Positions 1 to 64,000 of a DNA stretch of 64,000 nucleotides are shown here, in pieces (within the stretch, counting starts at the first letter, position 1; the number at the start of each line of letters is the position of its first letter). Under the pieces are notes generated by a model that was not told the origin of the DNA, made no database searches, and was given only the letters and a program-made list of their open reading frames with translations. A program made the translations under genes and the position numbers. This stretch comes from Saprospira grandis DSM 2844 (lineage in GTDB: Bacteria > Bacteroidota > Bacteroidia > Chitinophagales > Saprospiraceae): the NCBI GenBank assembly GCA_945888475.1, contig CAMDAB010000003.1, positions 1 through 64,000 of the forward strand, in the 5' to 3' direction.

Positions 1-72
1 TGATTTTTGCGCACTTAAAATGCCTATAAATCCAAAAAAACTAATTAGAAATACAACTGTTTTGTTTTTCAT
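1..72 (-). CDS. Start of a secreted protein gene (partial)
   Basis: An ATG on the minus strand opens a frame of 24 codons that runs off the window edge. The product starts MKNK, followed by a hydrophobic stretch of about 15 residues and then LSAQKS, a typical Bacteroidota signal peptide ending at Ala-Gln. A TATTTTTG promoter element lies 28 bases upstream. Nothing can be said of the mature protein. The gene is divergent from the DUF5682 gene. Confidence 0.6.
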   Translation of the reverse strand, partial: MKNKTVVFLISFFGFIGILSAQKS

Positions 73-99
73 GATATAATGAGTGAGTATCTTTGAATG

Positions 100-107
100 C
101 AAAAATA
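100..107 (-). promoter_or_regulatory. Candidate -7 element (TATTTTTG)
   Basis: On the minus strand the sequence reads TATTTTTG, matching the Bacteroidota -7 consensus TAnnTTTG, 28 bases before the ATG of the partial secreted gene. No clear TTTG -33 element is seen at the usual spacing, so the call rests on one half-site. Confidence 0.35.
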
Positions 108-250
108 TGCTTTTTTGTTTTGAAGCGCCACTTTTTTATGTTGAATTTGTATTTTAGTAGTAGACATCAGATTGTCATCTTGTAGATAATCAGTATTGAG
201 ACAAGTATAATAATCTGAGATCTGACAATCTGATAATCTGAAATCTGAAA

Positions 251-2473
251 ATGTTTCTCCTCGGCATCCGACATCACGGCTCAGGCTCCTCAAAAAGCCT
301 CATAAAAGCACTGAATATTATTCAGCCAGACCTGATTTTGCTCGAAGGCACTGAAGAAGCAGATGCCCTGCTCAAATATGTTGGGCAAAAAGGATTGGTT
401 CCGCCAGTTGCCATGTTGATGTACAATCCCAAGAATTTTTCAGAGGCAGTTTTTTATCCCTACACCGAGTTTTCGCCCGAATGGCAGAGCATTTTATTTG
501 CCAATAACAATAAGATTCCGATTCAGCATTTCGACTTGCCCCAAAGCATCCGATTTGCGATGAAAACCACAAAAACACAAGAGACTTTTTTCGAAGAAAA
601 TCAGACTGAAAATGACCCGATCAAAAGAGATCCTCTTGGCTTTCTGGCTCGGCTGGCCGGATTCGAAGATGTAGAAAGATGGTGGGAATATAGTTTTGAG
701 CATTACAATGATGACCCAATTGCACTGTTCGAGCAGATAACATCCATGATAACAGCGCTGAGAAGTGAAGAGGAAAAAACTGTTGATGGAAGAAGGGAGG
801 AACTCCTTCGGGAGGCTTATATGCGCAAGACCATCAGAGATGCCATCAAAAAAGGGTATAAAAATATTGCAGTTGTATGTGGCGCCTGGCATACAGCAGC
901 ACTCGATATTGAAAAATTTCAGTCAAAAGCCGATAATGCAGCACTGAAAGCTTTGCCAAAAATAAAGATGCAAGCCACCTGGATTCCCTGGACTTTCGAA
1001 CGTATTTCCAAAAGCAGCGGATATGGGGCGGGGCTTGTATCGCCTGCCTGGTACAGTATGCTTTTTCATTCCGATAATCCCGTAGTGGAGTGGATGTCGA
1101 AAACTGCTGAGCTTTTGCGCCTTGAAGGATTTGAAAATGGATCGGCTCAGGTAATCGATGCAGTAAGACTTTCACATTCTTTGGCAGCAGTAAGGGGCTA
1201 TCTGATGCCTGGAATCGATGAACTCTTCGAGGCCGCTGTAACGGTTTTCGGACAGGGTAATTCCGAATCATTGGAATTGATTCGAAAAACGTTGATTATT
1301 GGTGATAAACTAGGAGAGGTGCCAGATGAAATCAGTAATTTACCCTTACAACAAGACATCGAATCGCAGATAAAGAGTTTGCGGCTCTCCAAATACAAAA
1401 TTTCTGCCGAGCAGGACATCAAAAAAGAAGGCCTTGATCTTCGAAATGAATTCGATCGTTCGCAAAGTAAATTTCTGCATCGACTAAATATTTTGGGTAT
1501 TGACTGGGGTGTAGAAAAAGCTTATTCCGGTCGTGAAAAAACCACGATGAAGGAGTATTGGTCGCTGTCATGGAATCCCGAATTTGTACTGCGTATGATT
1601 GAGGCCTCGATGTATGGCAATGATTTAAAAACTGCTGCGCTGAATATGCTTAAAGCAAGGTCAAATGACAGTAATTCACTTGCATTGCTCACAGCTCAAT
1701 TGACTTCGGCAATAAAAGCCGACCTGCCCGAGGCTATGGATTATATGCTGACAAAAATGAAAGATTCGGCAGCCCTCACCAAAGACATTGCTATGCTGAT
1801 GCAGACAGTGCCTGAGCTTGTAATGGTGTTGCGCTATAGGGATGTCAGAAAAACAGATCTTTCAGCAATTGATGCGCTCATAGCTCAAATTGTACCCAGG
1901 GCTTGCGTGGGATTACCATCAACGGCAGCTTTTATGGATGATGAATCGACAGAAGCACTTTTTAAAATTACTGTTGATTTCAATAGGGCACTCAACCTGC
2001 TCAATAATCATATTTACAAAGATTTATGGCAAAGTTCGTTGATACAACTCTATGAAAACAGACAGGTAAACGGTTTGCTGCGAGGCCTTGCTACCCGACT
2101 GCTCTTCGACAGCAAAATCAACAATCTGGAACAAACAGCTAACCTGATGAGTTTGGAACTCTCAAAGGGAAACCCATTGCCTAAAGCCGCCGCCTGGCTC
2201 GAAGGTTTTTTATACGGCTCGGGTTTATTGCTGATTCACAATGCTGAACTATGGAAAATTTTGGATGAATGGGTCGATCTTTTTCCGGAGGATCAGTTTC
2301 AGGAATTTTTACCAATTCTACGCAGTGTTTTTGCTAATTATTCAAAACCTGAAAGGACTCAGATGCTATCTATTGCCAAAAGCGGTATCGAAAACAGGAA
2401 AAGTACAGCTGTTGAGGGGCTTAATAGTAAATTAGCTACAACAATTTTGGGCGGGCTGAAAAAATGGATTTAG
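251..2473 (+). CDS. DUF5682 family protein (EreA/ChaN/TraB-like fold)
   Basis: A 740-residue protein. The N-terminus carries IRHHGSGS (residues 6-13) and a LLEGTEEAD block (31-39), and residues 209-214 read VCGAWH. These match the DUF5682 family, whose conserved His/Glu motifs (RHHG, EG..EA, GAWH) resemble the EreA/ChaN/TraB-type metal-dependent hydrolase superfamily. The remaining 500 residues are mostly helical and lack recognisable motifs. In other bacteria DUF5682 genes usually sit beside a MoxR-type AAA ATPase, a VWA protein, a SWIM zinc-finger protein and DUF5691; none is adjacent here, so this copy looks isolated unless partners lie elsewhere. The biochemical activity of the family is not established. 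The start has no close competitor, and the spacer upstream is a low-complexity run of ATCTGA-like repeats. The gene is convergent with the ABC ATPase gene. Confidence 0.75.
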   Translation: MFLLGIRHHGSGSSKSLIKALNIIQPDLILLEGTEEADALLKYVGQKGLVPPVAMLMYNPKNFSEAVFYPYTEFSPEWQSILFANNNKIPIQHFDLPQSIRFAMKTTKTQETFFEENQTENDPIKRDPLGFLARLAGFEDVERWWEYSFEHYNDDPIALFEQITSMITALRSEEEKTVDGRREELLREAYMRKTIRDAIKKGYKNIAVVCGAWHTAALDIEKFQSKADNAALKALPKIKMQATWIPWTFERISKSSGYGAGLVSPAWYSMLFHSDNPVVEWMSKTAELLRLEGFENGSAQVIDAVRLSHSLAAVRGYLMPGIDELFEAAVTVFGQGNSESLELIRKTLIIGDKLGEVPDEISNLPLQQDIESQIKSLRLSKYKISAEQDIKKEGLDLRNEFDRSQSKFLHRLNILGIDWGVEKAYSGREKTTMKEYWSLSWNPEFVLRMIEASMYGNDLKTAALNMLKARSNDSNSLALLTAQLTSAIKADLPEAMDYMLTKMKDSAALTKDIAMLMQTVPELVMVLRYRDVRKTDLSAIDALIAQIVPRACVGLPSTAAFMDDESTEALFKITVDFNRALNLLNNHIYKDLWQSSLIQLYENRQVNGLLRGLATRLLFDSKINNLEQTANLMSLELSKGNPLPKAAAWLEGFLYGSGLLLIHNAELWKILDEWVDLFPEDQFQEFLPILRSVFANYSKPERTQMLSIAKSGIENRKSTAVEGLNSKLATTILGGLKKWI

Positions 2474-2532
2474 TAGCAATTCGTATTAAGTAAGCTCCAG
2501 AATTTAAACACAGCGTGCACAAACCCTCGAAA

Positions 2533-2557
2533 GCTTCCTCGATAGCTATCGGGAGGG
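2533..2557. repeat. GATAGCTATC palindromic element in convergent spacer
   Basis: The perfect palindrome GATAGCTATC (2540-2549) is flanked by CCTC and GGGAGG, giving a near-perfect inverted repeat. The same core occurs at 4428, 4481 and 45779, and a variant with the same AGCTTCCTCGA left arm occurs at 45661. It lies in the 139-bp spacer between the converging DUF5682 and ABC ATPase genes, where it could act as a bidirectional 3'-end hairpin. Confidence 0.6.
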
Positions 2558-2612
2558 GTTACACAGAGCAGCACAAAGGATTTCATGGGGTTTTGTTATG
2601 TGTTTTAGAAAA

Positions 2613-3359
2613 TCAGCTTATTAAGCCTTCGAAAACCTCATTCAAAAGGTCTTTGTTATTAAAATCTTCAGCTTCAATTTTTTGGATGCAACGATTGTGC
2701 AAGAGCAAGATTTCATCACAATATTTAAGTGAGAGGTCGATTTCATGCGTAGCGAGTACTATGATTTTATTGGTTTCACTGGCGAGTTTGCTTAATAAAT
2801 CAAAGGTTTTGTGTCGATGCACATAGTCGAGATGCGCAGTAATTTCATCCAGCAAAATTATATGCGTTTCCTGTGCCAATGCTCGCGCAAGCATTGCCGA
2901 TTGTTTTTCGCCATCGCTGCACTGGCTAAGATATTTCTTGCATAGATGGCTGATTCCCATTTTGCTGAAAGACGCATCTATTATTGTTTTGTCTTCATTT
3001 TTTAGATAACCGCTCAGTCCCAGATATGGGTGTCTTCCCAAGGCTACAAGCTCCCAAACAGTTAAAAAGTGATAATCAATTTTTTCTGTTCCGATCCAGC
3101 AAATTTTTCGCGCGAGTTCCTGTGCTGAAAATTTAGACATGGGCTGTTCGTTCAGAGAAATTGTTCCGCCGATCGCCTTGTAAAGCCCGGCCAAATGTTT
3201 CAGCAGCGTGCTTTTTCCACTGCCGTTACGGCCAATCAGTGCATAAAATTTTCCATTTTGAAAATCGGCATCAAAGTTTTCTACCAGCAAGTTTGCTGAA
3301 CTGTAGCCGATATTCAAAGCATTGCAGCTTAGCTTTGTATTTTCTGCCTTAATTACCAT
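2613..3359 (-). CDS. ABC transporter ATPase, siderophore/haem/B12 uptake type
   Basis: A 248-residue ATP-binding subunit of the FecE/HmuV/BtuD class. Walker A is GRNGSGKST (43-51), the signature reads CSDGEKQ (147-153) in place of LSGGQ, Walker B is HIILLDE (166-172), the D-loop AHLD follows, and the H-loop His is in ATHEIDLS (about 205). The SDGEKQ form is familiar from Bacteroidota members of this class. The usual Pro after the Walker B Glu is Ile here. It would energise import of an iron chelate, haem or a corrinoid across the inner membrane, but no permease or binding protein gene is next to it. The ATG lies 7 bases inside the end of hemB, so translation is probably coupled to hemB. Substrate is inferred only from family and neighbour. 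Confidence 0.85.
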   Translation of the reverse strand: MVIKAENTKLSCNALNIGYSSANLLVENFDADFQNGKFYALIGRNGSGKSTLLKHLAGLYKAIGGTISLNEQPMSKFSAQELARKICWIGTEKIDYHFLTVWELVALGRHPYLGLSGYLKNEDKTIIDASFSKMGISHLCKKYLSQCSDGEKQSAMLARALAQETHIILLDEITAHLDYVHRHKTFDLLSKLASETNKIIVLATHEIDLSLKYCDEILLLHNRCIQKIEAEDFNNKDLLNEVFEGLIS

Positions 3360-4345
3360 TGTCCAATTTTGCCCTCTTTGACCATTTCGGCATAGGCTTT
3401 TGCAAAATAAGTAAGGATGACATCTGCTCCGGCTCGGCGGATTGACATCAGCATTTCGGGCATGGCTTTTTCAAAGTTGAGCCAGCCGTTTTGACAGGCA
3501 GCCGTTAGCATGGCACATTCGCCACTTACATTGTAGGCAGCAATGGGCTGTTCAAAATTTTGCTTCAATAAGGCAATGATGTCCAGATAGGGCAGGGCCG
3601 GTTTTACCATTAAAAAGTCGGCACCTTCCTGTACATCCAAACTTGCTTCAATGAGTGCTTCGCGGCTGTTAGCCGGATTCATTTGATATGTTTTCTTATC
3701 GCCCGATTTTGGTGCCGAGTCGAGCGCATCGCGGAATGGTCCATAAAAAGCCGAAGCATATTTGGCAGTGTATGACATAATGGAAACATCTGTAAAACCT
3801 GCTATGTCGAGTGCCTCACGTATGAAACCTACACGGCCGTCCATCATGTCGCTGGGACCGAGGATATCGGCTCCTGCCTGCGCCTGCGCAACCGCCATTT
3901 TAGCTAGAATTGGCAAGCTTGTGTCATTTACAATTTCGCCTTTATCATTCACATAACCGTCATGGCCATCGCTGCTGTATGGATCCATTGCTACATCTGT
4001 CATCAGGCAGATTTCGGGAAAAGTTTCCTTTAGTTTTCTCAAAATGTGCAAATAAAAATTTTCCTCAGCATAGCTGTAGGATGCAATTTTATCTTTGAGT
4101 TCCTCGGCAACTGCCGGAAAAATCACATAAGTATTGATGCCTAATTTCAAACATTGCTCAATTTCGGGCAAAAGCATATCTAAACTCCAACGAAAATTGC
4201 CGGGCAGTGATTTTACCTCGTTTTTGATACCTTTTCCGTCGTAGACAAAAATTGGATAAATTAAATTGTCAACACTCAAATGTGTTTCCTGAGCAAAAGC
4301 TCTGATGGCTTTATTTTTACGATTTCTGCGAGGGCGGATTTGCAT
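3353..4345 (-). CDS. hemB: Delta-aminolevulinic acid dehydratase (porphobilinogen synthase)
   Basis: A 330-residue enzyme that condenses two 5-aminolevulinate molecules to porphobilinogen in tetrapyrrole (haem, sirohaem, B12) synthesis. The two Schiff-base lysines are in SYTAK (K195) and FLMVKPALPYLD (K248). The metal region at 116-130 (TDVAMDPYSSDGHDG) lacks the cysteine triad of zinc enzymes and matches the magnesium-type or zinc-independent class. Length is normal. The basic N-terminus begins at MQIRPRRNR, and no alternative start fits better. The end overlaps the ABC ATPase gene by 7 bases. Confidence 0.96.
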   Translation of the reverse strand: MQIRPRRNRKNKAIRAFAQETHLSVDNLIYPIFVYDGKGIKNEVKSLPGNFRWSLDMLLPEIEQCLKLGINTYVIFPAVAEELKDKIASYSYAEENFYLHILRKLKETFPEICLMTDVAMDPYSSDGHDGYVNDKGEIVNDTSLPILAKMAVAQAQAGADILGPSDMMDGRVGFIREALDIAGFTDVSIMSYTAKYASAFYGPFRDALDSAPKSGDKKTYQMNPANSREALIEASLDVQEGADFLMVKPALPYLDIIALLKQNFEQPIAAYNVSGECAMLTAACQNGWLNFEKAMPEMLMSIRRAGADVILTYFAKAYAEMVKEGKIGQW

Positions 4346-4366
4346 TGGTATAGGAAAGAAATTTTT

Positions 4367-4494
4367 AATTTGAGAAATGAAGTTTCGTGAAACGAAGCTC
4401 CGCGAGGCGAAACGAATTAGTCTATCCGATAGCTATCGGATTGAGTTTTTGAAAATGTCTTGATACTTGATACTTGTCCCGATAGCTATCGGGA
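4367..4494. repeat. Palindrome-rich intergenic repeat (two GATAGCTATC copies)
   Basis: The spacer between hemB and the small membrane protein gene contains a 30-base element (4367-4396) that recurs inverted at 45741-45770 with 3 mismatches, a 16-bp perfect palindrome TCCGATAGCTATCGGA (4425-4440), and an 18-bp perfect palindrome TCCCGATAGCTATCGGGA (4477-4494). The rest is AT-rich low-complexity sequence (TTTCTGA-like). It lies just downstream of the 95-aa gene that ends the surE unit, so it may mark its 3' end. Confidence 0.65.
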
Positions 4495-4533
4495 TGATAC
4501 AAGATTAATTTCTGATTTCTGACAATCTAATTT

Positions 4534-4821
4534 CTACACAAACAAATTCATCGGATTAAAATAAAAAAACCAGACAAAAGAACCAATGATGGTGGGAAAC
4601 ATAATGCCTCTGATGAAATTTTCATATCGCCATCTGTTGGCAAAAATTGTTGGAATAAGGTTAACACAAATAGCAAAAAGACAGACAGAACTAAGTTTGA
4701 AACTAAACTGAACCTCAGTTGAATCGTTCAGAGCCTTGTTCAATAACAATAAAATTCCTAGCGTGAGCAGGGGCAAAACAGTACCCATAATCAGTCCGTA
4801 AATAAATTTATCCTTGATCAT
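4534..4821 (-). CDS. Small three-helix membrane protein of unknown function
   Basis: A 95-residue protein with three hydrophobic segments at about 8-26, 43-60 and 73-90. It has no enzymatic motif. It starts one base after the surE stop codon, so it is almost certainly cotranscribed and translationally coupled with surE. A small membrane protein after surE is a recurring arrangement in Bacteroidota, as far as I recall, but no function is known to me. Confidence 0.7.
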   Translation of the reverse strand: MIKDKFIYGLIMGTVLPLLTLGILLLLNKALNDSTEVQFSFKLSSVCLFAICVNLIPTIFANRWRYENFIRGIMFPTIIGSFVWFFYFNPMNLFV

Positions 4822-4822
4822 T

Positions 4823-5593
4823 TTATCGATTATAGTTTAAATGACTTAATTTAGGAATAGCCTTATGTGCAGTAAGATCGTGCATAGATGGAACAATCGA
4901 TACATAGCCATGTTCGAGCGCCCAGATATCTGTATCTTCGCCCTGGTCTTCGCAGGTAAATCTGCCCGAAAGCCAGTAATAAGGACGTCCGCTTGGATCA
5001 ACATTTGGAATAAATTCTTCGGCCCAGTGACCCTCTGCCTGTCGGCATACTTTTGTACCTTTGATTGACTCAAGTGGCAGGTTTGGAATATTTACATTCA
5101 GCAATAAGGTATCTTGCAATCCTTTTTCCAAAACTGATTCTATAATTTGACCCGCATATAGTTGCGCTGCACTAAAATCGGCATCCATTCTATAGTTCAA
5201 AAGTGAAAAGCCTATAGAGGGTATTTTTTCGATAGAAGCCTCCATCGCTGCAGACATTGTACCTGAGTAAATGATATTGATCGATGAATTGGAACCGTGA
5301 TTGATGCCTGATACACAAAGGTCAATCTTGCGGTCTTTCACCAAGACATGCTTGGCCATTTTGACACAGTCGACCGGAGTTCCTGAACATTCATAGGATT
5401 CAATCCCTTCGAAAAGTTCTACTTTGTAAAGCCTCAGCGGATGTTCCAGGGTAATAGCGTGTCCTTGTCCCGATTGCGGACTGTCGGGAGCAACGACCAA
5501 CACATCTCCAAATTGTCTTGCTGTGTCAATTAACGCTTTGATGCCAGGAGCGCCTATTCCGTCGTCATTTGTGACTAGTATGAGTGGTTTCAT
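4823..5593 (-). CDS. surE: 5'/3'-nucleotidase SurE
   Basis: A 256-residue metal-dependent nucleoside monophosphatase. The N-terminal LVTNDDG supplies metal ligands D10 and D11; SPQSGQGHAIT supplies S41; and VSGINHGSN supplies N98. YSGTMSAAMEA (109-119) is also typical. SurE dephosphorylates nucleotides in the cytoplasm and is linked to stress survival. A TATCTTTG promoter element lies 36 bases upstream, directly after the terminator of the preceding gene, so surE and the 95-aa gene form their own transcript. Confidence 0.95.
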   Translation of the reverse strand: MKPLILVTNDDGIGAPGIKALIDTARQFGDVLVVAPDSPQSGQGHAITLEHPLRLYKVELFEGIESYECSGTPVDCVKMAKHVLVKDRKIDLCVSGINHGSNSSINIIYSGTMSAAMEASIEKIPSIGFSLLNYRMDADFSAAQLYAGQIIESVLEKGLQDTLLLNVNIPNLPLESIKGTKVCRQAEGHWAEEFIPNVDPSGRPYYWLSGRFTCEDQGEDTDIWALEHGYVSIVPSMHDLTAHKAIPKLSHLNYNR

Positions 5594-5628
5594 CTGTGAT
5601 TTTAAATAGTTGAATCTTTTTTGCTGCC

Positions 5629-5636
5629 CAAAGATA
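5629..5636 (-). promoter_or_regulatory. Candidate -7 element for surE (TATCTTTG)
   Basis: The minus strand reads TATCTTTG, a full match to TAnnTTTG, 36 bases before the surE ATG. No TTTG -33 box is visible at the expected distance. It abuts the T-tract of the upstream terminator. Confidence 0.45.
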
Positions 5637-5658
5637 AAAAAAGAGGACCGAAGTCCCC
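5635..5658 (-). terminator. Intrinsic terminator with TTCG tetraloop
   Basis: On the minus strand GGGGAC-TTCG-GTCCTC forms a 6-bp stem (one G-T pair) closed by a UUCG tetraloop, followed by seven T. It lies 106 bases after the stop of the DUF1826-like gene and insulates it from surE. Confidence 0.7.
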
Positions 5659-5763
5659 ATATTTTGAATTTGATTTATTTCTGTATGAGAGATTTTGTTT
5701 TTTGAAGTTAAACTTAACAATTCTAAGTTTTGCTGCTTCCGAAAACTTTCAAATTGAAATCGC

Positions 5764-6438
5764 TCAACAAATCAATAATAATCTTGGTTTTCCATTTTCT
5801 CTGGGAGCTCGGTGAATAGAGGGCTGCACTTCTGAGCCAGGATGTTTTACAGCAAGACGCCATAGATTACCAAGTCCCAGACTGATTGGTACTGCGTCGG
5901 GTTTTGCTTCATAATGCAGATCAAAAAAGTATTCTGCGGCAAAGTCGGCATAGTCATTTTCTGCTATTTCATACATTTTAATGAGCGCTTCCCGAATTTC
6001 GGGAATCATAATCTTCTGAACGGCTTCCAAATTCAACAGAATTTCGCTGCTACTCCCATAATAGGTACAGAGAAAAGTGTCAGTTGCTACTGGAGAACTG
6101 TCCACGTGAAAGGAATATACATCGGTTGAGAAAAAAGTATCCTCTTCCTCAGCCGGATAAGCATTGATGAGATTTAAAACCGGTGCAGCACCATAAGTTT
6201 CCAATAAATTAAAGTCGAAAAGGATTGTTTCTCTGGCAATTTGTCCAGCTTCGCTCAATTCCAGTTCGAGCAGTTCATTTATTTCAATCACTCTAATGTC
6301 AATAGCTGAATTCAACTTTTGAACTATTTCTGCAAAATCGCCTTTGAGTTCACGTTGCCAGCAAAGGGCATTGATTTCGCCAAGGAAAGGAGTCGAAACC
6401 AATGCCGAAAAGCTGTCCAATGTCTTATATTGAGACAT
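5764..6438 (-). CDS. DUF1826-like protein (possible 2OG-Fe(II)-type fold)
   Basis: A 224-residue cytoplasmic protein without signal peptide. The central SFHVDSSP followed by TFLCTYYG, and the C-terminal SIHRAPRENGKPRLLLI, resemble the pattern of DUF1826 proteins (FHVD...CTY.GPGT...HRSP...RLLL), a layout reminiscent of non-haem iron oxygenases in which H-x-D and a distal His bind metal. The GPGTEWL block is poorly kept (GSSSEILL). This assignment is by eye and moderate at best. The gene is monocistronic, with a terminator between it and surE. Confidence 0.5.
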   Translation of the reverse strand: MSQYKTLDSFSALVSTPFLGEINALCWQRELKGDFAEIVQKLNSAIDIRVIEINELLELELSEAGQIARETILFDFNLLETYGAAPVLNLINAYPAEEEDTFFSTDVYSFHVDSSPVATDTFLCTYYGSSSEILLNLEAVQKIMIPEIREALIKMYEIAENDYADFAAEYFFDLHYEAKPDAVPISLGLGNLWRLAVKHPGSEVQPSIHRAPRENGKPRLLLIC

Positions 6439-6476
6439 TAAATTTATATTTCATTATGTGATATTCAAATTGCAAT

Positions 6477-7709
6477 TTATTTTTTCATTGCTTTGAGATA
6501 ATTTGATAAGAAGCAAGAAGTGACTAGCAAATCTTTATCAACCCTGTAAGCCTGTTCAAAAGTCTTCATTTGAACAAAAGTTTCATATACATTTTTTAAA
6601 CTTGAACTAGTCTTAGTCAATTTATTAAAATCTATTTGAGTGAATATGTACTTTTCGATTAACATGTTATAGGCTGTCCCATCAAATAAATCATTCGTTA
6701 TAACTTGATTTACCCCATAAGCATCTGATGAAGGACAAAGCAGAAGTCTATTCTCGAAAGGTATTACATAAGAGCCGTCACTAATGTTAATGGTTTTATT
6801 TTTATTCTGTATTCGGAATAATTTAGTGGACGGATCTTTTATAGCCTTTACATAAAACTGCTCTTTGTCATAATATTTATTGTCAATAAATGGGAATTGA
6901 AAAATAATTTCTTCAATGTTACCATTGCTATTATATTTATAACTAACTTTAAGAGAGTCATAATCCCCATGAAAAACTATTACTCCAGCTCTCGGAGTTT
7001 TATGTAACAAATAACTTTCGTTAATTTTTACATTTTTTAATAACTCATCGTAACTTTTACCCTTAACACTTTCAAGGGTTTTTTCGCTCCAGTCCCATAT
7101 TATTTCCCATAGTTTTTGATGGTCTTTTATGAATCTTTCACCTAGCTTTAAACTCCAACTATCATTATTCAGGCTGCAATAATATTGACCGCTAACCTTT
7201 TCCTGTGTTTGAGACTTTGAAGTATAACTTATGCTTGAAACTCCAATATCCCTTGAGCCGCCAATATTTTGCATGAAGGTTTCTTGTTTATTGGGAACAA
7301 AAAACATTTCACGGTTGATTTTTAGTTTGGTTTTCTTAATTTCCCCATTCGGTTTTTGAAATTCAACTCTTGTAGCAAACATTGAATAAATATGGCAATC
7401 TGGAATAATTTTAGCAGACAGAGCTGAGTTTTTATCATAAAGTTCAATGTTCACGATTTCATTTCCAGCAGCATCTTTATTTCCAGTATTAACTAATTTT
7501 GAAGTGTATTCAGTCGAATTAGAGTTGTACACGTGAATGTGTCTTGATGGTAAATTTGTAAGTTTTTTTGGAGCAAGCACACTATACAAATATGTCCCGT
7601 TCTCATCATAAATCTGATCGGCTGTTTTTTTTGCTTTTTCCACATTTGCCTGCCCAAATAGGGAAAATACATTTAACATCATAGAGATGACAATCAAAGC
7701 GTTTTTCAT
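6477..7709 (-). CDS. Secreted protein of unknown function
   Basis: The best start is the ATG at 7709, which gives a signal peptide (MKNALIVISMMLNVFSLFGQA) and a mature protein of about 390 residues; a longer reading from 7754 would put 15 residues in front of the signal peptide. The mature part has many Lys, Asn and Tyr, no cysteine-rich or T9SS sorting domain, and no motif I recognise. It is probably periplasmic. The codon composition is more AT-rich than that of flanking genes. It runs in the same direction as ftcD with a 89-base gap and no clear terminator between. Confidence 0.7.
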   Translation of the reverse strand: MKNALIVISMMLNVFSLFGQANVEKAKKTADQIYDENGTYLYSVLAPKKLTNLPSRHIHVYNSNSTEYTSKLVNTGNKDAAGNEIVNIELYDKNSALSAKIIPDCHIYSMFATRVEFQKPNGEIKKTKLKINREMFFVPNKQETFMQNIGGSRDIGVSSISYTSKSQTQEKVSGQYYCSLNNDSWSLKLGERFIKDHQKLWEIIWDWSEKTLESVKGKSYDELLKNVKINESYLLHKTPRAGVIVFHGDYDSLKVSYKYNSNGNIEEIIFQFPFIDNKYYDKEQFYVKAIKDPSTKLFRIQNKNKTINISDGSYVIPFENRLLLCPSSDAYGVNQVITNDLFDGTAYNMLIEKYIFTQIDFNKLTKTSSSLKNVYETFVQMKTFEQAYRVDKDLLVTSCFLSNYLKAMKK

Positions 7710-7798
7710 GTAAGGTTTTTTTAAAAAAGTTAAATAAAATATATTTAGAAACAAAAGTTTATATTAGTATATACTTATATTTATTTTCTTGATAGGTT

Positions 7799-9475
7799 TT
7801 ATAATTTCGAGTGCACAATATCCAAAATAGCTTTCTCCAACTCATTGGCTTTTTGGACCAATAAATCGGACATTTGCAGGCTTTCTTTTACAAAGTTTTC
7901 ATCTTTTAGTCCGCCAAGATTTACTTTTACATTGAGATAAGCACCCAGCACAGCAGCTCTTGCGCAAAGTGCGCCTACACCTGCATCTGTCACAGAATTC
8001 GGATTGCCGATTTTGGCCATTGCCTCAATGATTTCGAAAGTTTGCAATGAAAGTTGCATTACTTTCAAAGGCACTTCCACAGCATATTTGGTGGCATTTT
8101 CTATGGCAAGCGAGCGGGCAGTTTTTTCATCATCCGTTGCTTTGGGCAAACGCATGGCATCGATAATGGCATTGAAAGCATTGGTATCTTCATCCACCAT
8201 TTTCAGTAGCGCAGTTTTGAGTTCCTGACCTTTTTCGGCCCAATTACCAAACTCAGCCCAACGCTCGTCCCAGCCTTTTTTGTGCGAGGATAAATTGGCT
8301 ACCATTGTGCCCAAAGAGACACCCAATGCGCCAACATAAGCAGCAATAGAACCTCCGCCCGGTGCCATACTTTCCGAAGCAGTTTCGTCTGCAAAGGCGG
8401 TCAATGTCATATTGACCAAAGGCGTTTTGCTGTAGTCCGCTAACATATATTCAATGATGCGTTTTTTAGGATCGAATGGTGCTAACTCGTCCAGACCCAT
8501 CGATTTGATGGCAATTTTAATCAGTTCCGATTCTGCCACACCAACTGAACGCTCCTGTTTTCTGAGGAAGAATTTGCCGGCATCAATCATTACCTGCAAA
8601 GGAACAAGTCCAACAAGTTCGGAACCTGTAACCCGCATTCCACGCTTATCTGCCGATTTGCAGCAAGCTTCGAATACTTCGTGCAAGGGCGCCAGCTGCA
8701 TATTGGTGATATTCATCGAAACCTGTGCCACGCCATATTCAGCAATGTACCAGCCAATGCCTTTTACGCCTTTGAAAAGACCGGGAACACGTAGAGGTTC
8801 ACCATTTGCATCCAATACATTTTTGCCGTTTTCTGTTTTGATACGGCCTGCTTCGCGCACATCGAAGGCGACTGAGTTTGCTCTTCGCTCGGAGGTGGTA
8901 TTCAGATTTACATTGTAAGCAATCAGAAAATCACGGGCACCGATGGCTGTTACACCCGATTTGGCATTCAGACTTCTCGGTCCGTAATCTGGAATAAAAT
9001 CATCGCCCGAAAGTTTCGAAGCCATTTTCTCATATTCTCCTGCGCGAATATTTGCCAGGTTTTTCCAGCGAGGATCAGTCGCTGAGTATTCGTACAAAAA
9101 TACCGAGATGCCCAGTTCTTCACCTACACGCTTTGCCAATTGTTTTGAATAAAGCACCGTTTCTTCCATGCTGATTCCGGAAATTGGAATAAAAGGACAG
9201 ACATCGGTGGCGCCCATGCGCGGATGTTCGCCCTTGTGCTTGCTCATATCGATGAGTTCGCTAGCTTTTTTAATGCCCAGAAAAGCTGCTTCGACCACTG
9301 CTTCGGGTGCGCCTACAAAAGTTACAACTGTTCTGTTAGTAGCCTTGCCTGGATCGACATTCAATAATTTGATACCCTCTACAGATTCGATGGCATCGGT
9401 AATCTGTCTGATGATATTCATGTCGTTCCCCTCGCTGAAATTGGGAACACATTCTATGAGTCTATTAGCGTTCAT
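7799..9475 (-). CDS. ftcD: Bifunctional glutamate formimidoyltransferase / formimidoyl-THF cyclodeaminase
   Basis: A 558-residue two-domain enzyme. Residues 1 to about 325 are the formiminotransferase (IECVPNFSEGND at the start, EHPRMGATDVCPF at 83-95, and a GVKGIGWYIAEYGVAQVSMN block). Residues from about 345 are the cyclodeaminase (SMAPGGGSIAAYVGALGVSLG). It moves the formimino group from formiminoglutamate to tetrahydrofolate and then releases ammonia, the last steps of histidine degradation. The fused form is the one found in vertebrates and many Bacteroidota. No hutH, hutU or hutI is in the window. A TACCTTTG element 51 bases upstream is the likely promoter. Confidence 0.95.
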   Translation of the reverse strand: MNANRLIECVPNFSEGNDMNIIRQITDAIESVEGIKLLNVDPGKATNRTVVTFVGAPEAVVEAAFLGIKKASELIDMSKHKGEHPRMGATDVCPFIPISGISMEETVLYSKQLAKRVGEELGISVFLYEYSATDPRWKNLANIRAGEYEKMASKLSGDDFIPDYGPRSLNAKSGVTAIGARDFLIAYNVNLNTTSERRANSVAFDVREAGRIKTENGKNVLDANGEPLRVPGLFKGVKGIGWYIAEYGVAQVSMNITNMQLAPLHEVFEACCKSADKRGMRVTGSELVGLVPLQVMIDAGKFFLRKQERSVGVAESELIKIAIKSMGLDELAPFDPKKRIIEYMLADYSKTPLVNMTLTAFADETASESMAPGGGSIAAYVGALGVSLGTMVANLSSHKKGWDERWAEFGNWAEKGQELKTALLKMVDEDTNAFNAIIDAMRLPKATDDEKTARSLAIENATKYAVEVPLKVMQLSLQTFEIIEAMAKIGNPNSVTDAGVGALCARAAVLGAYLNVKVNLGGLKDENFVKESLQMSDLLVQKANELEKAILDIVHSKL

Positions 9476-9525
9476 GTTATTTTAATGATTATTTTCAAAT
9501 GCTGTCTGAAGTTTTTATTTCGCAG

Positions 9526-9533
9526 CAAAGGTA
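9526..9533 (-). promoter_or_regulatory. Candidate promoter for ftcD (TACCTTTG)
   Basis: The minus strand reads TACCTTTG (TAnnTTTG), with TTTAC about 19 bases upstream as an imperfect -33. It lies 11 bases from the diverging element at 9544-9551, so the two promoters must share DNA. Confidence 0.45.
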
Positions 9534-9543
9534 AAAAAAATAT

Positions 9544-9551
9544 TACTTTTG
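9544..9551 (+). promoter_or_regulatory. Candidate promoter for the 169-aa gene (TACTTTTG)
   Basis: TACTTTTG matches TAnnTTTG, 51 bases before the chosen ATG at 9603. TTTC lies 22 bases upstream as a weak -33. It is back to back with the ftcD promoter element. Confidence 0.45.
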
Positions 9552-9602
9552 TAAACTATTGCCGCTCATTCTGCATTTTTGGCGATTAAAAACTTTGCTT
9601 TC

Positions 9603-10112
9603 ATGAGTTTTGTACTAAAAGTTTACACTGTTGATTTAAAGTCGATTGCTGCGCTTTACGGTTCTGCTAATTCGGAGCTTGTTAAGCTTTTATTGTCAAA
9701 ATTCAGCTCGGAAATAGTACAAATAAATGATTGGAACGAAGCAGATATCAATGCCGAAACTGCCTTGCAAGATATTTTTAATGGCAGCTGCAGCAGTAGT
9801 TCCGGCGAAATTTATGCGCAGGTTTTGGAACTCATCTGCAAAGAAATAGGAATGGAGCTTGCCGCTGATGAATGGTCCGACCTCTCCATGACTTGGATTA
9901 TGGACATCAATATGGAGGCATCTCTGCCCATGCAAGCACTGCCCATTCCTGAAAATTATCCCTATGTACTGAGCATTTTCAATAAATCAGCAGATGAATT
10001 TATTGAAAATTTCAGAGCCTTGGATTATGAGCCCGCTGCCATGTCTCAGGCTGAGTTGTGGTTTCAAAAATTGGAGAAGGAGAAAAAGGATTTGATGTTG
10101 TTTTTTTATTGA
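9603..10112 (+). CDS. Uncharacterised cytoplasmic protein (possibly DUF7691-like)
   Basis: The ATG at 9603 gives 169 residues starting MSFVLKVYTVDL; an in-frame TTG at 9579 would add eight residues but is less likely. The protein is acidic and Trp-rich (WNEAD, DEWSDLSMTW), with no signal peptide or membrane segment. The opening (VYxVDL..I.ALYGS) reminds me of DUF7691 proteins, but this is a memory-based guess. The stop codon abuts the first base of a 90-bp dispersed repeat. Confidence 0.6.
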   Translation: MSFVLKVYTVDLKSIAALYGSANSELVKLLLSKFSSEIVQINDWNEADINAETALQDIFNGSCSSSSGEIYAQVLELICKEIGMELAADEWSDLSMTWIMDINMEASLPMQALPIPENYPYVLSIFNKSADEFIENFRALDYEPAAMSQAELWFQKLEKEKKDLMLFFY

Positions 10113-10202
10113 ATTAGTGCGTATTAGCTTCGGAGAAGCGAAACATTCCTAGCACCGAAGGTGCAAAAGGAATACAAGCTTCGGAGAAGCGAAACGTTTT
10201 TT
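10113..10202. repeat. 90-bp dispersed hairpin repeat, copy A
   Basis: This copy begins ATTAGTGCG directly after the stop codon of the 169-aa gene. It contains two identical hairpins GCTTCGGAGAAGC followed by GAAAC, separated by a third hairpin CACCGAAGGTG, and ends in CGTTTTTT. Two further near-identical copies lie at 33787 and 33932. The rest of this 209-bp convergent spacer holds a TCTCGTC/GACGAGA hairpin (10252-10269) and a pyrimidine-rich TTCATCC run. Confidence 0.8.
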
Positions 10203-10321
10203 ATGAATCGTGCGAAGGGAATAGTGTCGAATCTTTCACTGCGTGGAGCTCTCTCGTCTTGGGACGAGATCGGTTCCTCTTTTAATCTTCAATTCTTCAG
10301 TTCTTTCATCCTTTCATCCTT

Positions 10322-12451
10322 TCACCCTTTCAACTTCAAAACCCCCATATTATACAGTATAAAAGCATAAACATCCGATCTGGCCTCGATAATTTTTGAG
10401 ACGGGCGTACCCGCGCCATGTCCGGCATTGGTCTCAATTCTGATCATTAGTGGATTTTCCGAGGTTCCTGTAGCTTGCAAATGCGCAGCAAATTTAAAGG
10501 AGTGTGCAGGAACAACGCGGTCGTCATGATCGCCGGTAGTGATGAGTGTAGCGGGATATTTGACCCCTGCTTTTACATTGTGAACAGGGGAGTACTTCAA
10601 CAGGTAATCCAGCATTTCCTTCGAATCATTGGCTGTTCCGTAGTCGTAGGCCCATCCTGCTCCAGCGGTGAATGTATGGTAGCGGAGCATATCCAAAACA
10701 CCCACTTCGGGTATGGCAACTTTGAAGAGTTCAGGTTTTTGGGTCATGGCCGCAGCTACGAGTAATCCACCATTCGAGCCGCCATTGATGGCAAGATATT
10801 CACTGCTGCAATATTTTTCTTTGATGAGGTATTCGGCTGCAGCGATAAAATCGTCAAATACATTTTGCTTTTGCATTTTGGTGCCCGCATCATGCCATTT
10901 TTTGCCGTATTCGCCACCACCACGCAGATTGGCCACCGCATAAACGCCGCCCATCTCCATCCAAACAGCAGCAGAAGTGCTGAAGGAAGGCGTTAGACTG
11001 ACATTGAATCCGCCATAACCGTAGAGTATCGTCGGATTTTTACCGTTTAGCTTCAGGCCTTTTTTATAGGTGATAATCATAGGCACCTTTGTACCATCTT
11101 TCGATTGGAAAAAGACTTGTTTCGACTCATAATCGCCCGATTTAAAGTCAATTTTTGGGGTCCAGTACAATTCCGATTTGCCGCTGCCCGCATCTAGTTT
11201 GTAAATTGAAGAAGGTGTATTGTAATTGGCAAAACTGTAGTACAATTCCTTTTCGGCTTTCTTGCCGGCAAAGCCCGAGGCAGTACCAATGCCTGGTAAT
11301 TCAATTTTTCTAATCAGTTTGCCCTCGTAGTCGTATTGTTCTACTTTCGAAGTGGCATCGACCATATAGTGGGCAAAGATATATCCGCCGCCAATAGAAG
11401 GTTCCAAAACCTGTTCTTTTTCGGGAACCAGGTCTTTCCAGTTTTCAGGTGTTGGTTTTGAAAAATCTGCGCTCACAATTTTCTGATTGGCCGCGCCTTT
11501 ATTGGTTACAATGATGAGTCGATTGTCTACATTATTGAGTACATAGCTGTCGTAATCGAAGCCTTTTACGATTTGCACAATAGGAGCGTTCTCTTTGATC
11601 AGGTCCTTGATATAGAGTTCATTGCCAGATGTTGATTCCGCCGCTGAAATTACCAGAAAACGGTTGTCTTCAGTAACTGAACCGCTCACATAACGTCTTT
11701 TTTCATTGGCTGAAGCGCCAAAAATTAATTTATCTTCTTTTTGTTTTGTACCTAATTTATGGTAATAAAGTTTGTGCTGATCGGTTTTGGCCGAGAGTTC
11801 GCTGCCTTTTGGCTTGTCATAGCTCGAGTAGTAAAAACCCTCATTGCCTTTCCATGAAAGACCGCTGAATTTTACATCAACAAGGGTTTCGTCCAAAACT
11901 TTTTTGCTTTCGCATTCAATTATCATGACCTTGCGCCAGTCGCTCCCACCTTCCGAGATTTGGTAGGCAGCCATATTGCCATCTTCCGAAAATTCGATAC
12001 CGGCCAAGGAGGTCGTACCATCGCTGGAGAATTTATTGGGGTCGAGGAAAACCTTGGCTGCTTCCTGTCCTTTTTGAGCATACATCACGTATTGATTCTG
12101 CAGCCCGTCATTTTTATAGAAGTATTTAACGCCGCCCTCAGTAAATGGCGCACTCAATTTCTCGAAATTCCAAAGCTTGGATAGGCGATCTTTAATCTGT
12201 CCTCTGTAGGGTATTTTATTCAGATAATCGAAGGTGAATGCATTCTGGCGTTTTACCCAATCTTCGGTTTCTTTGCTACGGTCATCCTCGAGCCAGCGAT
12301 ATGGGTCCTTAATTATTTGACCAAAAAAGGTATCGGCACTAAGGCTGTCTTTGCTGGTTTCGGGATATTTAAAGCTCATTTTTTCTTTTTTGGGATTTGC
12401 GCAAGCACTTAGAATAAGTACTACAAAGCAAAGGCTGATATAATTTTTCAT
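10322..12451 (-). CDS. Prolyl oligopeptidase family serine peptidase (lipoprotein)
   Basis: The open frame extends to 12736, but the ATG at 12451 gives a lipoprotein signal ([19 protein letters not shown], lipobox Cys) and 709 residues, the usual family length. Residues to about 430 form the beta-propeller; the C-terminal hydrolase domain holds catalytic S559 (NGGSNGG), D643 (DHDDRVVP) and H678 (NAGHGAG). It matches family S9A and should cleave short proline-containing peptides, anchored in the periplasm or outer membrane. A TAACTTTG promoter element sits 30 bases upstream of this start, which supports it. The gene is convergent with the 169-aa gene. Confidence 0.95.
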
Positions 12452-12480
12452 AAAATGGTATTTGAATTTTAAATAACGCT

Positions 12481-12488
12481 CAAAGTTA
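12481..12488 (-). promoter_or_regulatory. Candidate -7 element for the prolyl oligopeptidase gene
   Basis: The minus strand reads TAACTTTG (TAnnTTTG), 30 bases before the ATG at 12451. This favours the short, lipoprotein form of the product over the longer open frame. Confidence 0.5.
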
Positions 12489-12572
12489 CAAAAATGTAAC
12501 ATGCTTTGTCTGTCAGCGATTGTTGCTTTGTCGTTAAAAGTGCTGCGAATATCTGAAAAGTGGGAGTGAGTG

Positions 12573-12600
12573 AAAAAAAGAGGATGAAAGTCCTCTTTTT
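12573..12600. terminator. Bidirectional terminator-like hairpin with no obvious owner
   Basis: AAAAAGAGGA and TCCTCTTTTT form a perfect 10-bp stem around a 6-base loop with runs of A and T on either side, so it could work on either strand. On the minus strand it lies upstream of the prolyl oligopeptidase promoter, so it must end a different transcript; no convincing gene precedes it. Confidence 0.6.
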
Positions 12601-13100
12601 GGGGTGTTGTTTTGGAAAATTTCGCGTCCAGCTCTTTTTTAGAATCTCTTCCATGATTTTTGTTTAATCTTCCATGTAAACTATTGTCTTGAAAAGGGTT
12701 TGTGTACGCACTAATGGGTAACTTTGTGTATTTCATAGTATTGTTGAAATTAAGTTAACCCTATAAAATCGAAAACCAGCCCGGGTGCGCTGTTCAAGTG
12801 GGAAGCGTGGCTGGTATTATTAAATGCAATAATAAGGCGTATTTTTTTAAACGCAATGGTTTTGATGAAATTTATTTTCTTCATTATTGTCATTGAATCT
12901 CTCTTGAATTTTGTCCAAAGATAACGAAATTTTATTTTTAGTTGTCTGCCTGATGATTTTTACTATTTCTACCAATACACATATTAACATTATAATCGGC
13001 AAAAATCCCAAGCGTAAACATAAAGTATTGCAATCGCCAAACATCATTAATAAATTTATCTAGTATACTTTTTATACATCTAAAAAATAAAATAAAACAT
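12601..13100. other. Gene-poor spacer with a possible small transcript
   Basis: No convincing gene was found. A minus-strand open frame at 12847-13047 (66 aa, one hydrophobic segment near residues 14-31) has no promoter or homology that I recognise. AACCAGCC (12774-12781) can pair with GGCTGGT (12810-12816), forming a GC-rich stem. With the terminator hairpin at 12573-12600, the region could encode a small RNA read from the minus strand, but nothing proves this. Confidence 0.3.
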
Positions 13101-13131
13101 TTTGTACAATCGATGAACTTTTATAGCTTTG
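13101..13131 (+). promoter_or_regulatory. Promoter of the SH3-type protein gene
   Basis: TTTG (13101-13104) and TAGCTTTG (13124-13131) are separated by 19 bases, an excellent match to the Bacteroidota -33/-7 promoter. The ATG of the next gene is 24 bases downstream. Confidence 0.7.
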
Positions 13132-13154
13132 CAGATATCAAAACATATAACACC

Positions 13155-13640
13155 ATGAAAAAACAGTTTACCCAGGTTTTTGGCGCAATTGCTCTTTTGT
13201 TGCTCTTTGCATTTAATGCCAATGCGCAAACTTCTTCCATGCCAGGTTACATCAACGGCGATAATATTAACCTACGTGCAGACCACACTACACAGTCAAG
13301 AGTGGTGACTATGCTTGCTCGCGGTCAGCGGATATCAATCATCAGCAGTTACCGCCCCGAGGGAAATTACAATGAGGCAATCCTCAGATCTTCCACAGAT
13401 TTTTATGATTCAACTTATGGAAATTTGCTATTCTCATTGCCTAAAGGTAAAGCCGTAGTAGTGAATACTTATGATGGCGGAATGTATAATATTTCTTTCA
13501 GAAATGATATGACCGGCAGAACAGGATACGCAAGAATCGACAGCAATCGACTCGAATTTATCGGCGGTGATGCCTGGTATTTTGTCGAGGTTAACGGAAT
13601 GCGCGGTTGGGTTTTTGGTAAATATGTAGCTTATTATTAG
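13155..13640 (+). CDS. Secreted SH3-domain-type protein
   Basis: The start at 13155 gives a classical signal peptide ending NANAQ and 161 residues in all; an upstream in-frame ATG at 13113 lies inside the promoter and is rejected. Residues after the signal peptide contain INLRADHTTQSRVVTML, the hallmark start of a bacterial SH3 (SH3b/YgiM-like) domain, and the C-terminus WYFVEVNGMRGWVFGKYV closes the fold. Such domains bind peptidoglycan or other ligands in the envelope. It sits before an M15 peptidase gene, which fits a cell-wall role, but has its own promoter. Confidence 0.8.
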   Translation: MKKQFTQVFGAIALLLLFAFNANAQTSSMPGYINGDNINLRADHTTQSRVVTMLARGQRISIISSYRPEGNYNEAILRSSTDFYDSTYGNLLFSLPKGKAVVVNTYDGGMYNISFRNDMTGRTGYARIDSNRLEFIGGDAWYFVEVNGMRGWVFGKYVAYY

Positions 13641-13758
13641 CATATTTTTATCTGGATTGATTTTTATCAACAACAATCTTAGCGTTTTATAGATAAAGTG
13701 CTTTTTTGCGCCCTTGCGTGAATTAGCATTCTTTTTTTTTTTTTATTTCTCGAAATTC

Positions 13759-14556
13759 ATGTCCCAGCTTATCTTCAGCATTTTCCTGCTAATATTTTTT
13801 TGCGCTTGTAGTAATACAACACCAAATAATACTACTATTTCTTCGAAACAGGATGATCAAGCTACAGCGACCAAAGTTAATCACAAAGATAATACGCTAC
13901 AACCTAATGTAAAGGCAGACTCTCTTATCAGCAGCGTTTTTCTGATGGGTAAGTTCGATTACAGAACACATCCTTGGTTTGTAAAAGTACCCGCTGGCAT
14001 GAGCAACAGAGAAATCTATATTCAAAAAGAAACGCTCGAGGCATTTAGCAAAATGCATGAAGCCGCAAAAAAAGATGGGATCAGCTTTGTAATTATTTCT
14101 GGCACCAGGAATTTTACTGATCAAAAGGCTATTTGGGAGAATAAATGGAGCCGGGAAATAGTCACCCATAAAACCCACAAGGCTACAGCATTGAAAATTC
14201 TGGAGTATAGTTCCATGCCTTCCACCTCACGTCATCATTGGGGCACCGATATCGACATCAATTCCCTTGTGAGCAGTTACTTTAAAACTGGGAAAGGTGC
14301 GGAAGAATACGCCTGGTTAGTGAAAAATGCCAAAAAATACGGTTTCTATCAGACCTATACTCCAAAGGATAAGGGGCGTACAGGCTACTCAGTAGAAGAA
14401 TGGCACTGGTCTTATTACCCGTTGTCCCGCAAATATCTGGAACAATACAATTTAAAAATCAGTAATAAGGATATCACAGGCTTTAGCGGCTGTGAAACTG
14501 CCAGCGAGATTGATATTGTAAAAAATTATGTCAATGGTATAGAAGCTTTTAAGTAG
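13759..14556 (+). CDS. M15 family D-alanyl-D-alanine carboxypeptidase-like lipoprotein
   Basis: The ATG at 13759 yields a lipoprotein signal (MSQLIFSIFLLIFFCACSN) and 265 residues; the upstream frame is Phe-rich and an artefact of a T-run. The zinc-peptidase motifs are SRHHWGTDIDI (an SxHxxGxAxD variant with Asp for Ala) and EWHWSYYP (ExHW). This is the VanY/DacB-type M15B family that trims peptide stems or cross-bridges of peptidoglycan in the periplasm. It ends before a terminator at 14794. Confidence 0.9.
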   Translation: MSQLIFSIFLLIFFCACSNTTPNNTTISSKQDDQATATKVNHKDNTLQPNVKADSLISSVFLMGKFDYRTHPWFVKVPAGMSNREIYIQKETLEAFSKMHEAAKKDGISFVIISGTRNFTDQKAIWENKWSREIVTHKTHKATALKILEYSSMPSTSRHHWGTDIDINSLVSSYFKTGKGAEEYAWLVKNAKKYGFYQTYTPKDKGRTGYSVEEWHWSYYPLSRKYLEQYNLKISNKDITGFSGCETASEIDIVKNYVNGIEAFK

Positions 14557-15016
14557 CTTGGGGTAATATAAATAGCGACTTTATTTTTGAGTTCTTATTC
14601 GCATATGTTTTTGTATTTCATGAGCTGTTGTGTGATAGTTATTTTGTGTGTTATTTTTTTTGTTTATGTTAATGATTTGTGGCGAGGAACAGCATTACAT
14701 TTTTGTTTTTTCAGCAAATATAACTACTTTTATGATGTGATGCTTGGACAAGCCTCTTATCATATGATAAAGTAACCAAGTTATAGAATTAAGACCTGTC
14801 AGAAATGATAGGTTTTTTTATGTCTGCTGCTGTCGTCTCAGCATTCCCACCCATAAAATTTATACTCAACAAATATCCCACTCAGATTAAAATAATGCCT
14901 TTTAGGTTTGTGCTATCTATCCACTTCTCTGATGTTAAGGTATAAAGTTCTAATTGCAATCATTTTAAATATAACGAATTCGTTGCTATTAAACTAAAAG
15001 TTTTCTTATTTTTATA
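14557..15016 (+). other. Spacer between the M15 peptidase gene and ung
   Basis: A 62-codon open frame starting at a TTG at 14587 lies in this stretch; its composition (Phe, Tyr, Cys) and lack of an initiation region suggest it is not a gene. A terminator is at 14794-14819. From 14820 to 15016 I see only AT-rich sequence. Confidence 0.4.
14794..14819 (+). terminator. Intrinsic terminator
   Basis: ACCTGTC and GATAGGT pair (one G-T) around the loop AGAAAT and are followed by seven T. It lies 238 bases after the M15 peptidase stop codon. Confidence 0.65.
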
Positions 15017-15024
15017 TATGTTTG
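15017..15024 (+). promoter_or_regulatory. Candidate -7 element for ung (TATGTTTG)
   Basis: TATGTTTG fits TAnnTTTG and lies 17 bases before the ung ATG, which would leave a very short leader. No TTTG -33 box was found. Confidence 0.35.
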
Positions 15025-15040
15025 TTTAAATCTCACCTAA

Positions 15041-15724
15041 ATGTCCGATTCCAAAACCATACAAATAGAAGAAAGCTGGAGAACAGCCCTGCATGTTGAA
15101 TTTGAAAAGCCCTATTTCTCTGCATTAGAGGACTTTTTGAAAGCTGAAAAAGCAGCAGGGAAAACGATTTATCCTCCTAGCCCCTTGATCTTTAATGCAT
15201 TTAATGCAGTGCCATTCGATCAGGTAAAAGTGGTTATTTTAGGGCAGGATCCCTATCACAACCCCGGCGAAGCACATGGGCTTTCTTTCTCTGTGCCTTT
15301 AGGCGTAAAAATTCCACCTTCCCTGAAGAAAATTTACAAGGAGTTGGAAACAGATATTGTCGGATTTAAAAGTCCTGAACATGGCTGTCTCGAACATTGG
15401 GCCAATCAAGGCGTATTTATGTTAAATGCCTTTCTTACAGTAGAGGCATCAAAGCCGCAGTCGCATCAAAAAATTGGCTGGGAAATTTTTACTGATGCAG
15501 TAATCAAGACCATCTCAGATAGGAGCGCAGGAGTTGTTTTTATGCTTTGGGGCAATTTTGCCAAGAAAAAAGCTGTACTCATTGATGCTACAAAACATTT
15601 AATATTGGAAGCGGCACATCCTTCGCCATTGGCTGGTAATGCCTTCCTGGGTTCGCAGCACTTCTCAAAAGCGAATAACTATTTAAATAACAATCATAAA
15701 GCACCTGTATCTTGGTGTTTTTGA
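15041..15724 (+). CDS. ung: Uracil-DNA glycosylase
   Basis: A 227-residue family 1 enzyme that excises uracil from DNA as the first step of base-excision repair. The water-activating motif GQDPYHNPGEAHG (catalytic D70), MLWGNFAKKK, and the C-terminal HPSPLAGNAFLGSQHFS (H193) are all intact. Length is standard. It is a single gene followed by the tRNA promoter. Confidence 0.97.
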   Translation: MSDSKTIQIEESWRTALHVEFEKPYFSALEDFLKAEKAAGKTIYPPSPLIFNAFNAVPFDQVKVVILGQDPYHNPGEAHGLSFSVPLGVKIPPSLKKIYKELETDIVGFKSPEHGCLEHWANQGVFMLNAFLTVEASKPQSHQKIGWEIFTDAVIKTISDRSAGVVFMLWGNFAKKKAVLIDATKHLILEAAHPSPLAGNAFLGSQHFSKANNYLNNNHKAPVSWCF

Positions 15725-15787
15725 AAAATGATACAGTTCTCAAAGGAGCAGATTGTGAAAAATATATTTAAAAAATAATGTTCTAAT

Positions 15788-15818
15788 TTTGGATAAAAGC
15801 AAAATGGCTTTATCTTTG
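15788..15818 (+). promoter_or_regulatory. Promoter of the tRNA-Val pair
   Basis: TTTG (15788-15791), a 19-base gap and TATCTTTG (15811-15818) form a full -33/-7 match. The first tRNA starts 30 bases later. Confidence 0.7.
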
Positions 15819-15848
15819 TGTCGCTCTTGAAAAAAGGGTAAGTTCTTT

Positions 15849-15923
15849 GGGTGATTAGCTCAGCTGGTTCAGAGCATCTCGCTTACACCGAGAGGGTCGG
15901 GGGTTCGAATCCCTCATCACCCA
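15849..15923 (+). tRNA. tRNA-Val (anticodon TAC), copy 1
   Basis: A 75-base cloverleaf: acceptor GGGTGAT/ATCACCC, D-stem GCTC/GAGC, anticodon stem TCTCG/CGAGA with loop CTTACAC (anticodon TAC, reading GTA/GTG valine codons), T-arm with GTTCGAAT, discriminator A. CCA is not encoded. It shares promoter and terminator with the identical copy 35 bases downstream. Confidence 0.97.
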
Positions 15924-15958
15924 CCCAAGTTTTTAGATCTATTTTTCCTCTACACAGA

Positions 15959-16033
15959 GGGTGATTAGCTCAGCTGGTTCAGAGCATCTCGCTTACACCG
16001 AGAGGGTCGGGGGTTCGAATCCCTCATCACCCA
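15959..16033 (+). tRNA. tRNA-Val (anticodon TAC), copy 2
   Basis: Identical over all 75 bases to the copy at 15849, with the same TAC anticodon and no encoded CCA. A terminator follows 14 bases later. Confidence 0.97.
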
Positions 16034-16047
16034 CATTACATATACAA

Positions 16048-16078
16048 GGTTTCAGCTTTATTGTTGAAGCCTTTTTTT
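16048..16078 (+). terminator. Intrinsic terminator of the tRNA-Val operon
   Basis: GGTTTCAGC and GTTGAAGCC form a 9-bp stem (two G-T pairs) with loop TTTATT, followed by seven T. It lies between the second tRNA and the next ATG at 16096. Confidence 0.7.
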
Positions 16079-16095
16079 ACGTTAAAAAAAGAATT

Positions 16096-17115
16096 ATGTT
16101 AAAACTCATTCCAATCCTACTGCTTTTTATCTTCTGTGCATGTAAGCATTCAGATAAAGCAAATGAAAGTAAAACAACAGTTGAAAGTTCAGACTATTTC
16201 AATTACAAAACCGAGGGTAAATTTCAAGCCGCCGGTGTACAGATGATAGAATTGAAAGAAGGACATAAAGTTTGGACCAAAAGAATTGGCAATAATCCTA
16301 AGATAAAGGTTCTGTTATTACATGGCGGTCCTGCGCTCACACATGAGTACATGGAATGCTTCGAAAGCTTTTTTCCACAGGCTGGCATCGAATTTTATCA
16401 TTACGATCAATTGGGCTCTTATTATTCCGATCAGCCTGAAAATGACAGTCTTTGGACTATTGGGCGTTTTGTGGAAGAATTGGAACAGGTCAGAATAAAA
16501 CTTGGGCTCAATAGCGACAATTTTTTCATTTTGGGCAATTCCTGGGGCGGCATTTTGGCAATGGAATATGCTTTGAAATATCAAAAAAATCTAAAGGGTA
16601 TGATCATTAGCAATATGACTGCCGATTTTGATAAATATGAGGCATACAATGCAAAATTGAGGTCAGCAATGCGAAAATCACTCATCGATTCATTAGAAGT
16701 GTTTGAAAAGAAAAACGATTACCACAATCCCAAATATCAGGATCTTGTCTTTAATGAGTATTATACCCGACATATATTGCGCCTACCGGCAAAAGAATGG
16801 CCCGAACCTGTATTGCGCAGTTTTAAGCATGTAAATGCCCATGTGTATGAATATATGCAGGGGCCCAGCGAATTTGTGCCGGGCGGAATACTAAAACATT
16901 GGTCGGTCTGGAATCGTCTCAAGGAATTATCAGTGCCAACCCTTATGATCGGTGCCAAATATGACAGTATGAATCCTGCCGAAATGGAAGAAATGAGCAA
17001 ACTGGTTAAAAATGGCAAACATCTTTATTGTGCCAATGGCAGTCACCTTGCGATGTGGGATGAACAGGAATTTTATATGAAAGGCGTGATAGATTTTTTA
17101 AAATCTGTGAAGTAA
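16096..17115 (+). CDS. Proline iminopeptidase-like alpha/beta hydrolase (lipoprotein)
   Basis: The open frame reaches back through the second tRNA, but the ATG at 16096 gives a lipoprotein signal (MLKLIPILLLFIFCAC) and 339 residues. Motifs: oxyanion HGGPA (about 76), YDQLGS (103-108), nucleophile elbow GNSWGG (S149), GAKYDSMNP (Asp) and NGSHLAMWDEQ (His). These match peptidase family S33 (prolyl aminopeptidase), here exported and membrane-anchored. Its stop codon is directly followed by the ATG of the TonB-dependent receptor, so the two are one transcription unit. The peptide substrate is unknown. Confidence 0.9.
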   Translation: MLKLIPILLLFIFCACKHSDKANESKTTVESSDYFNYKTEGKFQAAGVQMIELKEGHKVWTKRIGNNPKIKVLLLHGGPALTHEYMECFESFFPQAGIEFYHYDQLGSYYSDQPENDSLWTIGRFVEELEQVRIKLGLNSDNFFILGNSWGGILAMEYALKYQKNLKGMIISNMTADFDKYEAYNAKLRSAMRKSLIDSLEVFEKKNDYHNPKYQDLVFNEYYTRHILRLPAKEWPEPVLRSFKHVNAHVYEYMQGPSEFVPGGILKHWSVWNRLKELSVPTLMIGAKYDSMNPAEMEEMSKLVKNGKHLYCANGSHLAMWDEQEFYMKGVIDFLKSVK

Positions 17116-19410
17116 ATGAACGCCTTATTAAATAAATATTTTTTCACCTATAGTTTTATTTTCTTTCTTTCCTGCAATTCTATAAATGCGCAGGACTATA
17201 TAGTTAATGGTACTGTTAAAGACAATGTAGGCATTGGATTGGCCTATGCAAATATAGTTTTTAAAAACGACAGTACCTTGTTTGGCGTAGCGAGCGATAG
17301 TTCAGGGAATTTTAATATCAGACTGAACCCTGCAAGTTATATTATGAGCGTTTCGCTTATCGGTTACAGCACACAGAATAGAAAAATTACTATTGATAAA
17401 AATACCAATCTAGGTTCAATAATACTCATTGAGGATTATCTGGGAACAGGAGAAGTTGTCATCAGTGCAAATTTAAAGGAAACTTACCTCTTAGCTTCGC
17501 CTGTAAAGGTTGCTGTATATTCTGCTAAATTCATTCAGCAGACCATCCCTGCCATGGGGCTTATGGAGACGCTAAAGCTAATGAATGGCTTACAGGAAAA
17601 CAATGCCTGCGGGGTATGTAATACCAATTCAATCAGCATAAATGGTTTGCCACCAGCATATACAGCGATTCTTATTGATGGAACCCCTGCATATGGGAAT
17701 CTGGCTTCAGTATATGGTCTTAACGGTATCCCAATAAATATTATCGAAAGAATTGAAGTTAGCAAAGGTCCCAATTCTACCCTCTATGGAACAGAGGCAA
17801 TGGCAGGCACTGTAAATATTGTGACAAAAGATCCTGCTTGTCAGCCAATATACTCAATAGATATTATGGGCAGCAGTGATTTGGATTTAAATTCAAATCT
17901 TTCATTCGCAACAAAAATTCTTGGTCAAAATCTGCTTGCAGGTTTTCAGCACGCTTATTCAAATTTTTATGAGGATAGAAACAATGATGGTTTTGGTGAT
18001 AATTTATCTTTGAACAGATTGTCAATTTTCTCTAAATTATCTGGTAAAATTGGGAATAAATCGAAGTATCATAACTTTGTTAAATATCTGTATGAAGACA
18101 GAAGAAATGGGGTTGAAACTTTTTTTCGCAACAGAAACCTAAGGGCTAATGACAGTATTTATGGCGAAAGTATTTTAACAAATCGATTTGAATTTTTAGG
18201 CAATTTTGAACTACCTTTCAAAGAAAAAATTAGAACCGATTATTCGTTCAGCCTTCATCGTCAAAACAGTTATTACGGTGCCGATTTTTATGAAGCGATC
18301 CAAAGTATTGCTTACATAAATATTATTTGGAACAAAAAAGTAAAAAAACATGACCTGATGTCCGGATTAACTTTCAGGGCGCAGTATTACGATGATAATA
18401 CTTTTGTAACGGCCGATAGCTTAGAGAATAAACCTGATATACAGCTATTACCAGGTATTTGGCTGCAGGATGAATGGGAAATTATAAGTAATACGCTCAC
18501 AATAATGCCAGGTTTTAGAGTTGATTATTACAATAGACATGGATTGATTCCATCCCCAAGGCTAAATATTAAATACAAGCCTTCCTTATGGTGGACAATG
18601 AGATTGAATGTCGGAACAGGGTTTCGTATTGTAAATCTTTTTGCTGAAGATCATGCCTTTGTAAGTGGTCAGCGTCGAGTTGTACTAGAGGAGAAACTCA
18701 ACCCTGAGCGAAGTTACAGTGCTAATTTATATATCAATTATGTGTTTACTGTTTTTGGAGGTCAGGGCACTATAGATGCTGACGCCTATTATAATTACTT
18801 GGATAATGCCATATTCCCCGATTATTCTAATCAAAATTTATTGATTTATAGAAACCTAAAAGGTTATGCCAATATTTTTGGAACTTCGCTGACGCTAAAT
18901 TACAGCTTCAAATTTCCACTATCATTCAATTTGGGAATAAATTTTTTAAATGCTTCAGAAGTGAGTATTCAAAATGCGGTCAGAAATTCCGATAAATTAC
19001 TTTTTTCGCCCGATTACACTGCACTTTTCAATTTAAATTACAGATGGAAAAAAGCAGGGCTCAGTTTTACTTATTCAATGAATTTGACTGGGCCTATGAG
19101 TCTGCCCGAAATTTATGACTTAGATATTTACGGAAACCCACTTTCAACAGCAAGGCCAGAAAGATCCGGTATTTTTTCTATACACAATCTGCAGATTATT
19201 AAAAATTTTGGAAAACGCTACAGTTGCTATGTCGGAATTCAGAATATTTTTAATTATATACAATCTTATTCGCCTTTATCTGGTTATAACGACCCTGCCT
19301 TTTCAAGTGGATTTAGTCCCTTTTTTGATACCTCATACAATTATGGCACAATTCAAGGTAGAGAATTTTTTATAGGGTTCAGAATGAATATCGAAAAGAA
19401 AAATAAATAA
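17116..19410 (+). CDS. TonB-dependent outer-membrane receptor
   Basis: A 764-residue receptor. The N-terminus is a signal peptide ending NAQ; residues about 28-105 form a carboxypeptidase-regulatory-like domain; the plug (about 127-255) contains NNACGVCNTNSISINGLPP with C165 and C168, LIDGTPAYG, and IERIEVSKGPNSTLYGTEAMAG; and a 22-strand barrel with frequent aromatic-ended strands fills the rest, ending in FFIGFRMN. The CGVCNT plug motif marks a Bacteroidota subfamily whose ligand I cannot name; metal or corrinoid ligands are conceivable. No SusD partner is adjacent. It is cotranscribed with the upstream hydrolase, possibly to process or release the ligand. A strong terminator follows. Confidence 0.93.
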   Translation: MNALLNKYFFTYSFIFFLSCNSINAQDYIVNGTVKDNVGIGLAYANIVFKNDSTLFGVASDSSGNFNIRLNPASYIMSVSLIGYSTQNRKITIDKNTNLGSIILIEDYLGTGEVVISANLKETYLLASPVKVAVYSAKFIQQTIPAMGLMETLKLMNGLQENNACGVCNTNSISINGLPPAYTAILIDGTPAYGNLASVYGLNGIPINIIERIEVSKGPNSTLYGTEAMAGTVNIVTKDPACQPIYSIDIMGSSDLDLNSNLSFATKILGQNLLAGFQHAYSNFYEDRNNDGFGDNLSLNRLSIFSKLSGKIGNKSKYHNFVKYLYEDRRNGVETFFRNRNLRANDSIYGESILTNRFEFLGNFELPFKEKIRTDYSFSLHRQNSYYGADFYEAIQSIAYINIIWNKKVKKHDLMSGLTFRAQYYDDNTFVTADSLENKPDIQLLPGIWLQDEWEIISNTLTIMPGFRVDYYNRHGLIPSPRLNIKYKPSLWWTMRLNVGTGFRIVNLFAEDHAFVSGQRRVVLEEKLNPERSYSANLYINYVFTVFGGQGTIDADAYYNYLDNAIFPDYSNQNLLIYRNLKGYANIFGTSLTLNYSFKFPLSFNLGINFLNASEVSIQNAVRNSDKLLFSPDYTALFNLNYRWKKAGLSFTYSMNLTGPMSLPEIYDLDIYGNPLSTARPERSGIFSIHNLQIIKNFGKRYSCYVGIQNIFNYIQSYSPLSGYNDPAFSSGFSPFFDTSYNYGTIQGREFFIGFRMNIEKKNK

Positions 19411-19483
19411 TATCTTTTACTCATCAGAAAAAAGAATTTACTCAGATAAAGTTTTCCTTGCAAGAATTTAATGACTTACAATG

Positions 19484-19520
19484 AAAAAGCCGAGCACATG
19501 ATGGAGTGCCCGGCTTTTTT
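19484..19520. terminator. Bidirectional intrinsic terminator
   Basis: AAAAAGCCG-A-GCAC and GTGC-C-CGGCTTTTT pair across an 8-base loop with one internal mismatch, flanked by A and T runs. It separates the converging TonB-receptor and adhesin genes and can serve both. Confidence 0.85.
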
Positions 19521-19538
19521 ATAATTTATGAAATCATC

Positions 19539-22500
19539 TTACCTCATGAGTGTGATAGTTCCGCGTTTCAGCACCAAACCTGCTCCAGTGGATGATTCCC
19601 AACTGATGGTGTACATATAAACCTCTCTTGGTTGTTCAGCGCCATTAAAGGTACCATTCCATGCAGCTTCATCGGCATTGTCATAAACAACTTTACCCCA
19701 ACGGTTATAGATTGTAAATTCACGAATGAATTTTTTGTCCATTTTAACAACCTGGAAGATATCATTTAAGCCGTCATTGTTTGGAGAGAAAGCAGTTGGA
19801 ATAGATGGGGTGTTAGCTCTAACCTCAACATTTAAAGTATCGGTTGCAATACAACCATCACTGGAAGTTGCAGTGATAATAAACTGATAGATGCCATCAT
19901 CGTCTGGTTCGACACTTGTGTTGATGCTATCAGCAGCGCTAAAGTTAGCATTGCTTGGTCCTACTGAAGTCCAGGCATAGCTTACGCCGCTTTCAATGTT
20001 GCCACCTGTAAGTAATGTAGGATCGCCCCAAATAATTAAAGTATCTGTAGCCAGTGAGTTTAATACACCTGCATTCAGTGTAGGCTGGAATGAAGTGTTT
20101 ACAGTAGCTGCGTCAGTAACAGTACAGCCATCACTGTCCGTAACCGTTACATTATAAGTTCCTGCTGATGCTGCAGCAATGTCTTCGGTAGTTACACCAT
20201 TCGACCAGGCATAAGTGAGTGGTAAGTTGCCGCCTGAAACTGTCAAATCAAGAGCACCTGAATTTGGTTGTCCGCAGGCTTCATCAACTGCTGTCAAAGT
20301 AACACTGATATCACCACTTCCTGCAACAGCAATATTTTGTGATGTCTGACATCCATTGGCGTCGCTCACTGTGATTGTATAGTTAGCTGCTGCCAAACCT
20401 GTAAGGTCTTCAGCACTTGCGCCATTCGACCAGCTGTAAGTATATGCACCTGTGCCACCGTTAACTGATAGTGTGATTGTCCCATCTGGCTGTCCGCAAT
20501 TTGCAATTGTAGTAGATACATTGCTAATTGCTAAAGCAGTCGGTTGTGTAATATTGATTGGACCAAGATTTCTGATACAGCCATTTGCATCGGTAACTGT
20601 AAGTGAGAAAGAACCCGCTGCGATGTTATTCAAATCTTCTGTCGTAGTACCATTGCTCCAGATATAACTGTAAGGGCTAGTTCCACCAGAAACAGTTACT
20701 GGTATAGTACCATTTGTACCGCCATTACAGCTAACATTGGTAGACGTATTAGAAACGGTAACTGCTGTAGGCTGAGTTACAACAAGATTTGTTTGGGTTG
20801 CAGTACAACCTAAGTTGTCGGTTACAGTAACTGCGTAGGTGCCTGCCGCCAAACCATTTATATCCTGACTTGTGGCGCCATTGCTCCAGGAGTAGCTGTA
20901 ATTTGGTGTTCCACCCGATACAGATAAATTAATAGATCCATTGCTACCTCCATTACAAGCGATATTTGCAACGGTTACAGATGCAGAAGGTGTACCAATA
21001 GCTGCAATTGCAATGGGTCCGTTTGTTGTGCTACAGCCATTTGCATCACTTATCGTAACGGTGTAAGCACCTGCGCTTAATCCTGAGACATCTTGTGTAT
21101 TTGCACCATTCGACCATGCGTAATTAAGCGTGCCTGTACCTCCCGATGCATTGATATCAATAGTTCCACCTGCTGAACAGGTAGCATCTGTTGTAGTAAG
21201 CGTATTTGATGTAATTGCTGAAGGTTGTGTAACTGTAGCAGAAGCTGTTGCTGTACAACCTGCACTACTGGTTGCAGTCACGTTATAAGTTCCAACTGCA
21301 AGACCTGAAATGTCTTCAGTTGTTGCTCCATTACTCCAGTTGAAGGTATATCCTGTTCCTGCAATTGTAAGGTTTACTGAACCATTGTTACTTCCATTAC
21401 AAGAAGCATTTGTATTTAATGCGGACGCAGAGAGGGCAGCTGGTTGTGTTATTACTACGGTATCAATTGCTGTACAGAAAACGCTTGGGGCTACTGCATC
21501 GGAAACTGTTACAAAATAGGTTCCTGCAGCCAATCCACAGATACTGTCAGAACTGACACCGATATTACTCCAGTTATAAGTGTAATTTCCTGTACCGTAT
21601 TCTACATCAATACCTGCACAGCCATTATTTCCTCCAAAGCATGATGTATTCACAATATTTGCAGACAAGCCAAGTGCTTTGCTAGGTTGTGTAATAGTTA
21701 TTGAACTTGTGGAAGAGCAGCCAGAAACATCAGAAACGGTTACTCTATAGGTACCAGCAGCCAAAGAAGCTAAGTCCTGAGATGTTGCACCGTTGCTCCA
21801 AGCATAGGTATATGGTGCAGTTCCGTTTGCAGGAGTCAGGTCAATTGAACCGGTTGACTGTCCGAAACATAAAACATTCTGTCTAATATTAGTAGTACTA
21901 AGTAAACAGTTTAGTGTGGAACAACTTATAGTTACAGGCGCACCTGCCGAGCAGGCAGTTCCCAAACCATTATTTCCACGAACAAGAACAGTCACAGTTG
22001 TACCAGGAGCTAAACCCGAAAGTGTAGTGGTTAAAGATGTGCCAACATTATTCCAGGTGATACCTCCATCGATACTATACTGATAAAAACCACTTCCACC
22101 AATTGCAAGCGCAGACCAGTTGATGGTAACACTATTTAGTGTAGAACTACCGCATGATGCTACAGGAGCGGCTAATGCACCAGTGATATTCACTTGAATA
22201 CTGTCGGTAAATACGCAGGCTCCATTTTGAATATTTACAACATAAGTTGTTGGTGCATTTGGTGTAGCAACCGGGTTAGAAATTGTGCTATTATTAAGTG
22301 TTGTAGAAGGTGTCCAATTGTAGGTAATTGGTTGGAAAACGGTAGTTGTAATTACATTTGGCGTAATTCTGAGTGCCTGGTTTTGTACAAATGAGTTTGT
22401 AATTGAATTGATACCAGTACCCAAGATTGCAGTACCGTTAGCATTTTCTAATCCAATTGTTAGAGGCTCAACTGAACCCACAAAGAAATCAATATCGTCT

Positions 22501-24230
22501 ATTGCATAGGTAATATGCATTTCTATCTGATTTGAACCTTCTCTTAGAATTGCCTGCACCGTACATAAATCGCCACCACTGAAAGTAGGTACATTTGTAT
22601 AACTGATAACTAATGATCTGTTAGGAGCTACGCCAATAGTTCTGTATCTTATACTTCCGCCGGATGATGGATCCAAATCTGTCCAACAAAGTGCAATCAG
22701 GTTATTTGGAGCAGCTGGGTTTGGTATAGTTTGGTTTAATACTGTTCCAGGCGCACCAGGAGAGAAGGTTATAAAACCATTCGACCCCAAGTAAAACTGT
22801 GTGTAAGTATTACAAAAGAACTGAAAAGAAAAACCAATAGGCAGCGCAGCAGATACTTGATCATCGCCCAATGTTACTGTCGTTCCGGTTGTAGCAAGCG
22901 GTGCATTTGGAATTAGCACAGATGAATAAGTAGGAGCACAGGTAGTGGTAGTTTGAGCGCCTATGGTATCTGTAAGGATTGCACTTAGATTTAGTGGCTG
23001 ACCTGCGCAAACAGGATTTGGAGTTGCCGACATGGTAATGTCAATGTCATAACCAAAGATTTCAATAGTGTCTCTTTGAACACAACCACCATAGGTATAA
23101 ACCAATTGGAAAGAAAGTGAATCGCCCGAAGCAATTGCCGGAGGGGTGAAAGTTGGATTGGCTGTATTTGCACCTGTGATTGTTGCAGCTGGACCGCTGA
23201 TCTGTGTCCATGCATAAGCACTTGAACCACTTGCTGTAGTTGGGAAAGTGGCTGCATTAGCCTGGTATGAACCACCGGAACAAATAGTGTCGCCAGGTGG
23301 GAGCGGAGGAATGCCCGGAACGACTACCGTAATCGGATATGAATCGAAGCAGTCACTTGTTCCAGAGTTTTCAACTCCTAAATCGAAAGTGAATACACCA
23401 TTCTGATTTTGTCCCGGAGTAATCCTAACGATAAAATCCATACTATCTCTAAATGGCGCATTTGGATAAAATGGCCCAAAGATTTGGTATTCATTAACAT
23501 TAAAGGTATTGCCGATTGTCGTAAGCGAATTAAAAATTGCAAGTGAATCAGCAATATTATCTGCGCCAATTCCTACATTGAAATAAAGTGTATCACCTGG
23601 ACAAACTTTAAATTCAGCATTATTGTTCGTGGCAGCTGTAAGTGTTCCTGCTCCATTAGCCAATGGAACAATGCTGAAATTAGCATTTAATTGGCAGGGA
23701 CATCCAATTTGTCCAGTACCAATATTTGAAGTACTGAAAATATTGGTAGCAACATTCGCAAAATTGGTAATCATAAGGATATAAACCTGACCAACAACAG
23801 CATTGGGGATATCGACCGTTTCAAAGGCCTGTGGATCATAACTACAATCAATCACATTGCCGCCTGCACCTCCGTTTCCTAAATTATTACAGCCGGCAGT
23901 TGCTGCAAAAAGGTTAGGAAATGGACCATACACGATGAAGTCGATATCCACAATATTTGAATTTTGGATATCGAACTGAATGGTACCCGATTGGGTAATG
24001 GTTAGCGTATAATAGGTCGGATTCGGTGTAGTAAGCAAGCAGCTGTAATTTGATCCAGCCGGAGCCTGAGGACCAGTGCCGGGACCAGTACCAGTGTAAT
24101 TTATTGGATAGGGTGTAATATTGTTACACAGAGGTGTAGCTGTCTGACAACTTAAGCCCTGGGCATTTGTCTGGTAATATCCTAGCAGCAATAAAAAAAA
24201 GGCTATCAGAAAATTGTTGAAATTTTTCAT
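19539..24230 (-). CDS. Giant SprB-repeat adhesin with T9SS type B sorting domain
   Basis: A 1563-residue cell-surface protein. Order: signal peptide (1-23, ending TNAQ); an N-terminal domain to about 180; PKD/Ig-like segments (310-425); a domain with the GFSFQFFCNTYTQFYLGSNGFI pattern at about 460-640 seen in secreted Bacteroidota proteins; an Ig-like and a fibronectin-III-like domain (to about 785); eight SprB repeats of about 75 residues (773-1378), each with a core like SWSNGATSQDL..L.AGTY.VTVTD..GC; a linker; and a CHU_C/gliding-associated C-terminal domain (1477-1563, starting IPTAFSPNNDG). SprB repeats occur in the mobile gliding adhesin of Flavobacterium johnsoniae. T9SS would export it. 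The gene lies 29 bases after a small secreted-protein gene and ends at a strong terminator; no PorP/SprF-like gene is adjacent. Confidence 0.92.
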   Translation of the reverse strand: MKNFNNFLIAFFLLLLGYYQTNAQGLSCQTATPLCNNITPYPINYTGTGPGTGPQAPAGSNYSCLLTTPNPTYYTLTITQSGTIQFDIQNSNIVDIDFIVYGPFPNLFAATAGCNNLGNGGAGGNVIDCSYDPQAFETVDIPNAVVGQVYILMITNFANVATNIFSTSNIGTGQIGCPCQLNANFSIVPLANGAGTLTAATNNNAEFKVCPGDTLYFNVGIGADNIADSLAIFNSLTTIGNTFNVNEYQIFGPFYPNAPFRDSMDFIVRITPGQNQNGVFTFDLGVENSGTSDCFDSYPITVVVPGIPPLPPGDTICSGGSYQANAATFPTTASGSSAYAWTQISGPAATITGANTANPTFTPPAIASGDSLSFQLVYTYGGCVQRDTIEIFGYDIDITMSATPNPVCAGQPLNLSAILTDTIGAQTTTTCAPTYSSVLIPNAPLATTGTTVTLGDDQVSAALPIGFSFQFFCNTYTQFYLGSNGFITFSPGAPGTVLNQTIPNPAAPNNLIALCWTDLDPSSGGSIRYRTIGVAPNRSLVISYTNVPTFSGGDLCTVQAILREGSNQIEMHITYAIDDIDFFVGSVEPLTIGLENANGTAILGTGINSITNSFVQNQALRITPNVITTTVFQPITYNWTPSTTLNNSTISNPVATPNAPTTYVVNIQNGACVFTDSIQVNITGALAAPVASCGSSTLNSVTINWSALAIGGSGFYQYSIDGGITWNNVGTSLTTTLSGLAPGTTVTVLVRGNNGLGTACSAGAPVTISCSTLNCLLSTTNIRQNVLCFGQSTGSIDLTPANGTAPYTYAWSNGATSQDLASLAAGTYRVTVSDVSGCSSTSSITITQPSKALGLSANIVNTSCFGGNNGCAGIDVEYGTGNYTYNWSNIGVSSDSICGLAAGTYFVTVSDAVAPSVFCTAIDTVVITQPAALSASALNTNASCNGSNNGSVNLTIAGTGYTFNWSNGATTEDISGLAVGTYNVTATSSAGCTATASATVTQPSAITSNTLTTTDATCSAGGTIDINASGGTGTLNYAWSNGANTQDVSGLSAGAYTVTISDANGCSTTNGPIAIAAIGTPSASVTVANIACNGGSNGSINLSVSGGTPNYSYSWSNGATSQDINGLAAGTYAVTVTDNLGCTATQTNLVVTQPTAVTVSNTSTNVSCNGGTNGTIPVTVSGGTSPYSYIWSNGTTTEDLNNIAAGSFSLTVTDANGCIRNLGPINITQPTALAISNVSTTIANCGQPDGTITLSVNGGTGAYTYSWSNGASAEDLTGLAAANYTITVSDANGCQTSQNIAVAGSGDISVTLTAVDEACGQPNSGALDLTVSGGNLPLTYAWSNGVTTEDIAAASAGTYNVTVTDSDGCTVTDAATVNTSFQPTLNAGVLNSLATDTLIIWGDPTLLTGGNIESGVSYAWTSVGPSNANFSAADSINTSVEPDDDGIYQFIITATSSDGCIATDTLNVEVRANTPSIPTAFSPNNDGLNDIFQVVKMDKKFIREFTIYNRWGKVVYDNADEAAWNGTFNGAEQPREVYMYTISWESSTGAGLVLKRGTITLMR
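20095..21910 (-). repeat. Array of eight SprB repeats (coding)
   Basis: Eight tandem modules of about 225 bp in the 1563-aa adhesin gene. The copies are diverged in DNA and protein, in contrast to the array at 25330-28945. The last five modules correspond one to one with the last five of the 2006-aa protein. Confidence 0.85.
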
Positions 24231-24259
24231 GGTTTCGGCGATTAAAGAATTTACCGGAA

Positions 24260-24661
24260 TTATTTAGAAGATTTTGGTTTCTTTTCAGGTGTTTTATATT
24301 CCTGAATTTGTTTTTCAACATGAGCTAATGATGCCCTATATTTATCCAAATATAGTTTGTTTTGCTCATTTTGCTCCATTTTTCCGTAACGGGCAATTTG
24401 GAATTTGAGGTCTTCTCTTTGAGATTGCAACTGTTCAAGTGGATTTGCTTGTATGGCCCTCGTTTGACTATTTAGCTTGTTAGTCTCAAGTGTTTGAGGC
24501 TTTTCAGGCAATTGATATTGGTACTTCGGAGAGACTTTTTCTTCCCAAGAGAGATTTTTGGGATTATCAGTATTGTTTACTGAATTATGCTGACTGTAGG
24601 CGTTAAAAGAATAACAAACAGTCAGACAGAGTGCTGTTGTTTTCAAAATAAAATTATACAT
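24260..24661 (-). CDS. Small secreted charged protein preceding adhesin 1
   Basis: A 133-residue protein with a signal peptide (to about residue 23, NAYSQ). The mature part is rich in Gln, Lys, Glu and Asn, with a predicted helical, possibly coiled-coil stretch at about 75-120 (LEQLQSQREDLKFQIARYG) and a Lys-rich tail. I do not recognise a family. It ends 29 bases before the giant adhesin gene, has its own promoter-like element, and mirrors the 98-aa gene placed before the second adhesin. A chaperone or surface-partner role is only inferred from position. Confidence 0.65.
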   Translation of the reverse strand: MYNFILKTTALCLTVCYSFNAYSQHNSVNNTDNPKNLSWEEKVSPKYQYQLPEKPQTLETNKLNSQTRAIQANPLEQLQSQREDLKFQIARYGKMEQNEQNKLYLDKYRASLAHVEKQIQEYKTPEKKPKSSK

Positions 24662-24689
24662 AGACCAAATTAGTTTTAATAATGTTTTG

Positions 24690-24721
24690 CTAAAGTAGAA
24701 TCTTTTAAAATATTAACCAAA
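24690..24721 (-). promoter_or_regulatory. Candidate promoter of cassette 1
   Basis: On the minus strand TTTG, 20 bases and TACTTTAG (one base from TAnnTTTG) lie 29 bases before the 133-aa gene. It follows the terminator of the 2006-aa adhesin gene, so the two cassettes appear to be separate transcription units. Confidence 0.5.
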
Positions 24722-24733
24722 TAATAAAGCAAA

Positions 24734-24769
24734 AAAAAATAGCCACTCTATAATGAATGGCTATTTTTT
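24734..24769. terminator. Intrinsic terminator of the 2006-aa adhesin gene
   Basis: AAAAAATAGCCA and TGGCTATTTTTT form a perfect 12-bp stem with a 12-base loop, starting 6 bases after the adhesin stop codon on the minus strand. Confidence 0.88.
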
Positions 24770-24775
24770 AGAATA

Positions 24776-27700
24776 TTAACGTAATAATGTAATGTTTCCT
24801 CTCTTTATCACATCTCCGTTTCCAGTTGATGATTCCCAACTGATGATGTACATGTAAACATCCCTTGGCTGCTCTGTTCCTTTAAATTTTCCATCCCATT
24901 CAGCTTCAGTGGCATTGTCATATACAACTTCACCCCAACGATTATATATCTTAAATTCCCTAATAAATTTTTTATCCATGTTGACGACTCTAAAATTATC
25001 ATTAGTTCCATCATTGTTAGGGGAGAATGCTGTTGGAATAGCAGGGTTATTTGCACGAACTTCAACATTTAAAGTATCAGTTGTAATACAGCCTTCGGCA
25101 GAAATTGCCGTGATGATAAACTGATAAATTCCATCATCATCAGGTTCGACTGCAGTATTGATACTGTCTGGATTGTTAAAATTAGCATTGCTTGGTCCAA
25201 TAGATGTCCAGGTATAAGTCACTCCTTGCGCCGTTTGGTCGCTTCCACCTGTGAGGGATGTTAAATCTCCCCATGTTATAAGTGTGTCTCTTGCATTTGA
25301 AGGTAAAACAGCTGCATTTAAAGTTGGTTGGAAAGCAGCAGCAATAGTGGTATTGGCAGATATGCTGCAACCATTGGCATCGCTGACTGTGACAGTGTAT
25401 GAACCAGCACTGATAGTAGTTAAATCCTCTGTTGTTGCGCCATTCGACCAGTTGTAGGTCAGGGGCAATGTGCCGCCACTTGGTGTAACATCGACTGAAC
25501 CGGAATTTGGCTGACCACAACCTTCGTCAATACTGCTGAGCGTAATACTAATGTCACTGCCACCATTTACGGAGAAACTTTGAGTTAAGATACAACCATT
25601 TGCATCTGTAACTGATAAACTGTAGTTGCCAATAGCCAAATTATTTAGATCTTCATTAGTAGCTCCATTTGACCAGCTATATATATAAGGTGTAACCCCG
25701 CCATTTGTTGAAAGCGTGATTGTACCATCGGCAGCGCCGCAATTTGCTGTTGTTGTACTTACATTACTAAGGTTCAGTGATGTAGGTTGCGTGATATTTA
25801 CAGGACTCAAAACCCTGACACATCCGTTAGCGTCACTGACAGTTAAAGTATATGAACCCGCCGAGATATTATTTAAATCTTCAGTTGTGGCTCCATTGCT
25901 CCAGATATAACTATATCCGGCTGTTCCACCTGAAACAGTTACAGGAATAGTTCCATTGTTGCCGTTATTGCAACTTACATTCGTCGAAGTATTGGTGACA
26001 GTTAATGCCGTTGGTTCTGAAATATTGATACTTGTTTGCACAGCAGTACAGCCAATATTGTCGGTTACAGTAACAGAATAGGAGCCGCCGCTTAGACCAT
26101 TTAAATCCTGCGTAGTAGCGCCATTGCTCCATAGGTATGTATAACTTGGTGATCCGCCACTGATGTTTAAATCGATAAAACCATTTGCAGCGCCATTACA
26201 ACTCACATTATTAACTGAAGTTATACTTGCAGAAGGGGTACCTATTGCGTTGACAATATTTGGACCATTGCTAACAGAACATCCATTGGCATCTGTAATG
26301 GTAACTGAGTATGAACCTGCACTAACAGCATTTAAGTCCTGTGATGTTGAACCATTAGACCATACAAAACTAAGTGATCCGGTTCCACCGCTTGCGCTGA
26401 TATCCACTGTTCCGCCAGCAGAACAGGTTGCATCGGTTATAGTTATGGTGTTGGTATTCAACGCACTAGGTTCTGTTATAGTTGCTGATGATGTCGTTGT
26501 ACAGGCATTAGCATCTGTTACAATGACTGTATAAACGCCGGCAGCTAATCCTGTGCGGTCTTCGCTTGTGATACCTCCGCCCCAATTGTAAGATAGAACG
26601 CCTGTTCCTCCGCCAGCAGTAAGGTTAATAGAACCATTGGCTGAACTGTTACAGCTTGCATTTGAAACAGTATTTGAGGCCGTGAGCAGACTTGGTTCTG
26701 TTATAGTATAGGTATTGATGTTTGTACAGGCATTGGCATCTGTAACAGTGACTGTGTAAACTCCGGCAGCAAGACCGCTACGGTCTTCGCTTGTTATACC
26801 GCCACCCCAGTTATAAGAAAGAACACCTGTGCCACCATTTGCTGTAATGTCAATAGATCCATTTGATTGTCCGTTGCAGACAGCATTTTGTGAGCTGTTG
26901 GTAACAGAAATAGCTGTTGGTTGGGTGATGGTTGCAGTGTTGGTTGAGGTGCAATTGTTTGCATCTGTTACAGTAACAGTATAAATACCAGGAGCCAGAT
27001 TGTTTCTGTCCTCCGAGATTATCCCGCCGCCCCAGTTGTAAGCCAAAACGCCAGTGCCTCCCGAAGCAGTGATGTTGATAGAACCATTATTTTGATTGTT
27101 ACAGGTTACATTGGCAGCGGTATTGCTTACTGTAATTGCCGTTGGTTCAGTAATTGTAGCCGATGATGTCGTTGTACAGGCATTAGCATCTGTTACAGTG
27201 ACTGTATAAACCCCAGCGGCAAGTCCAGTGCGATCTTCGCTCGTTATACCTCCGCCCCAATTGTAAGACAGAACGCCTGTTCCCCCGACTGCAGTAAGGT
27301 TAATAGAACCATTGGCCGAACTATTACAGTTTGCATTTGAAACAGTATTTGAGGCCGTGAGCAGACTTGGTTCTGTTATAGTATATGTATTGATGTTTGT
27401 ACAGGCATTGGCATCTGTAACAGTGACTGTGTAAACTCCGGCAGCAAGACCGCTACGGTCTTCGCTTGTTATACCGCCACCCCAGTTATAAGAAAGAACA
27501 CCTGTGCCACCATTAGCTGTAATGTCAATAGATCCATTTGATTGTCCGTTGCAGACAGCATTTTGTGAGCTGTTGGTAACAGAAATAGCTGTTGGTTGGG
27601 TGATGGTTGCAGTGTTGGTTGAGGTGCAATTGTTTGCATCTGTTACAGTAACCGTGTAAACACCAGGAGCAAGACCAGTTCTATCTTCACTAATAATACC

Positions 27701-30700
27701 AGCTCCCCAGTTATAACCTAAAATACCTGTGCCACCCGAAGCAGTGATGTTGATAGAACCATTATTTTGATTGTTACAGGTTACATTGGCAGCGGTATTG
27801 CTTACTGTAATTGCCGTTGGTTCAGTAATTGTAGCTGATGAAGTTGTGGTGCAATTATTAGCATCTGTAACTGTAACTGTATAAACGCCGGCAGCTAATC
27901 CTGTGCGGTCTTCGCTTGTAATACCACTTCCCCAGTTATAGGAAAGCACACCTGTTCCTCCGCCTGCTGTAAGGTTAATTGAGCCGTTAGCAGAACTGTT
28001 ACAGCTTGCATTTGTAACAATATTAGAAGCATTTAGTAGGGTTGGTTGGCTAATTGTTGCAGTATTTGTTGTTGTACATGAATTTGCATCGGTAACTGTC
28101 ACGGTATAAGTGCCTGCTGCCAATCCTGTTCGATCTTCTGATGTAATAGCGCCACCCCAGTTATAAGAAAGCGTTCCTGAGCCACCGGCTGCTGTAACAT
28201 CTATTGAACCATTTGATTGTCCGTTGCAAAGAACATTTAATGAACTGTTTGTAACTGAGATTCCCGATGGTTGTGTGATTGTTGCTGAGCTTGTGGAAGT
28301 ACAGCTGTTAGCATCTGTTACGGTTACAGTGTAAGTGCCCGGAGCCAGATTGTTTCTGTCCTCCGAGATTATACCTCCGCCCCAGTTATAAGCCAAAACG
28401 CCTGTACCACCCGAGGCAGTTATGTTAATTGAGCCGTTATTTTGGCCGTTACAGCTTGCGTTTAGCGAACTATTGCTGACAGTTATTGCTGTAGGTTGTG
28501 TAATTGTTATTGAATTTGTTGCTGTACAAGAGTTTGCATCAGAAACCGTTACGGTGTATGTTCCTGGAGAAAGTCCAGTTCTGTTTTGAGATGTAATACC
28601 AGTTCCCCAGTTAAAATTATATCCCGAGGTTCCACCGTTTATATTCAAAGTTACAGAGCCATTATTGATGCCATTACAGCTAACATTATTAACAGTAGGC
28701 GTTACTGTAAGCGCTGAGGGTGCAGTAACGTTAGCAGTAGCAGTTGTGGTACAACCGCCATTATCACTAACTGTAACGGTGTAAGTTCCAGCAGCCAAAC
28801 CCGTATTGTTTTGAGTAGTGCGTCCGTTGCTCCAGATAAATGTGAAAGGAGCAGCTCCGCCGCTCAATGCGACGTTTACAGAACCATTGTTGCCTCCATT
28901 ACAGCTGCTATTATTTGCCGTTGGCGTTGCAGTAAGCGCAGTAGGCGTAATTGTAACCGTAGAAGTTGAAGTACAGCCAGCTGCATTTACAGCAGTTAAG
29001 GTATAAGTTGTAGTTGTCGCTGGACAGACTGTCGGAGTTAAAGTTCCTGAATTTGTCATAGCTGTTGTTGGACTCCAACTGAAAGGCGCCAATGTATTGT
29101 TAAATGTAATAGACCAATTTGTTAAAGTACCTACATCTCCACCTAAATCATCTCGTATAACCAATTGCCAATTTCCATTTACATTGCACCCATTTAGTAA
29201 ATTAAATGATTGTTCAGGAATAAAAGTCCCATTAAATGGTGGTGCGCCAGCAATGACGGATGTAGCTGCTGACATTGAGAAACAAGTATTTGTGTAGTTG
29301 TCTCCTGCTCCTCCGTTGTCGTCAGATAAATTAATCTGTGTGCCATTCGGACAGCGTAGAAATATATCCAAATCCGAATCCCAGGTATGTGTAATGTTGA
29401 GACATACATTTAGGATTGAACCGGCAGCAATCGTTGTGGGATTTATTCCGCTTACAATAATGCTTGATGATACCAAAGTATTATTATCTGGTATATTCAA
29501 AGCTGTATTGTTGTTAAAAGTAACTGGACCGGACAGTCCGCCACTAGCATTAGTTGTTCCATTTAAGGTAACGCATCCGCCAGGACAAACAGATGTACTG
29601 GTTCCGGCATTAACAGTTGGAGGATCTGTTACCGTTACACTTCTTGTTGTTAAGTTCTGACATCCACCAGGGATTGAAGTAACTAAAAGACTTGCACTGT
29701 AAACCCCTGCTGCTGGATAAGTAAAAGTTGGATTTTGTAATGTTGAGGTAACCCCATTTCCGAAATTCCAACTATATGTATTACTGCCATTGGTTGTGTT
29801 GGTAAATTGTGTAGGATTACCTGTGCAAACAGTATTGGTGGTAAAACTTGGATTGGGCGAAGCAAATTGAACAGTGCCTGTAAAACTTAAGGTAAAACCT
29901 GCAGCTGAAGTTGCCGTAAATCGGTCAACTAAAATAGAATAAGTCTGGCCTGCTGTAACATTCAGACAAGGTGTAAATTGAGCTCCTACAGCACCGCTTA
30001 GTCCAGTCAGACCATTCACTCCGGTTAGTCCCGACCAATTACAGGCCAATTCTGTGCCCAAACATCCATTGGTAGTGTTATATACAGCAAAGTCATAATC
30101 TATATTTGCGGTAGGAAGAATATCGAAACAAAGTGTACCGTTATTGGCTGCAGTGAATGAATACCAGTTGGAAGCTCTTTCACCTGGTGCCCCAAAACAA
30201 GATGGGGCCTCCTGAATTATTCCAGGGCCACCAGTACCATTTGCCACAGAGATTGGATTTGTGTTACATAGAAATCTTGCAGTAGGACAGTCCTGTATGG
30301 GAAGTGGAGGGCTAGCAGGTGTAATTTGCTGAGCACAAATTCCAAATTCTCCTGTGCTATTTGCATTACCGTCAACCATTATAAAATAGGTATTACCAAC
30401 AGTGAGTCCCTGAAGTTGAATGTTGGTATGAAAAAGGCCCAATGATGTGTTGATGTCCTCATTACATCCTATCAAAGTCAATGCGCCACAGTTCCCACTG
30501 TATATGGCAACCTGAGTATTTGTTAGCACAAAGCCAAAATTTGTTGAAACTTCAACAGCAGTAGATGGTGCGACAAAAGAAAACCAAACAGTATTACTTA
30601 GGCTATTTGGTGCCCAGCAGGGAGGTGTGGCGGGATCTCCTACACTTGTGGCCCCTACATTAGTAAAAGCACCTGATGTGCAACTCCCGTTGGTTACAGG

Positions 30701-30796
30701 TATAGATATCGCCCCTGGACAAGCGTCATTTGCAGGTTGGGCAAAGATGGCAGTAGCGCTTAATGCTAAGATTATATATAGGTAAAATGTTCTCAT
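24776..30796 (-). CDS. Giant SprB-repeat adhesin (2006 aa) with T9SS type B sorting domain
   Basis: Order: signal peptide (1-19, ending FAQ); two N-terminal domains of about 130 residues resembling secreted beta-sandwich domains (QPANDACPGAI..., QDCPTARFLCN...); a PKD domain (about 320-395, SYNW/YSWNFGNG type); a proprotein-convertase P-like jelly roll (about 420-575, HTWDSDLDIFLRCPNG...GNWQLVIRDD); an Ig-like segment; sixteen SprB repeats (617-1822); a linker (TLITWGD... YTWTSIGPSNANF); and a CHU_C domain (1920-2006). Repeats 6-8 and 9-11 are a recent 675-bp tandem duplication. The C-terminal part from repeat 12 onward is collinear with the 1563-aa paralogue. It should be secreted by T9SS and displayed on the surface, probably for adhesion or gliding. 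It follows the 98-aa gene by 12 bases. Confidence 0.93.
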   Translation of the reverse strand: MRTFYLYIILALSATAIFAQPANDACPGAISIPVTNGSCTSGAFTNVGATSVGDPATPPCWAPNSLSNTVWFSFVAPSTAVEVSTNFGFVLTNTQVAIYSGNCGALTLIGCNEDINTSLGLFHTNIQLQGLTVGNTYFIMVDGNANSTGEFGICAQQITPASPPLPIQDCPTARFLCNTNPISVANGTGGPGIIQEAPSCFGAPGERASNWYSFTAANNGTLCFDILPTANIDYDFAVYNTTNGCLGTELACNWSGLTGVNGLTGLSGAVGAQFTPCLNVTAGQTYSILVDRFTATSAAGFTLSFTGTVQFASPNPSFTTNTVCTGNPTQFTNTTNGSNTYSWNFGNGVTSTLQNPTFTYPAAGVYSASLLVTSIPGGCQNLTTRSVTVTDPPTVNAGTSTSVCPGGCVTLNGTTNASGGLSGPVTFNNNTALNIPDNNTLVSSSIIVSGINPTTIAAGSILNVCLNITHTWDSDLDIFLRCPNGTQINLSDDNGGAGDNYTNTCFSMSAATSVIAGAPPFNGTFIPEQSFNLLNGCNVNGNWQLVIRDDLGGDVGTLTNWSITFNNTLAPFSWSPTTAMTNSGTLTPTVCPATTTTYTLTAVNAAGCTSTSTVTITPTALTATPTANNSSCNGGNNGSVNVALSGGAAPFTFIWSNGRTTQNNTGLAAGTYTVTVSDNGGCTTTATANVTAPSALTVTPTVNNVSCNGINNGSVTLNINGGTSGYNFNWGTGITSQNRTGLSPGTYTVTVSDANSCTATNSITITQPTAITVSNSSLNASCNGQNNGSINITASGGTGVLAYNWGGGIISEDRNNLAPGTYTVTVTDANSCTSTSSATITQPSGISVTNSSLNVLCNGQSNGSIDVTAAGGSGTLSYNWGGAITSEDRTGLAAGTYTVTVTDANSCTTTNTATISQPTLLNASNIVTNASCNSSANGSINLTAGGGTGVLSYNWGSGITSEDRTGLAAGVYTVTVTDANNCTTTSSATITEPTAITVSNTAANVTCNNQNNGSINITASGGTGILGYNWGAGIISEDRTGLAPGVYTVTVTDANNCTSTNTATITQPTAISVTNSSQNAVCNGQSNGSIDITANGGTGVLSYNWGGGITSEDRSGLAAGVYTVTVTDANACTNINTYTITEPSLLTASNTVSNANCNSSANGSINLTAVGGTGVLSYNWGGGITSEDRTGLAAGVYTVTVTDANACTTTSSATITEPTAITVSNTAANVTCNNQNNGSINITASGGTGVLAYNWGGGIISEDRNNLAPGIYTVTVTDANNCTSTNTATITQPTAISVTNSSQNAVCNGQSNGSIDITANGGTGVLSYNWGGGITSEDRSGLAAGVYTVTVTDANACTNINTYTITEPSLLTASNTVSNASCNSSANGSINLTAGGGTGVLSYNWGGGITSEDRTGLAAGVYTVIVTDANACTTTSSATITEPSALNTNTITITDATCSAGGTVDISASGGTGSLSFVWSNGSTSQDLNAVSAGSYSVTITDANGCSVSNGPNIVNAIGTPSASITSVNNVSCNGAANGFIDLNISGGSPSYTYLWSNGATTQDLNGLSGGSYSVTVTDNIGCTAVQTSINISEPTALTVTNTSTNVSCNNGNNGTIPVTVSGGTAGYSYIWSNGATTEDLNNISAGSYTLTVSDANGCVRVLSPVNITQPTSLNLSNVSTTTANCGAADGTITLSTNGGVTPYIYSWSNGATNEDLNNLAIGNYSLSVTDANGCILTQSFSVNGGSDISITLSSIDEGCGQPNSGSVDVTPSGGTLPLTYNWSNGATTEDLTTISAGSYTVTVSDANGCSISANTTIAAAFQPTLNAAVLPSNARDTLITWGDLTSLTGGSDQTAQGVTYTWTSIGPSNANFNNPDSINTAVEPDDDGIYQFIITAISAEGCITTDTLNVEVRANNPAIPTAFSPNNDGTNDNFRVVNMDKKFIREFKIYNRWGEVVYDNATEAEWDGKFKGTEQPRDVYMYIISWESSTGNGDVIKRGNITLLR
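25330..28945 (-). repeat. Array of sixteen SprB repeats (coding)
   Basis: Sixteen modules of about 225 bp. Modules 3-11 share a NWGGGI.SEDR core and are closely similar in DNA, while modules 12-16 use the SNGATTEDL core and are more diverged. This points to recent expansion of the middle of the array. Confidence 0.88.
26486..27835 (-). repeat. 675-bp tandem duplication (three SprB repeats per unit)
   Basis: Sequence landmarks recur at an exact 675-base offset: ATGTCGTTGTACAGG at 26491 and 27166, TTTGTACAGGCATTGGC at 26721 and 27396, and ATTGCCGTTGGTTCAG at 27135 and 27810. Each unit encodes three 75-residue repeats, and the two units are almost identical at the DNA level, with patchy differences. 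Confidence 0.9.
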
Positions 30797-30808
30797 TGTT
30801 AAGGCAGC

Positions 30809-31105
30809 TTATTGTTGGTGAGGATTTTCTTCTTTTTTCTTTTCTTGTTCCGATAGGTAAAGCATATATGCTTCTCTGCTGACAGGCTTATCATTAATGA
30901 TATAAAAAACAGCCGGGGTGGATTTTGAAATTTTTATTTTTTCAATATCCTCCTTTGTTAAGCGATCTTTATCAGACTTTAGCTGCTGTTGGTCTTTCAT
31001 GATTTCGTTTTTCGAAACCGGAATTGGCTCTTTTTTTTCTTGGATTTGAGCACTGACCATTGAATTAATACCAAAAAATAAAAATAAGATTATTAAAAGC
31101 TTCAT
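30809..31105 (-). CDS. Small secreted charged protein preceding adhesin 2
   Basis: A 98-residue protein with a signal peptide ending VSAQ. The mature part is Lys/Glu/Gln-rich with a short hydrophobic middle (TPAVFYIINDKPVS) and a charged helical tail. No family was recognised. It ends 12 bases before the 2006-aa adhesin gene and is likely cotranscribed with it. It shares architecture, but little sequence, with the 133-aa protein before the other adhesin. Confidence 0.65.
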   Translation of the reverse strand: MKLLIILFLFFGINSMVSAQIQEKKEPIPVSKNEIMKDQQQLKSDKDRLTKEDIEKIKISKSTPAVFYIINDKPVSREAYMLYLSEQEKKKEENPHQQ

Positions 31106-31158
31106 GGCGTGGTATTTAGTTATTTTATAATTTGCAAATCAATTGTTACAGATGTTGG

Positions 31159-31166
31159 CAAAGTTA
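31159..31166 (-). promoter_or_regulatory. Candidate -7 element of cassette 2 (TAACTTTG)
   Basis: The minus strand reads TAACTTTG, 54 bases before the 98-aa gene. No -33 TTTG is seen upstream. Confidence 0.4.
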
Positions 31167-31276
31167 ATAAAACATTACTTTTTTTTAAAAAAAATTAAAC
31201 ATTTTTTCTTATTGTTTGTAAGTCGTGTAAAAATCGAACTTTGTCGTTTAAGTTTTAAACTTAGATTATTTGACAT

Positions 31277-31284
31277 TATATTTG
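31277..31284 (+). promoter_or_regulatory. Candidate -7 element for the ABC exporter (TATATTTG)
   Basis: TATATTTG lies 27 bases before the GTG start at 31311, with TTTT 20 bases upstream as a weak -33. It supports the GTG start over the longer open frame beginning at 31143. Confidence 0.45.
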
Positions 31285-31310
31285 GACATCCAAATCTAAA
31301 TTTAATTTCT

Positions 31311-32204
31311 GTGAATATTTTATCGCTTGAATCGGTATTCAAAAAATACCAAACCAAAACTGCTGTAGATAATGTCAGCTTTAATGTACCAAAAGGCAGT
31401 ATTTTTGGGCTTCTTGGCCCAAATGGCGCAGGCAAAACTTCTATTATTCGTATCATAACTTCAATTACCAGGGCTGATACAGGAACCGTTCTGTTTAATG
31501 GTGAAAGGCTTTATGAAAAGCATAGGACGCAGATTGGATATATGCCTGAAGAACGAGGGCTTTATAAAAAAATGAAGGTAGGAGAGCAGCTCACTTATCT
31601 TTCGCGGCTAAAGGGCTTGACGAAGAAAGAAGCAAAGGACAGAATTGAATACTGGTATAACAAATTTGATATTAGCAGCTGGCACAATAAAAAGGTGGAA
31701 GAGTTGTCGAAGGGCATGCAGCAGAAAATTCAATTTATAGCAACAATCATTCACGACCCACTGCTGCTCATTTTAGATGAACCCTTTTCTGGGCTCGATC
31801 CTGTAAATGCAAATCTTATCCGTGATGAGATACTGGAATTGAAAAATAAAGGTACCAGCATAATTTTTTCAACACACAGAATGGAGCAGGTAGAGCAGAT
31901 CTGTGAGGAAATTGTTTTGATACATGAGGGAAAAAATGTATTAAATGGAAAGGTTTCTGATATTAAACAACAGTTTAAAGAACATCTTTTTGAAGTGGAA
32001 TTTAAAGGCGATTTTAATAATTCTGTCGATTCAGTCGCTATTCCTGTTTCAATTTCTGAAGGAAAAGCTGTTTTAAAACTCAATGAGGGGGTTAGCCCAA
32101 ATAAACTGCTTAGTGAAATCATTTCTAAAGAAATTGAAATTGTTTCTTTCAGAGAAATTTTACCCTCTTTGAATGAAATTTTTATCAAAACTGTACAAAA
32201 ATAA
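31311..32204 (+). CDS. ABC transporter ATPase (NatA-like exporter)
   Basis: The GTG at 31311 gives 297 residues starting at NILSLESVFKKYQTKTAVDNVSF, the usual beginning of this family; the open frame upstream to 31143 encodes a non-homologous Lys/Phe-rich stretch and overlaps promoters. Walker A is GPNGAGKT (36-43), the signature LSKGMQQK replaces LSGGQ, Walker B is LLLILDEPFSGLDP, and FSTHRMEQ carries the H-loop. The C-terminal domain (about 225-297) is the DUF4162-type extension of sodium/antibiotic exporters. It pairs with the permease gene 10 bases downstream. Confidence 0.9.
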   Translation: MNILSLESVFKKYQTKTAVDNVSFNVPKGSIFGLLGPNGAGKTSIIRIITSITRADTGTVLFNGERLYEKHRTQIGYMPEERGLYKKMKVGEQLTYLSRLKGLTKKEAKDRIEYWYNKFDISSWHNKKVEELSKGMQQKIQFIATIIHDPLLLILDEPFSGLDPVNANLIRDEILELKNKGTSIIFSTHRMEQVEQICEEIVLIHEGKNVLNGKVSDIKQQFKEHLFEVEFKGDFNNSVDSVAIPVSISEGKAVLKLNEGVSPNKLLSEIISKEIEIVSFREILPSLNEIFIKTVQK

Positions 32205-32214
32205 TTAAATCATA

Positions 32215-33570
32215 ATGAGCAAGCTAGGACTAATTATAGAAAGAGAGTACATGACAAGGGTCAGGAAAAAATCTTTTATTCTGACAACCTTAATTACCCC
32301 TATTGGTTTTTTAATATTTTTTATTGTCATTATGTTTCTGATGACATCAGGTACAGATCAAAAAAAAGTAGTTATTATCGACGAATCAGGCATTCTTGGT
32401 CTTGATAGCTCTGCTTTGGCATCCAACAGTCAGGTAGTTTTCGAATACAACAAAACGATTAAACTGAATGAATTAAAAAAAACAATAAAAGAAAATAATT
32501 TTGATGGCATTCTTTTTATTCCAAAAACAGCGGTTCAAAACATTGAAAATATACCTGAATTAAAATCTTTAAAAGTAGAATTTTATGCGCACCAGCAATT
32601 GGGGATGAATGCACAATCTTATATACAATCCGTATTGGCAGAAAGACTTAAATCAATTAAATTAGCTGATTTAGGAATAGAAACTGTGAAACTGGAAAAA
32701 GCCGAAATTAAGAGTTCTGATATACAGTTTGATCCAAAAAACTTAGGAGATGAAAACAAAAAAGAAAAGGATGTCTCGGGTAGTAGGATATATGTAGCAA
32801 CCTTTTTAGGTGGTGTAATGATGTTCCTTATTTATTTTGTTATCATTATTTATGGCAATATGGTGATGCGATCAGTAATGGAGGAAAAAACCAATCGGAT
32901 TGTCGAAATTATTATATCATCGGTCAAGCCCTTTGAGCTGATGTTGGGCAAAATTATTGGTGTTGGCGCTGTTGGTCTAACTCAATTTGGAATATGGGCC
33001 GTAACAATTCCGACCTTGAATTTTATTGTCAGTCTCTTTTTTGTTGGTCGTTTGCAAAATTCTAATTCCATGATGCAGTCGGCAAAGGTAAATCCCGATG
33101 AAATGGAAAATTTCGCAGAGATTTTACAAGAGCTTTGGTCGTTTAATTATTTTGAAATATTTTTCTTCTTCATGCTTTTCTTTTTGGCGGGTTATATACT
33201 CTATGCATCTCTGTTTGCTGCAATTGGAGCCGCAATGGGCGACGATTGGGGAGAAGGTCAATCGCTCACAATGATTGTTGTAATTCCAGTTATTCTGGCT
33301 TTTTATATCGGAATTGCTGTCATCGAAGATCCTAACAGTAGTCTGGGTGTTTTTGCTTCTATTTTTCCTTTGTTTTCGCCGGTAGTCATGCCTGCAAGAA
33401 TAGTTTTTGAACCACCAATGTGGCAAATTCTCTTGTCTTTGCTCCTGCTTTTGGGCAATTGTTGGTTGTTTGTTTGGATTTCGGGGCGTATTTACAGAGC
33501 CGGAATTTTGATGTATGGCAAGAAGACTACGCTTAGAGAATTGGTGAAATGGATGTTTTTGAAAGAGTGA
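32215..33570 (+). CDS. ABC-2 type permease (NatB-like)
   Basis: A 451-residue inner-membrane permease. One N-terminal helix (about 20-44) is followed by a periplasmic domain of about 150 residues, then a block of five or six helices from about 195 (FLGGVMMFLIYFVIIIYG, then MVMRSVMEEKTNRIVEIIISS, the typical ABC-2 coupling helix EEK.NRI.EI). This is the topology of NatB exporters of sodium or toxic compounds. It forms a two-gene transporter with the preceding ATPase. Its end borders the repeat-filled spacer. Confidence 0.9.
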   Translation: MSKLGLIIEREYMTRVRKKSFILTTLITPIGFLIFFIVIMFLMTSGTDQKKVVIIDESGILGLDSSALASNSQVVFEYNKTIKLNELKKTIKENNFDGILFIPKTAVQNIENIPELKSLKVEFYAHQQLGMNAQSYIQSVLAERLKSIKLADLGIETVKLEKAEIKSSDIQFDPKNLGDENKKEKDVSGSRIYVATFLGGVMMFLIYFVIIIYGNMVMRSVMEEKTNRIVEIIISSVKPFELMLGKIIGVGAVGLTQFGIWAVTIPTLNFIVSLFFVGRLQNSNSMMQSAKVNPDEMENFAEILQELWSFNYFEIFFFFMLFFLAGYILYASLFAAIGAAMGDDWGEGQSLTMIVVIPVILAFYIGIAVIEDPNSSLGVFASIFPLFSPVVMPARIVFEPPMWQILLSLLLLLGNCWLFVWISGRIYRAGILMYGKKTTLRELVKWMFLKE

Positions 33571-33786
33571 AAGATATTAGTGAAACAGTGCGAAGTGAAC
33601 AGTGAATTAGTGCGGAGTGGCTAGGTACTAGGGACTAGGATTTTTAAAGAGAATAGTGAATTAGTGCGGAGTGGCTAGGTACTAGGTACTAGAAGTTCTA
33701 AAGTGAAGAGTGCGAAGTGTTTTTAGTGAACAGTGCGAAGTGAGCAGTGAATTAGTGCGAAGTGAACAGAGGATTAGTGCGGAGTA

Positions 33787-33878
33787 ATTAGTGCGTATTA
33801 GCTTCGGAGAAGCGAAACATTCCTAGCACCGAAGGTGCAAAAGGGATACAAGCTTCGGAGAAGCGAAACGTTTTTTTT
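33787..33878. repeat. 90-bp dispersed hairpin repeat, copy B
   Basis: It has the same order as copy A at 10113: ATTAGTGCGTATTA, hairpin GCTTCGGAGAAGC, CACCGAAGGTG hairpin, second GCTTCGGAGAAGC hairpin, and CGTTTTTTTT. It differs from copy A by only a few bases (for example AAAAGGGATAC against AAAAGGAATAC). Confidence 0.85.
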
Positions 33879-33931
33879 GTGATTAGTTTGAAGTTAGTAG
33901 TGCGAAGTGAACAGTGGATTAGTGCGGAGTA

Positions 33932-34023
33932 ATTAGTGCGTATTAGCTTCGGAGAAGCGAAACATTCCTAGCACCGAAGGTGCAAAAGGGATACAAGCTT
34001 CGGAGAAGCGAAACGTTTTTTTT
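33932..34023. repeat. 90-bp dispersed hairpin repeat, copy C
   Basis: Apparently identical to copy B, 145 bases downstream of it in the same orientation. The flanking words on the left are also shared, so B and C probably arose by local duplication. Confidence 0.85.
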
Positions 34024-34215
34024 GTGAATAGTGCGAAGTGTTTTTAGTGAATAGTGCGAAGTGAACAGTGAATTAGTGCGGAGTGGCTAGGTACTAGGGA
34101 CTAGGATTTTTAAAGTGAATAGTGAATTAGTGCGAAGTGAACAGTGAATTAGTGCGAAGTGGCTAGTTGTTTTCTGACTTCTAATTTCTGACTTCTGACT
34201 TCAAACTTCTGCCTT

Positions 34216-35088
34216 CTAACTTTTCTTCTTGCTTTCTCGTTCCGATTTTCCTTTTTTCTTGAGCATTCTTTTAAACCAGCTTTCTTTTGGTTGATTTTTT
34301 CGGAGCGCTAACAGCAGTTCAATACCGCTTTCAAGTTCAGCTTTCACTTGATCACGCAGATCAGATGCATTTTTGATACTGTCTTTGAACTGGTAGTGAG
34401 TTGTGTCAATTGCTTTGCCAAAATGAAAATAAAAACGTTGAGGTTTTGGAAGTAGCGTTGGACCAACTCCCTTTACCATTGGCACTAACAAATCTTTTCT
34501 GATGCCCAATCGCTCTATCATTTTCCCAAATGGTGATTTTAAATAATCATCGGCATCATACATAATGTCATAACATTCCTCAGGCCCTACCGAAGCGAGG
34601 GGAACAATAGCACAGCCAAATTGAATGGCTAATTTTGCAAAACCTATATGATCGCGCCAGATTAATTGGTAAGCTTCGCCTTTTTTCTTAAACGCTTCGC
34701 GCGCGCCGCCCGGAAAAACCAGAACGTACTGCTTTTTGCGTAGTAAGTCTGCTGCATTTTCGCGGGTGCCTTCCACTTCGCCGAATTTAACCAGGAAATC
34801 TCTTAGATAAGGCACTTGAAAATGTGCATGGTCCACCAACATCCGAAGGAAAATTTCTTTGTCGCGAAAAAGTTTAAGCCAAACAAGTGGTACGTCCAAA
34901 CCACCCAAAATAGTGTGATTCGCCACAAAAAGTACAGGACCTTCAGCTGGAATATTTTCCAATCCCGAAAACTGTGGGTCGGTTAACCATTCCCAAGGTT
35001 TGAAGAAAAGACCTACTTTGTCAACCTCGGCAGGTTGGGGGGCTTCGCGGTCGAAATTAAATTGCATGCTGTGTATTTTGCTTGTCAT
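34216..35088 (-). CDS. Lysophospholipid acyltransferase family protein
   Basis: A 290-residue glycerolipid acyltransferase-like protein. The acceptor block NHTILGGLD (57-65) and FPGGAREAFKKKGEAYQLIW (125-144) match the TMEM68/phytyl ester synthase branch of the LPLAT superfamily, not the canonical PlsC HX4D form. The Lys-rich C-terminal tail is unusual but common in AT-rich genomes. It probably transfers acyl chains to a lipid alcohol at the inner face of the membrane; the substrate cannot be told from sequence. It is followed in the same direction by no other gene, and the repeat spacer is downstream. Confidence 0.85.
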   Translation of the reverse strand: MTSKIHSMQFNFDREAPQPAEVDKVGLFFKPWEWLTDPQFSGLENIPAEGPVLFVANHTILGGLDVPLVWLKLFRDKEIFLRMLVDHAHFQVPYLRDFLVKFGEVEGTRENAADLLRKKQYVLVFPGGAREAFKKKGEAYQLIWRDHIGFAKLAIQFGCAIVPLASVGPEECYDIMYDADDYLKSPFGKMIERLGIRKDLLVPMVKGVGPTLLPKPQRFYFHFGKAIDTTHYQFKDSIKNASDLRDQVKAELESGIELLLALRKNQPKESWFKRMLKKKGKSERESKKKS

Positions 35089-35120
35089 GCAAAGTTAATA
35101 AAAATATCATTTGCACAGAA

Positions 35121-35819
35121 CTATCTCATTTTTAAAGATTGAACTTTATTGACAGCTAATATTTTTTCAAGTTCAGTGTTGATTATTTGAGCAACTTCTT
35201 TTGCTCTTTCCATGATCATGTAATGGTTGCCACCCTCAATAAAATGGCTAGCTCTGACATAGGCAGCAGGGAATATTTCATCCTTTGTGCCATGAATATG
35301 AACGTAATTATTTGGAATCAGGCGATTGTCCCAATTAGCAGCGGCGTACTGAGCCCAAGCAATATGGTCTTCCGAAGCTGAGTCTATCATTGATTGAATA
35401 TGAGCCCTTCCTGTAGAATCTGTTACGCCTAGAAGCCAGGCAACTGGTTTTAAAGATTTTCTAATGAGCCAAGCAGGTAATTGTACCTTTTCGAGCGGCA
35501 GATTTTTGAGCATTTTTATTTGCCATGGAAATTCATTGGGATGCTTAATTGTCGAAATCAAAAATACCTTTTTCATAGGTAAAAGCTTTGAAATTTCAAC
35601 TGAAATAATCCCCCCCAAAGACATACCAATGATAACAGAATTTTCTTCAAAATCTGTGATACCGGCAATCAATCTCTTTGCATAATCTTTCATGCTTTCG
35701 GTAGGGTTTGCCGGGGCAATATGTTCTAAAAATGTAATGTCCTGACTGATCAGCATTGGACCTAATTTATCGAAAACTCTTTTATCGTTCGCCAGTCCGG
35801 GAACACAATATATTTTCAT
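35121..35819 (-). CDS. Alpha/beta hydrolase
   Basis: The ATG at 35819 (MKIYCVPGLANDKRVF) gives 232 residues and starts directly at the first strand of the fold; the longer frame to 35957 adds 46 residues unlike any family N-terminus. Motifs: oxyanion CVPGLA, nucleophile elbow GMSLGG (S67), GTKDEIFP (Asp) and GGNHYMIM (His). It is a small cytoplasmic esterase or lipase-like enzyme of unknown substrate. It lies 32 bases upstream of the acyltransferase gene on the same strand, so the two may be cotranscribed and act on related lipids. Confidence 0.85.
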   Translation of the reverse strand: MKIYCVPGLANDKRVFDKLGPMLISQDITFLEHIAPANPTESMKDYAKRLIAGITDFEENSVIIGMSLGGIISVEISKLLPMKKVFLISTIKHPNEFPWQIKMLKNLPLEKVQLPAWLIRKSLKPVAWLLGVTDSTGRAHIQSMIDSASEDHIAWAQYAAANWDNRLIPNNYVHIHGTKDEIFPAAYVRASHFIEGGNHYMIMERAKEVAQIINTELEKILAVNKVQSLKMR

Positions 35820-36018
35820 TTTGCGTTTGGTTTTGTTGTTTGTTTTCAATCGTTTACTCAGAAATAATCTTAATAAATCAGATTGAAAAACTTCTAATAT
35901 TAGAACAATTTCCATAATATCAGAGTTCAAATATTTGTATAATTTTTCAGGAGACAAAATATTTTATCAAAAAAATGCCATTTACCGACTTTTCTGCTGC
36001 TAAACTATAAAATTTTAA

Positions 36019-36026
36019 TACCTTTG
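36019..36026 (+). promoter_or_regulatory. Candidate -7 element (TACCTTTG)
   Basis: TACCTTTG matches TAnnTTTG, 21 bases before the ATG of the phosphatase gene. A TTTC lies about 24 bases upstream, at poor spacing. Confidence 0.4.
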
Positions 36027-36046
36027 CATAGTAAAAATATGACCCA

Positions 36047-36544
36047 ATGAAAATTCTATACCTGGTAAGACATGCAAAATCTAGTTGGAAAGACGATAGT
36101 ATTTCCGACGCTGAAAGACCATTGAACAAAAGGGGAGAACGCGATGCTCCTTTTATGGCCGAATTGCTTTATCGCAAAGGAATTCAGCCCGATTTACTGG
36201 TTTCTAGTCCCGCGCTCCGCGCTTTGTCAACGGCCAAAATATTTGCCAAAACCTTTGAATATCTCGAAGGAAGAATTTTAGTAGAAGACAGTGCCTACCT
36301 TGCTGAAATCGATGACATTTGGCGTGTTGTAAGGACCTTTGATAATGGATCGGACTCGGCAATGCTCTTTGGACATAATCCCGGATTTACTGAGTTTGTC
36401 AATCTTTTCGACAATGTTTATATCGATAATGTTCCAACTGCAGGGGTTGTTTGCATTGCATTTTCATCCGAAAATTGGGAATTTTGCAGCGCTGAACACG
36501 CAAAAGTAATGTGGGTTGAATACCCCAAACTTTATTTACATTAA
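36047..36544 (+). CDS. SixA-like histidine phosphatase
   Basis: A 165-residue histidine phosphatase. The N-terminal YLVRHAKSSW has the RHA form of the RHG motif (catalytic His9), ERPLNKRGERDA and SSPALRALSTAKIFA follow, and FGHNPGF supplies the second catalytic His. This matches SixA, which dephosphorylates phosphohistidine in phosphorelay or PTS proteins. It is a short family without the phosphoglycerate mutase insert. The stop codon is 6 bases before the next gene, so it heads a three-gene unit with two surface proteins. Confidence 0.9.
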   Translation: MKILYLVRHAKSSWKDDSISDAERPLNKRGERDAPFMAELLYRKGIQPDLLVSSPALRALSTAKIFAKTFEYLEGRILVEDSAYLAEIDDIWRVVRTFDNGSDSAMLFGHNPGFTEFVNLFDNVYIDNVPTAGVVCIAFSSENWEFCSAEHAKVMWVEYPKLYLH

Positions 36545-36550
36545 GATTTT

Positions 36551-38887
36551 ATGAAAAGGCTACTTTTAATTCTAATGTTATTTTCTAGCTTTGTAATAGC
36601 TCAAAGCCCTGGTCTGAATTGTAACAGAGTCGGCTACCTTCCTTACCCCGAAAGGTTGAGTAGTATATGGGGTTACAATGCGCCAAATGGTAAGGAATAC
36701 GCCTTGGTTGGTGCTTATAGCGGCGCCTCTGTTGTCGATATTTCAAATCCTGCAATACCTACAGAAGTGGCTTTTATTCCCGGAGGTCAAACAATCTGGC
36801 GCGAATTGAAAACCTGGGATAAATACATGTATGTAGTTTCGGAGCAGGTAAATGAAGGTCTGCTCATAGCAGATTTATCTACCATTTCAACTGGTATTAC
36901 TTACAATTACAAATTACTTCCCGTTGGAACTGACACTGTCAGAAATGCTCATACACTTTACATAGATGAAAGTGGCTATCTTTATTTAGCCGGCACCAAT
37001 CTATTTAATGGAGCCCCAATGATTTTTGATTTGAATGCCGACCCTCAAAATCCCGTTTATATTGGCGTTGCAGGCAATGTGTATGCACACGATATATATG
37101 TACGCGGAGATACGCTCTGGGGTGCTCACATCATTGCCGGATATTTTTCTGCATACGATATCAGCAACAAAGCAAATCCTCAGCTTTTAAATGTGCAAAG
37201 CACTGGTTTTAATTTTACGCACAATGTATGGTTATCCGATAATAGTAATTATCTATTCAGCACAGATGAACGCGCTGGAGCTTATGTTGAATCCTACGAT
37301 GTAAGCGATCTTACAGATATCAGACTATTGGATAGATGGAAAGTAACGGCCGAAAACTTGCCGATTCCGCACAATGTACATGTTATCAATGATTATGTAA
37401 TTGCATCTTATTATACAGAAGGAATCGTTGTTTTGGATGGTAAACATCCCGATAATTTGGTACTCACAGCTCAATACGATACCTACCTGCCATATGGAAA
37501 CGGATTTTTAGGCTGTTGGGGTGTTTATCCCTATTTCAATTCAGGTACGATCGTTGCTTCTGACATAAATACTGGCCTGCATGTTATAACGCCCAACTAT
37601 CTGCGCGCCTGCCGCATCGAGGGCATCGTGCGTAACAGTGCCGATGGAAATCCCTTATTCGATGTTTTGGTCGATATTGTCGCTAATCCTATCTCCGATA
37701 ACACACTGCTCGATGGCTCTTACAAAACAGGAATCCACACTGCAGGTAACTATCAGGTAAGATTTAGAAAAGAAGGATTTGTTCCCGAAACTTATAATAT
37801 TAATTTTGTACATGACAGTATTATCCGCTTGGACGTTTCCTTAACTCCTGCTACGCCTTTCAATATTTCGGGTAATGTGTTTGAATTTTCGAACCCAACA
37901 CAAGGTGTAAGTAATGCCAAAGTCAAATTTTTACATTCAGCCAATTTTTATGAAATCGACACTTTTTGTAATAATTTTGGAGCATACAACCTTAATGCGC
38001 AAGAGGAGGAATATTATGTAATTGCAGGTAAATGGGGCTACATGACTGCAGATACGCTTGTTTATATCAACAATTTAAATTCACCCGATATACTGATCGA
38101 TTCAGCAATTTATGATGATTTTGTATTTGATTTCGGTTGGACGCTCAGTGGCAATATCAACAATGGCGCATGGGAAAGGGTAGTGCCTGGAACGCAGTAC
38201 CAATGGTCGGGGATGATGCCAAATAATGACTTACTAAATGATTTTGGTTCCTATTGTTATGTCACAGGAAATGCCGACAGTCGTTCCGATTCTGGTATTA
38301 CGGAAATAACTTCACCTATTTTCGATGGAACAAAGTATAACGATCCCCACATGAGTTTCTATTATTGGCTTACTTGTTTCGATAGTACTTATGTCAATAT
38401 CAGCGATTCACTAACTGTTGTGCTTAACAACGGTTCAACTTCATCAGTTGTTGCTTCATACAGAAACGGTTTATACAATTGGTCTGAGCTCAAAGTACAC
38501 CGATTGGCTGATTATCTTCCAATTACTGATCAGATGTCTGTTAGTTTCAAAATGTACAACAGCAATGCAAGAAATTATACAGAAGCTGCTATTGACCGTT
38601 TTAGAGTGGACGAATTTGAAGTATTGACAAATACTGATAAGATTGTTGTAAAAGATGAGCCTGATTTTATGGTTTTTCCTAATCCTTTTAATGAATCTTT
38701 TGTTTTGAAATTCAATAACTCAATTGAATCAGGTTTAGTAAAAGTTTTTGATATCAGCGGTAGATTGATTGAAACAGTTGAAATCTCCAACTATACAGAT
38801 CAAATAAACCTGGGCCTAGGATGGAATCCGGGAATTTATTTCGTAAACAAAAATGGAAAAACAGTTAAAATAGTTAAAACCAAATAA
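36551..38887 (+). CDS. Choice-of-anchor B protein with T9SS type A sorting domain (paralogue 1)
   Basis: A 778-residue secreted protein. After a signal peptide (ending VIAQ) a beta-propeller-like domain with repeated LVIVD-type blades fills about 30-350 (YALVGAYSGASVVDISNP, DVSDLTDIRLLDRW, GIVVLDGKHPDNL), matching the choice-of-anchor B family. Two carboxypeptidase-regulatory-like domains follow (about 355-435 and 437-520), then a jelly-roll domain (about 525-690) and a T9SS type A C-terminal domain (VFPNPFNESFVLKF... to VKIVKTK). It is exported by T9SS and retained on the surface. A paralogue lies 17 bases downstream. Confidence 0.9.
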   Translation: MKRLLLILMLFSSFVIAQSPGLNCNRVGYLPYPERLSSIWGYNAPNGKEYALVGAYSGASVVDISNPAIPTEVAFIPGGQTIWRELKTWDKYMYVVSEQVNEGLLIADLSTISTGITYNYKLLPVGTDTVRNAHTLYIDESGYLYLAGTNLFNGAPMIFDLNADPQNPVYIGVAGNVYAHDIYVRGDTLWGAHIIAGYFSAYDISNKANPQLLNVQSTGFNFTHNVWLSDNSNYLFSTDERAGAYVESYDVSDLTDIRLLDRWKVTAENLPIPHNVHVINDYVIASYYTEGIVVLDGKHPDNLVLTAQYDTYLPYGNGFLGCWGVYPYFNSGTIVASDINTGLHVITPNYLRACRIEGIVRNSADGNPLFDVLVDIVANPISDNTLLDGSYKTGIHTAGNYQVRFRKEGFVPETYNINFVHDSIIRLDVSLTPATPFNISGNVFEFSNPTQGVSNAKVKFLHSANFYEIDTFCNNFGAYNLNAQEEEYYVIAGKWGYMTADTLVYINNLNSPDILIDSAIYDDFVFDFGWTLSGNINNGAWERVVPGTQYQWSGMMPNNDLLNDFGSYCYVTGNADSRSDSGITEITSPIFDGTKYNDPHMSFYYWLTCFDSTYVNISDSLTVVLNNGSTSSVVASYRNGLYNWSELKVHRLADYLPITDQMSVSFKMYNSNARNYTEAAIDRFRVDEFEVLTNTDKIVVKDEPDFMVFPNPFNESFVLKFNNSIESGLVKVFDISGRLIETVEISNYTDQINLGLGWNPGIYFVNKNGKTVKIVKTK

Positions 38888-38904
38888 TTATATAAATCAC
38901 TATT

Positions 38905-41265
38905 ATGAGAATTTTAAACTTAGTATTGATATTATTTTTTGCAGTAAATACTGCGTTCTCACAAACAAATTATGGAATGACATCTGCAGGTGTGCTTCCC
39001 TACACTCAGGATCTGAGTAGTCTTTGGGGTTGGAGAGCTTCCAACGGAACAGAATATGCAATTGTTGGAACCACAACAGGTACTTCATTGGTAAGTTTGG
39101 CAAATCCCGCCAATCCTGTTCAGGTTCAGTTCATTCCAGGTTCAAATACGATGTGGCGTGAGGTTAAAACTTTTGGTAATTACGGATATGTTGGTTGCGA
39201 CAACTGCAGTGAAGGTTTATTGATAATTGACTTGTCAACATTACCTGGCACAGTGAGCTATTCTTATTATAAACCACGTTTAACAGTCAATGGTGTTACT
39301 GATACGCTTCGTTCTATTCATACTTTATATGTCGAGGATAGTATTTTATACCTTTTAGGTACAAATATTAACGAAGGAGAACCAATTATCTTTGGTCTTA
39401 ATAATCCTTTAGCGCCTAATAAAATTGGTCATTTACCTGCAACCTATGCCCACGATGCTTTTATAAGAGGCGACACTATATGGTGTGCTAACATTTACGA
39501 TGGCGACTTTACGGTGTATGACATTACAAATAAAGCAAATCCAATTTATCTTGGAAGGCAGACTACCCCTAACAATTTTACACACAATCTTTGGATTTCT
39601 GGTGATGGCAATACTATTTTCTCTACCGATGAAAGGGCTAATGCCTTTGTTGCAGCTTACGATGTAAGTAACACGTCAAATATTGTCGAACTTGACCGCT
39701 GGCAGACATTCGAAACAAGAGGAACAGGAGTGATTCCGCACAATGCCCATGTCAAAAATGACTTTGTAGTTGTTTCTTATTATACCGATGGTGTCATTAT
39801 CCTAGATGGAAGCCGCCCACAAAATCTGGTAGAAGTAGCCCGATATGATACCTATCTACAAAACAATGTCGGATTTTTTGGTTGTTGGGGAGTTTATCCT
39901 TATTTTCAATCAGGTTTAATTGCAGCATCTGATATCAATACAGGTTTACATATTTTACAACCAAATTACCAAAGAGCCTGCTGGCTCGAGGGCAATATGA
40001 CAGATTCTGTTACTGGCGCAGCCTTATCAAATGTTCGAGTCACAATAAGCTCCACACCTGTTTATGAAGATTCCAGATTGAATGGCGATTACAAAACAGG
40101 TTATGGAATTGCAGGAACTTACAATGTCAGCTATTCAAAAGCAGGCTATTACACTAAGACATTGTCTGTTACCCTTCAAAATGGCGTACTTACAATAAGA
40201 GATGTAGAACTAGTGCCAATGGTAGCTTTTTCATTTAGTGGTCAAGTTGTCGATGCAGATAATGCCAATGCACCAATTGCAAATGCCAAGGTACTTATTG
40301 AAAGTCCTTCCTACAATTATAGTGCAACAACAAACGCTTCAGGAAATTTCACCATACCTTCTATGTTTGTTGACAATTATAGTATCTATGCAGGCAAATG
40401 GGGTTATAAAACTGTACAGATAAATCAAGGAATTGCAGGAAATACTCCTTCTCCTCAAATTCCACTCAACAGAGGATACCGCGATGAATTTGCACTCGAT
40501 TTAGGTTGGACCGTAAGCGGCAATGCCAGTACTGGAGCTTGGGAAAGAGCAGTTTCTGAAGAAATCTTATTCAATAACCAACCTGCTACACCCGATGAAG
40601 ATTTTGTCGGTGATATCGGGAACAAATGTTTTGTAACTGGCGCTAACAATAATGGCAGCCTATCAGCCGATGATGTTGACAATGGCAATACTTTGTTGAG
40701 GTCACCAATTTTTGATCTGACCTCTTACATTGATCCTTATATTAGTTTCAAATCTTATTTTGTAAACGTTCAGGGTAGCGGCACTCCAAACGATTCTTTG
40801 ATTTTCCGAATTTCAAATGGAACCAATACAACGCTGCTTCGTTTTTACAACAGCACTGTTTATGGCTGGAGATCTGATAATTTTAGAGTTGCTGATTTTA
40901 TAACTCCCACTGCTACTATGCGCCTAGATGTTGAAACAGCCGACCGTACGCCAGGACATATTGTTGAAGCAGCCTTCGATTTATTTGAGGTTACTGACAG
41001 TGGTGCAACTTCTATTCAGAATATAAGCCTCGAATCGGAAGGAATCAAAGTTTATCCAAATCCTTTCAAAAATGATTTTTCTGTCGACATAATTACAGAT
41101 GTTCATTTTGGCCAACAGCTTCAGCTTTTTGATTTGAACGGACGTTTGCTTTTTAGTAAAGAAATAAACAGAACTGGTATTCATGCGATTGAAACAAACA
41201 AGATGCCATCTGGATTCTACATGCTTAGAATTGGATCAAAAGCATTAAAACTCATAAAGAACTAA
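38905..41265 (+). CDS. Choice-of-anchor B protein with T9SS type A sorting domain (paralogue 2)
   Basis: A 786-residue paralogue of the preceding protein with the same domain order: signal peptide (AFSQ), LVIVD-blade propeller, two carboxypeptidase-regulatory-like domains, jelly roll (GWTVSGNASTGAWERAVSEE) and T9SS type A domain (VYPNPFKNDFSVDI...ALKLIKN). Shared landmarks include GFFGCWGVYPYF against GFLGCWGVYPYF and SDINTGLH. The duplication is old, since the DNA is well diverged. Ligand and role are unknown. A terminator follows. Confidence 0.9.
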   Translation: MRILNLVLILFFAVNTAFSQTNYGMTSAGVLPYTQDLSSLWGWRASNGTEYAIVGTTTGTSLVSLANPANPVQVQFIPGSNTMWREVKTFGNYGYVGCDNCSEGLLIIDLSTLPGTVSYSYYKPRLTVNGVTDTLRSIHTLYVEDSILYLLGTNINEGEPIIFGLNNPLAPNKIGHLPATYAHDAFIRGDTIWCANIYDGDFTVYDITNKANPIYLGRQTTPNNFTHNLWISGDGNTIFSTDERANAFVAAYDVSNTSNIVELDRWQTFETRGTGVIPHNAHVKNDFVVVSYYTDGVIILDGSRPQNLVEVARYDTYLQNNVGFFGCWGVYPYFQSGLIAASDINTGLHILQPNYQRACWLEGNMTDSVTGAALSNVRVTISSTPVYEDSRLNGDYKTGYGIAGTYNVSYSKAGYYTKTLSVTLQNGVLTIRDVELVPMVAFSFSGQVVDADNANAPIANAKVLIESPSYNYSATTNASGNFTIPSMFVDNYSIYAGKWGYKTVQINQGIAGNTPSPQIPLNRGYRDEFALDLGWTVSGNASTGAWERAVSEEILFNNQPATPDEDFVGDIGNKCFVTGANNNGSLSADDVDNGNTLLRSPIFDLTSYIDPYISFKSYFVNVQGSGTPNDSLIFRISNGTNTTLLRFYNSTVYGWRSDNFRVADFITPTATMRLDVETADRTPGHIVEAAFDLFEVTDSGATSIQNISLESEGIKVYPNPFKNDFSVDIITDVHFGQQLQLFDLNGRLLFSKEINRTGIHAIETNKMPSGFYMLRIGSKALKLIKN

Positions 41266-41290
41266 TTCGGTTTTGATTAGAAATTCTTTT

Positions 41291-41330
41291 ATATGGCTCT
41301 TTGCACTATGCAGAGGGCCATATATTTTTA
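41291..41330 (+). terminator. Intrinsic terminator
   Basis: ATATGGC (41291-41297) pairs with GCCATAT (41317-41323), extended by TCT/AGA with a small bulge, and is followed by ATTTTT. It ends the phosphatase/choice-of-anchor unit 26 bases after the last stop. Confidence 0.75.
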
Positions 41331-41431
41331 AGACTAATTCAAAAAAATAAGTTTACTAAGGTTTAAATCAAAGCAAAAAACTTATTTTCACATTTCAAAC
41401 GATTACTAAAAATACGCACTTCAATTAAACT

Positions 41432-43255
41432 ATGAATTTTAAAAGCCTATATAGAAAAAAACCACTCAATGTAGTCTTACAGCAGGGCGGTGATGGAGAG
41501 GAGCATTCTGGATTACAAAAGGTTTTAACTGCCAGGGATCTTACATTTTTTGGAGTAGCAGCAATCATTGGTGGTGGAACCTTCAGCGCGATTGGAAATG
41601 CATGTTTCAGTGGTGGACCTGGTGTAGTACTGCTTTACATTATATGTGCTATTGCTTGCGGTTTTACTGCTATGTGTTATGCCGAGTTTGCGGCTAGAGT
41701 TCCAGTATCGGGTAGTGCTTATACCTATGCCTACGTATCTTTTGGTGAATTGTTTGCATGGATCATTGGCTGGGCCTTAATTATGGAATATTCCATAGGA
41801 AATGTTTATATCGCATTTTCATGGAGTGGTTATTTTACCAATCTTTTGGAGGGATTTGGCCTGCATTTGCCCAACTGGCTTAGTACAAACTATGTTCATG
41901 CGGGTAATGCCTATGCAGCCTATGATGCTTTTGTTAATGAATCTAATGCATTTCTTGCAAACAATACAGCTGTTGCAGGTACTGCTTTCGAGGAGTGGCT
42001 TAACTCCGATACAGTTGTAAAAGCATTGAAGGATGGCTCAAATATTACAACCTTAGTTCAGCAAGAAACAAGCAAACTTGCTTCCAGCGAAGGTGTTGTA
42101 GCGTGGAATAATGCGCCTAAATTATCAGGCTTACGCTTTATTTTCGATATGCCGGCTGTTGCCATAAATATTCTTATTACCTATTTGGTTTATGTTGGCA
42201 CTAAAGAATCGAAAAATTTCAGCAACCTGATGGTAATTATAAAATTGGTAATTATTGTTTTGGTGATAGCTGTTGGTGTTTTTTATATCGATCTCGACAA
42301 TTGGACGCCATTTTTACCTAATGGTTTTGGGGGTGTAATGGCAGGCGTTTCAGCTGTTTTTTTCGCATATATAGGATTTGATGCGGTTTCAACATTGGCT
42401 GAAGAAGCTAAAAATCCTCAACGCGACCTTCCTCGAGGTATGATTTACTCATTAATTATTTGTACAGTTATTTATATAATTCTCGCTTTGGTGCTTACCG
42501 GAATGGTGCCGTATACAGCATTGGGAGTAAGCGACCCCATGGCTGAAATTTTTGAAATAAAAGGTGTCAAATGGATGCTATTTATTGTGTCAATCGCAGC
42601 AGTTGTAGCCATGACCAGTGTAATGCTGGTTTTTCAGATGGGTCAGCCACGTATTTGGATGACTATGAGCCGCGACGGACTCTTGCCACAACGATTTTCA
42701 AAACTGCACCCAAAATATAAAACGCCCGGCTTTGCAACGATCATTACTGGCTTTGTTGTTGGTGTACCAATGTTTTTTACCGATGAGACTTTTATCCTCG
42801 ATTTCACAAGTATTGGTACCTTATTTGCCTTTGTACTTGTTTGTGGCGGAGTATTAATGTTGCCCGATCAGACAATTGAACAGCAAAATGAACCAACAAA
42901 GGGTAGATTCAGAATTCCATACATCAATGCACGTTATTATTTTCCTCCTATTCTGCTGGTAATTTTTACGGTTTTAATTGTTGCCTACCCAGCTTATTTC
43001 AGAGGACTGATTGAACCCAAGGTTGACAATATTCCCATGCTGGTATTTTTTGTACTTTGTATCATAATGACCTTTTTGTCGATTGTAAAAAATCTGTCCT
43101 TAATTCCGGTGTTAGGTTTGGTATCTTGCTGTTATCTACTCACAGGTATGGCTGCATCAAATTGGCTTTGGTTCTCTGTCTGGCTGTTAATAGGACTTAT
43201 GGTTTACTTCCTCTATAGTAGAAATGCAAGTAAATTGGCAAAGGCTGAACTTTAA
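41432..43255 (+). CDS. APC family amino acid permease
   Basis: A 607-residue inner-membrane transporter with about 12 hydrophobic helices. The first helix contains the family motif GVAAIIGGGTFSAIG, followed by GSAYTYAYVSFGELFAWIIGWALIMEY, typical of cationic amino acid transporters (CAT/YfnA type). FIGFDAVSTLAEEAKNPQRDLPRG, the conserved loop, is intact (FAYIGFDAVSTLAEEA). A hydrophilic insertion of about 75 residues after helix 3 (about 150-225) makes it longer than most. Specific substrate is not predictable. Single gene. Confidence 0.92.
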   Translation: MNFKSLYRKKPLNVVLQQGGDGEEHSGLQKVLTARDLTFFGVAAIIGGGTFSAIGNACFSGGPGVVLLYIICAIACGFTAMCYAEFAARVPVSGSAYTYAYVSFGELFAWIIGWALIMEYSIGNVYIAFSWSGYFTNLLEGFGLHLPNWLSTNYVHAGNAYAAYDAFVNESNAFLANNTAVAGTAFEEWLNSDTVVKALKDGSNITTLVQQETSKLASSEGVVAWNNAPKLSGLRFIFDMPAVAINILITYLVYVGTKESKNFSNLMVIIKLVIIVLVIAVGVFYIDLDNWTPFLPNGFGGVMAGVSAVFFAYIGFDAVSTLAEEAKNPQRDLPRGMIYSLIICTVIYIILALVLTGMVPYTALGVSDPMAEIFEIKGVKWMLFIVSIAAVVAMTSVMLVFQMGQPRIWMTMSRDGLLPQRFSKLHPKYKTPGFATIITGFVVGVPMFFTDETFILDFTSIGTLFAFVLVCGGVLMLPDQTIEQQNEPTKGRFRIPYINARYYFPPILLVIFTVLIVAYPAYFRGLIEPKVDNIPMLVFFVLCIIMTFLSIVKNLSLIPVLGLVSCCYLLTGMAASNWLWFSVWLLIGLMVYFLYSRNASKLAKAEL

Positions 43256-43291
43256 TTAGCTGTATTTTTAACGCTTAAATCGATTCTTTCC

Positions 43292-45559
43292 TTGGAAATA
43301 ATCACAGGCTCACTGGTTCATATCATTTTTCGAAATGAGGAAAACGGATACACGGTAGCCCGCCTTAAATCGGATGCCGATAACATTCAGCACATGATTA
43401 CCGGTTTGATGATGGGGGTTCAATCGGGAGAAAAACTCATCTGTCGCGGAAATTGGAAAAATGACAAGAAATACGGCCAGCAGTTTGCAGTTGAAGTATT
43501 TGAAGTGCGTCTGCCCGATGATTGCGAGGGTATAGAACAATACCTGGCCAGTGGTCAGATAGCCGGAATTGGTGAGGTCTTTGCCAAAAAAATTGCCAAT
43601 CTATTTGGAACAGAAACCTTTTCAATATTCGATTCAAATCCGGAAAAATTACTAGAAATTGAAGGGATTGGCAAAAAAAAGCTGGAGAGAATAAGTAACT
43701 CTTGGAGAGAACAGCAAAATGCAAGAGGTATTATCCTTTTTTTACAAAAATTCGGTATTGCTGCACAGTTTGCACAACGAATTCATAAACAGTACGGCAC
43801 CGAATCCATAGATAAAGTAACAGAGAATCCTTACTGCCTCGCCGATGATATGGTTGGTGTAGGTTTTAAAAGAGCCGATGAATTTGCTCGTCATCTTGGT
43901 ATCGATACCAATGATGTTATGCGCATCGAAGCTGGGATAATCTATCACTTGAATGAGCTTTCTGCTCGAGGAAATAGCTGTTTTCCCTTAGATGCCTTTA
44001 CTGCAGATGCTGCCAAAATGTTAGAGATTGATAAAGAATTACTCAATCCACGTATAGGCAATCTTGTTTCAAAAAATAAAATTCAGATTGAAAGTTTCAA
44101 AAATGGAGAAGACGATGCTCAATTTTTTATCTGGCCCCAATATTTATACCGACAGGAAGTTAATATTGTCGAACAGGTAAAACGCTTACTTGTGATCAAT
44201 AAGATAATCCTTTCTCCAAAAGAAGATTTTACTGAAATTATCACTCAAAAATGCAATGAATTGGGCATTCATCTTGCGCCTCAACAAATCAAGGCTGTAG
44301 AACAATCTGTACTAAAGAAAATAAATATTATTACTGGTGGACCCGGAACAGGAAAAAGTACAATCACTAGAGTTATTTTGTCTATTTTCAAATCTTTAGG
44401 CCTTAAGGTTTTTCTCGCTGCACCAACAGGTAGAGCGGCAAAGAGATTATCTGAAATTACATCCGAAGAAGCCTCTACCATTCACAGTATGCTTTCTATT
44501 GATGGATTTACTGATATGTTGCGTAGCAGATTGACAGAAAAACTACAATGCGATCTGCTGATTATTGATGAAGCCAGTATGATAGATACTTCCTTGATGT
44601 CGGTATTGCTCAATTCATTGCCCGATCATGCTAAATTGATTTTAATTGGAGATGTAGATCAATTGCCAAGTGTAGGCCCCGGTAATGTATTGAAAGATTT
44701 AATTGATTCGGGAGAAATTCCAATAACAAAACTTACTGAGATTTTTCGACAGGCTCAAAACTCAAGGATTATTCTCAATGCGCACAAAATAAATAATGGA
44801 ATTTTTCCCGATTTGAGTATTGACCGAGAAGGTGATTTTTTCTTCATTAGTGAAAAAGAACCCGATAAAATAGCTACGATTATTGTTGGACTTGTGAGTG
44901 AAAGACTTAAGAAAACATATAATTTTCATCCCTTGCGCGACATTCAGGTTCTTTGCCCAATTCACAAAGGTTTAATTGGTACACAGGAATTGAATGCTGC
45001 CCTGCAAAATGCTTTGAATAATCCGGATGAAAAAGAAAAAACCCAGCGGGCCAATACAATTTTTGCAGTTGGTGACAAGGTCATGCAATTGAAAAACAAT
45101 TATGAAAAAGAAGTATTTAATGGCGATATCGGATACATAAAAAAAATTAAAACGGTCGACAAACAGCTAGTAGTACTTATGGACAATGACCATGAAGTAG
45201 AATACGAATTTTCAGAACTTAACGAATTAGAACTGGCCTATGCGGTATCTGTTCATAAATATCAGGGGTCGGAATCTCCATGCATCATTTTGCCAGTTCA
45301 TGAGTCGCAATATATGATGCTCTATCGCAATTTGCTCTATACAGCTGTTACCCGTGGCAAAAAACTTGTTATATTGGTAGGCAGTAAAGATGCACTCAAT
45401 GCGGCAGTGCGCAATAACAATGCGAAGGACAGATACTCAGGCTTATACAGGATTTTTACTAAAGATCAGCAACGCGCATTTCCAAAAATTAAAATTGTAC
45501 CAATGCTTGGTTCAGTTGGCTATGAAGAATGGCTTACTGAACATGAACAGTATTTTTAG
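43292..45559 (+). CDS. recD2: RecD2-type ATP-dependent DNA helicase
   Basis: A 755-residue SF1B 5'-3' helicase of the RecD2 class, independent of RecBC. The start is TTG: the encoded LEIITGSLVHIIFRNEENGYTVARL aligns with the standard RecD2 N-terminus, and no ATG fits. N-terminal OB-like segment, helix-hairpin-helix region (IAGIGEVFAKKI, IEGIGKKKLERI, about 95-140), Walker A GPGTGKS (350-356), Walker B LLIIDEASM, GDVDQLPSVGPG, TEIFRQ, and the C-terminal motif VSVHKYQGSE with LYTAVTRGKK. It acts in replication-fork and mismatch-linked repair. Single gene, convergent with asnS. Confidence 0.93.
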   Translation: MEIITGSLVHIIFRNEENGYTVARLKSDADNIQHMITGLMMGVQSGEKLICRGNWKNDKKYGQQFAVEVFEVRLPDDCEGIEQYLASGQIAGIGEVFAKKIANLFGTETFSIFDSNPEKLLEIEGIGKKKLERISNSWREQQNARGIILFLQKFGIAAQFAQRIHKQYGTESIDKVTENPYCLADDMVGVGFKRADEFARHLGIDTNDVMRIEAGIIYHLNELSARGNSCFPLDAFTADAAKMLEIDKELLNPRIGNLVSKNKIQIESFKNGEDDAQFFIWPQYLYRQEVNIVEQVKRLLVINKIILSPKEDFTEIITQKCNELGIHLAPQQIKAVEQSVLKKINIITGGPGTGKSTITRVILSIFKSLGLKVFLAAPTGRAAKRLSEITSEEASTIHSMLSIDGFTDMLRSRLTEKLQCDLLIIDEASMIDTSLMSVLLNSLPDHAKLILIGDVDQLPSVGPGNVLKDLIDSGEIPITKLTEIFRQAQNSRIILNAHKINNGIFPDLSIDREGDFFFISEKEPDKIATIIVGLVSERLKKTYNFHPLRDIQVLCPIHKGLIGTQELNAALQNALNNPDEKEKTQRANTIFAVGDKVMQLKNNYEKEVFNGDIGYIKKIKTVDKQLVVLMDNDHEVEYEFSELNELELAYAVSVHKYQGSESPCIILPVHESQYMMLYRNLLYTAVTRGKKLVILVGSKDALNAAVRNNNAKDRYSGLYRIFTKDQQRAFPKIKIVPMLGSVGYEEWLTEHEQYF

Positions 45560-45648
45560 AATAAGAACTGTTGCAGTCAATTTGTAAGGTCTGTACTTCT
45601 ATTTACGGCATTAAAATACCGCGATCCTCTGCAATTGTTTTTCACAAA

Positions 45649-45698
45649 GGCCCCCCCGATAGCTTCCTCGAAAGCTTTCGGGAGGGGCTTTCGAGGGC
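45649..45698. repeat. Nested inverted repeats in convergent spacer
   Basis: CCTCGAAAGC (45666-45675) pairs perfectly with GCTTTCGAGG (45687-45696). The overlapping arms CCCGATAGCTT (45655-45665) and AAGCTTTCGGG (45672-45682) can pair instead with one mismatch, so two mutually exclusive hairpins are possible. The left part resembles the element at 2533. It lies between the converging recD2 and asnS genes. Confidence 0.65.
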
Positions 45699-45740
45699 CG
45701 TTTGGAAAAATTCGTAAGCATGACGAGACGAATTAAAAAA

Positions 45741-45788
45741 TTCGTTACACGGAACTTCGTTTCTCAAATTATCAATCCGATAGCTATC
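45741..45788. repeat. Inverted copy of the 4367 element plus a GATAGCTATC core
   Basis: 45741-45770 is the reverse complement of 4367-4396 with 3 mismatches in 30. GATAGCTATC follows at 45779-45788. The two parts also occur together, in the same relative arrangement, near 4367-4437. Confidence 0.6.
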
Positions 45789-45820
45789 AAATCACCAAAT
45801 TATTGAAAAATCTTTCACCC

Positions 45821-47344
45821 TTATGGCTCAATTCTTCCGTATCTTCTTTGGAACGGAATGGTTTCTCTAACATGTGGCAGATTGCAGCACCAACGTACAA
45901 GGCGCTCAAGTCCGAGTCCAAAACCTGCATGAGGAACAGAACCGAAACGGCGTAAGTCGAGATACCATTCGAATACGCTTTTGTCAAGCCCATGCTCATC
46001 GATTTTTCTAAGCAGGACATTTATATCCGTTTCTCTTTCTGAGCCGCCAACTACTTCACCAAATCCATCGGGAGCAAGTAAGTCAACACCTTTTACAAAA
46101 TCGGGATTGCCTTCAACCTCTTTCATGTAGAAAGATTTTATCTTGGTCGGCCAGTTGAAAACCATAATAGGCGTATCGAAAATGCGGGTAAGTACTGTTT
46201 CGTCAGAATTTCCAAAGTCGTTTCCGTCTTCAAAATTCAAGGCCGATTCAATCCATTTAGGAATATTTCGGGCTTTTTCTTCCAGGTCGCGTTGTTCCGA
46301 TTGTAGTGCCAAAATTTTTGCTTCATAGAATTTTACCTGACCTTTAGAAAGTGTAGGCATAGCTTCCTGACGGGTTTTAATATCCGCTTCAATCACGCTG
46401 AGACGGGTTTCAATAGCAGTCAGATCATCTTTTTGAGCCTGAATGCAGTTTTTGCCGTTGTAATCCATTTCGCCACGCAGAATTCTAATTGCATCGACAT
46501 AGGGAATTCGAGGGAAATTGAGTGTAGCAGCTTTTTGAAGACCAGTAGTGTCTCTTTCCAAAGTCTCCAGCTCTGTGCGGCATCGGAACAACACGCGTCC
46601 GATTACATGCTGAATGAAGCGCTCAATGAGGTTCATATTGTCTTCATTGGTATAAAAAGCCATTTCGGGCTCAATCATCCAAAACTCAGAAAGGTGACGC
46701 GGGGTATTTGATTTTTCGGCGCGGAAGGTAGGGCCGAAGGTGTATATTTTATTCATAGCCATGGCCATTGCCTCGCCATAAAGCTGACCCGACTGAGACA
46801 AATATGCATCGCGACCAAAAAATTCAGTAGCAAAAAGGTCGGTAGTGCCCTCGCAGGCATTTCCGGTAAGAATGGGAGCATCCATCTGAACAAAACCTTC
46901 GCCCTGAAAAAAGTCGTGAATTGACATGATGAGTTCATTGCGCACGCGCATGATGGCCCACTGACGACGGCTGCGCAACCACAGGTGACGTTTGTCGCTT
47001 AAGAAATCAACACCCATTTCCTTGTCTTCTTTGGTGATGGGATAACCCTCAGCAATATGATAAATATGAAGGCTGTTAACCTGAATTTCATAACCGCCCA
47101 GATTTTTTTCGTTGCGGATAAGCTTTCCGGTAAATGCAACAGAGGATTCAAGGGTCAGACCTTTTGCAGCTTCAAATGCTGTTTCGCCTACATTCTCCAA
47201 CGAAACAACACATTGTGTAAAACCTGTGCCGTCACGGAAATCAAAAAAGCAGTTGGTTTTGCTGGTTCTGATATTGATAACCCAACCTTTTACAGTCACT
47301 TCGTGGCCGATATGTTTTGAAAAATCTGTAATGTATTGATGCAT
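45821..47344 (-). CDS. asnS: Asparaginyl-tRNA synthetase
   Basis: A 507-residue class II synthetase. The N-terminal OB domain (VTVKGWVINIRTSKTNCFFDFRDGTG) binds the anticodon; motif 2 is FGPTFRAEKSNTPRHLSEFWMIEPE (about 203-227); motif 3 is GFGLGLERLVRW near the C-terminus. The E in FWMIEPE and the absence of the GatCAB-type context suggest true AsnRS, not AspRS. A charged, probably coiled-coil insertion spans about 295-365, making the protein some 40 residues longer than the Escherichia coli enzyme, as I recall is usual in Bacteroidota. Single gene. Confidence 0.95.
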   Translation of the reverse strand: MHQYITDFSKHIGHEVTVKGWVINIRTSKTNCFFDFRDGTGFTQCVVSLENVGETAFEAAKGLTLESSVAFTGKLIRNEKNLGGYEIQVNSLHIYHIAEGYPITKEDKEMGVDFLSDKRHLWLRSRRQWAIMRVRNELIMSIHDFFQGEGFVQMDAPILTGNACEGTTDLFATEFFGRDAYLSQSGQLYGEAMAMAMNKIYTFGPTFRAEKSNTPRHLSEFWMIEPEMAFYTNEDNMNLIERFIQHVIGRVLFRCRTELETLERDTTGLQKAATLNFPRIPYVDAIRILRGEMDYNGKNCIQAQKDDLTAIETRLSVIEADIKTRQEAMPTLSKGQVKFYEAKILALQSEQRDLEEKARNIPKWIESALNFEDGNDFGNSDETVLTRIFDTPIMVFNWPTKIKSFYMKEVEGNPDFVKGVDLLAPDGFGEVVGGSERETDINVLLRKIDEHGLDKSVFEWYLDLRRFGSVPHAGFGLGLERLVRWCCNLPHVRETIPFQRRYGRIEP

Positions 47345-47659
47345 TTTATGTTTTTTATTATTTGGAGTTGTTTATTGTATTTGCTTGAAGGCGCTAAAAT
47401 AAAGATTAAACCTATCCTTGACAAATTTTTTCAGCTAAAATAAAAAATATTCGGATTAAGTTTGAATTTCAAAAAGTCGTTTATGTTAATAAAAACAAAT
47501 CGTCTTATCAAATATCTTACCAAAAAATTAAAATAGTTAAAAAAAAATGCAATTTCAGAAACATTCTATTTTTAAATTCGTAATATTGATTATTGAATTC
47601 GTTATTTGGTATGCTTTGTAACCAAAATTGCACAGAATAGTTTCTAAAAAATAATATAT
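47345..47659. other. Divergent promoter spacer asnS/rpoN
   Basis: An AT-rich 315-bp spacer between the diverging asnS and rpoN genes. No gene was found. TTTGGTATGCTTTG (47606-47620) resembles promoter half-sites for rpoN but the spacing is off. Open frames on the minus strand here are shadows. Confidence 0.35.
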
Positions 47660-49336
47660 ATGCAAAAACAGCAACTATCCCAAAAAATGCTTCAAAAGCT
47701 GTCTCCGCAACAGATACAGCTGATGAAACTACTGCAAATACCAACCGATATGCTCGAACAGCGTATTCTGGAAGAGCTAGAAGGTAATCCCGCACTTGAA
47801 TTGGATGAAAACATGAGTTCAGAAAAGGATCAGGATGAAAAAGACACTGAAGATGACATCGAATACGATGAAGAGTCATATATTATAGGTGCTGATGGTA
47901 AAAAAGAAAAAGAAGATGCTGATGATAGTTACGAAGATTTCGACAAAGATAATTTTGATAGTGATGATTTCGACGAATTCAGTGCTGATGCTGACGCACT
48001 GCCGCTTGAAGAGGTTTTTGGAGAATTTGAAACATATGATGATCAGTACAGTGAAAAAGAAGATGCCTACATGGATGATTATCTCAACGATTATATCGGA
48101 GATGACAGTTCTTCTTACAAGCTTGATGCAGGCAATTACAATGGTGACCAGGAAGAAAAAACGATCCCAGTTGCAGTAGAAGGTTCTTTTGGTGAATATC
48201 TGGAAGAGCAGCTCGGTATGCTTGATCTGGATGAAAAGTCGGAAAAAATTGCTCGACAAATTATTGGTAATATAGATGAAGACGGCTATTTACGTCGTGA
48301 AACCATTTCAATTGTAGATGATTTGATGTTCAGTGAAAACATTAGGGTAAGTGAGGATGATGTTATCAGAATATTAAAAAATGTAGTTCAAAAGCTTGAC
48401 CCAGCTGGTGTTGCAGCGCGCGATTTGAAGGAATGTCTCGAATTACAGCTGGAAAGAAAAATTCATTCTCAGGATGTTGCCGAAAATTACAGCCGACGTG
48501 AAAAACAGTTTTTGAAATTGGCATATACTATTGTCAAAGATTATTTTGAAGAGTTTTCGAAAAAACATTACAACAAACTCTTACGTCAGCTCTCTCTTTT
48601 TAATGAGGATCTAAAAGAAGCAGCTGATGAGATTCTGAAACTAAATCCCAAACCAGGATCGGCCTTTGCATCTTCATCTAAGTCGGTAAAATACATTGTT
48701 CCCGATTTTATACTCGAGAACAAAGATGCTGTGCTCGAACTAACGCTCAATTCCAAAAATGCACCTGAACTGCGTATCAGCGACCAGTACCGCGAAATGC
48801 TTGAGAATTACAGCAACAACCGCAAGGACAAAAAGCAAAGAGAAGCTGCAATGTTTGTTAAACAAAAAATCGATTCAGCTCGTTGGTTTATCGATGCCAT
48901 CAAACAGCGCCAGGAAACAATGTTCAAAACCATGTACACCATAATGAGTTATCAGGAAGAATTTTTTCTTTCAGGCGATGAAAAAAAAATGAAGCCTATG
49001 ATTCTCAAAGACATTGCCGAAATTACCGGTCTTGATATTTCAACCGTGTCGAGGGTGGCTAATAGTAAATATGTACAAACTGAATTTGGAACAAAACTAC
49101 TTAAAAATTTCTTCTCCGAATCTTTGCAAACCGACAGCGGTGAAGAGGTTTCGACACTTGAGGTTAAAAAAATATTATCCGAAATAATTGGGGGTGAAGA
49201 CAAAAAAAGGCCAATGTCGGATGAAAAGCTGATGAGTATTCTCACCAAAAGAGGCTATAATATTGCAAGGCGAACCGTAGCCAAATATCGAGAGCAGCTA
49301 GGTATTCCTGTTGCTCGTTTGAGAAAGGGCTTGTAA
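47660..49336 (+). CDS. rpoN: RNA polymerase sigma-54 factor
   Basis: A 558-residue sigma factor for enhancer-dependent promoters. Region I is Gln/Leu-rich (KLSPQQIQLMKLLQIPTDMLEQRI), region II is a very long acidic stretch (about 45-165, runs of D and E), followed by the core-binding region (EQLGMLDLDEKSEKIARQIIGNIDEDGYL) and the DNA-binding domain, ending in the RpoN box ARRTVAKYRE (536-545). Residues 455-480 (MILKDIAEITGLDISTVSRVANSKYVQT) form the helix-turn-helix. The acidic region is longer than in proteobacterial homologues. Single gene; the Fur-family gene lies 91 bases downstream with its own promoter. Confidence 0.97.
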   Translation: MQKQQLSQKMLQKLSPQQIQLMKLLQIPTDMLEQRILEELEGNPALELDENMSSEKDQDEKDTEDDIEYDEESYIIGADGKKEKEDADDSYEDFDKDNFDSDDFDEFSADADALPLEEVFGEFETYDDQYSEKEDAYMDDYLNDYIGDDSSSYKLDAGNYNGDQEEKTIPVAVEGSFGEYLEEQLGMLDLDEKSEKIARQIIGNIDEDGYLRRETISIVDDLMFSENIRVSEDDVIRILKNVVQKLDPAGVAARDLKECLELQLERKIHSQDVAENYSRREKQFLKLAYTIVKDYFEEFSKKHYNKLLRQLSLFNEDLKEAADEILKLNPKPGSAFASSSKSVKYIVPDFILENKDAVLELTLNSKNAPELRISDQYREMLENYSNNRKDKKQREAAMFVKQKIDSARWFIDAIKQRQETMFKTMYTIMSYQEEFFLSGDEKKMKPMILKDIAEITGLDISTVSRVANSKYVQTEFGTKLLKNFFSESLQTDSGEEVSTLEVKKILSEIIGGEDKKRPMSDEKLMSILTKRGYNIARRTVAKYREQLGIPVARLRKGL

Positions 49337-49405
49337 ACTGGGTCTGATCAAAGTACGACGCTGCCAAAATTCCCGATTAAATTCCAATTTCATGGAATAA
49401 AGATT

Positions 49406-49413
49406 TATTTTTG
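49406..49413 (+). promoter_or_regulatory. Candidate -7 element for the Fur-family gene (TATTTTTG)
   Basis: TATTTTTG (TAnnTTTG) lies 15 bases before the ATG at 49428. Between it and rpoN is an ATTCCA/TGGAAT inverted repeat (49382-49399), which could be an operator, since Fur-family genes often regulate themselves; that is inference. Confidence 0.4.
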
Positions 49414-49427
49414 TACAAATCTTAGTC

Positions 49428-49847
49428 ATGGAAAAAAATTTGGAAATACTGCAACGATACAAATTGCGCAATACAGAGATCAGAAGAGAGATACTGTCGC
49501 TTTTTCTCGATACCGATTATGCGCTTTCGCATCAATACATAGAAAAAAAGCTGGAAGCTAAATTCGATCGTGTAACACTTTACAGAACGCTCAAAGCCTT
49601 TGAGGAGAGCGGGCTTGTGCACAGAATTGCCAACGACAAGGAAACAATTGAATACGCGCTTTGTAAAGACGATTGTCACGCTGAAAATCACAAACACAGC
49701 GACAATCACGCACATTTCCGATGCGAGATATGTCAAAAAACCTATTGTCTTGATAGTGTTGGGATTCCTGACTTTCACATACCTATGGGATTTAAAGCCA
49801 AAGAATTTCAACTTTTGGTGAATGGAATCTGTGAAAAGTGTGCTTAA
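49428..49847 (+). CDS. Fur family metalloregulator
   Basis: A 139-residue repressor. The N-terminal winged helix contains TEIRREILSLFL and FDRVTLYRTLKAFEESGLVHRI; the dimerisation half contains HAENHKHSDNHAHFRCEICQKTYCLD (metal ligands) and the C-terminal CEKC, giving the two CxxC pairs of the structural zinc site. This fits Zur or Fur/PerR; I cannot assign the metal. The His-rich loop (HAENHKHSDNHAH) suggests a zinc sensor but is not decisive. Confidence 0.92.
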   Translation: MEKNLEILQRYKLRNTEIRREILSLFLDTDYALSHQYIEKKLEAKFDRVTLYRTLKAFEESGLVHRIANDKETIEYALCKDDCHAENHKHSDNHAHFRCEICQKTYCLDSVGIPDFHIPMGFKAKEFQLLVNGICEKCA

Positions 49848-49938
49848 CCATATTTTTAACTAAGTAATTGTTCATAAATAATCCTACATTCGCTTCGAGT
49901 AGCCTTCGGGTTCACAGGGGATATTATTTGTGAATGCT

Positions 49939-49946
49939 TACTTTTG
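49939..49946 (+). promoter_or_regulatory. Candidate -7 element (TACTTTTG)
   Basis: TACTTTTG lies 27 bases before the ATG at 49973, which supports that start over the in-frame ATG at 49934. Confidence 0.45.
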
Positions 49947-49972
49947 TGCTTTTTTTAACAAAAAATATTAAA

Positions 49973-50896
49973 ATGATATCAATAGTTATACATGGCGGTG
50001 CTGGTACAATTTTGCGGAGCACTATGACCCCCGAAAAAGAAAAGGCCTATCAGGAAGCCCTGGCTACTGCCCTAAAAATAGGCTACCAAATTTTGGAAAA
50101 TGGAGGATCTGCACTCGATGCGGTAGAAGCTGCAATTTGTTCGCTCGAAAATTGTCCGCTTTTTAATGCCGGCAAGGGTGCCGTTTTTACTGCCACTGGT
50201 AAACATGAACTTGATGCATCAATTATGGATGGTAAAAACTTGGAAGCCGGTGCAGCTGCTGGTGTAAATGGTGTAAAAAATCCTGTATCCTTAGCTCGAC
50301 TTATTATGGAAAAATCGGGACATGTTATGTTGGCCGGAAAAGGTGCCGAGGACTTTGCAAAAGCTATGAATTGCGAATTTTGCAATGAAGACTATTTTTA
50401 CGACGAATTCCGCTTTCAGCAGTGGCAGGATCTAAAAGATACCGACAGTTTTCAACTAGATCACAGTAAGGACGAACGTAAATTTGGAACGGTTGGCGCT
50501 GTGGCACTTGATAGAGATGGAAATCTGGCAGCGGCAACATCAACAGGTGGAATGACAAACAAACGATTTGGCCGGGTAGGAGATAGCCCCATCATTGGTG
50601 CGGGCACTTATGCCGATAATCGCTATTGTGCTGTTTCTTGTACAGGAAGCGGAGAGTTTTTTATCCGTTCAGTTGTTGCTTACGATGTATGTGCACAGAT
50701 GCAATATGGCGGAAATTCCCTTGATGATGCATGTAAAAATACAATTCATAAAAGATTGGGTGAAATTGGCGGAGATGGGGGGCTCATTGCTATTGACAAT
50801 GCGGGTAATATTTGTATGGAATTCAATACCGAAGGGATGTACAGAGCCTGTAAAAATTCAAATGGTCTAGAGCAGATTTCTATTTATGAATCCTAA
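49973..50896 (+). CDS. Isoaspartyl peptidase / L-asparaginase (Ntn hydrolase, T2)
   Basis: A 307-residue precursor that would cleave itself before T173 in KFGTVGAVALD, giving alpha and beta subunits; the new N-terminal Thr is the nucleophile. IVIHGGAGT opens the alpha chain and FNAGKGAVFTATGKHELDASIMDG is the second family hallmark; STGGMTNKRFGRVGDSPIIGAGTYA closes the active site. It hydrolyses isoaspartyl dipeptides and asparagine. No signal peptide, so it is cytoplasmic. The MutS-like gene starts 11 bases inside its 3' end. Confidence 0.93.
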   Translation: MISIVIHGGAGTILRSTMTPEKEKAYQEALATALKIGYQILENGGSALDAVEAAICSLENCPLFNAGKGAVFTATGKHELDASIMDGKNLEAGAAAGVNGVKNPVSLARLIMEKSGHVMLAGKGAEDFAKAMNCEFCNEDYFYDEFRFQQWQDLKDTDSFQLDHSKDERKFGTVGAVALDRDGNLAAATSTGGMTNKRFGRVGDSPIIGAGTYADNRYCAVSCTGSGEFFIRSVVAYDVCAQMQYGGNSLDDACKNTIHKRLGEIGGDGGLIAIDNAGNICMEFNTEGMYRACKNSNGLEQISIYES

Positions 50897-52679
50897 TAAT
50901 GCTCAAATGGTATATAAAACTAAAGCCGAATTGTATGCTGTTCAATTCAAAAAAACTGAAAAATTATACAACATAGTAAGTGTTGCTAGACTATTGCTCG
51001 TGTTGCTTTTTTTGGTTTCGCTTTATTTTTTTACGAAGTATCAGGACAATTTATCACTATCCTTAGGCATTGGTTCGGTTCTGGTCTTTGCCGTATTGCT
51101 TTATTTTCACAACAAAATCGGCAATAAAAAAAATCTGTTGAGTGCTTTGTTGAAAGTGAATGAAAATGAAGCTGATTTCCTGGATCGAAAACAAATTCCT
51201 TATGACGATGGCAATGAATTTTCACCTGTTCAGCATCCATATGCTTACGATATCGATATTCTCGGACCAAATTCTCTGTTTCAACACTTAAATCGATGCG
51301 GAACCTATCCGGGAAAAGCTAAACTGGCCGACAGGTTACTATATCCTTTACAAGCGGATGAAATAAATAAACATCAGGAGGCGGTCGCTGAACTTACTCC
51401 AATGTTTGATTTTCGTCAAAAAATGTTGGCTTTGGCAAATATGCAAAAAGACAGCAAAGGACTTTATGAAAAGATTTTGGCATGGACTGCGCTACCAAAT
51501 CCATCATTCCCATTTGTTTTGCGATTACTTTCTTTTGCCCTCCCTTTACTCTTTTGGGGCCTGCTGATATTTTATATTTTTAGTGGAAATAGTTTTATCC
51601 CTAATCTGATTACTTACGTTTTTTTGCTGAATTTGGTGATATTGTATACCCAACTCAAGAAAATCCAGTATCAGATAGTCCAAGCCGATTATGTGCGAAA
51701 GGTATTGAAACAATATGCCTTGGTTTTGGGTGCAATTGAAAATACAGAATTTAAATCTCAAAAGTTACTTGAATTAAAAAACAGCATTCGAAACGAAAAA
51801 ATTAGCTCAAGTACTGAATTGGCCAAGTTAGCGTCGATGTTTGATAGTTTGGAGGCCATACAGAATTTGCTTGGAGCAGTCATTTTTAACGGACTTTTTC
51901 TATACCACCTTCATGTTTTTCATACGCTATTGCAGTGGAAAAAAAATAATTCTGCTGAATTGCCAAAATGGTTGGATGTTATTGCTGAATTTGAAACTTT
52001 GAACAGTTTTGCAAATCTCTCATATAACAATCCCACATTTACTTTTCCGTCAATCAATTCCAATTGGAATTATAGATTTGAATCTCTTGGGCATCCTTTA
52101 CTCGACCCTGCCAAAAGAATTGATAATGATATTGATTTTAGCGAAAAGCCATTCATCGTACTCACCGGATCTAACATGTCCGGAAAAAGTACCTTTCTTA
52201 GAGCAATTGCGGTGAATTTTGTACTTTCCTCCGCGGGCTCTGTCATTTGTTCAAAAAAAGCAACTGTTCATCCGATTTCTCTTTTTGTTTCTATGCGGCT
52301 TTCCGACTCGTTGGCCGATTCGGAATCTTATTTTTATGCCGAAATAAAACGACTACATGAAATAATGCTTCATCTCGATAGTGGGCGGGCCTTTGTTCTG
52401 CTCGATGAAATCCTCCGCGGTACGAATTCCGATGATAAGCGAAATGGCACTATTGGCGTTTTGAAAAAACTGATTGATTTTAATGCTATTGGTGCCATTG
52501 CAACCCATGACCTGGAAGTTTGCAACACAATTACATCATACCCCGATTATTTGAGTAATCAATGTTTCGAAGTGGAAATCAAAAATGAAAACCTCTTTTT
52601 TGATTATAAACTTAAGCAGGGAATTTCGCAAAACAAGAGTGCCAGTTTTCTGATGAAAAAAATGCAGATAATATCATGA
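50886..52679 (+). CDS. Membrane-anchored MutS-like ATPase
   Basis: A 597-residue protein. Two hydrophobic helices at about 32-75 and two more at about 210-250 anchor it in the membrane. The C-terminal third is the MutS ATPase domain: Walker A TGSNMSGKSTFLRAI (K434), SMRLSDSLADSESYFYAE, Walker B FVLLDEILRGTNSDDKR, and IATHDLE. There is no mismatch-recognition domain, so it is unlikely to act in classical repair. The ATG at 50886 overlaps the asparaginase gene; a second ATG at 50907, after that stop, is a less likely but possible start. It overlaps the next gene by the 4 bases ATGA. Such MutS paralogues occur in other Bacteroidota but their role is unknown to me. Confidence 0.88.
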   Translation: MNPNNAQMVYKTKAELYAVQFKKTEKLYNIVSVARLLLVLLFLVSLYFFTKYQDNLSLSLGIGSVLVFAVLLYFHNKIGNKKNLLSALLKVNENEADFLDRKQIPYDDGNEFSPVQHPYAYDIDILGPNSLFQHLNRCGTYPGKAKLADRLLYPLQADEINKHQEAVAELTPMFDFRQKMLALANMQKDSKGLYEKILAWTALPNPSFPFVLRLLSFALPLLFWGLLIFYIFSGNSFIPNLITYVFLLNLVILYTQLKKIQYQIVQADYVRKVLKQYALVLGAIENTEFKSQKLLELKNSIRNEKISSSTELAKLASMFDSLEAIQNLLGAVIFNGLFLYHLHVFHTLLQWKKNNSAELPKWLDVIAEFETLNSFANLSYNNPTFTFPSINSNWNYRFESLGHPLLDPAKRIDNDIDFSEKPFIVLTGSNMSGKSTFLRAIAVNFVLSSAGSVICSKKATVHPISLFVSMRLSDSLADSESYFYAEIKRLHEIMLHLDSGRAFVLLDEILRGTNSDDKRNGTIGVLKKLIDFNAIGAIATHDLEVCNTITSYPDYLSNQCFEVEIKNENLFFDYKLKQGISQNKSASFLMKKMQIIS

Positions 52680-53647
52680 TTAGATTATTTTTAATAATTT
52701 TTATCGGCTTTACTATTTCTCTCCAGGCACAACCGCTATTGCCGGGCTGGTCCGATATGCTGCAGGGTAAGTGGAGAGTTGAAAAAATGAACAATGAAAC
52801 TATTGATAAAAATGTCAATATGTTTTTGGAGTTTAAAAATGATAAAATATTGATGATTAACCCGATATCGACCAAAGAAGCCAATTGGCGGGCTGATGAA
52901 TCGGGGAGAAAAATATTGATAAAAAGTGATATTAACCCTGTAGAAGCTTGGGAGCTTAAGTATGTCGACTCGAGCAGTCTTGTCATTTTCGATACTTTGG
53001 GAGCAAGTATCTTGTACCTTAGCAAATACAACCTTCCCGACAATTTTACTCCTGTTCAGGTTTCGAAAAGTCAGATTTGCGGCAGCTGGCTTTTGGTAAA
53101 TATTGATGGTCAGCCAATTCCGAATAATGTAAATCTCGAGTTACAAATCAGCTCGCTCGATAAATTAAAAATAAAAGTCGGATCCGAAACAAAGCGCTAT
53201 AATTGGACATTTAACAAAGCCGGTAATGGAATAAAATTTCAGCAGGACAGTTCCTCTGCTAAGGTCTGGGTTTTTACAGCTGTCGAAAACGAGCGTATGA
53301 GTTTTTTGGACAATGGGCGACAGATGAATTTTACAAGATATAATGCTCCTTTAAGCAAAACTCAGGAAAAGCTCATTGCCGCTAAATGGAAAATTGCAGA
53401 GGTAGAAGGGGCGCCAATGCCCAACAGTGAAATAGTCAGTCGCTACATGGAAATGAACTCCGACGGCAAAATGTACTTTTACTCCAATGATAAAAAAGAA
53501 GGAGAGGGTAGCTGGGGCATGAATAGTTCAAAAACCGGTTTTTTTGTAATTAGCGGCGGTGGAACCGAACAATGGCTTGTTTATCAACTCGATGAAAAAG
53601 AAATGCTGCTCGAAATGGATGGGCTGAAAATGTTGTTGCAGCGGTAG
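52676..53647 (+). CDS. Secreted protein with three lipocalin-like repeats
   Basis: A 323-residue protein with a signal peptide (MIRLFLIIFIGFTISLQAQ). The mature part has three repeats of about 95-100 residues, each opening with a similar block: LQGKWRVEKMNNE, ICGSWLLVNIDGQPIPN and IAAKWKIAEVEGAPMPN. The pattern (W at the start, then LELxxDxKxxF) resembles lipocalin-like beta barrels of Bacteroidota. Its start overlaps the MutS-like gene by ATGA, so the two are translationally coupled. Function unknown. Confidence 0.75.
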   Translation: MIRLFLIIFIGFTISLQAQPLLPGWSDMLQGKWRVEKMNNETIDKNVNMFLEFKNDKILMINPISTKEANWRADESGRKILIKSDINPVEAWELKYVDSSSLVIFDTLGASILYLSKYNLPDNFTPVQVSKSQICGSWLLVNIDGQPIPNNVNLELQISSLDKLKIKVGSETKRYNWTFNKAGNGIKFQQDSSSAKVWVFTAVENERMSFLDNGRQMNFTRYNAPLSKTQEKLIAAKWKIAEVEGAPMPNSEIVSRYMEMNSDGKMYFYSNDKKEGEGSWGMNSSKTGFFVISGGGTEQWLVYQLDEKEMLLEMDGLKMLLQR

Positions 53648-53694
53648 GGAGTGGTAATCTCATAAGTGCTCTTTTTTTTTATTTTTTTTACACT

Positions 53695-53922
53695 GGGCCT
53701 ATCGACATTTTAGCCATAAGCAAAAATGCTAGTAGTGGAACTTAAAAAAGCTAGGGCTAATGATAATGTTGTTGGTCAAATTCAACTTTAAATGTATTTT
53801 GTGAAAGAAGAGTTGGCAGATCACAATCAGAAGGTGAAAGCAGTAATTTTGCTTTAGACGATGATATTCGTATTAGAATGGCAATATCGGAGACAAATAA
53901 TATTGAGTTTTATCGTTTTTAG
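53695..53922 (+). pseudogene. Remnant of a NucS/DUF91-like nuclease gene
   Basis: Three reading frames carry pieces of one domain. In the first, 53695-53745 reads GPIDILAISKNASSGT. In the second, 53729 onward reads LVVELKKARANDNVVGQIQL, then a TAA, then MYFVKEELADHNQKVKAVIL. In the third, near the end, it reads FALDDDIRIRMAISETNNIEFYRF and a stop. Together they follow the NucS/DUF91 PD-(D/E)XK pattern: IDILAID.N, then LVVIELKKGRASDKVVGQILRYM in order, with the catalytic Asp and ExK present. Frameshifts, a nonsense codon in place of a Tyr or Arg codon, and a missing 5' part show it is dead. It lies 50 bases before the AAA ATPase gene. Confidence 0.7.
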
Positions 53923-53972
53923 GTAGTTTTATATTGTTCAAGAGTCAGTAATTTGATGTATTAAAAAAAATC

Positions 53973-55430
53973 ATGCAATTAGAATCTAATATAGTAAAAA
54001 ATGCAAAGGTAAGCCCGTCACTCCTGGGGCATCGGCTTACTGATCCAATACGTGGTATAGCGTATCCTCATCGCAATGAATATGATTACCTTACGGGCTA
54101 TATCAAAAATTTTTGTAGTAGTGGTACTGAGCCTAGAATGATTGCGCTTGCTGGCCTAAGAGGAGTTGGAAAAACAACATTGATGTGGCAGCTGGCCAAA
54201 TACACTTATCAGAATCTGAGTAAAAATATCTTTCATTTCAATGTAAATATTCTTTCCAGCAATGGTATTTCATTATTTGAGTTGATGGAGACATTTCAGA
54301 CTGAGGTATTGAATTGTCGGTTTAATGAATACAGTGAACCTATTTTTTTGCTGTTCGATGAGGTGCACGATGATGAAAATTGGCAAAAAACGCTTAAGAT
54401 CATTTATGATGAATGCCGTACTGCTTTTGTTATTGCCACCGGTAGTTCAGCCCTTTTAATAAACCAATCTGCTGATTTAGCATCAAGAATGAAAATCAAC
54501 AGAATTTATCCATTTAACTTTACTGAATATGTAAAAGCAAAAACTGTTTTTGAAAATCAAAAATTATGTGCCCCTGAAAATCTGTCTGCAAATCTTATTG
54601 AATCGCTTTTTTATAGCGAAGATTATAATCAACTGAAAGCTAATTTCATAAAATTTAATTTAGAACAGAAAATTCTGAATTACCAGAATCAGCTTAAATC
54701 AATTTTTATTAAAAATATAACCGAAATAATAAGGGAGTATGTCATCTACCGCAATATTCCAAGATATTCACTTTACTTTAAAACGAGCGACATTGATCAA
54801 AGTGTATTAGAGTTGGTTAAACGTATTATTTACGAGGATGTTGTAAAGGTTAATCCCAAATATACCGGGCTTCAATTTGAAAAACTTATGTACAGATTGT
54901 CTGCATCCGATGAGATTAATTTGGATAAGCTGTCTCAGGCACTTGGCTTGAAAAAAGAAGATATTGAGTATGCCTTAGATGCCTTTGATAAAGCAGAGCT
55001 ATTGAATATAATTAATCCAAATTCCAACAGCATCGATGCACTTCTGACAAAAAACAAAAAAGCTTTTTTTATGTCGCCATCTGTACGTATAGCCTTATTA
55101 TCAGCTATTTATGGAGATAATATACCAGACAGCGCAAGAAGTAAAATCTGGGAGGATATTGTTATGATGTATCTGAGTCGAATCGTTTCAAAATCTATGA
55201 TCAGTTTTAGTGCTGACAAATCAAGTGTAAACCCTGATTTTATAATTGAAACAAGGGATTGTCCAATTGTAGTGGAAGTAGGGACGAAAAAAACGACTAC
55301 AAAGCAATTGAGCAAATATAGACAGAAAACACGATACGGTATTCTTATAAATGCTGGCGCTACAGAGATTGAGTTCAACGACAAAAACCAAACACTTATC
55401 CTGCCTATGTCTTGGTTTTTGATGATTTAA
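53973..55430 (+). CDS. AAA ATPase with C-terminal nuclease-like domain (DUF4143-type)
   Basis: A 485-residue protein. Walker A is GLRGVGKTTLM (K67), Walker B is IFLLFDEVHDD (D129, E130), sensor region VIATGSSALL (about 151-160), and a winged-helix-like middle (about 300-345). The C-terminal part resembles the DUF4143 domain of the ATPase family in archaeal and bacterial type II toxin-like AAA proteins, with NPDFIIETRD and IVVEVGTKKT (about 420-445) as a plausible PD-(D/E)XK core in which Gly stands where the second acidic or Lys is usual (EVG). It sits next to a decayed nuclease gene and a convergent hypothetical gene 24 bases away. Function is unknown; a defence or mobile-element origin is possible. 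Confidence 0.82.
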   Translation: MQLESNIVKNAKVSPSLLGHRLTDPIRGIAYPHRNEYDYLTGYIKNFCSSGTEPRMIALAGLRGVGKTTLMWQLAKYTYQNLSKNIFHFNVNILSSNGISLFELMETFQTEVLNCRFNEYSEPIFLLFDEVHDDENWQKTLKIIYDECRTAFVIATGSSALLINQSADLASRMKINRIYPFNFTEYVKAKTVFENQKLCAPENLSANLIESLFYSEDYNQLKANFIKFNLEQKILNYQNQLKSIFIKNITEIIREYVIYRNIPRYSLYFKTSDIDQSVLELVKRIIYEDVVKVNPKYTGLQFEKLMYRLSASDEINLDKLSQALGLKKEDIEYALDAFDKAELLNIINPNSNSIDALLTKNKKAFFMSPSVRIALLSAIYGDNIPDSARSKIWEDIVMMYLSRIVSKSMISFSADKSSVNPDFIIETRDCPIVVEVGTKKTTTKQLSKYRQKTRYGILINAGATEIEFNDKNQTLILPMSWFLMI

Positions 55431-55454
55431 AATTATATGATGCTTTAAACTCAA

Positions 55455-55898
55455 TTAAACCTTCCCAAACATTAGCTGCAACTCCCTCCAGAGAAAGCCT
55501 TTTTTATTTTTATCAGCCAATATTTGCTCAAGGCTGTCAGAAAACAGTAATTTCATTCCATTCCAATCGAGCAATTGATATTTGACTAATTTTAGGTGTA
55601 GTCCAAGTTGTGCTGGTTCAATACCAAAAAATATTACTTTTTCCTGTTTTTTACTCCGGATGATTTCGGACCAAGCAATTTGAGTATCTGGATTTATGTC
55701 ATATAATGCGCAATCACTCTCCAAATCGGTATTAACGGCAGCCAAGATCTTTTTGAGAAAATCGGAAATTTCTGAATTATTGAAATTTTGGCAAATAATG
55801 AGAATACCCTTGCTGTTGTTGCCTGTTGAGTTTATTTGAGATGAAATATCCTTGCAGCTGTAGATTGTAGCATTGAAAAAATTAAGTTTCAGTGACAT
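55455..55898 (-). CDS. Hypothetical cytoplasmic protein (possibly DNA polymerase III psi-like)
   Basis: A 147-residue protein with no signal peptide. The pattern VIFFGIEPAQLGLHLKLVKY...LLFSDSLEQILADKNKKGFLWRELQLMF (about 90-145) recurs in Bacteroidota proteins of unknown role that I have seen compared to polymerase III psi subunits, but I cannot confirm this. It converges on the AAA ATPase gene with a 24-base gap and no terminator. Confidence 0.55.
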   Translation of the reverse strand: MSLKLNFFNATIYSCKDISSQINSTGNNSKGILIICQNFNNSEISDFLKKILAAVNTDLESDCALYDINPDTQIAWSEIIRSKKQEKVIFFGIEPAQLGLHLKLVKYQLLDWNGMKLLFSDSLEQILADKNKKGFLWRELQLMFGKV

Positions 55899-56191
55899 AA
55901 GATATAAGTTTCAAAATTTGTAGAATATAGCGTTTTTACTGCTATTTATTTGAATTTCAGTATGATAAATGCAAAAGCCTATGTGTCGAAATAAAATTTT
56001 ATGATATAATTAACAATTAAGCTAATATTCTAATTTTGTGTGCTTGATTTGAAAATAACAAAATATTTCTTATTTTTACAACCAAAATAATGCTTTTTGG
56101 GTTCATACCCTTGAAAGATTTCATTGTATTTCGATTAATAGCTTTGGGGTTAATTATTTGCGGTTTTTAATCCTGTAAATGTAGGGCTTTT
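55899..56191. other. Spacer upstream of ilvE
   Basis: An AT-rich spacer between the diverging hypothetical and ilvE genes. The only visible element is a GGGTTCATACCC hairpin (about 56099-56110). No open frame of merit was found. Confidence 0.35.
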
Positions 56192-56199
56192 TACTTTTG
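56192..56199 (+). promoter_or_regulatory. Candidate -7 element for ilvE (TACTTTTG)
   Basis: TACTTTTG (TAnnTTTG) lies 40 bases before the ilvE ATG. No good -33 TTTG is present. Confidence 0.4.
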
Positions 56200-56238
56200 T
56201 ATTCAATGAGATGTTCGTTAACGTCCTAATTTTTTTCT

Positions 56239-57330
56239 ATGAAGTATCCAATCAGTGTTGAACTGACTCAAAAATCGAGCATTGGAGAAGTTGATTTCAA
56301 CAACCTTGTTTTTGGGCGAAATATTTCCGACCATATGTTTGTTGCCGACTTTACTGACGGCGAATGGACAGATTGTCGGATCGTTCCTTACGGACCCATG
56401 CCAATGAGCCCTGCAATTATGGCCCTCCATTATGGACAAGCTATTTTCGAAGGAATGAAAGCAAATAAGCACCATGAGACCGGTGAGCCTTTGCTATTCC
56501 GTCCGGAAATGCACCTCGACAGAATTAACCGTTCTGCATTGCGTATGGCCATGCAGCCAATTCCTGCTGAGATTTTCATGAATGCGCTGTCAAGCTTGCT
56601 CGATATAGACAGAGACTGGATTCCTCAATCGGAAGGAAGCGCGCTTTATTTGCGTCCGCATATGTTTGCTTTCGATTCAACCCTTGGTGTCAAATCAAGC
56701 GACACTTACCGTTTTGTTATTATGACCAGTCCTGTAGGTCCATATTATCCAAAACCAATCCGACTGTTGGTTGCCGATAAATATGTAAGAGCGTTTCCAG
56801 GTGGCGTAGGTTTTGCCAAAGCAGCCGGAAACTACGGAGCAACACTTGCTCCTGCCCAACAGGCCAAAAACAAAGGTTTCGATCAGATTCTTTGGCTCGA
56901 TGGATTGGAATTTAAATATCTGCAGGAATGTGGAACCATGAACATCATGTGTGTTATTGACGACACGGTAGTTACACCCAACCTTACAGATACAATCTTA
57001 GCTGGTATTACGCGCGATAGCCTCATTCACCTCATGCGTGACCAGGGTATAAAAGTCGAAGAAAGACCAATCAGTATTCAAGAGGTTATCGAAGCTAATA
57101 AATCGGGTGAACTGAAGGAAATGTTTGGAACCGGCACAGCTGCCGTGCTCTCAAATGTTTCAGAAATCAGCTATAAAGATGAAATTTATACACTACCTCC
57201 AGTTGAAGGAAGAAAAATTGGTCCTTTTATCAAAAAAGTACTCGAAGATTATAAAAAATCTCTCCAGCCCGATAAGTTTAATTGGTTGGTTCCTGTTAAG
57301 AATTTAATTTCAACTGAAACTAATAAATAA
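56239..57330 (+). CDS. ilvE: Branched-chain amino acid aminotransferase
   Basis: A 363-residue fold-type IV PLP enzyme. The catalytic Lys is in FAKAAGNYGATL (K194); HYGQAIFEGMKA (64-75) and LEFKYLQECGTMNIMCVI (the family has EVGTMNIFF at this site) are also present. GTGTAAVLSNVSEI binds the cofactor phosphate. It interconverts leucine, isoleucine and valine with their 2-oxo acids. Length is typical of the long (eukaryote-like) class. It has its own promoter and terminator. Confidence 0.95.
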   Translation: MKYPISVELTQKSSIGEVDFNNLVFGRNISDHMFVADFTDGEWTDCRIVPYGPMPMSPAIMALHYGQAIFEGMKANKHHETGEPLLFRPEMHLDRINRSALRMAMQPIPAEIFMNALSSLLDIDRDWIPQSEGSALYLRPHMFAFDSTLGVKSSDTYRFVIMTSPVGPYYPKPIRLLVADKYVRAFPGGVGFAKAAGNYGATLAPAQQAKNKGFDQILWLDGLEFKYLQECGTMNIMCVIDDTVVTPNLTDTILAGITRDSLIHLMRDQGIKVEERPISIQEVIEANKSGELKEMFGTGTAAVLSNVSEISYKDEIYTLPPVEGRKIGPFIKKVLEDYKKSLQPDKFNWLVPVKNLISTETNK

Positions 57331-57337
57331 ATACTTC

Positions 57338-57372
57338 AAAATCCGAATCATGCTTATGTTTCGGATTTTTTT
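57338..57372 (+). terminator. Intrinsic terminator of ilvE
   Basis: AAATCCGAA and TTCGGATTT form a 9-bp perfect stem around a 12-base loop, followed by a run of T. It begins 8 bases after the ilvE stop. Confidence 0.85.
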
Positions 57373-57424
57373 ATGAATTATCTGAAAAATTTCTTAACTT
57401 TAGCTTCTAATCAAGAATAAATAA

Positions 57425-58336
57425 ATGTGGGACTTGTTTAAACCAATTCTAGTCGATTTCAAAAATCCGGTTTTATTTGCCATTCCTTTTTTTCTGTTGC
57501 TGATTTTTCTTGAAGTCTACTTAAATTACAGAGAAAGAAAAAATAACTATTTGCTAAAAGATTCTTTGGCAAGTATCAGCATGGGGTTGGGATCTATTGT
57601 ATCTGATATAATATCCAAGTCCTTGGCATTTATTGCCTTTGTTTGGCTTTTTGAGAATTTTGGCATTTTCAAAGAACAGCTTTCCTGGACCATTTTGGGC
57701 TGGGTACTTTTGTTTTTTCTGGATGATTTTACCTTTTATTGGCATCATAGGCTTTCGCACGAGGTGAGAATACTTTGGGCGGCTCATGTAAATCATCACT
57801 CATCAGAACAATATAACCTGAGTACAGCATTGAGACAAAGCTGGACCGAAATTTTTTACAAGTATATCTTTTTCCTTTGGTTGCCTTTTTTGGGTTTTCA
57901 CCCCTTGATGGTGTTAACACAAATCAGTATCAATCTGATTTTTCAGTTTTGGGTTCACACCAAATTTATCAAAAAATTACCGCCTTTTATTGAGTTTATT
58001 TTTAACACTCCCTCTCATCACAGAGTACATCATGCTTCAAACCCACGTTATCTGGATAGAAATCATGCAGGAACCCTCATTATCTGGGATCGTATTTTTG
58101 GTACATTCTCTGCGGAAAAAGATGAAGAGCCTGTAGTTTACGGCATTACAACCAATATCGACACCTATAACCCCTTGAAAATTGCATCGCACGAATTTAC
58201 TTCAATGTGGAAAGACATCAGAGAAGCGCCAAAATTCAGCGATAGATTAAAGTATATTTTTTATGCTCCCGGCTGGAGTCACAATGGCAAATCTTTAACT
58301 GCCAGACAAATGCGGGCAGCATTGAAACAAAAATGA
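57425..58336 (+). CDS. Fatty acid hydroxylase / sterol desaturase family protein
   Basis: A 303-residue membrane enzyme with a di-iron centre. Histidine boxes: HHRLSH (107-112), HVNHH (121-125) and HHRVHH (198-203). Hydrophobic helices are at about 14-32, 60-80, 85-105 and 145-175. Members hydroxylate or desaturate fatty acids, sterols or carotenoids. It starts a tight unit with a lipoprotein adaptor gene 4 bases downstream and two further ABC-transporter genes, so it may modify a lipid that the transporter exports. Confidence 0.9.
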   Translation: MWDLFKPILVDFKNPVLFAIPFFLLLIFLEVYLNYRERKNNYLLKDSLASISMGLGSIVSDIISKSLAFIAFVWLFENFGIFKEQLSWTILGWVLLFFLDDFTFYWHHRLSHEVRILWAAHVNHHSSEQYNLSTALRQSWTEIFYKYIFFLWLPFLGFHPLMVLTQISINLIFQFWVHTKFIKKLPPFIEFIFNTPSHHRVHHASNPRYLDRNHAGTLIIWDRIFGTFSAEKDEEPVVYGITTNIDTYNPLKIASHEFTSMWKDIREAPKFSDRLKYIFYAPGWSHNGKSLTARQMRAALKQK

Positions 58337-58340
58337 AAAA

Positions 58341-59435
58341 ATGGTGTCATGTAGCTTTAAGTGGCTTGTTCTTTTATTGGTTTTTATTGGCTTTTACTCC
58401 TGTAAACAGGATGAACAAGCTATTTTACCGAAAAAGTCTACAATAACTGAATCGGTGTATGCCTCGGGGCATATCAAGGCAAAAAATCAATACAATGTTT
58501 TTACATCAGTAAATGGTACTGTTGCTGAGTTGCTTGTATCGGAAGGCGACAGCGTTTTTCCGGGTACTCCGTTGTTTAAAATTCATAATGCGACTTCCGA
58601 TATAAATAGGCAACAGGCGCTGCTCAACAGGGAACTGAATGATATAAAAGCAGCTGAGAACAGATTGAGAGATCTGGAATTGACAGCAGAGGCAGCTGAG
58701 CTAAAAATGATGAATGATTCACTTTTGTTTGAGCGTCAATCGTCACTTTGGTCAAAACAAATAGGCTCGAAAGTTGAACTCGAACAAAAAAAACTGGCCT
58801 TCGAAAATTCAAAGAAAAACTACCAGGGTTCAAAACTGAAGCTTTTGGAATTGAGAAGGCAGTTGGATATCATTTACCGCCAGTCTGATGCTAATGTCAG
58901 GTTATCAGAAATCCAGGCTTCCGAATTTATCGTAAAAAGCCAAGTAAAAGGGCGTATATATTCCATTGCCGTACAACAAGGCGAGTATGCCTCAGTTCAA
59001 CAGCCGCTGGCAGTGATTGGAGCTTCAGATGAGTTTATACTCGAAATGAAAATCGATGAAAATGATATTGCTGTTCTAAAAACAGGTCAAAAAGTTTTTG
59101 TGCGTATGGACAGTTACAAGGGTAAAACTTATGAAGCTATGCTCAGCAGAGTCTTACCCCTAATGAATGAAAAAAGCAAGTCATTTACAGCCGAAGCGGT
59201 TTTTGTCAATTTCCCTGAAGTACTTTATCCGAATCTTACTTTTGAAGCTAATATTCTTATTAGGACCAAAGAAAATGTGCTTACAGTACCTCGTAACTAT
59301 CTTTCTGAAGACTCCAATTTATACCTTAAAAATGGGGAAATTATAAAAGTGTCAACGGGTCTCAAAGATTATCAAAAGGTTGAAATCACAAGCGGACTTA
59401 ATGGTAACGAGGAACTAATTTTACCCCAAAAATGA
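58341..59435 (+). CDS. Membrane-fusion (adaptor) lipoprotein of an ABC exporter
   Basis: A 364-residue HlyD/MacA-like adaptor. The signal ends at a lipobox (GFYSC, Cys21). Two biotinyl-lipoyl half-motifs (NGTVAELLVSEGDSVFPGTPLFKI and VKGRIYSIAVQQGEYASVQQPLAVI) flank a long coiled coil (about 85-185), followed by a beta-barrel domain. It should bridge the inner-membrane permease to an outer-membrane channel. No TolC-like gene is adjacent. Its end overlaps the permease gene by ATGA. Confidence 0.9.
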   Translation: MVSCSFKWLVLLLVFIGFYSCKQDEQAILPKKSTITESVYASGHIKAKNQYNVFTSVNGTVAELLVSEGDSVFPGTPLFKIHNATSDINRQQALLNRELNDIKAAENRLRDLELTAEAAELKMMNDSLLFERQSSLWSKQIGSKVELEQKKLAFENSKKNYQGSKLKLLELRRQLDIIYRQSDANVRLSEIQASEFIVKSQVKGRIYSIAVQQGEYASVQQPLAVIGASDEFILEMKIDENDIAVLKTGQKVFVRMDSYKGKTYEAMLSRVLPLMNEKSKSFTAEAVFVNFPEVLYPNLTFEANILIRTKENVLTVPRNYLSEDSNLYLKNGEIIKVSTGLKDYQKVEITSGLNGNEELILPQK

Positions 59436-60691
59436 AAATTTCACTACTGCTGAACATAGCTTTTTCTTTGTTATTTTCCAGAAAAAAACAGACACTTGTT
59501 GCAGCAGTGGGTGTGCTTTTTGGTATTGCTGCCTTTATAACCCTACTGGGTTTTATGAACGGGCTCAATGATCTGCTAGATGGAATGGTTCTTAACCGTA
59601 CGCCACACATCAGGCTCTATAATGATCTCAAGGCAACTGAACGCCAGCCGCTTGAAATGGCATTTCCCGACACAAATACCAGTCATTTTATACGTTCTGT
59701 AAAACCGGGTTCGGGTGATTTGAAAATTTATAACAATGAAGCAATCGTATCGGCCTTGAAACAAGATAAAAGAGTGATAGGTGTAGCGCCAAAAGTTTCT
59801 ACGCAGGTTTTCTACAATGTTGGCAGTATTGATATTGCAGGTGTTATAAATGGGGTAGAGGTTGCCGAGGAAATGCGACTCTACCGATTTGCCGATTATG
59901 TAAGCGGTGGCAATCCCATTGATATTTCGCTGGTTCCAAACAGTATTATTTTGGGTAAACTTGCAGCCGAAAAAATGATGGCGGAACTAGGTGATGTAAT
60001 TCAGGTAACTACAGCCTCAGGTGAAAGATCAACACTGAAAGTCGTTGGATTTTTTCAGTCAGGCATCCAGGATTTCGATAAAGTACAAAGTTTTGCATCC
60101 ATTGCAACAACCCAAAAACTACTTGGCAAAGAAAGTAGTTTTATCACAGATCTTCAGGTAAATTTGAACGATATAGCACTAGCGCCCTCGTTGGCAATTG
60201 AATATTCCCGTATTTTCGGCCTTGATGCCCTTGATATTCAAACCGCAAATTCACAATTCGAAACAGGTTCAAGGGTACGTTCCATCATTTCATATGCAGT
60301 AGGCATTACTTTGCTAATAGTTGCGGGATTTGGAATTTATAATATTCTGAATATGATGATTTATGAAAAAATGGATACCATTGCAATATTAAAGGCAACT
60401 GGATTTTCTGGTGCCGATGTTAGATTTATTTTTATTTCCATAGCAATGCTGATTGGTTTAGCCGGTTCTTTATCTGGCCTTATCTGCGGCTATTTATTAT
60501 CGTCACTAATAGATCAAATTCCGTTTAATACAGCTGCTTTGCCAACTGTAAAAACTTATCCGGTCAATTATGATTTGAAATATTATGTCATTGGTGCCTT
60601 ATTCGGTTTCCTGACATCCTATTTTGCCGGATATTTTCCATCGAGAAAAGCCAGCAAAGTAGATGCTGTTGTAATTATAAGAGGCAAATGA
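59432..60691 (+). CDS. FtsX/MacB-type ABC permease
   Basis: A 419-residue permease with the four-helix MacB/LolC topology: helix 1 at about 18-42, a large periplasmic domain (about 43-280) and three C-terminal helices (about 287-310, 330-358, 385-408). VAAVGVLFGIAAFITLLGFMNG opens it, and the C-terminal FtsX domain contains KMDTIAILKATGFSG, the coupling loop. Such permeases, separate from their ATPase, are found in DevC/LolC systems. It likely exports a lipid or hydrophobic molecule with the adaptor. Confidence 0.92.
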   Translation: MKISLLLNIAFSLLFSRKKQTLVAAVGVLFGIAAFITLLGFMNGLNDLLDGMVLNRTPHIRLYNDLKATERQPLEMAFPDTNTSHFIRSVKPGSGDLKIYNNEAIVSALKQDKRVIGVAPKVSTQVFYNVGSIDIAGVINGVEVAEEMRLYRFADYVSGGNPIDISLVPNSIILGKLAAEKMMAELGDVIQVTTASGERSTLKVVGFFQSGIQDFDKVQSFASIATTQKLLGKESSFITDLQVNLNDIALAPSLAIEYSRIFGLDALDIQTANSQFETGSRVRSIISYAVGITLLIVAGFGIYNILNMMIYEKMDTIAILKATGFSGADVRFIFISIAMLIGLAGSLSGLICGYLLSSLIDQIPFNTAALPTVKTYPVNYDLKYYVIGALFGFLTSYFAGYFPSRKASKVDAVVIIRGK

Positions 60692-60692
60692 G

Positions 60693-61364
60693 ATGAAAAT
60701 AGTACTGGAAACAAGGTCGATACAAAAGTATTTTTACAGCCCCCAAAAATTTCAGGTGCTGGATGATATCAATATCAAAATTCAGCAGGGGGAATTTGTT
60801 TCCATTTCCGGTAAGTCGGGCTGTGGAAAATCGACTCTGCTTTATGTGTTATCTACTATGGACCTTGATTATGAAGGAGAATTGTTTATTGACGGAACCA
60901 CAATGAAAGCTAAAACCGAAAATCAGTTGGCGATAGTTAGAAATGAAAAAATAGGTTTTGTTTTTCAGTTTCATTATTTGCTGAACGAATTCACCGTGTT
61001 GAAGAATGTGATGTTGCCTGCACTCAAGTTGGGCAAATTTACAAAAAAGGAAATCGAACATCGGGCTTATGAAAAACTGAAAGCGCTGGGTATCGAAGAT
61101 CAGGCACTTAAAAAAGCCAATTTATTGTCGGGCGGACAAAAACAACGTGTAGCAATTGCCAGAGCACTCATAAACGACCCACTGATAATCATGGGTGACG
61201 AACCAACCGGTAATCTCGATAAAAAGAATAGTCAGATGGTTTTTGAAATATTTCAGAAACTAGCTCAAGATTTTGGACAGACGATGCTGGTTGTAACACA
61301 TGATCCCGAATTTGCAGCAGGTTGCAACAGAATCATAGAAATGGCCGACGGAAAGATTGTATAG
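60693..61364 (+). CDS. LolD/MacB-type ABC ATPase
   Basis: A 223-residue ATPase. Walker A is GKSGCGKST (40-48), Q-loop [10 protein letters not shown], signature [16 protein letters not shown], Walker [14 protein letters not shown], and H-loop VVTHDPE. The [10 protein letters not shown] form is typical of LolD/MacB. One base separates it from the permease gene. It completes the hydroxylase-adaptor-permease-ATPase unit. The downstream ubiX gene is convergent with a 4-base gap. Confidence 0.95.
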
Positions 61365-61368
61365 TTAA

Positions 61369-61935
61369 TTATTCTTCTTTTTCACTCCAGCGATAGCTCT
61401 TCAAGTCAAAACCTGAAAGGTCTAAAACCCTATCCACAACTGTTGCTGCAAGTTCCTCAAAGCTATTGGGTTTAGAATAAAAAGATGGGGTCGCCGGACA
61501 AATTACTGCACCCGCTTCAGTCAACAATTTCATATTGTTAATGTGTATGAGACTGTAAGGCGTATCTCGCAACACAAGAATCAGTTTTCTTCGTTCTTTC
61601 AGGATCACATCGGCTGCGCGGGTAGGCAAATCATCTGAAATGCCGGCAGCTATACGACCCATAAGCCCCATTGAGCAAGGGCAAACAATCATAGTGTCGA
61701 ATTTTGCAGAACCAGAGGCGAATGGCGCCATAAAATTCTTTTTATCATAAAAACTGAATGGATAATTCAAATAATCTTCATTACCTAATTCATATTTCCA
61801 ATTGAATTTTGCATTGTCGCTCATCACTACAGCAACTTCTTTCCATTGCGTTTTTAATTCCAATAATTTGTCCATCAATACCTTAGCATAGATGGCACCG
61901 CTTGAGCCTCCAACAGATAAGACAATCTTTTTCAT
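61369..61935 (-). CDS. ubiX: Flavin prenyltransferase UbiX
   Basis: A 188-residue enzyme that attaches a dimethylallyl group to FMN to make the prenyl-FMN cofactor of UbiD-type decarboxylases. Motifs: VGGSSGAIYAKVLMD (9-21 region), IVCPCSMGLMGRIAAGISDDLPTRAADV, LVLRDTPYSLIHINNMKLLTEAGAVICPA and FYSKPNSFEEL. It is used in quinone or aromatic-acid metabolism; a UbiD partner is not in the window. Normal length. Confidence 0.93.
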   Translation of the reverse strand: MKKIVLSVGGSSGAIYAKVLMDKLLELKTQWKEVAVVMSDNAKFNWKYELGNEDYLNYPFSFYDKKNFMAPFASGSAKFDTMIVCPCSMGLMGRIAAGISDDLPTRAADVILKERRKLILVLRDTPYSLIHINNMKLLTEAGAVICPATPSFYSKPNSFEELAATVVDRVLDLSGFDLKSYRWSEKEE

Positions 61936-62067
61936 AAGCTATTGTGTTTTGGTATTGATTTTGGTAATTGAAACAAAGTCTGAACTTGTTAAAATAAACA
62001 CAATATTTTCAAAGCAGTTGTAAACTAAAGCGATTCTTTGCATTTTTGTGTTACAAAATTGGAAAAT

Positions 62068-62658
62068 ATGAACAGAATTATTCCCATCGCCGCTTTTCTA
62101 ATGCTCATTTCATTGACCGCTGCCTATACTTTTGGCACTTATCCAAAAGTTAAAATGCCGGATCCGATAGAAAATTCCACAGTAGGCTGGATGACATGGG
62201 AACAGGCTGTGGCTCGCCTCGAAGCAGACAAGGCAGCTGGTTTGAAAGGTAAAAAATTCTTTGTCGATGTATATACCGACTGGTGCGGTTGGTGTATAAA
62301 AATGGATAAAGAAACTTTTGAACAGCCCAAAATAGCTCAATATCTTAATCAAAATTTTTACCCGGTGAAACTCAATGCCGAACAAAGAGCGGATATACTT
62401 TTCGGAGGAAATATTTTCAAATTTATTGCTCAGGGAAACAGAGGTTATCATGAGCTCGCAGCTGCACTGCTCGATAATAAAATGAGTTATCCAACAGTTG
62501 TTTTTTTGAATGAAAAGGTTGAACTGATGCAAAGAATACCCGGTTATCTCGATGTCCCAACCTTTGACTGCATTATGCATTATCTGGCTGAGGAACATTA
62601 TACAAATACACCTTGGGAAACTTATCAGACGGCATTTAAGAAAAATTATAAGCCCTGA
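62068..62658 (+). CDS. Secreted thioredoxin-fold protein
   Basis: The ATG at 62068 (MNRIIPIAAFLMLISLTAAYTFG) gives a signal peptide and 196 residues; a start at 62038 would mask it. The active site is DWCGWC in the sequence FFVDVYTDWCGWCIKMDKETF, and the cis-Pro is in SYPTVVFLN. It resembles the thioredoxin_7/DUF255-like periplasmic family and may reduce or isomerise disulfides of envelope proteins. Its end is 12 bases from the converging pdxJ. Confidence 0.88.
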   Translation: MNRIIPIAAFLMLISLTAAYTFGTYPKVKMPDPIENSTVGWMTWEQAVARLEADKAAGLKGKKFFVDVYTDWCGWCIKMDKETFEQPKIAQYLNQNFYPVKLNAEQRADILFGGNIFKFIAQGNRGYHELAAALLDNKMSYPTVVFLNEKVELMQRIPGYLDVPTFDCIMHYLAEEHYTNTPWETYQTAFKKNYKP

Positions 62659-62670
62659 TACAAATTTTTC

Positions 62671-63384
62671 CTATTTCAAACAGTTTTTGTACATCTGTAC
62701 AGTATTGTGCAGGCCGTAATAAATCGCATCTACAATAAGGGCATGTCCAATGGATACCTCCGAAAGTGAAGGAACATGCTGTTTAAAATATTTAAGATTA
62801 TAGAGATTTAAGTCGTGTCCGGCATTGATTCCAATACCTATTTCATCTGCAATTTTTGCTGCAAAAACATAGTCTTTAATTGCCAATTCCGGATTTGTAG
62901 TAAAGTATTTGGCGTATGGACCAGTGTAAAATTCTATTCGATCTGCACCAAGACGCTTTGCCCCTTCAACCATTTTTGGGTCGGAATTAACAAAAATAGA
63001 GGTTCTGATTCCTTTTTCACTGAGTTCAGCACAAACATCCTTCAAAAAGGAAAAGTGTGTTACTGTATCCCAACCATTATCTGAAGTAAGTGCCTGTTCA
63101 GCATCGGGCACCAAAGTACACTGATGTGGACAATTTTCAAGTACTAGTTTCATGAATTCGGGCGTTGGGTTTCCCTCTACATTAAACTCCGTTTTAACAA
63201 TTTCCTTCAACTGCGGAATATCATCGAATCTGACATGGCGCTGATCGGGCCTTGGGTGTACTGTAATGCCATCAGCACCAAAAATTTCGCAGTCTTTTGC
63301 TAGCTCCAGCAGATTTGGAAAATTTGCACCTCTCGAGTTTCTGATTAGGGCTATTTTATTAATGTTTACACTCAGGTTTGTCAT
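62671..63384 (-). CDS. pdxJ: Pyridoxine 5'-phosphate synthase
   Basis: A 237-residue TIM-barrel enzyme that makes pyridoxine 5'-phosphate from 1-deoxyxylulose phosphate and an aminoacetone phosphate in the DXP-dependent vitamin B6 pathway. NINKIALIRNSRG, GITVHPRPDQRHV, FNVEGNPTPEF, CTLVPD, GADRIEFYTGPYA, GINAGHDLN and EVSIGHALIVDAI are all present at the expected spacing. Normal length. Confidence 0.96.
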   Translation of the reverse strand: MTNLSVNINKIALIRNSRGANFPNLLELAKDCEIFGADGITVHPRPDQRHVRFDDIPQLKEIVKTEFNVEGNPTPEFMKLVLENCPHQCTLVPDAEQALTSDNGWDTVTHFSFLKDVCAELSEKGIRTSIFVNSDPKMVEGAKRLGADRIEFYTGPYAKYFTTNPELAIKDYVFAAKIADEIGIGINAGHDLNLYNLKYFKQHVPSLSEVSIGHALIVDAIYYGLHNTVQMYKNCLK

Positions 63385-63464
63385 TGCTTAATTGCTTTAG
63401 AAGATAAAAACTGCAATTTTATGCTATGGTGACTAAGGTCAGCTTATTTACAATGCGAAGATAG

Positions 63465-63472
63465 TACTTTTG
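63465..63472 (+). promoter_or_regulatory. Candidate promoter of the mlaE gene (TACTTTTG)
   Basis: TACTTTTG (TAnnTTTG) lies 57 bases before the ATG at 63529. A good -33 is not seen. Confidence 0.4.
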
Positions 63473-63528
63473 TTCAGAAAGCCGGATGATACTGGTCATT
63501 ATGTAGAATTTAAAGGATAATTGAAGTG

Positions 63529-64000
63529 ATGATAATAAGTAAACCCATAAAAGATTTTTTAGAGGAGGCAGGAGCGCTTTCAATTTTTACAGGCCGTTTT
63601 TTTAGAGAATTATTTAGGCCAAGGTTTGAATTCAATGAAATGCTCCGGCAATGTTATTTTATAGGTGTTAAATCCTTACCGTTGGTTTTGGCCACAGCTT
63701 TTATAATGGGCATGGTGTTGACCATTCAGTCGAGACCCACCCTGGTAAGTTTTGGCGCTGAATCGAGATTGCCACAAATGGTTGCCGTCTCCTTGGTACG
63801 TGAAATTGCGCCCGTTATTACAGCGCTCATCTGTGCCGGCAAAATTGGTTCGGGAATCGGTGCCGAACTTGGTTCGATGAAGGTAACTGAGCAGATTGAT
63901 GCGATGGAAGTATCGGGTACCAATCCGTATAAATATCTTGTGGTTACAAGGGTGCTGGCCACTACGCTCATGTTGCCACTATTGGCTTTGGTAGGCGATG
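63529..64000 (+). CDS. mlaE: MlaE-type phospholipid transport permease (partial)
   Basis: The open frame starts at ATG 63529 and runs past the window end (157 codons seen). The product reads through a short cytoplasmic start, FRPRFEFNEMLRQCYFIG, a hydrophobic segment SLPLVLATAFIMGMVLTIQS, then VREIAPVITALICAGKIGSGIGAELGSMKVTEQIDAMEV, the signature of MlaE/YrbE permeases of the Mla/Mce lipid transporter. It should form a lipid channel in the inner membrane with MlaF and MlaD. Partner genes would lie beyond the window. Confidence 0.92.
   Translation, partial: MIISKPIKDFLEEAGALSIFTGRFFRELFRPRFEFNEMLRQCYFIGVKSLPLVLATAFIMGMVLTIQSRPTLVSFGAESRLPQMVAVSLVREIAPVITALICAGKIGSGIGAELGSMKVTEQIDAMEVSGTNPYKYLVVTRVLATTLMLPLLALVGD

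Follow-up and report, generated by a model that had tools for sequence, protein, structure and literature searches.

A family of small, probably exported proteins, designated SSP-A here and matching no annotated family, is encoded upstream of giant type B adhesins of the type IX secretion system (T9SS) in Saprospiraceae and relatives, and its specificity lies with the N-terminal head domain of the adhesin rather than with the T9SS sorting domain. We put at about one half the probability that SSP-A is a dedicated accessory of one type of head, the class A N-terminal domain, with a periplasmic role that precedes export by the T9SS. The window (the whole 64,000-nucleotide stretch analysed, from a Saprospira-like draft genome of 4.28 Mb in 318 contigs) carries two cassettes, each with a small-protein gene followed by a giant adhesin gene, and the small protein of cassette 2, W133, is included in the family. 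The parts of the cassettes are as follows.

31159..31166, minus strand: candidate -7 box TAACTTTG, 61 bases ahead of the W98 start
30809..31105, minus strand: W98, gene of a putatively secreted small protein of 98 aa, cassette 1 (ORF and 12-base gap, signal peptide rules, codon usage)
24776..30796, minus strand: W2006, adhesin of 2006 aa, cassette 1, with PPC-like head, PKD, P-domain, SprB repeats and CHU_C
30302..30739, minus strand: class B-like N-terminal domain of W2006 (alignment A5; 1e-53 against a profile containing this row)
24824..25039, minus strand: CHU_C type B sorting domain of W2006
24734..24769, minus strand: intrinsic-terminator-like hairpin between the cassettes, 15 pairs and a T run
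24260..24661, minus strand: W133, gene of a small protein of 133 aa, cassette 2, SSP-A family (ORF, relatives, 29-base gap)
24293..24442, minus strand: predicted two-helix hairpin of W133, mature residues 51-100 (AlphaFold2)
19539..24230, minus strand: W1563, adhesin of 1563 aa, cassette 2, with class A head, SprB repeats and CHU_C
23676..24158, minus strand: class A N-terminal domain of W1563, predicted beta-sandwich (PPC/GOLD/CBM-like)
19590..19802, minus strand: CHU_C type B sorting domain of W1563

The order on the minus strand is W98, 12 bases, W2006, the hairpin, W133, 29 bases and W1563, and the original prediction of a small gene directly ahead of each giant adhesin gene agrees with these four ORFs and their two gaps. 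Each cassette would be a short operon-like unit in which the gene of a small Sec-exported protein precedes that of a giant type B T9SS adhesin. The box TAACTTTG, read by the motif TAnnTTTG, which we take to be the -7 box motif, is weak, with no TTG box at the tested spacing and a chance of about 0.14 per 200 bp; terminator-like sites show no excess in the region (9 observed, 9.3 expected from shuffles). Both adhesins are classed as T9SS type B substrates by matches above cut-off, to CHU_C at 53.4 and 55.1 bits (cut-off 27) and to TIGR04131 at 55.3 and 50.8 bits (cut-off 35). Neither W98 nor W133 matches a Pfam or NCBIfam family above cut-off, and searches of the same two collections found no T9SS sorting domain on them, so that both would be periplasmic unless carried along. 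The prediction that both small proteins are secreted was borne out by crude rules for W98, whose signal peptide passes three of three, but not for W133, which passes none of the three and whose signal peptide was read by eye and is backed by relatives. The cassettes had also been described as matched; their layout is alike, but no relation between W98 and W133 was found.

Codon-usage scores are 0.169 for W98 and 0.113 for W133, against a maximum of 0.097 among 18 shadow ORFs; values of 0.135 and 0.147, nearly as high as that of W98, occur in two further frames over the same bases, and the codon-usage evidence for this gene is for that reason weak. These frames, together with direct searches of 60 relatives in which neither W133 nor W98 found anything significant (best E-values 0.03 and 0.02), would suit the view that the small ORFs are not genes or occupy their position by chance, a view that we regard as very improbable. 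Against it stand, for W133, the family, the conserved position and purifying selection in relatives, and for W98 no more than its signal peptide, its codon score and the short gap of 12 bases before the adhesin gene. The direct search with small proteins is insensitive, as it missed C54, a paralogue of W133, in W133's own genome, and these small proteins diverge fast. Matches of W133 in the direct search were inspected at six loci and rejected, as they fall in unrelated proteins; at one of these loci, L010, a different small exported gene stands before a CUB-type adhesin. Relatives within SSP-A are under purifying selection, with dN/dS of 0.10 and 0.16 in two orthologue pairs at high dS (1.4 and 2.2); a pair from a second family, SSP-B, gives 0.19, and a fourth pair is saturated at synonymous sites. 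The pairs compared are relatives of W133, with W133 itself in none of them.

The placement of W133 in SSP-A follows from its Aureispira and own-genome relatives and from its position. In phmmer comparisons it matches the Aureispira relative L153 with an E-value of 1.6e-16 and C54 with 5.5e-6, the latter in a 13-sequence set. The SSP-A profile (A3) consists of 30 sequences chosen for preceding class A adhesins. When left out of the profile W133 scores 13.6 bits, which is reached by none of 2000 shuffles and by 19 of 1800 background genes, these being 8 SSP-A copies and 11 other genes that are coiled-coil-like, unrelated and drawn from weak-match loci of a 198-genome scan. Most SSP-A groups are recognised above shuffles when the whole group is left out, with weak recognition of L187 (19 of 1000 shuffles scoring as high) and L204/L219 (41 of 1000) and none of L222 (737 of 1000), and the limits of the family are uncertain. 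AlphaFold2 predicts helices 51-70 and 76-100 of W133 as a hairpin with pLDDT block means of 89-96, and models mature residues 1-50 with low confidence (block means 47-59). In Saprospiraceae and related groups a class A adhesin gene generally follows the gene of a small, apparently exported protein, and the C-terminal half of these proteins likewise resembles a helical hairpin.

The SSP-A profile was searched over 46 genomes that bear the class A domain, giving 24 matches at E <= 4e-6 that span seven genera and three families, and all 24, when coordinates are compared, lie upstream of a class A adhesin. Since 13 of the 24 are exact profile rows, and the others include strain copies, this demonstrates exclusivity rather than 24 independent finds; the profile matched nowhere in these genomes other than beside class A adhesins. 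It matched in none of 29 of the 46 genomes, some of which have another small exported gene and several of which have none, and it missed the small gene of contig C117 of the source genome, though that gene is of SSP-A kind. Over 198 genomes of the order, only four matches have E-values under 1e-9, each of them located ahead of a class A adhesin gene (three of the four being profile rows), and a further 22 weak matches (E 1.5e-4 to 0.009) have the class A domain at none of their loci. Among 1834 gene models of the fetched loci, a set that is not independent in that most loci were fetched by the class A domain, all 41 scoring at least 29 bits precede a class A adhesin. The predicted conservation of the pair across genera thus holds for the 133-aa and 1563-aa genes, through the 24 matches in seven genera, and is not borne out for the 98-aa gene, with which the insensitive direct search gave no significant match in 60 genomes.

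A test by position gave a similar association. An ORF of 60-180 aa with a signal peptide, lying on the same strand no more than 350 bp upstream, accompanies 29 of 39 class A genes in records titled Aureispira, Saprospira, Saprospiraceae or Chitinophagales under the loosest of three signal-peptide rules, and 22 and 24 of the 39 under the stricter ones. Control genes of at least 300 aa in the same records have such an ORF in 3 of 30 cases for other secreted genes and 3 of 54 for non-secreted genes, so the pairing is more than chance, in counts that are not independent as several records are close strains. Among the ten misses, two adhesins occupy the second place in a tandem, and at L155 the SSP gene lies 594 bp away, past the limit. 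In other Bacteroidota records, which include the Chitinophaga- and Chitinophagaceae-titled L196 and L205, 14 of 46 class A genes pass, which does not clearly exceed the result for secreted controls (9 of 44). Excluded from the total of 86 was a single class A gene that had less than 450 bp of upstream sequence. In 35 SSP-adhesin pairs listed by hand the median gap is 44 bp and 25 gaps are at most 60 bp, the longest being 594 bp. An apparent lack of SSP genes at class A adhesins of S. grandis was rejected, as a 98-aa SSP-A lies 235-247 bp upstream and had been masked by a spurious ORF of 41-62 aa.

The small gene might instead encode a separate surface or envelope protein that is only co-regulated with the adhesin. 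Gaps that vary up to the length seen at L155, and genomes that keep class A adhesins without an SSP, would fit such an arrangement; the exclusivity of SSP-A and the match between small-protein type and head type exceed what it needs, and we hold it to be unlikely.

Two observations concern the surroundings of the locus. The SSP-A genes of L153 and L166 are preceded, at distances of 278 and 220 bp, by the end of a further adhesin gene whose product has a C-terminus resembling type B, which indicates that tandem cassettes occur in Aureispira too. A divergent gene for a transporter that is NupC-like by sequence resemblance lies next to SSP-A in C54, in G004, in several Aureispira records and in G374, and this suggests an old fixed locus. 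A plasmid search gave one match, at chance level.

Four lines of evidence connect the small protein with the head rather than with the sorting domain. W1563 and W2006 agree at 70% of positions over the C-terminal 420 residues, at 71% over 235 and at 79% over 100, and have different heads and unrelated small proteins. Three giant adhesins of the Aureispira genome G324 are 97-100% identical over the last 235 residues, and an SSP is present only at the class A-headed one; one of the other two has a 51-aa ORF 46 bp upstream that is unlike any SSP. Seventeen other adhesin-like genes with a complete start, hand-picked in G324 and S. grandis G001 and including ghpA, have no convincing SSP, one of them showing a doubtful 71-aa ORF at 232 bp. 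The notion that an SSP precedes all giant SprB adhesins was accordingly rejected, other giant adhesins being without a convincing one. Across 15 pairs, SSP distance correlates with that of the N-terminal domain once the C-terminal sorting domain (CTD) is removed (partial r 0.57, permutation p 0.0002), and not clearly with that of the CTD (0.15, p 0.08) once the N-terminal domain is removed. The position of the SSP gene close to the adhesin gene's 5′ end could alone produce this correlation; the shared C-termini in the window and in G324, and the 17 genes without an SSP, do not rest on linkage to the 5′ end.

The small protein had been proposed as a periplasmic chaperone, a processed subunit or an export partner for its adhesin, and the absence of a PorP/SprF gene nearby had been noted; that absence is upheld, as none was found on the source contig. 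The source genome has 12 PorP/SprF genes, seven of which adjoin a CHU_C gene and five of which have no CHU_C neighbour in sight in the draft contigs. No sprF was revealed at 17 SSP loci by an HMM whose sensitivity on left-out SprF proteins is seven of seven (an earlier regular expression had found two of eight positive controls), with more than 1.1 kb visible downstream of the adhesin at 12 of the 17. In this respect SSP-linked adhesins resemble type B substrates of the orphan kind. Of 12 type B genes in Flavobacterium johnsoniae, nine adjoin an sprF-like gene and the three orphans use one unlinked SprF-like shuttle (PMC12618676). Since that shuttle acts in trans, a missing local sprF needs no small gene as a substitute, and by analogy a SprF-like shuttle in trans would be the plain expectation here.

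That the small protein replaces the SprF shuttle and works on the sorting domain, for which the lack of sprF at the 17 SSP loci could be cited, is quite improbable. Adhesins with practically the same last 235 residues occur without an SSP, and those of the window are 79% alike over the last 100 residues and their small proteins are unrelated; the small protein follows the head, which disfavours the proposed export partner. SprF shuttles are beta-barrels whereas SSP-A is predicted to be a hairpin, and neither W98 nor W133 matches PF11751, the PorP/SprF family of beta-barrels of about 300 aa. Orphan type B substrates use SprF in trans (PMC12618676), and five unlinked PorP/SprF genes are present in the source genome.

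Cassette 1 follows the same layout, and W98 stands without a family. Scored as a divergent SSP-B, W98 reached 0.9 bits with 777 of 2000 shuffles as high, and as a divergent SSP-A -2.2 bits with 1915 of 2000 as high, and both assignments were rejected. The closest relatives of the W2006 head are class B domains. SSP-B, an unrelated family, comprises mutually related small proteins 1 to 26 bp upstream of class B adhesins in C98 of the source genome, G004:C37, G043:C3 and G075:C38, with the G043 and G075 loci belonging to another taxonomic family. Across 30 class B loci an SSP-B is present in the three best (C98, G043 and G075) and absent in the other 27, three of which have some other ORF, 61-236 aa long, that looks exported. 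Among 24 proteins of 560-1606 aa whose head resembles that of W2006, one has a small exported-looking ORF upstream, a doubtful one of 72 aa at 343 bp. An accessory role for W98 could be proposed by analogy with W133.

The class A domain itself comprises some 160 well-conserved residues, N-terminal in W1563 (alignment A2). A sample of 396 genomes from the order contains it in 45 (E <= 1e-15); in the scan of named genome contigs the best 80 of 256 class A relatives were retained, at 79 loci. No curated Pfam family covers the domain among 31 members, one of which matches PF04151 (PPC) at 0.009. It is predicted as a beta-sandwich (mean pLDDT 82), and Foldseek gave weak matches to GOLD, PPC and CBM structures, one below E 0.001, with TM-scores by query length of 0.28-0.47. 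A jelly-roll-like fold, as in PPC and collagen-binding domains, is predicted for the class A head with weak Foldseek support, and the head differs from those domains in having no curated Pfam family that covers it.

If the periplasmic reading is correct, the small gene would be translated first and SSP-A would reach the periplasm by Sec. Its helical hairpin would then hold the N-terminal beta-sandwich of the adhesin, either as a shield or to maintain its competence, and the adhesin would finally exit via the T9SS with the help of its C-terminal signal and of a SprF-like shuttle whose gene lies elsewhere. Conserved linkage, purifying selection on relatives and specificity for the head are what the analysis shows; the periplasmic location, the physical binding and the role as a chaperone are what we infer. 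This reading fits in that the partner gene comes first, the partner has no sorting signal and SkpA offers a precedent. SkpA, a homologue of Skp, is essential for SprB export in F. johnsoniae (PMC10994853), and type B export is thus known to make use of a helical protein of the periplasm. Skp and SkpA are exported helical proteins, as is predicted for SSP-A; SkpA is a translocon-bound trimer, whereas SSP-A is adhesin-specific with a predicted hairpin of about 50 residues. No Skp family match was found for W133, W98 or the 30 SSP-A members at E <= 0.01.

The main rival holds that the small protein is a structural subunit, bound to the head, that crosses the outer membrane with the adhesin and comes to lie at its tip. 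The linkage and the specificity for the head domain fit a tip subunit equally well, the head would be the part of the adhesin farthest from its C-terminal anchor, and piggyback export of a protein without its own sorting signal would explain the one-to-one genes. The T9SS papers, in the portions available, make no mention of the carriage of a partner that lacks a CTD, and the small predicted hairpin and the variable, low-confidence half of W133 are more like a client-binding protein. A tip subunit is rather unlikely, and a periplasmic accessory or chaperone of the head is favoured over it, with replacement of SprF unlikely.

Resemblances to known systems are partial. The SprB/PorP-SprF system of F. 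johnsoniae is alike in its adhesin with type B CTD, its SprB repeats and its neighbouring partner gene. SprF is a beta-barrel shuttle that is encoded downstream and acts on the CTD, whereas SSP-A is small, predicted to be helical, encoded upstream and linked to the head. The literature, as covered by titles and abstract openings, contained nothing on type B adhesin genes that are preceded by the gene of a small protein.

Structure 9flp of the PDB, which we take to be the Aureispira grappling hook protein GhpA, has a repeat region related to L163, one of the class A adhesins of Aureispira; the E-value is 1.7e-120 for the whole sequence, where many repeats contribute, and 4.8e-14 for the best stretch taken singly. 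The ghpA gene of Aureispira (L260) encodes first 1000 residues that align end to end with residues 1-1000 of 9flp at 2236 bits. GhpA has no class A match at E <= 1, and no SSP lies upstream of ghpA at L260; neither W1563 nor W2006 matches 9flp at E <= 1.

In the literature covered, work on the T9SS is mainly concerned with the sorting domain at the C-terminus and the shuttle that serves it, and a dedicated partner of the N-terminal head would add a new layer to the way gliding and predatory Bacteroidota handle their cargo. A bolder proposal, which we consider doubtful, is that the heads of Saprospiraceae adhesins are interchangeable modules, each with a small exported partner that rides with the head to the surface without a T9SS signal of its own. 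If true, this would amount to a two-component adhesin tip, or to hitch-hiking on the T9SS, and duplication of a cassette, with partner and head later exchanged together, would explain how the two adhesins of the window come to be 71% identical over their last 235 residues with unrelated partners. With the dedicated accessory reading, an unnamed family of small proteins, SSP-A, gains a testable role, and adhesin tips could be exchanged as modules with the export signal unchanged.

A CxxC-like cysteine pair is found in the Aureispira-type members of SSP-A, the family of small proteins encoded upstream of adhesins with the PPC-like class A head domain (loci L156-L158, L160-L164, L167-L169, L265 and L349). 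The pair sits in the half of the protein that is predicted with low confidence, and the mature part of W133, the 133-aa family member encoded before the 1563-aa adhesin, contains no cysteines. PMC12635249 describes a twin-cysteine motif by which F. johnsoniae SprF, a shuttle of type B T9SS substrates, and PorG bond GldK; by analogy, a disulfide role for the Aureispira-type pair is conceivable.

The 2006-aa adhesin of the other cassette carries a second domain at residues of about 170-310 (window about 29870-30290); this domain gives a weak alignment (29% across 154 columns, 9e-12) with the class A region of its 1563-aa counterpart. The 2006-aa gene (window 24776-30796) also contains near-identical blocks spaced about 675 bp apart, for example at 26771 and 27446, as recognized from identical terminator-like matches 675 bp apart and from repeated protein text. 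These blocks are a likely site of length variation.

An ORF of 44-47 aa recurs nearly unchanged in intergenic positions of two contigs of the window's genome (L056:4363-4506 and L063:8720-8854), and is possibly a dispersed repeat. In Aureispira (L260, contig G324:C1), a gene for a 355-aa signal-peptide protein lies 313 bp 5′ of the grappling hook gene ghpA, on the same strand.

Other families, as well as Flavobacteriales, also have small exported-looking proteins encoded directly 5′ of adhesins:

L118:2074-2529 and 7631-8008, small exported-looking proteins before adhesins
L184 and L196, likewise
L198, L199 and L202, likewise
L223 and L230, likewise

One pair among these proteins is related at 9e-07, the remaining groupings having been made by eye. 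Head-specific partners may extend beyond SSP-A and SSP-B, the unrelated family found before some class B heads.
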